This document shows positions 1 to 35,958 of a stretch of DNA of 35,958 nucleotides, in pieces (the first letter of the stretch is position 1; each line of letters opens with the position of its first letter). A model generated the notes under the pieces. It was not told where the DNA came from. It made no database searches and saw only the letters and a list, made by a program, of their open reading frames with translations. The position numbers and the translations under genes are program-made. Origin of the DNA: a virus; IMG/VR virus record IMGVR_UViG_3300028800_000216, positions 1 through 35,958 of that record; one strand, 5' to 3'.

Positions 1-119
1 ATGGCTCCTTGGGCTCCAGTAAGCCTTGTCCGGTGTGTCACGAAGCTCTTAAGGTTTCTAATATTAGAACCGTCTATTATATAGACGGAAATAGCGTAGC
101 AAGACAGGATATTAGTTAA
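1..119 (+). CDS. C-terminal end of a deaminase-like zinc protein (partial)
   Basis: The reading frame is open from the window edge and ends with TAA at 117-119, leaving about 38 residues. The visible part holds SKPCPVC followed by an IRTVYYID segment. A PCxxC zinc-binding pair followed by a hydrophobic strand is the arrangement in cytidine/deoxycytidylate deaminases, where the two cysteines hold the catalytic zinc. The upstream H(C)xE half would lie outside the window, so the family call rests on one motif and its spacing. A dCMP deaminase would fit the dUTPase encoded at 7277-7729, since both feed dUMP to thymidylate synthesis. That link is inference. Confidence 0.45.
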   Translation, partial: GSLGSSKPCPVCHEALKVSNIRTVYYIDGNSVARQDIS

Positions 120-121
120 TT

Positions 122-280
122 ATGAATAAGTATATTTTACAGCAATACAACGATCAATATGGACGGTGGGACGATCATTTCACTTTTTATGAATTAGAAC
201 GGCTAGATGATATTTTGAAGTCGCATAGAGCAAATGAGTGGCGTGGCTATAGAGTAGTTCAAATAGTGGTACAGAAATAA
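122..280 (+). CDS. Small hypothetical protein, 52 residues
   Basis: ATG at 122 follows the previous stop by two bases and the frame ends with TAA at 278-280, directly abutting the ATG of the next gene at 281. The product begins MNKYILQQYNDQYGRWDDHF and is rich in aromatic and charged residues, with no membrane segment or cysteine motif. The tight packing on both sides supports a translated gene in the same operon as the HAD phosphatase. I do not recognise a family and assign no function. Confidence 0.55.
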   Translation: MNKYILQQYNDQYGRWDDHFTFYELERLDDILKSHRANEWRGYRVVQIVVQK

Positions 281-823
281 ATGAAAGTAATTTTTTTAGA
301 TTTCGATGGAGTTCTCAATTCTGCAGCATCTTTTATGCTGGAAAGCCGCATTCGAAAGGAACATCCCATGGCCGACGATCTTCCACCGGTTAATGAAACG
401 CTTTGCAGGGTCTGTACGTCCAATTTTAGACATATTTTGGATGAAGTGCCGGATGCAAAGATCGTAATCTCCAGCACTTGGAGACAATTGTTTGATTTGG
501 ACTGGCTCAAGGCAAAGTTATCAGAATACGGTATTGATTCCACTCGTGTGATTGACGTAACGCCGTCTTTGCGCGTTCGCATGAGCCAGTACGCCGAGCG
601 CGGAGAGGAAATTAAGGCATGGATGGATGCACACCCAGAAGTAACTAACTATGTGATTTTAGATGACAATTATATTGGCCCTCCATATCAAGAGAATCAC
701 ATTGAAGCTGGCCCTAACTTTGTAAAGAGTACCTGGAACGTAGGTCTAACCTTGACTTTAGCGGTTGAAGCTGTTAAAATTCTTGATGGGAAGGACAGAA
801 GTATGCGGTTGGGATTGGAATAA
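281..823 (+). CDS. HAD-superfamily phosphatase, RNA-repair-associated type (copy 1)
   Basis: The 180-residue product opens MKVIFLDFDGVLN. This is HAD motif I, with the nucleophile and general-acid aspartates at D7 and D9. Motif II is VISSTWR near residue 65, and the acidic motif is VILDDN near 125. This compact layout (DFDGVLN, ISS-WR, DDN) resembles the HAD domain found in so-called Swiss Army Knife RNA repair proteins. Such enzymes are predicted to remove phosphates from nucleic-acid ends or nucleotides; the substrate here is unknown. A second, shorter paralogue lies at 5755-6201, and a polynucleotide kinase/phosphatase and RNA ligase lie between them. The start is fixed by direct abutment to the preceding stop. 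The end overlaps alternative upstream starts of the next gene. Confidence 0.8.
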   Translation: MKVIFLDFDGVLNSAASFMLESRIRKEHPMADDLPPVNETLCRVCTSNFRHILDEVPDAKIVISSTWRQLFDLDWLKAKLSEYGIDSTRVIDVTPSLRVRMSQYAERGEEIKAWMDAHPEVTNYVILDDNYIGPPYQENHIEAGPNFVKSTWNVGLTLTLAVEAVKILDGKDRSMRLGLE

Positions 824-824
824 A

Positions 825-1010
825 GTGAAGAAAAGCCAAGTAGTTGATGAAATTGTTAGTGTTATTAAAGATACAATTTTATTGTCAGAAAAAGATATGG
901 CAACCGCTATTCTACATAAACTAGAAAAATTGGGAATGAAAGCGCCTAATAGATTTAAATGTGACTGCAATATCTGTAGAGATTGTAGTTGGGAGGATGA
1001 AAATGCTTGA
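825..1010 (+). CDS. Small cysteine-rich protein, 61 residues
   Basis: The frame is open from a TTG at 765, inside the HAD gene, but the most economical start is the GTG at 825. It follows the HAD stop at once and has a purine-rich GGGATTGGA upstream. The N-terminal two thirds looks helical (VDEIVSVIKDTILLSEKD). The C-terminal end has four cysteines in CDCNICRDC, which could bind a metal. It ends with TGA at 1008-1010 and overlaps the next start at 1003. No family is recognised. The start is uncertain: TTG 765 and ATG 786 are alternatives. Confidence 0.5.
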   Translation: MKKSQVVDEIVSVIKDTILLSEKDMATAILHKLEKLGMKAPNRFKCDCNICRDCSWEDENA

Positions 1011-1311
1011 TTTAGAAAAAGCCAGACAGGAATTAAGTGAAAAGAATCTGGACCAGATTCAAAAAGAAACGGCAATCACCTGGGCCTCCAGAGCCGGGGT
1101 TAGTTTTCAGAACTGTCTAGCCGCAGAAGATTTGCTTAAGGCGGTCACATGCTTCTCCATTGGTCAGGAATATTTTCACGAAGCATTAGAGCATGCGGCT
1201 CTTGTAGAAGGCGAAGACGTGCTATCGGCCCTTAAACAAGAATTGATGCCTTATCAAGAAAAGGCTGCTGAGTATATAGATAATACTTTTAAGAAAGAAA
1301 GCGCTGTTTGA
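1003..1311 (+). CDS. Hypothetical helical protein, 102 residues
   Basis: ATG at 1003 is preceded by a strong ribosome-binding site, GGGAGG at 991-996, six bases upstream. This is preferred over the in-frame starts at 961 and 997. The product (MLDLEKARQELSEK...) is predicted almost entirely alpha-helical, with alternating acidic and hydrophobic residues and no membrane segment. It resembles small four-helix phage proteins of unknown role. It overlaps the preceding gene by eight bases and ends with TGA at 1309-1311. No function is assigned. Confidence 0.65.
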   Translation: MLDLEKARQELSEKNLDQIQKETAITWASRAGVSFQNCLAAEDLLKAVTCFSIGQEYFHEALEHAALVEGEDVLSALKQELMPYQEKAAEYIDNTFKKESAV

Positions 1312-1340
1312 AAGATAGAAAAATCTTTAAAGGAGAAATA

Positions 1341-1688
1341 ATGAAGAAGAAACAGAAAAAGAGTAAAGTATCTACACATGCCAAAGTTCTTGGATTTTAT
1401 GTAGCGCTGGGTTTTGGTGTTCTCATTTATACATTGTTGCCAGTTAAGCCTCACTATAAGGTCGGACAATGCTACGCACACTTTTACAAGGCCACCGAGT
1501 CTTGGGAAAAAGATCAATACTCTATCTACAGGATTTTGGCGATTGGTAAGACGAATTATCAAACACAGCTTTGTCTGTTTAAGGGCGAATGTGCAAAGCC
1601 ATTTGATTCCTCAAAGATCAGTTTTACAGAGGGATTCGGAGAGTTTGAACGATATAATAATAAATCAGTTTCTTGTCCCACTAATTAA
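1341..1688 (+). CDS. Hypothetical single-pass membrane protein, 115 residues
   Basis: The start at ATG 1341 follows AAAGGAGAAATA, a good Shine-Dalgarno sequence. The product has a very basic N-terminus (MKKKQKKSK) and then one hydrophobic segment at about residues 16-36 (VLGFYVALGFGVLIYTLLPV). This suggests an N-in, C-out signal-anchor topology. The outer part carries four cysteines, which could pair in the periplasm. It lies in a run of small plus-strand genes, and the next gene also has one membrane segment. I do not recognise a family. Membrane-localised early phage proteins often act in superinfection exclusion or envelope modification, but nothing here shows that directly. Confidence 0.65.
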   Translation: MKKKQKKSKVSTHAKVLGFYVALGFGVLIYTLLPVKPHYKVGQCYAHFYKATESWEKDQYSIYRILAIGKTNYQTQLCLFKGECAKPFDSSKISFTEGFGEFERYNNKSVSCPTN

Positions 1689-1697
1689 GGAGAAAGT

Positions 1698-1910
1698 ATG
1701 AAGTACGCAGAAGCACTGAATCACGTTAACGCGTTTTTACACGCACCCTACCACGCAGCGGTTGCTGCTTTGGTATTCCTATCCGTTCTTTGGTATGTCA
1801 TTTATCGTCAATATGATAATGATGCCCCAAAGAAGGCGAAGCGTGAGCCTAAGCCTTCCAAGGCGCGAAAGAGTTCACGAAAAGGAAAATCCAAGAAATC
1901 GAGGCGGTAA
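1698..1910 (+). CDS. Hypothetical membrane protein with basic tail, 70 residues
   Basis: ATG at 1698 follows AAGGAGAAAGT. One hydrophobic segment (about residues 20-38, AAVAALVFLSVLWYVIY) is followed by a strongly basic C-terminal tail rich in Lys, Arg and Ser (KAKREPKPSKARKSSRKGK). The tail would lie in the cytoplasm and could contact nucleic acid or the membrane surface. The stop at 1908-1910 abuts the next ATG at 1911. No homologue is recognised and the function is unknown. Confidence 0.6.
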   Translation: MKYAEALNHVNAFLHAPYHAAVAALVFLSVLWYVIYRQYDNDAPKKAKREPKPSKARKSSRKGKSKKSRR

Positions 1911-2078
1911 ATGAAACGCTCCGAAATGCTACGTATTATATGGGAGGCAATCAACGAATTGGAAGATGCCGACCATATCTTGAAGCGCATTGAGGATGCA
2001 GGAATGTTGCCGCCTGACAACGAAGAAGGATACGAACACGGATTGAATAATCATAAATGGGAACCAGAAAATGAGTAA
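1911..2078 (+). CDS. Small hypothetical acidic protein, 55 residues
   Basis: ATG 1911 directly follows the stop of the preceding gene. The frame closes with TAA at 2076-2078 and overlaps the first eight bases of the HNH gene. The product (MKRSEMLRIIWEAINELEDA...) is helical at the N-terminus and acidic at the C-terminus, with no known domain. The overlap arrangement supports translation as part of the operon. Confidence 0.5.
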   Translation: MKRSEMLRIIWEAINELEDADHILKRIEDAGMLPPDNEEGYEHGLNNHKWEPENE

Positions 2079-2568
2079 GACCATACCATTATCTCAAGGT
2101 TACGAAGCAACTGTAGATGATGAAGATTTTGAATATTTAAATCAATTTAAATGGAATGTCAGAATTGTTTATGGTACGCAATATGCTAAGAGAAATATAA
2201 CAACCGCAATAGGCAAGAAAACTACAGTAAATATGCATCGAGAAATTATGAAGGCTCCAAAGAATTTTATGATAGACCATGTCAACGGTAATGGATTGGA
2301 CAATAGAAAAGAAAATCTTAGAATATCTACTAGATCTCAAAATTTAATGAATTCCAAAAAACCCAGTAACGGAAAAACATCGCAGTACAAAGGAGTTTGT
2401 TTAAATAAACAAACTTCAAATCATAAAAAGTGTTGGAGAGCAGAAATTAAGTTAAATAAAAAATCTATTTTCTTAGGTTATTTTTATAGTGAAAAGGAGG
2501 CTGCTTTGGCATACAATAATGCTGCCAAGATGTATTTTGGTGCATTTGCTAAAATAAATGAGATTTAA
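2071..2568 (+). CDS. HNH homing-type endonuclease with AP2 DNA-binding domain
   Basis: The 165-residue product has an N-terminal strand-rich segment (IPLSQGYEATVDDEDFEYL). A central HNH nuclease core follows: MHREIM, then IDHVNGNGLDNRKENLRI near residues 69-90. At the C-terminus is an AP2/ERF-like DNA-binding domain, YKGV at about 108 and then WRAEI, LGYF, EKEAALAYN and FGAFAKIN. HNH plus AP2 is a well-known architecture of free-standing mobile endonucleases in phages and plastids. It cuts DNA to promote its own spread. The gene sits between two unrelated genes with a start overlapping the gene before it and a stop abutting the kinase gene, so it may be an insertion into the operon. Confidence 0.88.
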   Translation: MSKTIPLSQGYEATVDDEDFEYLNQFKWNVRIVYGTQYAKRNITTAIGKKTTVNMHREIMKAPKNFMIDHVNGNGLDNRKENLRISTRSQNLMNSKKPSNGKTSQYKGVCLNKQTSNHKKCWRAEIKLNKKSIFLGYFYSEKEAALAYNNAAKMYFGAFAKINEI

Positions 2569-3435
2569 ATGAAGCAATTAATTTTAGTTGTAGGGCCTCC
2601 AGGGGCCGGGAAAAGCAGTTTAGCAAAAGAATACGTAAATAAAAAATATGTTCGTATTAGCCAAGACGTTGATGGAAGAGAACACCTGCACAAATTTGAT
2701 ATGGCCATTTTAGATAATAAGGATGTTTTTGTAGATCGTCTTAATTTCACTAAGCAACAGCGTTCCCGATATCTTGATTTGGCCAAGAAAAATGGCTATA
2801 CCACCAAAATTATCGTACTACATGAATCCCATGAAACCTGTCTAAACCGTTGCCTTGCTCGACAAGGCCATGAAACCATTAAAGATGAAACTGCAGCTAA
2901 GAGCGCACTCAATATGTTCTTTTCCAAATATGAACGCGTTCAGGACGATGAGGCTGATTCTGTAGAACGTAGGTGGCCAGAAGGCCCAAAGATCCCGGCT
3001 GTTTATTCTGACTTGGACGGAACTCTATGCGACGTTGCCCATCGGCGCCATTTCGTTCGAAGACCGCAAGGCGAACGAAAGGATTGGAATGGATTTTTCC
3101 AAGCCATGTCGGAAGACCCAGTTAATCAGCCGGTAATGCAAGTTTTAAAGAAATTGAGCCCTACTTATCAGATCGTGTACTGTTCGGGACGCCCTGACAA
3201 TTATAGACAAGCGACACTAGATTGGCTTGAGAAGAATGAAGCCCCACAGGGTCCGTTGTTTATGCGTTTGCGCAACGATCAAAGGCCCGATAACGTCGTG
3301 AAGGAGAATCTGCTTGATTTCGAAGTGCTAACTCGCTATGATTTGTTTTTTTGCTTAGACGATCGCGATCAAGTTATCAAGATGCTTAGAGGCAGAGGGT
3401 TTACGGTTTTCCAAGTTGCGTATGGAGATTTTTAA
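2569..3435 (+). CDS. pseT: Polynucleotide kinase 5'-kinase / 3'-phosphatase (T4 PseT-like)
   Basis: The 288-residue product has the two-domain order of T4 polynucleotide kinase. The N-terminal P-loop kinase has Walker A GPPGAGKS at residues 9-16, then SQD near 33 and the DR of VDRLNF near 56. The C-terminal HAD phosphatase has motif I DLDGTLCDV with aspartates at 148 and 150, then YCSGRPD near 205 and CLDDRD near 266. Such enzymes heal broken RNA or DNA ends by adding a 5'-phosphate and removing a 3'-phosphate or cyclic phosphate. In T4 this reverses host anticodon-nuclease damage. The RNA ligase gene starts three bases downstream, giving a healing-and-sealing pair. Length matches the T4 enzyme (about 300). 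The start abuts the preceding stop. Confidence 0.93.
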   Translation: MKQLILVVGPPGAGKSSLAKEYVNKKYVRISQDVDGREHLHKFDMAILDNKDVFVDRLNFTKQQRSRYLDLAKKNGYTTKIIVLHESHETCLNRCLARQGHETIKDETAAKSALNMFFSKYERVQDDEADSVERRWPEGPKIPAVYSDLDGTLCDVAHRRHFVRRPQGERKDWNGFFQAMSEDPVNQPVMQVLKKLSPTYQIVYCSGRPDNYRQATLDWLEKNEAPQGPLFMRLRNDQRPDNVVKENLLDFEVLTRYDLFFCLDDRDQVIKMLRGRGFTVFQVAYGDF

Positions 3436-3437
3436 AT

Positions 3438-4637
3438 ATGTTTGAATATCTGCCGAAGTGGGAGCGAGCTGCTAAAAAAGAAGAAACTCTTGCGCCAAAA
3501 CAAGAAGAGACACAAGACGGCAGTCTTTTTAAGGTTCCTCTTACCACTATTATAAAAGTAGAAAAATGTCCTAATTCTGATCGTTTAGATTTAGTCCATG
3601 TATACGGATTTCAGGTCGTTACGCAGCGAGATAGGTATAAGGTCGATGACAAGGTAATCTATATTCCGATCGATTCTATCCTCCCCAATTGGCTAGAGTC
3701 GCAAATTTTCCCCGAAGGCAGTAAAATTACTATTAAAAAAAGTCGCGTGCGCCAGATTCGTATTCGTAAAGTGGCCTCTCAGGGAATGGTCATTGATCCT
3801 GTAGATGTAATCTCTAAGGTTAATCCAGAATATTTAGTTTTAGAACAGGACTTGTCAACTATTTTGGGTGTTACTAAGTACGAACCTCAATGGAGTGGCA
3901 AAACTGGTACTAAGCAGCAAACTCCACGTAATAAGCCCAAGGAGAACCCTCGTTTTCATAAATACGGCGGTATCGACAATATTAAGTGGTATCCGACTTT
4001 TTTTGACGAAAAAGAGGTTGTCATTCAGGAAAAGGTCCATGGCTCGAATTGCCGTGCCTCTTACGCACGCTCCGTGCCAAATACCCTTTGGAAGAAGCTC
4101 CTCAAGCTAATTGGTCGCCTTCCGGCATACGAATATTGCTATGGAAGCAATAATGTCCAATTACAGCATCGTCCTGGAAATACCGGATTTTACGGTAGAG
4201 ATGTATATAAGGACGTTCTAGACAAGGTTGATGCCTTTAGCAAGCTTAAACCTGGAGAAACCATCTACGGCGAACTCATTGGACCTGGTATTCAGAAAGG
4301 TTATGGATACGGGCATAATTCCCATCATTTCGTTCTTTTTGATGTCAAGGTTGAAAAAGAAGATGGTTCTCAGGAATATCTAGACCCTGAGAAGGCAGAG
4401 GCATACGCCCAAGAGCGCGGATTTGACTTCGTACCCGTTCTATATAGGGGTGTTTTTAATGCAGAACTGGCCAAGACGCTCTCCATTGGACCTAGCGTCT
4501 ACTGTCCTACCGAAAAAGTTAGAGAGGGCATCGTAATTAAGGCTAGAACCGAATATTCAAACGCGTCAAGCAAGAAGGCGCTTAAGCTGATCTCTGAAGC
4601 GTATTTAGATGATTTTTCGAATACGGACAATCATTGA
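3438..4637 (+). CDS. RNA ligase, DRB0094/Rnl5-like, with N-terminal OB-type domain
   Basis: The 399-residue product carries the nucleotidyltransferase motifs of ATP-dependent ligases. Motif I is EKVHGSN with the predicted adenylylated lysine at K199, motif III is IYGELIGPG near 282, and motif IV is REGIVIKA near 358. The N-terminal 150 residues hold a distinct strand-rich domain (ITTIIKVEKCPNSDRLDLVHVYG as a whole region near 36-58, then VIYIPIDSILP). This is typical of the Deinococcus DRB0094-type RNA ligase (Rnl5), which seals 3'-OH/5'-phosphate nicks opposite DNA or RNA. It follows the kinase/phosphatase gene by three bases, so the two enzymes probably act in sequence on broken RNA. The family assignment is from remembered motif layout, not a search. 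Confidence 0.85.
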   Translation: MFEYLPKWERAAKKEETLAPKQEETQDGSLFKVPLTTIIKVEKCPNSDRLDLVHVYGFQVVTQRDRYKVDDKVIYIPIDSILPNWLESQIFPEGSKITIKKSRVRQIRIRKVASQGMVIDPVDVISKVNPEYLVLEQDLSTILGVTKYEPQWSGKTGTKQQTPRNKPKENPRFHKYGGIDNIKWYPTFFDEKEVVIQEKVHGSNCRASYARSVPNTLWKKLLKLIGRLPAYEYCYGSNNVQLQHRPGNTGFYGRDVYKDVLDKVDAFSKLKPGETIYGELIGPGIQKGYGYGHNSHHFVLFDVKVEKEDGSQEYLDPEKAEAYAQERGFDFVPVLYRGVFNAELAKTLSIGPSVYCPTEKVREGIVIKARTEYSNASSKKALKLISEAYLDDFSNTDNH

Positions 4638-4638
4638 T

Positions 4639-5010
4639 ATGGAAATACGTAAAGGATTAAAATTAATAATTGCAGGTTCTCGTGATATATGGTTAAAACA
4701 CGACGAACTATTTGAAATCATTGATAAGTTTGGTATCTTATATGAAATCGATGAAATTGTTTCAGGATGTGCATCTGGTATCGATTCTAGCGCCATAGAA
4801 TTTGCCGTTCGCTATAAAATACCTTTGAAACGTTTTGAGGCCAATTGGGATAAATATGGAAAACTTGCTGGGCCACGTAGGAATCTTGAAATGGCCACCT
4901 ATGCCGATGCTCTCCTATTGATTTGGGATGGCCGATCTCGGGGTAGTCTCAATATTAGAACTAGAATGAAGGGTATGGGAAAACAAATTTTTGAAGTTGT
5001 CAAGGAGTAA
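4639..5010 (+). CDS. SLOG-superfamily (YspA/DUF2493-like) nucleotide-binding protein
   Basis: The chosen start is ATG 4639, one base after the ligase stop; an in-frame ATG at 4609 lies inside the ligase gene. The 123-residue product shows the Rossmann-like signature of the family. It starts with LKLIIAGSRDI near residues 7-17, then VSGCASGIDSSAIEFA, then KYGKLAGPRRNLEMATYADALLLIW. The GSRD, SGxAxGID and AGPxRNxxM motifs match YspA/DprA-related SLOG domains. These bind nucleotides or nucleotide-derived ligands such as ADP-ribose compounds, and in bacteria are often tied to stress or phage conflict systems. The ligand here is unknown. Its position directly after RNA-repair genes suggests a role in the same response, which is inference. 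Confidence 0.75.
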   Translation: MEIRKGLKLIIAGSRDIWLKHDELFEIIDKFGILYEIDEIVSGCASGIDSSAIEFAVRYKIPLKRFEANWDKYGKLAGPRRNLEMATYADALLLIWDGRSRGSLNIRTRMKGMGKQIFEVVKE

Positions 5011-5014
5011 TGTA

Positions 5015-5185
5015 ATGTGTCAAATATGCATAAATATTGAAAATGGCCGTCTTACCGCAGAAGAAGCCCTTAGAGCTGCTAGGGAAATGGTTCTTACCAC
5101 AGAGGACGAATACAGCGAAGAAATGGAGCACTATTTAGATGTATTTGCCAAGCTTGAGGAAGAGGATGAAAAAAAGAATCCATAA
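5015..5185 (+). CDS. Small acidic hypothetical protein, 56 residues
   Basis: ATG 5015 has AAGGAG eight bases upstream, overlapping the end of the SLOG gene. The product starts MCQICINIENGRL, with a CxxC pair. The middle is helical (EEALRAAREMV) and the tail very acidic (KLEEEDEKKNP). The CxxC could be half of a metal site formed on dimerisation, as in small phage proteins of this type. It overlaps the small membrane-protein frame at 5166. No family name is given. Confidence 0.6.
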   Translation: MCQICINIENGRLTAEEALRAAREMVLTTEDEYSEEMEHYLDVFAKLEEEDEKKNP

Positions 5186-5276
5186 TAATAAGCAAAACGT
5201 TTTACAAAGTATATTTTTAGCTGTAGTATGGAGTGGTGTACTTTTGTTAATGTTACTTAATTTAGCTAATAAATAA
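5166..5276 (+). CDS. Very small membrane protein, 36 residues
   Basis: An overlooked short frame starts at ATG 5166, inside the end of the preceding gene, with GGAAGAGG just upstream. It ends with TAA at 5274-5276, whose last base is the A of the deformylase ATG. The product begins MKKRIHNNKQ and then has one hydrophobic segment (SIFLAVVWSGVLLLMLLNLA), so it would be a single-pass membrane peptide with a basic cytoplasmic end. The frame fills a gap that is otherwise empty, and the overlap on both sides is typical of this operon. Function unknown. Confidence 0.5.
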   Translation: MKKRIHNNKQNVLQSIFLAVVWSGVLLLMLLNLANK

Positions 5277-5758
5277 TGAATATTTTACGATTTCCTAATC
5301 CCTTTCTTACAACGGCCACCTACGAGGTCACCGTTTTTGGGGAAGAACTTAAAGTTCTATTAGATTCCATGTATGAATCTATGAAATCCAGCAAGGGCAT
5401 TGGGCTTGCCGCTAACCAGGTCGGACTGCTACACAAAGCTCTCGTCATGGACGGTCCCAATGGTAGATTGGATATCGTTAATCCTGTTATCGTTAACAAG
5501 TCGATCAAGCCAGCCAATACAAAAGAGGGTTGTCTGAGTTTCCCAGGTGAATTTGTGATTGTTCCTTCCAGAGTGGAATGGGTTCAGGTACAATATAAGA
5601 ACGAGAAAGGCGAAGAGAAAAACGTCATTCTAAAAGGATTGCATGCGGTTTGCTTGCAACATGAAATCGATCATTTGAATGGTAAAATATTCATGTCCGA
5701 TAAAAGTATTCCAAAGTATGAGCGTAAACGATTGGCCAAAAAATGGGGAATCAAATGA
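5276..5758 (+). CDS. def: Peptide deformylase
   Basis: The 160-residue product has all three conserved deformylase motifs: GIGLAANQ at residues 41-48, EGCLS at 84-88 with metal ligand C86, and HEIDH at 129-133 with metal ligands H129 and H133 and catalytic E130. It removes the formyl group from the N-terminal methionine of new proteins at the ribosome exit. The protein is slightly shorter than typical bacterial enzymes and lacks their long C-terminal helix, as is usual for phage versions. Phage deformylases are common in marine phages and are thought to favour processing of phage or photosynthetic proteins. The start overlaps the preceding stop (TAATG) and the end overlaps the next gene (ATGA). 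Confidence 0.93.
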   Translation: MNILRFPNPFLTTATYEVTVFGEELKVLLDSMYESMKSSKGIGLAANQVGLLHKALVMDGPNGRLDIVNPVIVNKSIKPANTKEGCLSFPGEFVIVPSRVEWVQVQYKNEKGEEKNVILKGLHAVCLQHEIDHLNGKIFMSDKSIPKYERKRLAKKWGIK

Positions 5759-6201
5759 AAGTTCTGTTCCTAGATTTCGACGGTGTCTTGAATCTTTATC
5801 CTAATCCTTCTAGAAATGGAAGTTTTGATAGGAACGCATGTATTAATCTAGAGATGCTTTTAAATCGACTTCCAGATTTGAAAATCGTAGTATCTAGTTC
5901 TTGGCGTACTTATGGGTTGGATGCGGTAAGAGATGTTCTAAAGTCAAATGGCATTGATCCACGCAGAGTCATCGATGTTACAGGCCATGAGGAAAGCAAG
6001 GATGATCGAGACCATAGAGGTTTTCAGGTAGAGTGTTGGCTTAAAAAGCACCCTAAGGTGAAATCATTTGCGATTGTTGATGATAATAGGGATTTCAAGC
6101 CATTGCATGATAAACTTGTTCAAACCAATAAGACTGTCGGTTTAACTCAGGCCAATGTAGAGAAATTGATGGATATTTTATCTAAACAGGAGAATGTATG
6201 A
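5755..6201 (+). CDS. HAD-superfamily phosphatase, RNA-repair-associated type (copy 2)
   Basis: The start ATG 5755 overlaps the deformylase stop in ATGA and has GGGGA upstream. It gives the same N-terminus as the paralogue at 281 (MKVLFLDFDGVLN). An in-frame ATG at 5743 is less likely. The 148-residue product has motif I aspartates in DFDGVLN, motif II VVSSSWR and the acidic motif AIVDDN. It also shares with copy 1 the segments GIDxxRVIDVT and HPxVxxxxIxDDN. These shared segments show duplication and divergence within one genome. Predicted role is phosphate removal from nucleotides or nucleic-acid ends; the substrate is unknown. Confidence 0.8.
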   Translation: MKVLFLDFDGVLNLYPNPSRNGSFDRNACINLEMLLNRLPDLKIVVSSSWRTYGLDAVRDVLKSNGIDPRRVIDVTGHEESKDDRDHRGFQVECWLKKHPKVKSFAIVDDNRDFKPLHDKLVQTNKTVGLTQANVEKLMDILSKQENV

Positions 6202-6356
6202 AAATCAATCTAAGTTGTGAAGAGTACAAGCCCACCACCAAGAGTGGACAAAAAGAAAAGTGTCACTGTAAGTATCTGAACAGAAATTTCAATAGGAACA
6301 TGAAGATTTATAATATGTTCATGAAAACGGTTGAGAAGCCTTCTAAAAAGAAGTAA
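6198..6356 (+). CDS. Small basic hypothetical protein, 52 residues
   Basis: ATG 6198 overlaps the HAD stop (ATGA). The frame ends with TAA at 6354-6356, sharing its last A with the next ATG. The product is strongly basic (MKINLSCEEYKPTTKSGQKE..., ending EKPSKKK) with a CHC motif near residue 26. Short basic phage proteins of this kind may bind nucleic acid, but no family is recognised. Confidence 0.5.
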   Translation: MKINLSCEEYKPTTKSGQKEKCHCKYLNRNFNRNMKIYNMFMKTVEKPSKKK

Positions 6357-6526
6357 TGAGTCGAACGTATCGAAAAGGTGGCAAAGGCCCGGGTTATGAA
6401 TACTGGAGCAAACGAGCCGGGAATAAGGACTGCCCTCTGCCTGGAAAGTTTTCTAAGAATAGAACGCACCGTTTAGAAAGAATAGAAAACAAGAAAACAG
6501 TAAAAAAGGAATCGGATGATGTTTAA
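6356..6526 (+). CDS. Small basic hypothetical protein, 56 residues
   Basis: ATG 6356 overlaps the preceding stop as TAATG, and TAA at 6524-6526 overlaps the next start at 6516. The product (MSRTYRKGGKGPGYEYWSKR...) is very basic and rich in Gly, Lys and Arg, with an aromatic GYEYW patch, and is probably unstructured in part. The Gly/Arg/Tyr-rich N-terminus suggests nucleic-acid contact. That is inference from composition only. Confidence 0.5.
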   Translation: MSRTYRKGGKGPGYEYWSKRAGNKDCPLPGKFSKNRTHRLERIENKKTVKKESDDV

Positions 6527-6893
6527 GAAGTTAAGAGCAAAAATTGCGCTTTACTTTTGTCCTCCTAAAAAGGGAGATGCTTTTTATGGAGATGCCCTAG
6601 ATTTTATGTGTGAAAGCTCATCTGAACGAATTTTTTATCAAATGACGGATAGGTACGGACAAACCCTTTGGCATTTCGTGCCAGGCAATAATACGTATAG
6701 ATTTGTAATAATTAATGATATGACGCCCTATTACGTTTGTGACGTCGAGATTTTGGCATCTAGCAGAGAAAATCCATACAAGAAAACCTGGCTAAAGCGC
6801 ACGCGCGAGCGAAGAATATGGAAGAAGGATTTTCACCGTTTAGTTGTCGAAGGCAGAATGGTAAAAACTACTTCTCAGTCGATGTTTAATTAA
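6516..6893 (+). CDS. Hypothetical protein, 125 residues
   Basis: The start codon is ATG 6516 (or the in-frame ATG at 6519) with AAGGA at 6506-6510. The product (MMFKKLRAKIALYF...) has a basic amphipathic N-terminus, a mixed strand-rich middle (FVIINDMTPYYVCDVEIL) and a basic tail (WLKRTRERRIWKKDFHR). No catalytic motif or membrane segment is evident. It belongs to the run of overlapping small genes ending at 7078. No function assigned. Confidence 0.6.
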   Translation: MMFKKLRAKIALYFCPPKKGDAFYGDALDFMCESSSERIFYQMTDRYGQTLWHFVPGNNTYRFVIINDMTPYYVCDVEILASSRENPYKKTWLKRTRERRIWKKDFHRLVVEGRMVKTTSQSMFN

Positions 6894-7078
6894 TGGGCTC
6901 GAACGATAACTTAAAGACCGCCAAGCGAGTTCGCGATGCCGAGGACATGTCCTTTGATGGCTGCCAGGATAAAAGTGTCCGAAAGGCAAAGAAGAAAGAA
7001 AGGCAGCGTGGACGCTCAATTGCTAGAAAAGAACTGGACGAGGTTGGCTCATACCGTAAACGCGGTAAGCTTAAGTAG
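6893..7078 (+). CDS. Small highly basic protein, 61 residues
   Basis: ATG 6893 overlaps the previous stop (TAATG). The product is dominated by Lys and Arg (SVRKAKKKERQRGRSIARKEL), so it is likely a nucleic-acid-binding or disordered protein. It is the last plus-strand gene of the left cluster, and its stop overlaps by eight bases the end of a converging minus-strand gene. I see no clear hairpin terminator at this convergence. Confidence 0.5.
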   Translation: MGSNDNLKTAKRVRDAEDMSFDGCQDKSVRKAKKKERQRGRSIARKELDEVGSYRKRGKLK

Positions 7079-7280
7079 CTCTCTGTTTTCTTGCCTTAAG
7101 ATAACGTTTCACTCGGTATAGCCTAGCTTTATCATTGTAAATTCCAGCCAAACATTCGTAGTTCAACCAGGTTATATAAAGAGGCCCCAAATCTATTAAT
7201 TTACAGAAACAATTAGATTCATGGATTCCAAATGACCACGTCCCCATAGCTAGACCAAATTCTAATCTGTGGATTCTCAT
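7071..7280 (-). CDS. Hypothetical protein, 69 residues
   Basis: Read on the minus strand, ATG at 7280-7278 overlaps the dUTPase stop (ATGA), so the gene is probably translationally coupled to dut. The product (MRIHRLEFGLAMGTWSFGIHE...) is strand-rich in its first half and basic at its end (RVKRYLKARKQRAT). Several features (LDLGPLYITWLNYE-like segment near 30-43) suggest a small globular protein, but I recognise no family. It converges with the gene ending at 7078. Confidence 0.6.
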   Translation of the reverse strand: MRIHRLEFGLAMGTWSFGIHESNCFCKLIDLGPLYITWLNYECLAGIYNDKARLYRVKRYLKARKQRAT

Positions 7281-7729
7281 TTACCAGTACTGCCCCAGCC
7301 GCCAGTCCCGCGCCCAGTTTCATCTAAAGAATTTGCTTCATGAAAAAATACATGTATTACAGGGCATATAACCCCCTGAGCAATACGATCGCCTTTTCGT
7401 ATGATAATGGGAGCGTCGTTGCCATCATGCCAACTTCTAGTGCCCGAATGCCACATAAGTACTTGTATTTCCCCACGAAAATCACTGTCGACGGTCCCAA
7501 TTGAATTAGCGATTCTTAATTTAGTTTTTAAAGATAGGCCTGAGCGTGGGCGAATCTGTAATTCGTATCCTGACGGAACGGACATTGACAGGCCAGTTCT
7601 AATTAGTTTAGTATCTCCGGCTTCCAATGTTACGTCTTCTATGGCCACGAAATCAAATCCACTGGCGCCAGAAGTGGCATAACTAGGCGTAATTGCATCG
7701 GGATGTACTTTTTTAAACGTTATATTCAT
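7277..7729 (-). CDS. dut: dUTP diphosphatase (dUTPase, trimeric type)
   Basis: The 150-residue product contains the five dUTPase motifs in order: ATSGASGFDF (18-27), PRSGLS (61-66), GTVDSDFRGE (78-87), RIAQGV (115-120) and RGTGGWGSTG (140-149). The enzyme hydrolyses dUTP to dUMP and pyrophosphate, keeping uracil out of phage DNA and supplying dUMP for thymidylate synthesis. Motif II and the glycine-rich motif V are intact, so it is probably active as a homotrimer. The start at 7729 is chosen because TAGGAGAAAC lies just upstream; the frame stays open to 7807, but the extra N-terminus does not fit the family. Length is typical. It is transcribed divergently from the tail genes. Confidence 0.93.
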   Translation of the reverse strand: MNITFKKVHPDAITPSYATSGASGFDFVAIEDVTLEAGDTKLIRTGLSMSVPSGYELQIRPRSGLSLKTKLRIANSIGTVDSDFRGEIQVLMWHSGTRSWHDGNDAPIIIRKGDRIAQGVICPVIHVFFHEANSLDETGRGTGGWGSTGK

Positions 7730-7895
7730 AGTTTCTCCTATTCTTATGTGACTACATTTTGTATCAATTGTCAAGAACAAACTTAACCAATTAATACTGT
7801 TCATCATTTTTATGTGATACTAATACGATTAGCATGATATAAACAGGATACCTAACACATGAATCTTAAAGGAGAACCTCTTTTCCGGAGATCCG
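7730..7895. promoter_or_regulatory. Divergent control region between dut and the tail gene block
   Basis: These 166 bases lie between the minus-strand dut start and the plus-strand start at 7896. Read on the minus strand there is a TTGACA at 7774-7769, pointing to dut, but no good -10 at standard spacing. On the plus strand, TGATATAAACA at 7835-7845 has an extended -10 form (TG-A-TATAAA) and also resembles the T4-type late promoter core TATAAATA. AATCTTAA follows at 7862-7869, a motif also present in other leaders of the structural blocks. The gene start has GGAG seven bases upstream. The promoter calls are pattern-based. Confidence 0.4.
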
Positions 7896-10106
7896 ATGGC
7901 TGAGACTCGTAAATCTATAGTATTTCAAGCACGTTTTGACATGTCTGAATTGCCCCAGGCCGTAAAAAGCATGCAAAGGCAAATGGAGCAAATGAATACG
8001 GGTACGCGCATGGCTCAGCAGGGCATGGGCGGAGTTATACCCAAGCCAGATGATATTCAGAAAAGTAAAACTGCCTTAATGCAGTTCATTCGAGAACAGG
8101 CGCAGCAACAAGAACGGCTCCTTGGTCTTATCAATAAACAGGCTGACAAAGTTAGCATGCTAAGTAACATTGATAAAAATTCCTTGAAAGATGAAAAAGA
8201 AAAAGAAAACGTAATTAATAGACAAATTCGTGCCAAAGAAAGACTTTTGGGCTTAGAAAGTGCATATGATTCTAGACAGAAAGTTTTAGGTCAAGCATTA
8301 GACGTCTCCGGAGGAGGACAATTAGGTGGAGGCAAAACCGTCAACGAATTGCTTTCTGGAGCCGCTAAACGATTTGTCATGCCCGCAGTTGTCTCTGCAA
8401 TAGTTGGCGCTACAGCTAAAGCTATAACTCAATATGCGGCATTACCAAGAGAGATAATGACCGCCACGGGCGCGGCAACGCAAGGGCTGATTGGTACCCC
8501 ATTACAAAATGTACAAACAGATTTAATTAAAACAATGGCTTTTAAAAAGGAATGGGGAGAATCCTTATCGTTGGCCTCTCAAGAAAGAGAAAGAGCGAAC
8601 TTTTTAGGAGCAGCCCGTCTATTTTCTGCAAAAGGATTGGTGGGTCGGTTTGGTAGTGACTTATCGGGTATAATGGATTTTATTTCTCCTGGGACTGGTT
8701 CTGCAACCGTGGGACGCCTAGTAAATCCTTATGAGCAGGGATATCAAGCTGAACAAACTCAAATGCAAGCCCAACGTGCACAAGAGGTTTATGCCGCTAA
8801 ACTACAAAGCGATCCAGCAAAAATGGCAGCTATTAATAAGTTCTCTCAAAATTACATGAGAGATTTGGCAGCTCAGCGGGCGATGGGCTTGTCAGATGAT
8901 CAGTATTACGGTCGTGGTGGTTTTCAAGAAAGATTTAACAAAGGTGGATTTAACGAAGAGCTAGGTCTCGGTATGGCCGGACAAATTCAATCTGCCGGTG
9001 GCTCTACTAGAGGGGCAGCAGGACTATCTCTCCTCGGCTTGCAGGCACAAAGAGGCCTTGATCTAACTAATGCGGGGAGTATTTTAGGAAAGATAAGTGG
9101 TACAGCCGGCGGAGCAGGAGCTTCAGAACAAATATTTAGAAAATTAATGGAAGAATCTGTTAGGGCGGGATTAGATAAGAGTGAATTTAGAGAAGAACAA
9201 AGACGTTTTACAGATGCGGCCTCTGACATTTTGGCAGGTACGGGTGTAAAAACTGCGGCCGATGCCGCCATGGTATTGTCTGGGTTTACTAAATTTTTAG
9301 GCGGAGAATCCACTGTTCGTGGAATTCAAGGTGCAGTAGGAGCCTTTGAGCAAGTACAAGGTCTTACTTCTCAAACCAGTGGTCGTGGCGGAGCCATGCA
9401 AATGGCTAGTTTTATGAGAAATCCTAGGTTACGTAGATTAGGCGCCGCTGGATACGGAGAACTAATGAGAATGCCTGAAAAGGATATGGTTGCTTCTAAT
9501 GAGGATATTATAGGAGCAGCAGCAGAAATTGGTATGGCACCAGAAAAGTTAGCAACAACTCTTAAGCAAATGAAAAGAAATGATATGTTGTTGACCTTAG
9601 GTCTTGATCCAATGGAAATAAAGGAGTTTGCAGATTCTGAAGAAGGAAAAGCCTTTAGGGCAAGCGGTGGAAGATCCACTGGAATGTTGAGCAGGAAGCA
9701 TTTGGCCGTATGGAGAAAAATTCAAAAACAAACTCAATTTGGAACAGACTATAATGGCCCACAGGAGCAGGCAGCCTTAAATTTAGGTATTTTAGGTGGG
9801 GAGGGCGGACCTTCAACCGGTCTAGGGGCTATTCCAGGGGCCTCTAGAAGGGCTGATATTACTGTAGCTGCATCTGGACAAGTAGCTCAAGAGTTTCTAG
9901 AAAACTTTAGAGAATTTAGCAAAGCCATTACCCCCTCTACAGAAGCAGTTGCTGATTGGACAAAACAATTGATAATGTCTGCTACGGTGTTGCGATACAC
10001 CGCCGCTGGGAATCAAGCTGCAGCTTTGAAAGCCTTATCTGAAGCTAATGCTAAAAATGCTACTAATGGTGGCCAACCACAGGTAACCACTCCTTCTTCT
10101 GAGTAA
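7896..10106 (+). CDS. Probable tail tape-measure-type structural protein, 736 residues
   Basis: The product opens MAETRKSIVFQARFDMSELP and has a long Gln/Met/Lys-rich helical region at about residues 18-135 with coiled-coil character. A hydrophobic stretch follows near 160-182 (RFVMPAVVSAIVGATAKA), and then long Ala/Gly/Gln-rich helical segments. This composition, the membrane-like segment, and its place directly upstream of hub and spike genes are typical of tape-measure proteins. These span the tail tube and help eject DNA. At 736 residues it is short for the class. No conserved domain is certain, so another internal tail or virion protein is possible. GGAG upstream of ATG 7896 supports the start. 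Confidence 0.5.
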   Translation: MAETRKSIVFQARFDMSELPQAVKSMQRQMEQMNTGTRMAQQGMGGVIPKPDDIQKSKTALMQFIREQAQQQERLLGLINKQADKVSMLSNIDKNSLKDEKEKENVINRQIRAKERLLGLESAYDSRQKVLGQALDVSGGGQLGGGKTVNELLSGAAKRFVMPAVVSAIVGATAKAITQYAALPREIMTATGAATQGLIGTPLQNVQTDLIKTMAFKKEWGESLSLASQERERANFLGAARLFSAKGLVGRFGSDLSGIMDFISPGTGSATVGRLVNPYEQGYQAEQTQMQAQRAQEVYAAKLQSDPAKMAAINKFSQNYMRDLAAQRAMGLSDDQYYGRGGFQERFNKGGFNEELGLGMAGQIQSAGGSTRGAAGLSLLGLQAQRGLDLTNAGSILGKISGTAGGAGASEQIFRKLMEESVRAGLDKSEFREEQRRFTDAASDILAGTGVKTAADAAMVLSGFTKFLGGESTVRGIQGAVGAFEQVQGLTSQTSGRGGAMQMASFMRNPRLRRLGAAGYGELMRMPEKDMVASNEDIIGAAAEIGMAPEKLATTLKQMKRNDMLLTLGLDPMEIKEFADSEEGKAFRASGGRSTGMLSRKHLAVWRKIQKQTQFGTDYNGPQEQAALNLGILGGEGGPSTGLGAIPGASRRADITVAASGQVAQEFLENFREFSKAITPSTEAVADWTKQLIMSATVLRYTAAGNQAAALKALSEANAKNATNGGQPQVTTPSSE

Positions 10107-10111
10107 TATGT

Positions 10112-12127
10112 ATGTCTAACACTAAAGCGTACACATATTATATAGGACCACAGTCTAATCCACAAGAGTCTGCTAGTCCCACAGTTTCTGGTTCCTTGTC
10201 TGGCGCCGCTGCAGGCGCCGCCATCGGAGTAGGTTCTAGAGAAATTGGATTAATCAGTCAAACCAGTCCCACGTGGGTTCTTACTTTTGTTCGTTGGCAA
10301 TATCGTGATACCTTACGCACCCCTACTTCTGCACCATCCTCAGTACGCGATCCATTAATAGTTCAAAGTGATTGCATAAGCGTTACCACTACCTTTAATA
10401 AAAATACGTTAACCCATAATATGACCGCATTGTTGCTAGAAACAGATACTAATTATGCAGACGCTATACATCCGGGTGATTTTGTTTTTGTTAACATTTT
10501 AAATTGGGAATCAGACGCTGAGGATGTAGCAATTAAAGCTTCCAAACAGCTTCCCATCAATGAACAAGATGATGGTTTTAAGGGATTTTATAAGATTCAA
10601 GGTGTTAGAAAACTTGCCATAGTAGATCCACAAACTGGTATAAAAACTGTCGCTATAAAAATAGATGGTTTTGCATTTACAGAATTTAATAATACTATTT
10701 ATTTTAATCCCAATCTAATATTGCCCAAATTATTGGGCAATCAAGCACTTTTCATTAATAATATATCAGCAGCGTGGTCTCAGCTGATTAGTATGGCAGG
10801 AAAACCATATCTTCAAGAAATTCTTGCTTTTTTGATTCAAAGTTTAATAGGTTCTGGGGTTAACCCACAAGCACAACAGGCTAACGGTTTAGTTGTTAGT
10901 CCTAATATACATTTCCAAATGCCAATTTTGGTTAGTAGACTTTTAGGATTGACTGTTAATCCTACTATTCCTGCGTTGAATGCCACCAGTTCTGCTACTA
11001 TAGCGGCAAAAGATGTTTATAAATATTTATTTGGTATTCAACAATATTCCAGCGGGGCAAATCAAAAACTGCAAACTGGAATGAATCCTTCTAATTTAGA
11101 AAAATCTCAAAGATATCCTAATTTTCATTATACTACTCAGCCGTGTCCAGGAAATACTATTCTCAAGCCAGAATATTGGAATCAAGTAACATTGTGGTCT
11201 ATTTTAAATCAATACACTAATGCTCCAATAAATGAATTGTTTAGTTCTCTAAAAATAGACCACGATACTGGTAGGGTATTGCCCACTATTGTATTTAGAC
11301 AGATTCCCTTTACTTCCGAAGATTTTGCTTCCCAAATTCTTGGTGTAGGATTTAATGGTAGTGAGATAAAGTCAAGCACAGGTTCCATTCCTAGTGGTTC
11401 ATTTCCAGTAACCCAATTTTTAACATTGCCGAGATGGAAGATAGGTTCTGAATCAGTTTTTAATACCGATCTTGGTACCGATGAAGCTGCACGAGTAAAT
11501 TTTGTGCAGTATTACGCAAAGTCCACATTTGACAAACAGGGCACTGATATTTCTAATGAAACTGCAAGTGGAAATTATATTTTTGATCAAAAAGATGTTA
11601 ATAGGAGCGGCTTACGTCCTATTGTAGTTCAAAATCAATTTGAAGATCTTCCTATTAATACAACAAAATATGCCAAAATATGGGCATATATTTATGGAGA
11701 CGCCGTTATAGGCGGTCACCTAAAGATTAATGGTACGATAGAAAGTATAGGAATAGTAGAACCAATTGCTATCGGGGATAATTTAGAATTTGATAATACT
11801 GTTTTTCATATTGAGCAGATAACGCATAATGCGTCTATCAATAGAAGCAATGGAATGAAGACTTTTAGAACCACACTAAGTCTTAGCCATGGTGTAAACG
11901 TGAACAGTAGTGCGGTTGGTACAGTATACAGTCAAATGAATTATCCAGATGCATACCAGGATAGGGCCGTTGATTATCAAAATGAACAGATTTTACCAGG
12001 TGTTTCAGACAGTCAGGATACTACTAACAGGCCCAATAATGTTGATCAGCCACATTTACAAGATGTAGCATTCCCGCAACCCAATACAATCCCTAATAGA
12101 AATGGAGGCGGAAATAATAATGGATAA
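10112..12127 (+). CDS. Probable baseplate hub protein (gp27/gpD-like), 671 residues
   Basis: After a low-complexity N-terminus (residues 15-40, Ser/Gly/Ala-rich), the product shows a strand-rich region. It includes SDCISVTTTFNKNTLTHNM near 88-106 and a HPGDFVFVNILNW segment near 120. GFYKIQGVRK and VAIKIDGFAF segments follow. Protein layouts of this sort, with a test for strands around a bounded beta-barrel, are usual in tail hub proteins. The downstream gene is a gpV-like spike, the normal partner at the tail tip. The C-terminal 60 residues are Asn/Gln/Pro-rich and likely flexible. The call is by context and pattern. The start has no clear Shine-Dalgarno sequence. The stop overlaps the spike gene by eight bases. 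Confidence 0.6.
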   Translation: MSNTKAYTYYIGPQSNPQESASPTVSGSLSGAAAGAAIGVGSREIGLISQTSPTWVLTFVRWQYRDTLRTPTSAPSSVRDPLIVQSDCISVTTTFNKNTLTHNMTALLLETDTNYADAIHPGDFVFVNILNWESDAEDVAIKASKQLPINEQDDGFKGFYKIQGVRKLAIVDPQTGIKTVAIKIDGFAFTEFNNTIYFNPNLILPKLLGNQALFINNISAAWSQLISMAGKPYLQEILAFLIQSLIGSGVNPQAQQANGLVVSPNIHFQMPILVSRLLGLTVNPTIPALNATSSATIAAKDVYKYLFGIQQYSSGANQKLQTGMNPSNLEKSQRYPNFHYTTQPCPGNTILKPEYWNQVTLWSILNQYTNAPINELFSSLKIDHDTGRVLPTIVFRQIPFTSEDFASQILGVGFNGSEIKSSTGSIPSGSFPVTQFLTLPRWKIGSESVFNTDLGTDEAARVNFVQYYAKSTFDKQGTDISNETASGNYIFDQKDVNRSGLRPIVVQNQFEDLPINTTKYAKIWAYIYGDAVIGGHLKINGTIESIGIVEPIAIGDNLEFDNTVFHIEQITHNASINRSNGMKTFRTTLSLSHGVNVNSSAVGTVYSQMNYPDAYQDRAVDYQNEQILPGVSDSQDTTNRPNNVDQPHLQDVAFPQPNTIPNRNGGGNNNG

Positions 12128-13022
12128 TTTTTTACAGAATGGCGCAGTATTGCCACATGGATTGATAGGAGTAAACCAACAATCGGCAATGGCTGGATTC
12201 AATAAGAGTTATAGAAACACACAGCTAAGAATGGGCATAGTGATTTCTGCTTATGCAATTTCCGACACAAACAATGTCACCAAACTCACTACTGAATATG
12301 ACGTCTTAGTCTTTGAACAAAATGAAAATCGTGGTTCTAGTATAATGACCTATAAAAACTGCATAGTAGCAGAGGGTGTGGGTTCTATTCCAGATTTTTT
12401 TGAAAAAACGTTGCGCGTGAGGGCGGGATCTCCGACCCCAATAAACACGTCTGGTCAGAATGGTGCGATAGTATTGATTCAATGTCTAGATGGTATGTCT
12501 GATAAAGCCATTATTATTGGGGCAATTACTCATCCAGATAGGGCTACTACTTTAGTAAATACTCAACCATATTTGCAGGGCGAATATAATGGACTAAATG
12601 TTACGATTGATAATGATGGTAGTGCAACGCTCACCTTTAAGGGGGCCACGGATAACAATGGTAAACAGGTAGATAGTTCACAGGGAAATACCGTAGTTCA
12701 GATAAAAACCGACGGTTCCTTTCAAATTAATCATTCTACCATTACCTTCACGCTTGATAAAAGTGGGGTGGCTACATTGACTACTAAGGGAGATGTTAAT
12801 GTCAATTCGTCTGGCAAAGTAGCGATTAGTTCTACCGGTGATACAGATCTTACTGTTGGTGGAGACTGTAAGGCAACGGTATCTGGAAAATTGGTTGCTA
12901 CTGCATCAGAGATTGATTTGAATGGGGATGCCGGAATGGTTGTCACCACAGTGACGAGTCCCCTAATCGATCTGATCTATGGAACTTTACAGCCTGGGGT
13001 TCCTACCGTAAAGGCCGGATAG
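12120..13022 (+). CDS. Baseplate spike protein (gpV/gp45-like) with beta-helical tail
   Basis: The start ATG 12120 is favoured because GGAGG lies at 12104-12108; the in-frame ATG at 12102 lacks a binding site. The 300-residue product has an N-terminal half compatible with an OB-fold: QLRMGIVISAYAI and YDVLVFEQNE, then NGAIVLIQCLDGM and AIIIGAITHPDR. The C-terminal half is a regular series of short beta strands (SATLTFKG, GSFQINHS, VATLTTKGDVNVNSSGKVAIS). This is the pattern of the trimeric spike that closes the tail tube and pierces the outer membrane. The DGSATLTFKG-type repeats fit a triangular beta-helix. It overlaps the hub gene's end, as expected for a hub/spike pair. Confidence 0.78.
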   Translation: MDNFLQNGAVLPHGLIGVNQQSAMAGFNKSYRNTQLRMGIVISAYAISDTNNVTKLTTEYDVLVFEQNENRGSSIMTYKNCIVAEGVGSIPDFFEKTLRVRAGSPTPINTSGQNGAIVLIQCLDGMSDKAIIIGAITHPDRATTLVNTQPYLQGEYNGLNVTIDNDGSATLTFKGATDNNGKQVDSSQGNTVVQIKTDGSFQINHSTITFTLDKSGVATLTTKGDVNVNSSGKVAISSTGDTDLTVGGDCKATVSGKLVATASEIDLNGDAGMVVTTVTSPLIDLIYGTLQPGVPTVKAG

Positions 13023-13026
13023 TGAT

Positions 13027-13842
13027 ATGAAAATAATAAAAACATATTATGATAAAGAAAAGGGTTATACGTTAGTCGAATATGTATGTTCTAACTGTAA
13101 AGAACATAAAATTATTAGAAAGGAAAAGCTTAAAAAGAAAAAATATGATTTGTGCAATAGTTGCTACAATAAATCAGATTATAGAAAGATAACGGCACAA
13201 AAAATAGTAAGCAATAGGAGAAGTTTTAAGGGTAAGAAAAATCCAAATTTTAAGGGATTAATTTCATTCACATGTCCTTGCGGTAATCCGTTTCAAGTAG
13301 AGCAATCTAGAAAAGATACGGCAAAATATTGCTCTAATGATTGTAGACATATGCACAACGTGCTTCAAAAAACAAAATTGTCAGAAAGAAATAAGATTTC
13401 TGCTGTATCTGGCAAAGACAATCCACTATATACATCAATAGAATTAGCTTGTAGATGTGGAAATAAGTTTACGGTAAATCCATATAGAATCAAAAGATCT
13501 AAAAATGTTTACTGTTCTAGAAAATGTTCTGATCGATTCAAAATAGTAATTTCTAAACATATTTTATATAAAGACATAAAGTTTCGTTCTAGTTGGGAAG
13601 TTAAATATGCTCAATACTTAGATTCTCTAGGCTATTCATGGAAATATGAGCCAGAAGCCTTTGAAACCCCAGTTGGCTATTATACCCCCGATTTTTGGGT
13701 TCAAGACATAAACAGTTATGTAGAGGTTAAGGGATTCTTTAGAGATCAAAATGCTAAAGAAAAATTTGATTATTTTGGCACTAAATACCCAATAGTGTTG
13801 GTAAATAAAGAATGGTTTAAAGCCCATTCTATAGGGATTTAA
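13027..13842 (+). CDS. Free-standing homing-type nuclease: zinc-ribbon/NUMOD3-like repeats plus PD-(D/E)XK
   Basis: The 271-residue product has three cysteine-rich units: CSNCKEH with CNSCYNK (residues 21-47), CPCGNPF with CSNDCRHMH (81-110), and CRCGNKF with CSRKCSD (141-170). Between them are GKKNPNFKG and GKDNPLY, which resemble the NUMOD3 DNA-binding motif. The C-terminal 85 residues form a PD-(D/E)XK nuclease core: RSSWEVKYAQYL, then YYTPDFWV and YVEVKGFF, giving E, D, E and K at expected positions. Such genes are mobile endonucleases. It lies between two tail genes, four bases after one stop and abutting the next start. It is more AT-rich and Lys-rich than its neighbours, which is consistent with insertion. 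Confidence 0.8.
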   Translation: MKIIKTYYDKEKGYTLVEYVCSNCKEHKIIRKEKLKKKKYDLCNSCYNKSDYRKITAQKIVSNRRSFKGKKNPNFKGLISFTCPCGNPFQVEQSRKDTAKYCSNDCRHMHNVLQKTKLSERNKISAVSGKDNPLYTSIELACRCGNKFTVNPYRIKRSKNVYCSRKCSDRFKIVISKHILYKDIKFRSSWEVKYAQYLDSLGYSWKYEPEAFETPVGYYTPDFWVQDINSYVEVKGFFRDQNAKEKFDYFGTKYPIVLVNKEWFKAHSIGI

Positions 13843-14439
13843 ATGCCACTATCAGGAGAAATTTTAGGCGGACTGATCGCAGCAAATTTGGCCGCAGACG
13901 GAGCTATTGGACCCAAACTAACTTCTTTTTCTTTAGCCGTTGGTACTGGGATCGTAGAAGCATTGGAAGGCATAGCGTTTGTTACAACAGACGTTGGCTT
14001 TGGTCCTATTCCTGTACCGCCCAGCACTGGCACCGGTATCGGTATTATAGGGCTTATTCCATCTGCCATGGCAGCATTGGCTCTTTCTACAATGAGTAGT
14101 CGGGGCCCAAAAGCGCCCACCTTCATGTTGGCAATAATGGACGCAGTGTCTGTGTATTTAGCCACCGCTGCGACATTAAATAGCATAAATCCTTTGGTAA
14201 GCATAGGCACTGCCACCATAACACCCGGCAGTTTTGTCGTTACCGTACCAGAAATGGAAGCTACTATTTTGGCAGCACTGCAGTCGGACGGAGCAATGGG
14301 CCCGCAATTATCCAATTTGTCTTTATCTATAGCTACCGGTGTGGTAGGTGGATTGTTGACTGGAACTGGAATTTTAATAATAGCTGGTTTACCTAGCCTA
14401 GTTCCTGCTACTGGGGCAGGCACTGGAATATTAACTTAG
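13843..14439 (+). CDS. Hydrophobic Gly/Ala-rich protein made of three repeats, 198 residues
   Basis: The product is almost free of charged residues and is rich in Gly, Ala, Ile, Leu, Pro and Thr. I see three related units at about residues 11-50, 75-115 and 141-178, each with a GP followed about eight residues on by a small-residue/Leu helix: AIGPKLTSFSLAVGTGI, SRGPKAPTFMLAIMDAV and AMGPQLSNLSLSIATGV. After each come Pro/Gly/Thr-rich linkers. No signal peptide is clear. Placed between spike and wedge genes, it is probably a virion or tail-tip part, or it acts at the membrane. I recognise no family. The start abuts the nuclease stop, with AGGGATTT upstream. Confidence 0.6.
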   Translation: MPLSGEILGGLIAANLAADGAIGPKLTSFSLAVGTGIVEALEGIAFVTTDVGFGPIPVPPSTGTGIGIIGLIPSAMAALALSTMSSRGPKAPTFMLAIMDAVSVYLATAATLNSINPLVSIGTATITPGSFVVTVPEMEATILAALQSDGAMGPQLSNLSLSIATGVVGGLLTGTGILIIAGLPSLVPATGAGTGILT

Positions 14440-14445
14440 GTTTTT

Positions 14446-14985
14446 ATGGACTTTAGAACTATTGCAGAATTTATGTACCCATATTGGATTTTAGGCGCCC
14501 TGGTAATGATGGCTGTAGTATGCGCAGGTCAAAGGCGTCTTTTGCGTATCGAGCTTAAGCCCATTTTGAAATGGTGTTTATGTTTAATTTTAATTACAGC
14601 AATAAGACTATTTTTGCTTAATACATTCGACTATTCAGGCCTTTTTGGAAAACCCACCGGTTTGATGATGATACCTTGGGTCGCATCCTTCACGGTGTTC
14701 TGGGAGGACGCGTGTCATGGCTTACCATTAGTAATTTTAGGCAGTTTAATAGGCACTGAGCGACGATGGGCACGTGCTGTTAACAAGCTTGCCATGATCC
14801 TTGTTTCCGTGTCTTTTGGATTAGGACATCTCTACCAGGGACCTTTGGTGGCATTGATTCTATCTTTTTACGTATCATACTCCGTTAAATATGGTAAGAA
14901 ATACGGTTTCGGTACTGTAATTATATGTCACACGCTTTTCGATCTGGTGACTTTTCTCTTTATCAAGTATTTTATGGGAGCATAA
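14446..14985 (+). CDS. CPBP-like intramembrane protease (CAAX-protease fold), 179 residues
   Basis: The product has about five hydrophobic segments (near 12-27, 41-58, 74-86, 114-130 and 133-150), plus a C-terminal one near 155-175. The motifs of the CPBP/ABI glutamic protease family are visible in order: E87-D88 in FWEDACHG (motif 1, normally EExxxR), FGLGH at 124-128 (motif 2, FxxxH) and CHTLFD at 161-166 (motif 3, HxxxN/D, H162 and D166). The R of motif 1 is replaced by H91. Family members cleave in or near membranes, and some confer immunity in bacteria. In a phage baseplate operon its substrate is unknown; virion maturation or envelope targets are both open. It starts seven bases after the preceding stop. 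Confidence 0.65.
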   Translation: MDFRTIAEFMYPYWILGALVMMAVVCAGQRRLLRIELKPILKWCLCLILITAIRLFLLNTFDYSGLFGKPTGLMMIPWVASFTVFWEDACHGLPLVILGSLIGTERRWARAVNKLAMILVSVSFGLGHLYQGPLVALILSFYVSYSVKYGKKYGFGTVIICHTLFDLVTFLFIKYFMGA

Positions 14986-15037
14986 ATCAATTGTTTTCAA
15001 TGAGTTAGCGTAATCCTTTGAACACAATCTTAATAGT
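14986..15037 (+). promoter_or_regulatory. Leader and possible promoter before the LysM/gp25 baseplate gene
   Basis: A 52-base gap separates two genes in a block that is otherwise nearly gapless. CATAAATC at 14981-14988 overlaps the preceding stop and loosely resembles a T4-type late core. AATCTTAA sits at 15026-15033, ending just before the ATG at 15038. No Shine-Dalgarno sequence is visible upstream of this ATG, which makes the motif next to the start worth noting. Function is inferred from recurrence in other leaders. Confidence 0.3.
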
Positions 15038-17662
15038 ATGTCATCAATTGGAGACTCTTTTAATTTAGGCGTACCGCAGGCAGTGCAGTCTATCAAGAAT
15101 GCAGCCGGTATTGTTGCGTCCGTTAATAACAATAAGACTAGTTATAATGCAGCCTTACCTTGGGTAACTAGTAATATAAGTAGTACTTTTTTTCAATCTA
15201 TTAGTATACAACCTGAAAGATGGGATCAATTATTCCCATATAGACTGTTAGTTATTGATTCTTTAACCAATAAGGTCGTTTCAGGGCCTCAAGGCGGTGC
15301 AACTGCCGCCGTACCAACTATTGCTGTAGCTCCCGGTACGTCAAGCGCTATTGTATCGTTTACCGCATCTAGTTCCTGGATTTTCCAGTTACCAATCTCT
15401 CCTCAACAGTTAACCATTTCAGAGCAATTTGCTATTCAGACCTCCGCCACACTACGTGGTATTCTAGAGGAACACTCTGGTTCTAGATTTAAGACTATAA
15501 ATGCTCAAGGCACAATGGGAGTGTGGCCCTCCAGATCTAATGTTACTCAAGGCGCACCAAGTACTCCCGGAATTCTTCAATCAGTTTTTGGTGGCACTAT
15601 CTCTGCGGTTGGTGGTTTAGTTGGACAGGTATCCAACGTTATCAATACCGCTACTACTGGTGCTGCAGCGAATAAACCAGTTTCTCTAAGGCCAGAAACC
15701 TCTTTGTTTGGACAAACCAGTACTGGCTACTATCAAGCGTTAAAATTGCAACAGTTTTTAGAACAATATGTAGAAGCAAAAAGAGATCCTGCAAATTCTA
15801 GTTGGCGTTTAGTTTTTGATATTCCTAAACAGAATCAATCATATGTTGTTAGCCCAGTAACTTATGATTGGGTTCAAAACGCAAATCAACCGATGAAAAT
15901 AGATTTTAGATTTCAATTGAAAGCATGGAGACGAATTCAATTAGACCAAACAACCACTCCAGCTTCTACGAATAATCAACCATTGACTGCAGGTATTTTG
16001 CAGAGAGTTTTAAATACGCTTACAGAAGCACAGCAAGCGTTAAGTGGTGCTACCAATCTAATTAGCGCAGTACGTTCTGATGTAAACAATATTTTTAATA
16101 TATTTAGGCAATCCACACTTTTTGTTAAGGGATTGGCCGGTGTAGCTGCTACTACGGCAGATTTACCTACAGAGGTTGCATCGGGTTTTCAAAGTGCCAT
16201 AGCCACCTCGATTAACACCTCTTCGTCCTCTATTTTGGCAAACGTAAGCGATCAGCAAACTGTAGCATCAGTTAAGGCTATTGCCAATATGTCAAATCAA
16301 TCTGAGGGTTTGAGCTTATCTGCAGTTTCTAGTGGACAATTGGGCGCTTCTGCTGCTTCTTATCAATCTCTTAATCCGGTACAAAACGTACTTTCTAATC
16401 CCAATGCCAATTATCTTTTGTTTGCCCAAGTACCGGTTAGTTCACTTTCTTTATCTAATGCGCAAAATGCTACAGTACAAAATGTTCTTAATACGGCTAG
16501 CCAAACGACCATTGCACAATTAAAAGCATACAGGGCAACCGTTTTACAGCTAGCCCTTCAGTTGTCCAATAGTTTTGGCACTGGCTCTGCATATTATAAC
16601 AAATTATTTGGATTACCGGCCCCCGCAGTAAGCTACGTTCCAATCACCGTAGATCAATATGAACTTTTAGATACTTTGTATGAATCGCTGGTAGCCTATG
16701 ATATTTTAACAGCTTCCACTCAGATTGACGATCAATCGATAGTAGACAGCATGTCATACGTTGCTGGATTGGCAGCGACCGCCGATATAGCTTTTACAGT
16801 TCCAACTAGCAAAGTGTTAGTGCCAGTACCGTATGGATTAACAATTGAAGCAATTGCTGCTAGATATTTAGGCGATCCAGAATTGTGGCTAGAAATTGCC
16901 ACCCTTAACGGACTGAGCGAACCCTATATAGATGAAATAGGATTTCAACTTCCATTGCTATCGAATGCTATCGCTAGACAGGTAGTGGTAAGTAGTGACT
17001 ACGATTTATATATTGGACAAACTGTAACCCTTATCGGCGCAGGACAAACTTCTTCTTCTAGAACCATCTTAAAGATTGAGCAACTATCTACCACTAATTT
17101 CCTTTTGACTTTAGATGGACTACCCAACTTAGATAATTTCACTACAGCAATAGGCTCGTACATACAGGTATATTTGCCCGGTACCGTAAATAGTCAACAG
17201 AAGATTTTTATCCCTAGCGATTTGCCAGTTCCGACCGTGTCCAATATCATTCCGCCTTCAGCTACTTCCGGCGATGCTCTGACAGCATTAAGTAAAGTTG
17301 ATTGGCTCTTATCAGATGGTGGCGATCTGGTATTAAATCAATACGGTGATTTCAGGTATTCTTCTGGAATTACTAATATAATTCAAGCTTTGCGTATTAA
17401 ATTCGGAACTCAAGCAGGAACAGTGCTCACACACCCCAATTTTGGGTTAAATGTGCGCGTAGGTTCTATTAGCTCTGAAGTGCAGCTGCAACAGCTTTAT
17501 AACTCTATAAATGAAATGATAATTCAAGATCCTAGATTTCAGTATGTTTCTAATTTGCAGATTACACTCAATGGACCAACACTAGGTATTAATTTAGCTG
17601 TACAATTGCCTAATAATACTGGGGTTTTCCCTGTTTCATTTGCATTAACGACGCCAACTTAG
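15038..17662 (+). CDS. Baseplate wedge-type protein: N-terminal contact domain, LysM-like motif, gp25-like C-terminus
   Basis: The 874-residue product combines pieces that are separate genes in many phages. Residues about 45-180 hold a strand-rich region (PERWDQLFPYRLLVID, then WIFQLPISPQQLTISEQFA) typical of tail proteins that contact the tube. Residues about 590-640 hold a LysM-like unit (PYGLTIEAIAARYLGDPELWLEIA, then LNGL, as separate runs) as in XkdP/gp53-like proteins. The last 120 residues resemble the gp25/W family (LLSDGGDLVLNQYGDF, then IIQALRIKFGTQ). In T4 gp25 is the central wedge connector and gp53 carries a LysM motif. The fusion here would place both in one wedge part. Upstream is a special leader; the start lacks a clear binding site. 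Confidence 0.7.
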   Translation: MSSIGDSFNLGVPQAVQSIKNAAGIVASVNNNKTSYNAALPWVTSNISSTFFQSISIQPERWDQLFPYRLLVIDSLTNKVVSGPQGGATAAVPTIAVAPGTSSAIVSFTASSSWIFQLPISPQQLTISEQFAIQTSATLRGILEEHSGSRFKTINAQGTMGVWPSRSNVTQGAPSTPGILQSVFGGTISAVGGLVGQVSNVINTATTGAAANKPVSLRPETSLFGQTSTGYYQALKLQQFLEQYVEAKRDPANSSWRLVFDIPKQNQSYVVSPVTYDWVQNANQPMKIDFRFQLKAWRRIQLDQTTTPASTNNQPLTAGILQRVLNTLTEAQQALSGATNLISAVRSDVNNIFNIFRQSTLFVKGLAGVAATTADLPTEVASGFQSAIATSINTSSSSILANVSDQQTVASVKAIANMSNQSEGLSLSAVSSGQLGASAASYQSLNPVQNVLSNPNANYLLFAQVPVSSLSLSNAQNATVQNVLNTASQTTIAQLKAYRATVLQLALQLSNSFGTGSAYYNKLFGLPAPAVSYVPITVDQYELLDTLYESLVAYDILTASTQIDDQSIVDSMSYVAGLAATADIAFTVPTSKVLVPVPYGLTIEAIAARYLGDPELWLEIATLNGLSEPYIDEIGFQLPLLSNAIARQVVVSSDYDLYIGQTVTLIGAGQTSSSRTILKIEQLSTTNFLLTLDGLPNLDNFTTAIGSYIQVYLPGTVNSQQKIFIPSDLPVPTVSNIIPPSATSGDALTALSKVDWLLSDGGDLVLNQYGDFRYSSGITNIIQALRIKFGTQAGTVLTHPNFGLNVRVGSISSEVQLQQLYNSINEMIIQDPRFQYVSNLQITLNGPTLGINLAVQLPNNTGVFPVSFALTTPT

Positions 17663-17703
17663 TCAATGATATAGATAACATAAGGAACCCGAATCTTTAT
17701 AAT
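17663..17703 (+). promoter_or_regulatory. Leader and possible promoter before the giant J-like gene
   Basis: This 41-base gap contains TGATATAGATA at 17667-17677, similar to TGATATAAACA at 7835-7845, and then AATCTTTA at 17692-17699 in the same order and close spacing. AAGGAA at 17682-17687 is too far from the ATG at 17704 for a standard Shine-Dalgarno site. The repeat of two motifs in the same order before two structural genes supports a shared phage promoter. No experimental support is available. Confidence 0.35.
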
Positions 17704-20700
17704 ATGGCAACTCCAACCCAAAATATCCCCAATATTCAGTCATATGAGCAGTATCTCAGTGATATGCTTAGCAGTTATGCGGCTGCTCTTGGAATTAATG
17801 ACTTTAATACTGGCTCCATTAACACCTCGTTCTTCGAGGCGGTTGCGCTTACCGCAGCGCGCGCATCGGGTGATCTCCTTCAAACTCTTAATCTTTTTAG
17901 CGTAGATCGTGCTACCGGAGACGCCCTACAGCGCTTGGCCCTTGAATACGGTGTCAATCCGGCACAAGCTCAATCGGCTGGCGGCCTTGTCAATATTATT
18001 GACACTAGTTTTACCAAAATTTCTACTACCATTTACGCCGGAACTCCTGCACCGAATATCGGAGCTACAACTATCAATGTTAGCGACGCCTCTTTATTCC
18101 CAGCTTCTGGGAGCGTGTATTTGGGCCGTGGTACCCCTAATATTGAAGGGCCCATACCTTACTCTATCCCACCGGCAAATGTAGGCTCTTATTGGACCAT
18201 CACCCTTTCTGTGGCAACTACTAAATACCACAATCTGGGTGAAAGTATCATTTTGTCGCAAGGTGGCACCCGTACTATTGCGGCCAACGTAATCGTGGTT
18301 GCCCCTGGTGTTGGTACCAGTCCCGATATCCAATACGGTGTGGTTGCTCAAGCGGTAATTCTAGATGGCGAAACCGAAGTCGATAATGTTCCAGTTACAG
18401 CCCTTCTACCCGGTTCTGCTGGCAATGTACCCGCCGATTCAATAGTAGCATTCGCATCTCCCCCATTTCCCGGAGCATCTGTAATCAATCCCCTACCCTT
18501 CACAACCGGGACAGACAACGCAACGGATCAGCAACTGCGAGTACAAATTAAAAACGCATTAGCGTCACAGGGATTGGGAACTGCAACCGCTGTTGAAGCC
18601 GCACTATTAGGTGCCACCGCCACCGAATCAAGTGGCATTATAGATAGTATTATCAGCGATTCTTTAGTGACTAATACTAATGGCAGTTGCACGGTATATA
18701 TAGACAATGGTACTGGATATGAAGAAACTTCTAATGGGGTTGGCCTAGAATTTATTGTAGATAGCGCATTAGGCGGTGAACAGTTTTTCCAGTTACAAAC
18801 TGGCGGAACTCAAGCGCCGGTTGCACAGGCCTATTTACAAACAGAATTAGCAGAGCCATACGATCTGATAGGTGGCGATACTTTAGCGGTAGTTGTTGGT
18901 GGAATAACGTATCAGCACGTATTTGCCAATGCAGACTTTGCTTCTCCTGGTGCCGCCACTGCCTATGAAGTATCAGCATCTATTAATGCCGACACTGCTT
19001 TGGGATTTGAAGCGAGTACCGCAGGAAATGCGACGTTTGTCATAGTACGAGGAAAACAAGAATCTGGGGAGGATGTAATTTTTACTACTATCCCCACTAC
19101 AAGTGGTAGAAACGCCGCTGTTTTGATGGGATTTCCTACAAGCACAATAGAAACTTTAAGGTTGTACAAAAATGGCACCCCGCTCAGTCAAGATGGAATA
19201 ACGGCTTCGGTATTTACGCAGGCACAACAATTGTGGTCCAACACAATTGCTAATGGGGATACTTTGATTTTGTCTGTAGATGGCACTGCAGCCATTACAT
19301 ACACTATTACAAATGCAGATTTTATTGCTACTGGTCTATATACAAGCGTAAACAATGACAATTCACTCGCTTCCTGGATACAAGTTTTTAATAATATATT
19401 GACCGGAGTCACGGCTACAATAGTTGGCGATCAAATAGAATTGACCAGCAATTTAGGTGCCAATAACAGAGCTAATGTAACCATCAGTCCACTGTCCACC
19501 CTTGTTAATAAGGGCATGTTTTCAGCCACACTTGGATTGTCTTTTCAGGGCGCAGCATCGGATTACACGTTAGACCGCAATACCGCACAGTTTGAATTAG
19601 TTGTTCCCTTAGTGAAAGGAGATCAATTATCGGCTGGAAGTGCTAAAACCGCCGCGTTTGTACAAAGTACAAATTTTTCCAGTAATAGTATCACATTAGC
19701 GTCACCAGCGCATATTTGGATTCTCGTTGATACTGCCGGACAAATCATTCATACTGGTGTTATTGCCAATACAACGATTGCAGTCTCTTTACCCTCAACC
19801 AATATCATTCGGTATACATCCGATGTCCCATCGGCATTTGACAATGTGTTGCCAGGAGATTACATTATAATATGGTCAGCTGAACTTCCGAGCAACGATC
19901 GTCTTGAAGGAAGAGTTCATGCGGTTACTTCTACTACTGTAGATGTGCTAGTTACACCTGCAGAATGGGCCGCAGCAGTAGTTACATCTGTTATCAATCT
20001 ATCTAATGGTTTTGTAATTTTACGAAGCGTTCTTGCACCACAAAGATTTGAGGTTTCCGCAGGCACTCTTACCTTGGACCAAGTAGCTGCACAATTACAA
20101 ACGCAAACCGATGAACTTGTTTTTTCTGTATTTTTAGAAAAATCCTTAGTAATCACTACCAACACAATAGATCCCACCGGCTCTGTTTTAATCGTTACCT
20201 CTGATACACAGGGACAATTTTTACAATTAGCTGATGGCCTTTTTGATAACAGTAAAACTTCATTGATAGCGTTTTATGATAGTCAAGAATTTACCGGCGA
20301 TTTGCCTCTGTTTATACATTCAACATTTTCTATACCAGAATTTGCCAATCCGCCTGATAGTTTTATTGATAATTTAGGAACTACCATAGTGCTAGATCCT
20401 TCAGAGCCCAACAATTTGATTTGTATGCTGCATCCATATGGTGGGATAGATGATGCACAAGATTTTGGAGAATGTCCACAAATTTCCTCTCTTTCCGGCA
20501 ATGCAGTATCTATAGTTCCGCCCTTAACTCCGCCAACTTTGCCAATACCAATGACTCCAGATCCGTATATGCACAGAGTAAGAACTGTGGATCGATTTTA
20601 TGTTGGTAGTCCATTAGAATTTGGATACGGCGATAATTTAATAGCGGTAATCGATGGAAATGTTATTAGTCAAAGCTATACAATTCCGATGTATCGTAAT

Positions 20701-23700
20701 GCTTTGACTAATACAACACTTGTATCAAATTCCACTAATTTTAATGCATACGACGAAGATGCTGGACCAACATCGTCATTTACTACCTATTTTAATAATT
20801 TCAATTTTGCTAACTTCAAAGTTTACATGCAGGCCAAGAAGGTTTTGAAACCTACGCCATCTCAAACTGCCATTCTTTACAGGGCTGAACAGTGGGGCTC
20901 TAGCGGCGAACAAGTTACGGTGGAATACGTTTATCCCACAGGTCCCAATCAACCAATAGGAAGTACGGAAGTCATAGGCTCTACTGTGGCGCTTAGCATC
21001 AATTTAGCCAGCGGTCCCGTGTCTTCCAATTCTATAACTTCTTCTACCAAATGGAATATCGTGGTTACCCATGGAGTGCCGAGCGCAACCATAGATCAGG
21101 TAACTTTTATTTATGCCGGTCAATATACCTTTACAGTCACAGCTGCCAATGCGACTGTGGGCGCCATATACTCTAATAATGGTCAGAATTTCTTAGTTAC
21201 CACCACAATTGCTGGCGGTACGACTCTTGTTACTACTGGATTACAAGGAGCACCCTTAACTTCAGGTACTTTAACTAAAGTAAGTGGTACTGGGGATGCA
21301 ACGATTACTTTTTCTTCTTTCACCTTTACTGGATTTGGAACTGCACCGGCATTGACTTTGTTGGGTGGAGAATACGCTAATATATCTACACAAACAGGGT
21401 TTAACATAGGTAATGCTGGCATTTTTAGAGTGTCTACACAAGCTGGATTTACTCCTACTGCTACAAGTTTTTCTGTGCAAGCGCCCGCTGGCCAAGCCAT
21501 ATCTCAGTCAGGCGTCTCTACCCTAGTAAATGGTGGTATTTTATTATATACAGCTTCGCCTACAACTGCAGCACAAGTAGCAACGTTTGTAAATGCCAAT
21601 CTGGCTTCTTACGTCTCTGCTACGCTGGTAAATGACGGTGGTACGAGTGGCGCAGGTGTTATTGTATTTAGTACTTATGAAGATAGTGCATTTACCTTTA
21701 GCAATGTTCAATTGTTAGACGGGGTCAATTGGATTTTGTCTAGCAATGTGAGCGGATCTCCACAATTCGTTTTTAAATTACCTCTAAGTTTGCCAACCGA
21801 TGTTGGGTACGCCTTTAATAATGGCGAGACATTACGACTAGTTCCTACCACAATGGAACAAGTTTTTCGTTTTATATCCGTACTGGCGGTTACAGGACTT
21901 AGCACCGTTGGAACTATAGAGTTGGTAGACAGGGGAACTAGGCTTGAGCTGGCCACACAAACATTGGGAAGTGCAGGCTCTATACAGATTATTGGCGGTT
22001 CTGCTAATAGTATTAGTCTTCCAGTATTGAATTCTGCTGAAATTATCAATAATGATCTAATAGAAATTTCAGTGGATAGCGTAGCTTCTCATTTTGTAAC
22101 AAGCGATCAATGGTTTAGATTGCAGGCTGCCAACACACAGAAAAAAGTAACCGGTTTTGACTTTAATACCGATGTATCTGTTATTGCAAGCGATCCTACT
22201 ACTGGTGAAGCTACTATCGTAATAAGCAATAGTACGTTGACTCAAAGAAATTTTGGTAGACCAAGAAATATACAAGTGCAAGGCGATACCTTTAGGGTAG
22301 AAAAGCAAGGCAGCTTAGTATGTATCAGTTGGACCGGTATTGGCCCCAATCCAATGTTTGAATCTGCTCTTAACTTTAACGATTCTAGCGGTGGAACTTT
22401 TAATGCCTCACTTATTGCTGGCACCAGCGATGTGCAATTTATTGTTGAAAGTGGCAATGTAAACTTTACCGAACTTTCTATCGGTGATTTTATTACAATT
22501 GCCAATCAGTATATATTTACGGTTACCGCTGCAAATGCAACAGCTGGTGCTATATACTCGAATAACGGTCAACTTTTTACGGTTAGTAATACGATTGTTG
22601 GTGGCACCACCTTGACAACGACTAGTACCGGAATCCCCGCGACTTCAGGTACTTTAACTAAAGTAAGTGGTACTGGGGATGCAACGATTACTTTTTCTTC
22701 TTTCGTTGCTGGCACCAATATATCTGCTAACAATGTAGGCACATTTGCAGTTACTGGAATTTCTGCTAATGGAAAAACCATACAAGTAACCAACCCTGAT
22801 GCTAAAAATCAATTTTCTTCAGGCGGTTTCACATTTACAGGGAATGCTAACTCTGGAGATCAATTTGTCGTTGGGGCTACCACATTAATAGCCGGAACAA
22901 ATTTTGTAATAGGAGCAACGTCCGCCGCTACGGCTGTTAATTTAGCCGCCGCTATCGGTTTATTGCCTAATTTAACAGCTTCTGCAATTGGGTCAACCGT
23001 CACTACCACCGCAACAATACCATCTTATAGTACTTCTTTATCGTATATTCCATTTAGTACTACTCAAGTAACAGTGGGAGCATTTAACGCATTGGCCTTC
23101 TTTTCTGGTAATTTCTCGGCAACTAGCGGAGTATCGGAAGGGGACACCGTTATTTTGGGACCTCCGTTTTCTCCATTGAACCAGGGACAATACAGGGTCA
23201 TACGCGAATACAACAACAGTATTTGGATTCAAAATCCAGACTTTGTGGAAGAAGAAGTTAATCTTTCATACAATCCAGTAAGTCTTGGATTCAACACTAC
23301 TACTGGTTTTAATGTCACCGTAGTCAATGGTTTAATGCACATAGAATGGAATGGCACCGGAACTGCCCCAACTTTAGGAAATGTTATTGCTGGCGATTTC
23401 ACTACACTGGGCACTAATTTTGTATCTGCTAACCAAGGAAGTTTCATGGTGGTAGATTCTAGCGTAGCATTGCCACAAATCACAGAGTTATTCTTACCTA
23501 GTGGTGCTGTATTCGCATTGAGCGGTGCTGGAACCTATTTTACTATATACAGTGCTGGCAACGCACAAAAGTATTACGTTTGGTTCAACGTTAATAGTAC
23601 TAACACTGATCCGGCACCGGGCGGATATACCTCAGGCATACAGGTAGCTATTTTGAGCGGAGATACTTCCACTAACGTAGCAAGCAAAACAGCTCTGGCA

Positions 23701-25005
23701 TTGACTATTTCGGCATTTTCCGTTGTTTCATTGAATAATACGGTAACCATAACGACTGTCAGTGATATAGAAACCAATCCCACAGTTAATGTTAACGTAC
23801 CGCCTCCATTTGAAGCTCTCACATTACAGTCCGGAACTAGGACTTTTATAGAAGTTATTAATCCGGGAGCCGTTGTGGACTCATCTGTAAGTGTAATTCC
23901 AGCTACTTTTACATTTACTGGAAATGCCAATACAGGTGATCAATTTGTTATAGGCGCAAACACGTTAGTTGCTGGAACAGATTTTGTAATCGGTGGGACT
24001 TCTACGACCACCGCTGTTAATTTAGCTGGAGCTATTAATGCTCTCCCAAATTTATTGGCCACTGCTAATGGAACAACGGTAACAGTAATATCAACAGTAT
24101 TGACATATACTCCGGCATTGTCCTATGTTCCATCAAGTACCGCCGAGGTAACCGTAGGAGCTGGCTCTACTTCCGGGATTTTCTTGGGTCATAGACCACA
24201 AATGCAATTTTTCCCATACGACGCTTCTGTTCCTGGAGATTTATTCGTTGTTGCTGGTAATGTTCTTACTCTTGTTAATGCCGGGTCATATCCAATTGTT
24301 CAGGTCCTTAATGCAAATACCGCTATAGTGAAGGGAAATATGGCAAGTATTTCAAACGTAAATTTAGAAAATAATGTCAATTCCGTATATGTGGAAGAGG
24401 GTGTAGCATATTCTGGATATAAACACGTCTATATGGTTAGTGCTGAACCCGGAACTACCACGCAAAGCTTGATTGTATTTGATACTATCGCACAATATGA
24501 TAAGATAAATCCTTCTGCGGGTGTAGAATTGACATCTTTAGCCAAATTGAATTTTAATACTACCTTAAAAAACGGATTAGATGCGTACAGGTACAATACG
24601 GGATTGATAGCAGAGGCTAACAGAATCGTATACGGCGATCCTAGAGATCCCATCACTTATCCTGGTGTAGGCGCTGCAGGAGCAGACATTTTTATAAAGG
24701 CTCCTTTAACGCTCCGAGTCACCATAGCTGTGGATATTAGATTGTTGACCGGTGCCCCGTTTCCTAGCATTGTACAGCAAGTACAGTCTAATGTTACTGC
24801 GCTAATCAATTCTAATCCAGTTGGAAAATCTATAGATATCTCTTCTATAGTAAGCGTTATACGCGCCATACCAGGAATTATTTCTGTGGCCATATCTAGC
24901 CCGCTCTATAGTCCCACAGATGATTTAATCCAGGTAGCCCCCAGTGAAAAAGCATTAGTACTTGATCCAGCTACCGATATTAGCGTATTTCAAATCGGAA
25001 CTTAA
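17704..25005 (+). CDS. Giant baseplate wedge protein, J/gp6-like, 2433 residues
   Basis: The N-terminus (residues 13-85) matches the start of Baseplate J family proteins: FNTGSINTSFFEAVALTA, then FSVDRATGDALQRLALEYGV. A J-core segment, TGTDNATDQQLRVQIKNALA, lies near residues 267-290. The last 110 residues (DIFIKAPLTLRVTIAVDI, then QSNVTALIN and VISVI-like strands) match the C-terminal wedge domain. J-like proteins form the wedge ring that connects hub to fibres in contractile tails. Typical J proteins have 300-600 residues; here about 1,900 residues of beta-rich modules are inserted. They contain two duplicated pairs, at 21121/22507 and 22828/23908. The inserted part may form an outward-facing decoration of the baseplate. 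Start chosen at ATG 17704, the first after the leader. Confidence 0.8.
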   Translation: MATPTQNIPNIQSYEQYLSDMLSSYAAALGINDFNTGSINTSFFEAVALTAARASGDLLQTLNLFSVDRATGDALQRLALEYGVNPAQAQSAGGLVNIIDTSFTKISTTIYAGTPAPNIGATTINVSDASLFPASGSVYLGRGTPNIEGPIPYSIPPANVGSYWTITLSVATTKYHNLGESIILSQGGTRTIAANVIVVAPGVGTSPDIQYGVVAQAVILDGETEVDNVPVTALLPGSAGNVPADSIVAFASPPFPGASVINPLPFTTGTDNATDQQLRVQIKNALASQGLGTATAVEAALLGATATESSGIIDSIISDSLVTNTNGSCTVYIDNGTGYEETSNGVGLEFIVDSALGGEQFFQLQTGGTQAPVAQAYLQTELAEPYDLIGGDTLAVVVGGITYQHVFANADFASPGAATAYEVSASINADTALGFEASTAGNATFVIVRGKQESGEDVIFTTIPTTSGRNAAVLMGFPTSTIETLRLYKNGTPLSQDGITASVFTQAQQLWSNTIANGDTLILSVDGTAAITYTITNADFIATGLYTSVNNDNSLASWIQVFNNILTGVTATIVGDQIELTSNLGANNRANVTISPLSTLVNKGMFSATLGLSFQGAASDYTLDRNTAQFELVVPLVKGDQLSAGSAKTAAFVQSTNFSSNSITLASPAHIWILVDTAGQIIHTGVIANTTIAVSLPSTNIIRYTSDVPSAFDNVLPGDYIIIWSAELPSNDRLEGRVHAVTSTTVDVLVTPAEWAAAVVTSVINLSNGFVILRSVLAPQRFEVSAGTLTLDQVAAQLQTQTDELVFSVFLEKSLVITTNTIDPTGSVLIVTSDTQGQFLQLADGLFDNSKTSLIAFYDSQEFTGDLPLFIHSTFSIPEFANPPDSFIDNLGTTIVLDPSEPNNLICMLHPYGGIDDAQDFGECPQISSLSGNAVSIVPPLTPPTLPIPMTPDPYMHRVRTVDRFYVGSPLEFGYGDNLIAVIDGNVISQSYTIPMYRNALTNTTLVSNSTNFNAYDEDAGPTSSFTTYFNNFNFANFKVYMQAKKVLKPTPSQTAILYRAEQWGSSGEQVTVEYVYPTGPNQPIGSTEVIGSTVALSINLASGPVSSNSITSSTKWNIVVTHGVPSATIDQVTFIYAGQYTFTVTAANATVGAIYSNNGQNFLVTTTIAGGTTLVTTGLQGAPLTSGTLTKVSGTGDATITFSSFTFTGFGTAPALTLLGGEYANISTQTGFNIGNAGIFRVSTQAGFTPTATSFSVQAPAGQAISQSGVSTLVNGGILLYTASPTTAAQVATFVNANLASYVSATLVNDGGTSGAGVIVFSTYEDSAFTFSNVQLLDGVNWILSSNVSGSPQFVFKLPLSLPTDVGYAFNNGETLRLVPTTMEQVFRFISVLAVTGLSTVGTIELVDRGTRLELATQTLGSAGSIQIIGGSANSISLPVLNSAEIINNDLIEISVDSVASHFVTSDQWFRLQAANTQKKVTGFDFNTDVSVIASDPTTGEATIVISNSTLTQRNFGRPRNIQVQGDTFRVEKQGSLVCISWTGIGPNPMFESALNFNDSSGGTFNASLIAGTSDVQFIVESGNVNFTELSIGDFITIANQYIFTVTAANATAGAIYSNNGQLFTVSNTIVGGTTLTTTSTGIPATSGTLTKVSGTGDATITFSSFVAGTNISANNVGTFAVTGISANGKTIQVTNPDAKNQFSSGGFTFTGNANSGDQFVVGATTLIAGTNFVIGATSAATAVNLAAAIGLLPNLTASAIGSTVTTTATIPSYSTSLSYIPFSTTQVTVGAFNALAFFSGNFSATSGVSEGDTVILGPPFSPLNQGQYRVIREYNNSIWIQNPDFVEEEVNLSYNPVSLGFNTTTGFNVTVVNGLMHIEWNGTGTAPTLGNVIAGDFTTLGTNFVSANQGSFMVVDSSVALPQITELFLPSGAVFALSGAGTYFTIYSAGNAQKYYVWFNVNSTNTDPAPGGYTSGIQVAILSGDTSTNVASKTALALTISAFSVVSLNNTVTITTVSDIETNPTVNVNVPPPFEALTLQSGTRTFIEVINPGAVVDSSVSVIPATFTFTGNANTGDQFVIGANTLVAGTDFVIGGTSTTTAVNLAGAINALPNLLATANGTTVTVISTVLTYTPALSYVPSSTAEVTVGAGSTSGIFLGHRPQMQFFPYDASVPGDLFVVAGNVLTLVNAGSYPIVQVLNANTAIVKGNMASISNVNLENNVNSVYVEEGVAYSGYKHVYMVSAEPGTTTQSLIVFDTIAQYDKINPSAGVELTSLAKLNFNTTLKNGLDAYRYNTGLIAEANRIVYGDPRDPITYPGVGAAGADIFIKAPLTLRVTIAVDIRLLTGAPFPSIVQQVQSNVTALINSNPVGKSIDISSIVSVIRAIPGIISVAISSPLYSPTDDLIQVAPSEKALVLDPATDISVFQIGT
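21121..21321 (+). repeat. Module T, copy 1, inside the J-like gene
   Basis: This stretch encodes a 67-residue unit (QYTFTVTAANATVGAIYSNN at its start, ending in FSSF). A 66-residue partner lies at 22507-22704, 461 codons downstream. The final 63 bases (21259-21321) are identical to 22642-22704, encoding TSGTLTKVSGTGDATITFSS plus one more Phe. The earlier part of the unit differs by substitutions and one codon indel. The perfect end suggests recent gene conversion or recent duplication. Confidence 0.9.
22507..22704 (+). repeat. Module T, copy 2, inside the J-like gene
   Basis: This is the partner of 21121-21321 in the same reading frame. Its 63-base end (22642-22704) is identical to 21259-21321 and lies exactly 1,383 bases from it. 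Outside that end the two copies match at the protein level (TVTAANATxGAIYSNNGQ) but differ at many bases. Confidence 0.9.
22828..23082 (+). repeat. Module F, copy A, inside the J-like gene
   Basis: This encodes an 85-residue beta-type module starting FTFTGNANSGDQFVVGATTL and containing TAVNLAAAI and LPNL. A gapless second copy lies at 23908-24162 (360 codons downstream). A more diverged relative lies in the next gene at 26124-26397. The TAVNLAxAINxLPN portion fits a small-residue helix followed by beta strands, a module type frequently seen in large phage tail proteins. Confidence 0.85.
23908..24162 (+). repeat. Module F, copy B, inside the J-like gene
   Basis: This is the gapless 85-residue partner of copy A. 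It starts FTFTGNANTGDQFVIGANTL and shares GTxFVIGxTSxxTAVNLAxAI, LPNL and TVGA. DNA identity is well below protein similarity, so this duplication is older than the 63-base repeat of module T. Confidence 0.85.
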
Positions 25006-25007
25006 TC

Positions 25008-26927
25008 ATGGCAGTAACTACTCCAGCACAAGAATACATAAGACTTAGGTCTTATCTAAATCCGTATATTCAAGGGCCCAATACGACTGCGGTACTAAAA
25101 GCCTTGGCCGCTGGTATGGCTGCACCATTAATTAACAATGCGGCAGCGGTAAACGATCAATTGTACATAGTCAGTGCCTCTGGTTCCTATTTAGATCAAC
25201 GTTTAGCTGATTATGGAATTACACGCCCATCTAATGTGGGATTAACTGATTCCATTTTTAGAGAAATTGGCATACAGGTAAAAAATAGAAAACAAGTTAG
25301 GGATCTGATAAACCATGTTTTAGACTCTATATTTGGCGATGAATACACTCGTGCTACCAGTAAATCTAGCACAGTAGAACCGTATGCATTGAGCGATGGA
25401 GACACCCTAATAGTTAATTTTGATGATAATCATACGGCTACCATTACGTTTCATTCCAGTCAATTTACTAATATTAATGCGGCACTCGCAGAAGAAGTGG
25501 CCAACGCTATTACTATTACGCTAAGAAATTTTGGTTATTCGGGAACTGCCATATCGCAGAATGATGGAAATGGTAATTATGTATCGCTTATAAGCGACAC
25601 TATTGGACCGGCTTCTTCGGTAACGGTAATGGGTGGAAGTGCTCAAAATCAGCTACTGTTTCCTTCGATATTAGTTGCTGGCGGCAATATGTCTACTCAA
25701 TGGACAATATCGTTACAGTCCGGCGCCCCTGGCGGCATTTTACGATTCACCTGGACTGGTGGCTCTAATCCTAATCTAGGTAAAGTACAAGCCGGAGACT
25801 ATGTTAATATTTTTGGCGGAGGATTCGCATCATCTCCCAATGAGGGTAGTTATGCCATATTAACATCTGTTGGTGGCGCAATAGACGATTCTTATTTTGA
25901 GATTCAAAATCCTTTCGGGACTTCTGGAATTATTATTCAAGGCGCTGATGACGCAGTGTTATTTTTTAATCCGGTAATGCAACAGTTGAATAGTTTGCAA
26001 TCTTATGCGGCAGTATACCAAACTCAATCTAGGATTCTTCAAATTTTTCTACCCGCCACCACCCAGGTGATAGGCAGAACCAACATTGGCGCTTCATTTC
26101 TGCCGTATATACCTCAGACAGTGTACACGTTTAATGCCAACCCCAATTTTGGGGATACGTTTCAGATTACAAGCACCAATACATTTACTGCTGGCTCAAG
26201 TTTTACGATCGGAGCAACAATTGAAGAGACTTTAATAAATTTTGCAGCTGCTATCAATGCTATTCCAAATTTAGATGCCGTTATAGGAGCTGTTCCAGGA
26301 ACTGAACCCGGAGTCCCTACGCTTACTATTTTTCTAAGTTCAGATGCCTTAACGATAGTTGGAACCTATACTGGCTCTGCTTCAATTACATCAAGCGGTG
26401 CTTTGGGAGATCCAGTTTCTTTGGAACCTAATCAAAAAGGGCCAAATATATTCGATCTATCACAGGGATTTACGGTAACCCATGTTAATACTACTTTAAC
26501 ACAGGAATTGAATGCTGATAGTCCGTATGTTTTTACGGTTGCAAATGCAGAAGCGTTTCCAAATGAGGAAGGCTTTTTAGTTTTTGGTTACGGAACTCAA
26601 GAGCAGGAAGGTCCGGTACCATATATTGCGCGTCCTTCAGACAATACCTTATTGCTCAGTCCAATTTATTCGATAAAAACGCCTCACGCACCAGGCACTT
26701 CGGTATTTTTAGCTAAAAATTCAGCAGTAGTTTTGCCACCAGACGGAAGTGATTACGAATTATGGCTTACCGATGTGGTAGCCGGACGTATCTATGCGCA
26801 AGATTTAATTCAAAGTATAGCGGCAACAGGAATTAGCATAGTATTCACTATTTTATATCCAGACGATATAGGGCTTGGAAAATGGGGCACCATATATTCA
26901 GAAATTTCTGAAATATACGGACCATAA
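25008..26927 (+). CDS. Baseplate wedge-type protein, 639 residues
   Basis: The N-terminus has a J-like pattern: SGSYLDQRLADYGITRP near 57-73, then TDSIFREIGIQVKNRKQVRD near 79-98. Three beta-rich segments follow: GDTLIVNFDDNHTATITF (128-145), FTWTGGSNPNLGKVQAGDYV (near 245-264) and a diverged module F copy (near 373-465). Its placement directly after the J-like gene and its shared motifs suggest the second wedge member that pairs with it (a gp6/gp7-type or I/J-type arrangement). I cannot tell which. The start is three bases after the J stop. The C-terminus has GTSVFLAKN and a strand-rich end. Confidence 0.6.
   Translation: MAVTTPAQEYIRLRSYLNPYIQGPNTTAVLKALAAGMAAPLINNAAAVNDQLYIVSASGSYLDQRLADYGITRPSNVGLTDSIFREIGIQVKNRKQVRDLINHVLDSIFGDEYTRATSKSSTVEPYALSDGDTLIVNFDDNHTATITFHSSQFTNINAALAEEVANAITITLRNFGYSGTAISQNDGNGNYVSLISDTIGPASSVTVMGGSAQNQLLFPSILVAGGNMSTQWTISLQSGAPGGILRFTWTGGSNPNLGKVQAGDYVNIFGGGFASSPNEGSYAILTSVGGAIDDSYFEIQNPFGTSGIIIQGADDAVLFFNPVMQQLNSLQSYAAVYQTQSRILQIFLPATTQVIGRTNIGASFLPYIPQTVYTFNANPNFGDTFQITSTNTFTAGSSFTIGATIEETLINFAAAINAIPNLDAVIGAVPGTEPGVPTLTIFLSSDALTIVGTYTGSASITSSGALGDPVSLEPNQKGPNIFDLSQGFTVTHVNTTLTQELNADSPYVFTVANAEAFPNEEGFLVFGYGTQEQEGPVPYIARPSDNTLLLSPIYSIKTPHAPGTSVFLAKNSAVVLPPDGSDYELWLTDVVAGRIYAQDLIQSIAATGISIVFTILYPDDIGLGKWGTIYSEISEIYGP
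26124..26397 (+). repeat. Module F, diverged copy C in the 639-residue gene
   Basis: The encoded segment starts YTFNANPNFGDTFQI and keeps FTAGSSFTIGATxEETLxNFAAAINAIPNLDA-type spacing, matching copies A and B at 22828 and 23908. Match is clear at the protein level only. This links the two wedge genes by module exchange or ancient duplication. Confidence 0.55.
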
Positions 26928-26935
26928 GGATTTGT

Positions 26936-27364
26936 ATGGGACAACCATTAACATTAACCGGATCGCAGATTATACTTTATATTAATAACACTTCGTATAA
27001 AGTTGTGCAATCAATAACATTAGACTTTGACTATACCGAAGATAGTATTTATGGAATCGACACTCCTTGGGCACAAGAAATTGCTGGCGGAAGAGCAATG
27101 GTTCGTGGAAAGGTCACTGGATTACGCACTAAATTAAGTGGAGGCTTACAAGGTTCTAATTTGCGTCCACTTTTTACCGATTTAGCGGCATCACCTTATG
27201 TTTCTATCAGAATAGAAGACCGTTCTACTGGGGAAAGTATTGTATTGATTCAAAATGCCAAAGTAACCAATGAATCACACACCATCGCGACCGGCGGAAC
27301 TTACAAATTGAATTTTGATTTCGTTGGTCAGATTCCGTTGTTTGCTTTAGATAGAGCAGATTAG
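26936..27364 (+). CDS. Small beta-rich structural protein, 142 residues (tube- or connector-like)
   Basis: The product is strand-rich throughout: QIILYINNTSYKVVQSITLD, then YGIDTPWAQEIAGGRAMVRG, VTGLRTKLSGGLQGSNLR, SPYVSIRIEDRSTGE and YKLNFDFVGQIP. This length, the paired hairpin pattern and a run of conserved-looking Gly/Arg suggest a small tail tube- or tail terminator-like protein, perhaps one that joins tube and baseplate. I cannot name the family. GG upstream of ATG 26936 is weak. The stop overlaps the minus-strand HNH gene by four bases. Confidence 0.5.
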   Translation: MGQPLTLTGSQIILYINNTSYKVVQSITLDFDYTEDSIYGIDTPWAQEIAGGRAMVRGKVTGLRTKLSGGLQGSNLRPLFTDLAASPYVSIRIEDRSTGESIVLIQNAKVTNESHTIATGGTYKLNFDFVGQIPLFALDRAD

Positions 27365-28017
27365 TCTATTGTTTTATTCCCCTTTCTAATATTGTCATCA
27401 TACCACAAGGGCTGTAAATTTGTGTAATGACACGCCTCTTTAAATTGTTTTAGATCGGAAAGTTGAAATTTAGACAGCGGCTTTATATGGTCTATATGCC
27501 ACCCCATTCTTCCATGATTTTCCCACGTCATACCGTCCTGAAATAAAGATTCCAAATGTTTTTTTAATTCGAATAGAGTACATCCGAGATGCCTAATCGA
27601 AGAACCTGGTTTTTTGTTTCTTATTAGCACATTACTTAACCTGGTTCTAATAGTTGCGGCTAATTTAAATTCTATACTTGTTAATCTTTTCCTTTTTGTA
27701 TATTCCGAAGTAGCCTTTCTACCCTTTGCCGTTTTCTTTTGTTTAAGTCTACGATTATTATCGCAAAATTTACATATTGTGGTGCGCCCATTTACACACG
27801 CAACGTTTGCATAAAATTCATTGATATTTTTTCTTTTATTACATGTCCTACAAATTCTATATAGTTTATCTTTTTGCGACGCATTTCGTCTCCTGATGCC
27901 AAGACGAATCAGTTTGTGTCCAATAGCATATGCGCTTCTATAATCCAATAGCTTCTTTAGATTTGGATCGTGAGCATGCGCTATCACCATTTTTATCTCT
28001 TCATCAGACCATTTCAT
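27361..28017 (-). CDS. HNH endonuclease with zinc-ribbon, homing type, 218 residues
   Basis: Read on the minus strand, the product has an N-terminal helix-rich part (MKWSDEEIKMVIAHAHDP) that resembles a DNA-binding helix-turn-helix. A zinc-binding segment follows, with CRTCNKRKNINEFY and TICKFCDNNRR. The C-terminal HNH core is WHIDHIKPLSKFQL, then EACHYTNLQPLWYDDNIRKGNK. The HIDH, N-LQPL and N..KGN pieces are typical of phage HNH nucleases. It overlaps the upstream metallophosphoesterase gene by 14 bases and converges on the structural gene at 26936-27364. Confidence 0.85.
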   Translation of the reverse strand: MKWSDEEIKMVIAHAHDPNLKKLLDYRSAYAIGHKLIRLGIRRRNASQKDKLYRICRTCNKRKNINEFYANVACVNGRTTICKFCDNNRRLKQKKTAKGRKATSEYTKRKRLTSIEFKLAATIRTRLSNVLIRNKKPGSSIRHLGCTLFELKKHLESLFQDGMTWENHGRMGWHIDHIKPLSKFQLSDLKQFKEACHYTNLQPLWYDDNIRKGNKTID

Positions 28018-28603
28018 TTTTTTGAATTTCGTTTATTATATTAATTATTTGATCAATAGATACTGGTTTAAAATTCCACACATCTACTCCAACATTAATC
28101 ATTCTCTTTCTTATTCTCCATTTTTCATGGACATGGCCGTTCAATAAAAATCGTCCGTCATCTTTTGGTCTAAACTTACCATGTCTAATATCTTGACTAG
28201 AACCACTCTCTAGATAGGGAAGATGATTGATATTCACCCTCGCAACGCCTGGAATATCTAGTTCTCCAGAGATATGAACTTCAGAAAAACCATTGTCGAT
28301 ATATTTTTGAATCCATTTCTTTTGATTCTCTTCATTACGACTCTTTTTGTGAGCTGGATGGCAGTAATCATGATTTCCCGCGTATAAAATTTTCACGCCA
28401 TTTAGTCGTTTTGTATAAAGTTCTACCGATCGAAATGCCATGCTAAAATCGCCCAAATAGTACACGGTATCGTTGGGCATTACCGTTTCATTCCATTTTA
28501 AAATCATATCCTCATTCATGCGCTCCACGGTATCATAAGGACGCGCACAGTATTTTATCACGTTCTGATGGTAGAAATGGTGATCTGATGTGAAATAGAT
28601 CAT
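28004..28603 (-). CDS. Calcineurin-like metallophosphoesterase, 199 residues
   Basis: The product carries the five metal-binding motifs: SDHHFYH at residues 6-12 (DxH), GDFSMAF near 49 (GD), YAGNHDYCH near 70 (GNHD), INHLPYLE near 125 (H) and NGHVHEKW near 154 (GHxH). The fold hydrolyses phosphodiesters or phosphomonoesters; the substrate is unknown. Small phage versions may act on nucleotides, on cyclic-nucleotide signals or on RNA ends. The start at 28603 gives ATGA overlap with the upstream exonuclease stop and has a GGGGG run upstream, and is preferred to the longer frame opening at 28639. Confidence 0.85.
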   Translation of the reverse strand: MIYFTSDHHFYHQNVIKYCARPYDTVERMNEDMILKWNETVMPNDTVYYLGDFSMAFRSVELYTKRLNGVKILYAGNHDYCHPAHKKSRNEENQKKWIQKYIDNGFSEVHISGELDIPGVARVNINHLPYLESGSSQDIRHGKFRPKDDGRFLLNGHVHEKWRIRKRMINVGVDVWNFKPVSIDQIINIINEIQKNEMV

Positions 28604-29157
28604 TTTAATCCCCCGAATTTTTTGACTAGATGAAACCAAAGCCTAAAAGTATTTTTCGCATCTGCTAAAGCGGTGTGTTGTTTTCCTTCAAAACTGATAC
28701 CCAGTGATTCACAAGTATCTTTTAGTCCACCGCCCACCTTTTTATTATTGTAAAGTTGTATACTTTGAAAAATACTTTTAACGTCAATTACCCTATGACC
28801 CATAAAATTTTCACGCCCCGCCTTTAATATGTCTGTGGGATAGGCTTCATTATAAATATGGTAGCTATCATTGGACGCACCAACCCCATATACTAATGGA
28901 TTTTTAAAGCATTTATATTTTTTATGAAATGAATATAAGTCTTCATACGCCTCTCTAATGGATGGGGCATTCGAAACATCTGCCGTTTTAATGCCGGTTA
29001 CCCCTGTGATATATTCCGAAATTAATTCTTGTGGATCTACATATGTTTCGAAAGTGTCCAAAAGCTCTCCGGTAGGCAAGTGGTACGCGGCGGCGCCAAT
29101 TTGTATTGTGTGCCCAGAGGGCTGCATATATTCGCAATCCAATGACATGATTCTCAT
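28600..29157 (-). CDS. DEDDh-family 3'-5' exonuclease (DnaQ/RNase T-like), 185 residues
   Basis: The start has MRIMSLDCEYMQ with the first acidic pair D7 and E9. NDSYH in the middle supplies a further Asp. HTALADAKNT near the end has H161 and D166, completing the DEDDh set. Enzymes of this fold remove nucleotides from DNA or RNA 3' ends with two metal ions. At 185 residues it is a free-standing domain without a polymerase. It sits beside a metallophosphoesterase and an HNH nuclease in the minus-strand block, so RNA or DNA end processing is likely. The exact substrate cannot be told from sequence. Start ATG overlaps the upstream stop. Confidence 0.85.
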   Translation of the reverse strand: MRIMSLDCEYMQPSGHTIQIGAAAYHLPTGELLDTFETYVDPQELISEYITGVTGIKTADVSNAPSIREAYEDLYSFHKKYKCFKNPLVYGVGASNDSYHIYNEAYPTDILKAGRENFMGHRVIDVKSIFQSIQLYNNKKVGGGLKDTCESLGISFEGKQHTALADAKNTFRLWFHLVKKFGGLK

Positions 29158-29402
29158 AGGTAAACTACTTTCGTAAATTTAATTTCTGTTCTATCTCTTA
29201 GATGGGTAAGTGCCATTCCATTTTTATCTAGCAACCAATATTCTGGCTTACCGCCCCCACCGCATGCGCATGCGCCTTCTTTCCCAGACACCGTCAATAC
29301 ATATTGAACCCTTTTATCTGAGTCGTATGTACATTCGTACAGTCCGTAATAACCCATCTTTACTAAGTATTGGGCGTCTGCCGGTAAATGCGGTAAGTTC
29401 AT
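29154..29402 (-). CDS. Hypothetical protein, 82 residues
   Basis: The product begins MNLPHLPADAQYLVKMGYYG and has a strand-rich middle (VQYVLTVSGKE) interrupted by a Cys/Gly-rich ACACGGGGK, then further strands (EIKFTKVVYL). It is flanked by ATGA-type overlaps with neighbours on both sides. No family recognised. The cysteine pair could bind metal, but alone it does not show a function. Confidence 0.6.
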   Translation of the reverse strand: MNLPHLPADAQYLVKMGYYGLYECTYDSDKRVQYVLTVSGKEGACACGGGGKPEYWLLDKNGMALTHLRDRTEIKFTKVVYL

Positions 29403-29617
29403 TTATAAAACTCTTCTTTCCCACAATTTTCGCATTTGTGCCAGCTAGCAACTATTATCATTCCACTTTTGAATTCTTTGAATGATCGTTCTTCTCCCCA
29501 AACATGATGCTCACGCTTACAACCAAGATATGCGATGACCGCGACTGAGGCAAATATAAAAGATACAACAGCAAGTGCTACTAAGATGCCAAAAATTATT
29601 GCTTCTAAGAGATTCAT
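29399..29617 (-). CDS. Membrane-anchored zinc-ribbon-like protein, 72 residues
   Basis: One long hydrophobic segment (about residues 4-31, AIIFGILVALAVVSFIFAS and onward) is followed by a cytoplasmic or periplasmic tail. The tail carries C33, and then HKCENCGKEEFYK, a CxxC at its end that could bind zinc. It overlaps the lytic transglycosylase start region by one base. Proximity to a cell-wall hydrolase suggests a lysis-related role, such as a holin-like or envelope helper, but single-pass holins usually have no zinc motif. Function unknown. Confidence 0.6.
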   Translation of the reverse strand: MNLLEAIIFGILVALAVVSFIFASVAVIAYLGCKREHHVWGEERSFKEFKSGMIIVASWHKCENCGKEEFYK

Positions 29618-30060
29618 TACTCAATCTTTCTTGGGCCACAAGTTAAATAATCCTTGTGTTCTGCATCCAGTAACAATGTCACACCTTTGACGTATTTAAG
29701 GTTTCTGGGTTCCCCCGGAACCACTTGGCTTGGATTATACGTACCCGAATTATAAGCGCTGACTGCTTTACACCAATCCCCTTCATATCTGTCCAATTGA
29801 TACTTTAGATAGATGGCAGCCAATTCAGCATTGACTTCAGGATTCATTAGACCGTCGGCACCGTCTTTATAGCCCATAGCTTTAGCTGTACCCAATTTCA
29901 ATTGGCATAAGCCGTAGCTAGGGCTTCCGTGGTCTTGTGGGGCGATTACGTTTTGTAGGTTGGACTCGTGGGTACAAATAGCCAATAGGAGGGCGCCAGG
30001 GACGCCTACAGCCTTTGCAGCAGCCAAAATAACGCTTGTGAGATAGGGAATGGTATACAT
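29617..30060 (-). CDS. Lytic transglycosylase (SLT domain), probable endolysin or tail-associated hydrolase
   Basis: The 147-residue product has the soluble lytic transglycosylase signature. The catalytic Glu is E32 in ICTHESNLQ, followed by SYGLCQLKLGTA near 48-58 and SAYNSG near 101-106. It cleaves the glycan strand of peptidoglycan with formation of anhydro-muropeptide. I chose ATG 30060, with GGTGGAGG five bases upstream, over the GTG at 30072. No signal peptide is clear, so export would need a holin. It is the only cell-wall hydrolase seen. Its presence in a small minus-strand cassette with a membrane protein suggests lysis, while local tail genes also make a tail-tip role possible. Confidence 0.82.
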   Translation of the reverse strand: MYTIPYLTSVILAAAKAVGVPGALLLAICTHESNLQNVIAPQDHGSPSYGLCQLKLGTAKAMGYKDGADGLMNPEVNAELAAIYLKYQLDRYEGDWCKAVSAYNSGTYNPSQVVPGEPRNLKYVKGVTLLLDAEHKDYLTCGPRKIE

Positions 30061-30106
30061 CAGTGCCTCCACCCCATATAGTACCGGAAATGTGAGATTT
30101 GTCCAG

Positions 30107-30517
30107 TTAAGAGGTCTCTTCGCTACCTTTTCTAATGATTCCTTTAACTTGTAGAGTATAAAGTTTTGGCTTAGTCCGGTTTAGACAATTTGGAGCATTA
30201 CTACAGATCCTATAATACCAAGTTTCTCCGCCGCGATTATATACGAAAATTTCGAGATAACCGGTTTCACATTCCCTACAAGTCCATGATTTCTTTAAGT
30301 TTTCTAAGATTTCTTTGCCCTGTTCGGCTCTATCTTCTTTATAATGTTCATTAATAAGGTCTTTAATTGTATCGTACCGATCGAGATCTAGCCTCGCAAT
30401 TTGTTTTCGAAGAGAGCTAATTTGGCGTTTTAATTTGTCATTTTCATTCTTTAGACGCTGTTCTTTAGTGTTACCGTACCTATCTGTTCTATTTTTGCTC
30501 ATATTATTAAGATTCAT
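30107..30517 (-). CDS. Coiled-coil protein with C-terminal zinc ribbon, 136 residues
   Basis: The N-terminal half is a predicted coiled coil (KEQRLKNENDKLKRQISSLR, then KQIARLDLDR). The C-terminal half has CRECETGYLE and CSNAPNCLNRT, four cysteines in a zinc-ribbon spacing similar to topoisomerase-type zinc fingers. This would fit a nucleic-acid-binding or transcription-related protein, dimerised by its coil. The frame starts at ATG 30517 with AAGAGA upstream; an in-frame ATG at 30502 is an alternative. It is the first gene of the minus-strand block and lies divergent to the fibre gene. Confidence 0.65.
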   Translation of the reverse strand: MNLNNMSKNRTDRYGNTKEQRLKNENDKLKRQISSLRKQIARLDLDRYDTIKDLINEHYKEDRAEQGKEILENLKKSWTCRECETGYLEIFVYNRGGETWYYRICSNAPNCLNRTKPKLYTLQVKGIIRKGSEETS

Positions 30518-30625
30518 CCACTATCTCTTAAATCTATATGATAAATAAAGGATAGTAAACGATTTTATTGACAACCCATAACCACAATCTTAATGAGAGA
30601 CCTATCTAAGTAATCAAGGGTAATT
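30518..30625. promoter_or_regulatory. Divergent control region before the fibre genes
   Basis: These 108 bases lie between a minus-strand gene start and the fibre start at 30626. On the plus strand, TGATAAATAAAG at 30539-30550 resembles the T4-type late core and is similar to TGATATAAACA in the 7730-7895 region. TTGACA is at 30568-30573, without a good -10. AATCTTAA follows at 30586-30593. AAGGGTAATT lies just before ATG 30626. On the minus strand TATAGATT at 30537-30530 is a possible -10 for the divergent gene. All calls are by pattern. Confidence 0.4.
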
Positions 30626-33376
30626 ATGGCAGTACAACGAAGAGTAAATTGGATTTCCGAACAGATGGTGCAGTTGCCGGATATGCGCATGATCGAGTCG
30701 GCTGCGTCCAATGACTGGGACCAAGGTATTCAGGCAATAATTACTGGAACTACGCAAGGTTATATAATCCGTGGTTTCAACATCTTGATGGCTAATGCCA
30801 TCGGAAATGCTGCCTCTAATCTGCAGCTTCAGGTCGATCCAGGTGCCCTTCTTCACATTTTAGCAAGTCAATCTGGCACAATATACATGGTACCTCCTGG
30901 TACTCCAGCGCAACAGCTTAATTCGGTTACCAATTCTAATATCACTGGTTCTTTTTCTCCCAATTCTATTAACTATGTAAGTGTTGATTATATTCGTTTT
31001 TTAGATGATAGTACCGATGCCCAAGTTTATATTTGGGACCCCACTTCAGATACAACCACCACCACTAACGCACCGCGCGCTAATATTTTAACTTACGTAA
31101 TCAATATTTCTACGGTTGCTCCAAGCGGTAATTTACTACCAATTGCAGCAGTCTTAACCGATGCCGGCAATAACGTTTTAAGTATTTCCGATGAACGATG
31201 GCTCCTGTATAGGCTCGGTACTGGCGGAACCAATCCAAATCCGCAATTTGTGTATCCCTGGCCAGAAGGTAGAGCTGAAAATCCATTTACCTCTACCTCT
31301 GATAGCGTCGACCCCTTCAGTGGCGGTGATAAGGCGATAAGCGATCTAAAAGATTGGATGAATGCGGTAATGACTTCTTTCGAGGAAATCAAGGGAAGTA
31401 CATATTGGTATTCAGCAACTAATTCTGATTCATTAGTTTATCTGCGCGAAGACTTAGGTAATACCGTTATCACTGGTGCCGGAGAGATTTCTCACGGTAT
31501 CTTGCCAAACTCTATACCTGTTTTAATGACCACCGGCAATACTTCCATAGGTGGTGGCCTCCTAGGGTCTGCAGGAAGCTATGCCATTTTAGCGGCTACT
31601 GCGGTAACCAATACTGGATTCAGCATTCTGACCGGCGATTTAGGCATTAGCCCTGGAACATCCATCGTCGGATTTCCTCCCGGAACTTATTCTGGAACAG
31701 AAGACATTGCTAATCTGGCCTCCGGGGCCGGCCAATCCGCAGCGCTATCCGCTTTTACTTCTGGAAACGCATTAACAGCTACTGCAATACCTGCTATCTT
31801 AGACGGACAGACTTTAACTCCAGGAGTTTATAAAGAAGCTTCCGGAACTTTTAATTTGGCCGCATCTGGCCCTGGTACTTTGACCCTGAACGGTGCCGGC
31901 GTCTATATATTTCAATGCTCTAGCACCCTTACTACTGGTGCCGGTGGAACTCCCACAATCACTCTTACTGGCGGAGCGACCGCAGATAACGTATACTGGT
32001 TGGTAGGTTCTTCTGCCACAATTAATTCTGGAACAGCGGGCACTTTTCAAGGTAGTATTGTTGCTCAGACTAGTATCACCGATACCATTGGCGGAACTGT
32101 CAATGGTAGTTTGATTGCTTTAACTGGTGCTGTAACACTAAGTGCAGCTTCTATCATTAATGCAGTTGGAACTGGTGGCGCCAACCTGTTAACCAATTTG
32201 GGTTCTGTAGTTGGACTGTTACCTGGTCAATTTATTTTTGCTCCAGGAGTTCCTACTGGCACTACAATAGTTAGTATTTTGGGTAGTACGGTCACTATGT
32301 CTAGAAACGCTACTTCCAATGGAGTTGGAATTGGAGTTTCATTCTTTGATCCGTCCGTTATTACGGTACCCGGACAAATTAATTGGGACTTGCCTATTTT
32401 TATTGATGTAATAGGTTCTTCCCTTAGTTATGAGTTAGCGGCTAATCCAAGTTCAACAGATATCACTTTAGCTAACGATCAAGTAGCCTATATAACCTTA
32501 GTACGTGGCCAATCAATTACTCCTAACTTGATTTTTACTAATGGAAGTGCTTCGGTAACATCAGTAGGATTGATCCCCTGGACTAATTTGTTATTGCCAG
32601 GAGATTTTGTTAAACTTGGTACAGACACCGATTCTGGTTACTACGAAATTCTTACTGTTAATTCTCTAACCCAGGTAACCCTTACTATTCCGTTTGCAGC
32701 AGCAAGTACCGGGGCCGCTGGAGCCCAAGCCCAATATGCGTTTGGATCTTATTCCGCTTCTGCTACGCCAAGTACCACTAGAGATATTTTTATAGCAGAT
32801 CGTCCTGCAGTACCTATCACCGCCAATACTTTTTGGCTCTTCGTGCGAGAAGACAACGGCGGTTCTCCCAAAGTATATGTAAGATTTTTAGGTGCAGAAT
32901 TAGACAATGGAACTAACGTAGAAGTAGGTGGAACCACACCAGAACAATTATTGCAATATATCGGTTCTCCTAATTTTGCTGCAACTAAACCGCAATACGT
33001 TCTAGCGCTTGATCCTGGATCGGTAGCTCAGATAACCAGCATCACCACCGGCAATGCGGCCTCGATGGCTTCTGATCAATATTTTTACATTTATTCTTCT
33101 GCTAATGCTAGGACTTACGCTGTTTGGGTTAATAAGGATGGTACTGGAATACAGCCAAATGTTCCGTTCGCCACAAATTATGTCGAATGGAACATTACTA
33201 CTGGGCAAACAGCCACTCAAACAGCAACCTCTTTAGCTGCCGCATTAAACGCCACCATTAATAGCGATTTTAACGCATCTTCTATTGGCCCTATAGTTAC
33301 TGTAATCAATACTTCTGCTGGTACTTCTACTACTGCTCTAAACGTTTCCGTTGGCAGTGGTGGTGGCGTACTTTGA
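30626..33376 (+). CDS. Tail fibre protein with ice-binding-like domain, 916 residues up to an in-frame TGA
   Basis: The N-terminal 250 residues (RVNWISEQMVQLPDMRMIES, then VDYIRFLDDS) look like a baseplate-attachment region. Residues 314-509 form a DUF3494 (ice-binding-like) domain: SAGSYAILAATAV, GISPGTSIVGFPPGTYSG, LTPGVYKEASGTF and STLTTGAGG. After it come beta-rich segments and a YAVWVNKDGTG module related to one in the J-like gene. The frame stops with TGA at 33374-33376. The bases after it, in the same frame, encode a second ice-binding-like domain without a gap. The gene is therefore probably one long fibre gene of 30626-34783, broken by a single codon. Role: receptor or surface adhesion at the tail tip. 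Confidence 0.8.
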   Translation: MAVQRRVNWISEQMVQLPDMRMIESAASNDWDQGIQAIITGTTQGYIIRGFNILMANAIGNAASNLQLQVDPGALLHILASQSGTIYMVPPGTPAQQLNSVTNSNITGSFSPNSINYVSVDYIRFLDDSTDAQVYIWDPTSDTTTTTNAPRANILTYVINISTVAPSGNLLPIAAVLTDAGNNVLSISDERWLLYRLGTGGTNPNPQFVYPWPEGRAENPFTSTSDSVDPFSGGDKAISDLKDWMNAVMTSFEEIKGSTYWYSATNSDSLVYLREDLGNTVITGAGEISHGILPNSIPVLMTTGNTSIGGGLLGSAGSYAILAATAVTNTGFSILTGDLGISPGTSIVGFPPGTYSGTEDIANLASGAGQSAALSAFTSGNALTATAIPAILDGQTLTPGVYKEASGTFNLAASGPGTLTLNGAGVYIFQCSSTLTTGAGGTPTITLTGGATADNVYWLVGSSATINSGTAGTFQGSIVAQTSITDTIGGTVNGSLIALTGAVTLSAASIINAVGTGGANLLTNLGSVVGLLPGQFIFAPGVPTGTTIVSILGSTVTMSRNATSNGVGIGVSFFDPSVITVPGQINWDLPIFIDVIGSSLSYELAANPSSTDITLANDQVAYITLVRGQSITPNLIFTNGSASVTSVGLIPWTNLLLPGDFVKLGTDTDSGYYEILTVNSLTQVTLTIPFAAASTGAAGAQAQYAFGSYSASATPSTTRDIFIADRPAVPITANTFWLFVREDNGGSPKVYVRFLGAELDNGTNVEVGGTTPEQLLQYIGSPNFAATKPQYVLALDPGSVAQITSITTGNAASMASDQYFYIYSSANARTYAVWVNKDGTGIQPNVPFATNYVEWNITTGQTATQTATSLAAALNATINSDFNASSIGPIVTVINTSAGTSTTALNVSVGSGGGVL
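31565..32152 (+). repeat. Ice-binding-like domain, copy 1
   Basis: This encodes 196 residues of DUF3494-type beta-solenoid sequence. Copy 2 at 33374-33961 aligns without gaps, and by hand about three quarters of residues match, while many synonymous bases differ. This shows an old duplication held by selection on protein sequence. Confidence 0.85.
33374..33376 (+). other. In-frame TGA at the glycine position of ice-binding-like copy 2
   Basis: Copy 1 has Leu-Gly-Ser-Ala-Gly (GGG at 31565-31567). Copy 2 has Leu-stop-Ser-Ala-Gly (TGA at 33374-33376), so a single G-to-T change of a GGA codon explains it. All other plus-strand structural genes here end in TAA or TAG. TGA is a used stop in the left cluster and in the minus-strand genes, so the code is not simply changed. 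Confidence 0.9.
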
Positions 33377-33961
33377 TCGGCCGGTAGCTATGCCATCCTA
33401 GCGGCCTCCGCAGTAACCAACACCGGTTCTAGCGTACTAACCGGTAATTTGGGCATCAGTCCTGGCACGTCGATATCTGGATTCCCACCCGGAACTTATT
33501 CCGGAACAGAAAATATAGCTAATACGGCATCGGCAACGGCTCAATCAGATGCCCTTTCCGCCTATACTACTTTAGCTGGAATGACCGCAACCCCTATTTC
33601 TGCAAATCTGGATGGAGTTACGCTGACTCCTGGGGTGTACACGGAATCTACCGGAACTTTTCATTTGGCATCCTCTGGGCCCGCAACACTCACTTTTAAT
33701 GGCGCTGGAACATACGTAATTCACGCAGCATCAACGCTCACCACAGGCGCTGGTGGTATTCCGACTATGAATTTGACTGGTGGCGCAACTGCTGCCAACA
33801 TTTATTGGGTGGTTGGAAGTTCTGCTACAATTAACTCCGGATCCGCTGGTACCTTCCAAGGTAGCATCCTTGCTCAAGCAAGTATCACTGATACTTTAGG
33901 CGGGACAGTTAACGGGAGCTTAATAGCTTTGACTGGTGCTGTAACCTTAAGTGCTGCCGCA
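33374..33961 (+). repeat. Ice-binding-like domain, copy 2
   Basis: This is the gapless partner of 31565-32152. It starts at the TGA codon, at the position that is Gly in copy 1. The GISPGTSIxGFPPGTYSG, LTPGVY and TFQGSI segments are kept. Confidence 0.85.
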
Positions 33962-34783
33962 AATGTCACAGCTGCTGGTGGTGCCCCCTCATTAGTTATT
34001 TCATTAACCCAATCCGGTACCGGACTGGGGAATTTCATCGTCCACGATGGCGATAATTTAACATTAGCTGTTAAAGAATTGGATGCTGAAATCGGCACAA
34101 TTCTAAACGATATCAATGCACCAACATACGATGAAACCGTATCCGTCGTTGCTTCTGGGGCAACTCCTCCAACATCTATTAATGGACCACTTCCAAGCAC
34201 TACAATTGTTATTTTGCCCAATAATACTAGGGCTGGCAATGCAGAGCAATTTTATTTGGTAAATTCTGGAAAGCTCATAGTATTTTTAAATGGACAAGAA
34301 TTAACGGTACATGACGATTATTCTGAGGTCGGAGCTGTCGGCGCATTAAGTAATCAAATTGAAATTTTAAGAGCATTAGATGTTGGAGATTTATTAGAAT
34401 TTAGACTTATTGCCGGTGGCGGTGGTGGATTAGCCGGCCCGGTAGGCCCATTAGGTCCAGCAGGCCCGACGGGCCCGGCAGGACACGATGCCGCTGGTGG
34501 TCCAGTTGCCATTTCTACTAAAACTAGTAACTATACAGTTCTTACATCAGACAATGTTCTTTTGGCTAACTGTACTTCAGGCGCAGTAACATTCTCGTTG
34601 CCTCCAGTTGCAACTGCCACTGGACATGTTTTCTATTTTAAAAAGATAGATTCGACATTAAACGCGATGATAATCGCGGCCAATGGTTCAGACCTGATCG
34701 ATGGCTTAGGTACCCTCACCACGACAGTACAATACGAAGCTTTTACCTTGATGAACGATGGCACGTCATGGTGGATATTCTAA
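33377..34783 (+). CDS. Downstream part of the fibre gene: ice-binding-like copy 2, collagen-like stretch, tip domain
   Basis: This frame continues 30626-33376 directly after TGA and runs 468 codons to TAA at 34781-34783. It has no start codon of its own before the domain begins. The earliest candidate, TTG 33449, has no binding site and would cut off the first 24 residues of the domain. It contains the second ice-binding-like domain (to 33961), then an AEQFYLVNSGKLIVFLNGQELT segment typical of phage fibre linkers (34237-34302 area). A seven-triplet collagen-like GXY run follows at 34427-34489, and then a fibre-tip type C-terminal domain (YTVLTSDNVLLANC, then GTSWWIF at the end). Without read-through this part would not be made. 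Confidence 0.65.
   Translation, partial: SAGSYAILAASAVTNTGSSVLTGNLGISPGTSISGFPPGTYSGTENIANTASATAQSDALSAYTTLAGMTATPISANLDGVTLTPGVYTESTGTFHLASSGPATLTFNGAGTYVIHAASTLTTGAGGIPTMNLTGGATAANIYWVVGSSATINSGSAGTFQGSILAQASITDTLGGTVNGSLIALTGAVTLSAAANVTAAGGAPSLVISLTQSGTGLGNFIVHDGDNLTLAVKELDAEIGTILNDINAPTYDETVSVVASGATPPTSINGPLPSTTIVILPNNTRAGNAEQFYLVNSGKLIVFLNGQELTVHDDYSEVGAVGALSNQIEILRALDVGDLLEFRLIAGGGGGLAGPVGPLGPAGPTGPAGHDAAGGPVAISTKTSNYTVLTSDNVLLANCTSGAVTFSLPPVATATGHVFYFKKIDSTLNAMIIAANGSDLIDGLGTLTTTVQYEAFTLMNDGTSWWIF
34427..34489 (+). repeat. Collagen-like GXY repeat in the fibre
   Basis: Seven consecutive Gly-X-Y triplets (GLA, GPV, GPL, GPA, GPT, GPA, GHD) lie between a Gly-rich hinge and the fibre-tip domain. 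Collagen-like runs in phage fibres form short trimeric triple helices that register the C-terminal tip. Confidence 0.75.
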
Positions 34784-34800
34784 TGGGATGGAAATTTTAA

Positions 34801-35958
34801 ATGGCTTACGATCCAAATTTTGTAGGTGCTACGGCACGCGTTACTTCTCTCGATCTACTGGGCAGTACGTCTGGCGAAGTAAATATTCTAGCATACGCTA
34901 CGAGTGCTAATTATTCTCTAATATTGCCACAAACACAAGGCGTAGGCGCCCTCACTAACGATGGTTCTGGAAATTTAAGTTGGTCTCCCAGCTCATTATC
35001 TGTTGGCGCATTTGATGGAGAAATAACGCCATCTGCCAATGGACTAACATTCACTAGTGGAATACTGTACGCGCAAAGTGCTTCTGCAACAGAACCCGGA
35101 ATGGTTAATACCGCCGCCCAAACTTTTGTTGGCGATAAAACTTTTAGCAATCCTTCTACCACTATTCCGGCACAGGTTATCGTTCAAAGCGACGTTCATG
35201 GGTTATATTTAAGAAATACTCCTACGGGATATGTTATTCCAAATACAGGAGAATCCCCAGACCAAGGCCAAGTATACAGCACTGGTACTGGTGGTCTTAT
35301 CCTTGGAGCTGCCATTGGAACTGGAAGCTCTGCCACGGCAGGTATCGACCTCTTTATTGGATCTTTTGATACCAACACCGCTAACAGCCCCCCAACCTGG
35401 GTTGCTTCCTTTAACACACAAGCTCACTTTCTATCTGGAACTTCGGCCAATCCAGGAATAACTTTCCTAGAAGACGGCGGTAGCGGTTTTCAATATGATC
35501 CTGGCACTCACACTGTTTCTATTAGTGTGCAAGGGAATACCGTAGCTAACTTTCGAGCCTCTGCTATGGGCGGCGCCGCCCTAGGAAACCGGTTGACGTT
35601 GGGAGATACTACTGTAGACCCATTCGGGGCACAGGTGGGTATAACTTTCTTCAACGGCGTTGCTCTCTCGGCAGGAGCCGATCAGTCAGCAGGTTTTTAC
35701 GAACCCGCGATAGGTCCTGGGGCAAATGACACCTTTTATGGGCTAGACATTTTGGTCAGTACTGCACATATGACCACTAATATTAGTAATAATGCAGCAT
35801 CGATCGTCATCGAACCTGTAGGGGTATCCGGCTTCACTTGCGCCCTTTATAACCAAATCTATCTAATACGCGATACAGTATTTGGAACCAATCATGCTGC
35901 GATTGCTGATAATACTTCTTACACTGGAACGTATGGCCTTAACTTCGCTACCACCAAT
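34801..35958 (+). CDS. Tail fibre protein, partial at window end
   Basis: The frame starts at ATG 34801 with GGGATGGA upstream and remains open to the window edge (386 codons). After an N-terminal linker (MAYDPNFVGATARVTSLDLL) comes the characteristic fibre segment GMVNTAAQTFVGDKTFSN near residues 100-118. Glycine- and Ser/Thr-rich beta strands follow (GTGGLILGAAIGTGSS, then GITFLEDGGSGFQYD). The GxxTxxAQTFxGDKTF piece is common in phage tail fibres. The later part is repetitive beta sequence without a clear enzyme motif. Role: host receptor binding together with the upstream fibre. The C-terminus is missing, so any tip or chaperone domain cannot be judged. Confidence 0.75.
   Translation, partial: MAYDPNFVGATARVTSLDLLGSTSGEVNILAYATSANYSLILPQTQGVGALTNDGSGNLSWSPSSLSVGAFDGEITPSANGLTFTSGILYAQSASATEPGMVNTAAQTFVGDKTFSNPSTTIPAQVIVQSDVHGLYLRNTPTGYVIPNTGESPDQGQVYSTGTGGLILGAAIGTGSSATAGIDLFIGSFDTNTANSPPTWVASFNTQAHFLSGTSANPGITFLEDGGSGFQYDPGTHTVSISVQGNTVANFRASAMGGAALGNRLTLGDTTVDPFGAQVGITFFNGVALSAGADQSAGFYEPAIGPGANDTFYGLDILVSTAHMTTNISNNAASIVIEPVGVSGFTCALYNQIYLIRDTVFGTNHAAIADNTSYTGTYGLNFATTN

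Follow-up and report, generated by a model that had tools for sequence, protein, structure and literature searches.

The locus and its source phage

The window, by which we mean the whole 35,958 bases of IMG/VR record IMGVR_UViG_3300028800_000216, is a genome fragment of an uncultured phage. All genes and motifs given below with window coordinates lie on its plus strand. The first tail-protein gene considered here (7896..10106) probably encodes the tape measure; it has no database match, and the assignment comes from its position and its relatives. It is followed by the gene for a conserved hub-region baseplate protein (10112..12127) and by that for a gpV/gp5-like tail spike or baseplate assembly protein (12102..13022; PHROG 9992, E 2.3e-6). 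Then come an HNH/resolvase-like gene with PHROG matches, probably for a homing endonuclease (13027..13842), and an accessory gene for a Gly-rich protein whose fold has no assignment (13843..14439). Immediately 3' of the latter lies the ORF of interest (14446..14985, ATG start), which encodes a 179-aa homologue of CPBP/Rce1-like intramembrane proteases with six predicted membrane helices, hereafter the protease-like protein. Two further baseplate genes are found downstream, one matching PHROG 975 with E 7.5e-21 (15038..17662) and one for a giant baseplate J-like protein of 2433 aa (17704..25005), annotated by position and by synteny with Myxococcus phage Mx1. The initial annotation of this DNA had read the ORF as a CPBP-type protease encoded inside a baseplate operon, and this location is borne out by the PHROG matches of the baseplate and spike neighbours and by the loci of related phages.

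The nearest annotated relative is Mx1, with 28-30% identity in two baseplate proteins. Its record has the general architecture of the window, including a baseplate J-like protein and GroEL; the baseplate homologues are present in Mx1, and no CPBP gene was found there. The protease-like gene belongs to myovirus-like phages of large size, about 150-177 kb, which form a clade distantly akin to Mx1. A chaperonin resembling GroEL, about 590 aa long, occurs in 15/15 near-complete relatives (e.g. G011:163548-165317); in Mx1 it is annotated as GroEL. One relative, L016, is a contig (JALHRR010000011.1, 129 kb) that had been placed in a Saprospiraceae MAG. As it carries this phage module, it probably belongs to a phage, and its placement hints at a Bacteroidota host.

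The HNH-type gene of the window is not in the nearest relative, L019. Two other relatives, L050 and L056, have ORFs of about 270-280 aa at the same site, directly after the spike gene. Taken with the HNH gene of the window, these ORFs suggest that homing at the junction downstream of the spike gene is recurrent.

Family membership and predicted structure

Is the ORF product a member of the CPBP family? Its sole meaningful Pfam match is PF02517, with E 1.8e-4 and 22.2 bits, 0.2 below the cut-off of 22.4. The homologue on the L001 contig passes the cut-off (23.8 bits), and PF02517 matches at E<=0.1 are found in 19 of 29 diverse homologues, the best with E 3.1e-6. A PF02517 search of the whole L003 contig missed its own copy of the gene, which a family profile recovers, so negatives from a single model are weak. 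PHROG and defence-system models gave no match to the protease-like protein. Three PHROG families from phages or prophages (26389, 13291 and 28058), which have no function annotation, match a canonical bacterial CPBP protein, and none of them was matched at E<=1 by any of the 12 phage homologues scanned. A search of the cultured-phage collection gave no close relative (tblastn matches had E>=2, that is, noise), and a PDB sequence search with the family profile gave nothing. By sequence comparison, then, the phage proteins are a separate and uncatalogued subfamily, with no PHROG family detectable by scan.

An AlphaFold2 model of the window protein, built from 12 homologues, has a mean pLDDT of 90 and a pTM of 0.85. 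Its membrane-length helices span residues 3-26, 37-60, 85-102, 107-126, 133-153 and 155-176. VIA-align 2 ranked MmRce1 (4cad) first, with Z 7.8 and 160 residues aligned at 5.0 A, and the CPBP protein SpdC (6u0o) second, with Z 7.5, while the next row had 4.9. Foldseek alone gave no match in the PDB at E<=0.001; in a viral structure library, giant-virus CAAX proteases are among the top matches of the model. Since the VIA-align Z is modest (<8), the fold assignment stands on structure and sequence jointly.

Might the resemblance be due to chance, the ORF encoding an unrelated phage membrane protein with its Glu and His residues in a CPBP-like order? That the window protein alone falls just below the Pfam cut-off, and that Foldseek found nothing in the PDB, could be read in this way. 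However, its homologues pass or approach the cut-off, the invariant residues described below are those of the motifs, and Rce1 and SpdC take the top structural ranks, so that we consider a coincidence very improbable. The profile matches and the fold ranking together confirm that the product of ORF 14446-14985 is a member of the CPBP (CAAX protease/Rce1) family, as the initial annotation had proposed, in what appears to be a phage-specific subfamily.

Invariant residues and the question of catalysis

A homologue census of the protease-like gene comprised 47 ORFs, 41 of them distinct and with a median pairwise identity of 28%. Only seven positions, E87, D88, F124, H128, T157, H162 and D166, are invariant in 41/41 distinct homologues. 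The five motif residues named beforehand (E87, F124, H128, H162 and D166) are all among these seven of 179 positions, for which the chance is 1.4e-8; thus the motif pattern is not accidental. The residues belong to motif 1 (E87-D88, 14704..14709; EDxxxG, canonically EExxxR), motif 2 (F124-x3-H128, 14815..14829) and motif 4 (H162-x3-D166, 14929..14943), and the ED, FxxxH and HxxxD motifs of the initial annotation are all where it had placed them. Its further remark that motif 1 has His for Arg was off by one. The position of the Arg is G92 (14719..14721), which is G, V, T, S, A or I across the subfamily and never Arg; the His of the window is residue 91, one before it, where homologues have F, H or Y.

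The subfamily as a whole has therefore three fixed departures from the canon: ED for EE, no Arg at 92, and Asp in motif 4. HxxxD occurs also in a bacterial CPBP relative on L017, which has EEVIFR. The incomplete EExxxR is best taken as a fixed variant of the subfamily and not as a ground for exclusion, because the profile match, the fold and the catalytic Glu and His are all there; the CPBP family as catalogued also includes proteins whose motifs diverge (PMC7387801). Judged from the sequences, what appears to be new is a phage CPBP subfamily in a tail operon with EDxxx lacking the Arg, FxxxH and HxxxD, CPBP proteins as such being already known. The literature searched describes no CPBP gene in a phage tail operon.

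Is the protease-like protein then an active enzyme? In MrtX and MmRce1, the attacking water is bridged by the first Glu and the His of motif 2, and the oxyanion hole is built from HxxxN; the invariant Glu/His set of the phage homologues corresponds to these catalytic residues (PMC11980579). The fold similarity to Rce1 and the invariance of the residues are what a predicted clustering of E87, H128, H162 and D166 rests on. As to topology, loops 1, 3 and 5 carry on average 3.0, 1.8 and 2.1 K/R per protein, and the other loops 1.1 and 0.02. By the positive-inside rule we infer that loops 1, 3 and 5 are cytoplasmic, in which case E87 and H128 would lie towards the periplasm. Synonymous sites are saturated in most pairs of homologues, and the two measurable pairs give dN/dS of about 0.13 (a near-identical pair with very few changes) and 0.20.

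An alternative is that the protein sits in the inner membrane as a non-proteolytic regulator or scaffold with the CPBP fold, comparable to SpdC or Abx1; it might then, for instance, aid baseplate assembly at the membrane or bind the injection-channel protein of a superinfecting phage. SpdC (LyrA), Abx1 and LnsB are non-proteolytic or non-canonical CPBP proteins with a fold like that of the phage protein, and SpdC is its second-best structural match (Z 7.5). CPBP proteins that do not need protease activity are documented (PMC3578759, PMC7387801): Abx1 functions without its conserved catalytic residues (PMC3578759), and SpdC does so without catalytic residues, SpdC and LnsB having drifted at such positions (PMC7387801). 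The loss of the motif 1 Arg in all members also agrees with a scaffold. However, 41 distinct proteins with a median identity of only 28% have, without exception, the catalytic Glu, the two His and the acidic residue of motif 4; SpdC and LnsB, by contrast, have lost or diverged at their catalytic residues, while the phage proteins keep all except the Arg. We hold a scaffold role to be rather unlikely. Catalysis is favoured because the full Glu/His set is invariant; had the protein only a structural part to play, drift of the kind seen in SpdC and LnsB would be tolerated. From the sequences we predict with some confidence that the protease-like protein is catalytically active.

The comparison with known proteases gives both likeness and difference. 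Rce1/MmRce1 (type II CAAX prenyl endopeptidase, PF02517) shares with the phage protein the fold, the catalytic Glu, FxxxH and the order of HxxxN/D. Unlike it, the phage protein has six helices, is shorter (179 aa, where the Rce1 chain has 250 residues), has EDxxxG for EExxxR and D for N in motif 4, and has no known CAAX substrates. The sorting proteases MrtX/MrtJ of Myxococcota and proteobacteria are also of the CPBP family, the phage active site would be periplasmic as the MrtX model requires, and Myxococcus is the host of the nearest cultured phage that has this baseplate. Unlike these enzymes, the phage subfamily has no motif 1 Arg, and its 20 related contigs contain no MYXO-CTERM protein. 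The MrtJ model was matched weakly by 3/29 phage homologues (best E 0.012). Membership of the myxosortases MrtX/MrtJ is not supported, as the window protein had no model match and a CTERM-tagged partner was not found in the 20 contigs.

Occurrence across related phages

With the hub-region protein as the marker, 69 loci were collected, of which 64, including the window and L016, were usable. The spike gene is in every locus. The protease-like gene is present in 44 of the 64 related baseplate loci, always on the operon strand, and is not in the other 20. Among the 47 copies, 43 are within 1.1 kb of the spike gene and on the same strand. In the window the distance is 1.4 kb, as the HNH gene intervenes; L066, L086 and L090 have other inserts, and the copy on the L064 contig is farther downstream. 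Thus the gene recurs directly after the spike gene and beside the same genes in relatives, in line with the proposal. In the protease-negative loci the neighbouring genes are intact. The near-complete contigs without the gene in the operon have no copy elsewhere, L064 excepted.

Is the gene then a part of the core baseplate? The marker tree requires at least 10 gains or losses of the gene. Mean identity is 29% for the protease-like protein, against 44% for the hub and 41% for the spike, and its distances correlate with those of hub and spike at r 0.62, whereas hub and spike correlate with each other at 0.80. This history fits a long-term vertical presence with repeated loss, perhaps with some exchange. 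The gene is an ancestral yet dispensable accessory and no core part of the baseplate; that it can be dispensed with speaks against a function in a core step of the baseplate. The statement in the initial annotation that such a protease is not a normal baseplate function thus agrees with the third or so of related baseplate operons that lack the gene, their neighbours intact. In L055 a short hydrophobic ORF (L055:7894-8130) stands where its close relative L057 has the protease, and is possibly a decayed copy.

Candidate partners and substrates

The Gly-rich neighbour (13843-14439) had been suggested as a partner on account of its hydrophobic character. Its product is hydrophobic in this phage only; the homologues in L003, L010 and L011 have GRAVY 0.1-0.2, and a further homologue is found in L019. 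The structure model of the product has a pLDDT of 31 and is unusable. In place of the gene there are unrelated proteins in L001, L013/L014 and L023, and it is missing in L008, L009, L012, L015, L016 and L020. A 235-aa family of this neighbour is commoner without the protease (8/20 protease-negative loci) than with it (5/44 positive). With homologues that are not hydrophobic, replaced or absent, and no positive association, the neighbour was rejected as substrate or partner. A 450-aa protein encoded downstream is found in 24/44 protease-positive vs 4/20 negative loci, an association that is phylogenetically confounded.

No membrane gene family was found to track the protease when near-complete contigs with the gene (9) were compared with those lacking it (6). 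The MYXO-CTERM tag (TIGR03901) was found in none of 20 related phage contigs, and a phage substrate with this tag was therefore dropped. In 35/64 loci (e.g. L008:10543-10818) there is a gene for a small conserved protein, some 90 aa long, that matched nothing in the databases. It follows the protease gene or, in protease-negative loci, takes the corresponding position; the window is without it. Another frequent gene, seen in 50/64 loci and not in the window, encodes a PhageMetallopep (PF18894) lipoprotein with a HELTHC motif (e.g. L003:11631-12185, minus strand). It lies on the opposite strand and, in most relatives, immediately precedes the baseplate gene of the 15038 type, and the L003 copy exceeds the PF18894 cut-off.

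Could the enzyme process a phage protein in tail assembly or surface display, with the tape measure, a baseplate part or the lipoprotein metallopeptidase as candidate substrates? Its fixed position in the baseplate operon of divergent phages would be expected if so, and the PF18894 lipoprotein is encoded a few genes away in many relatives. However, about one third of related phages have the same baseplate without the gene, and the structural genes are universal in protease-positive and protease-negative near-complete contigs alike. The lipoprotein is not beside the window gene, and its occurrence is independent of the protease-like gene (35/44 with vs 15/20 without). Processing of a phage protein is thus a doubtful reading.

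Proposed function

Why should a phage keep such a gene beside its tail genes? Prokaryotic CPBP proteins are common, and few have a known job. Tail-gene adjacency, repeated loss and fast change resemble those of cor, which favours the cutting of a host envelope protein. In unrelated phages the cor gene directly follows tail fibre genes, and relatives not using FhuA do not have it (PMC13164509). The Cor/Llp exclusion genes of T1, N15, phi80 and T5 are, like the phage gene, small envelope-protein genes by tail genes and patchy in relatives. Unlike the polytopic membrane protease homologue described here, their products are outer-membrane lipoproteins binding FhuA, and the likeness would be limited to gene position and loss pattern.

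We lean, with little more than even confidence, towards a phage CPBP intramembrane glutamyl protease that is a late accessory of the baseplate operon, with exclusion as the leading, unproven option. The protein would be made late, together with the tail proteins, and inserted in the host inner membrane. There E87 and H128 may activate a water while H162 and D166 hold the scissile carbonyl, and a membrane-anchored substrate would be cut near the periplasmic face. The target would most likely be a host envelope or surface-sorted protein, and the purpose might be to block superinfection or to spare the progeny from receptors, as the tail-adjacent Cor/Llp genes do. By this analogy, we tentatively propose that an envelope protein of the host is cut late in infection; this reading is ranked first, followed by phage-protein processing and then by a non-proteolytic scaffold. 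It is conceivable on the same ground, if short of probable, that exclusion is proteolytic and occurs at the inner membrane, host envelope or sorted surface proteins being cut instead of receptors being blocked. Counting against the favoured explanation are the motif 1 Arg missing in every member, the Asp in place of the second Glu, the several CPBP proteins that act without proteolysis, the VIA-align Z below 8, and the negative outcome of the search for a substrate among co-occurring membrane families and MYXO-CTERM-tagged proteins.

If it is true that host membrane proteins are cut, this would be a new phage route to control of the host envelope. The fixed position, the invariant active site and the natural losses provide matched pairs of phages, one having the gene and the other lacking it, in which its role can be tested directly.

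Other peptidases are also encoded in this clade. A subtilase (PF00082) with a signal-peptide-like start is found in 14/15 near-complete contigs (e.g. L135:10562-11332), and a ClpP-like peptidase whose N-terminus is hydrophobic likewise in 14/15 (e.g. L177:17481-18338). As both are near-universal, the clade has several possibly envelope-directed proteases.
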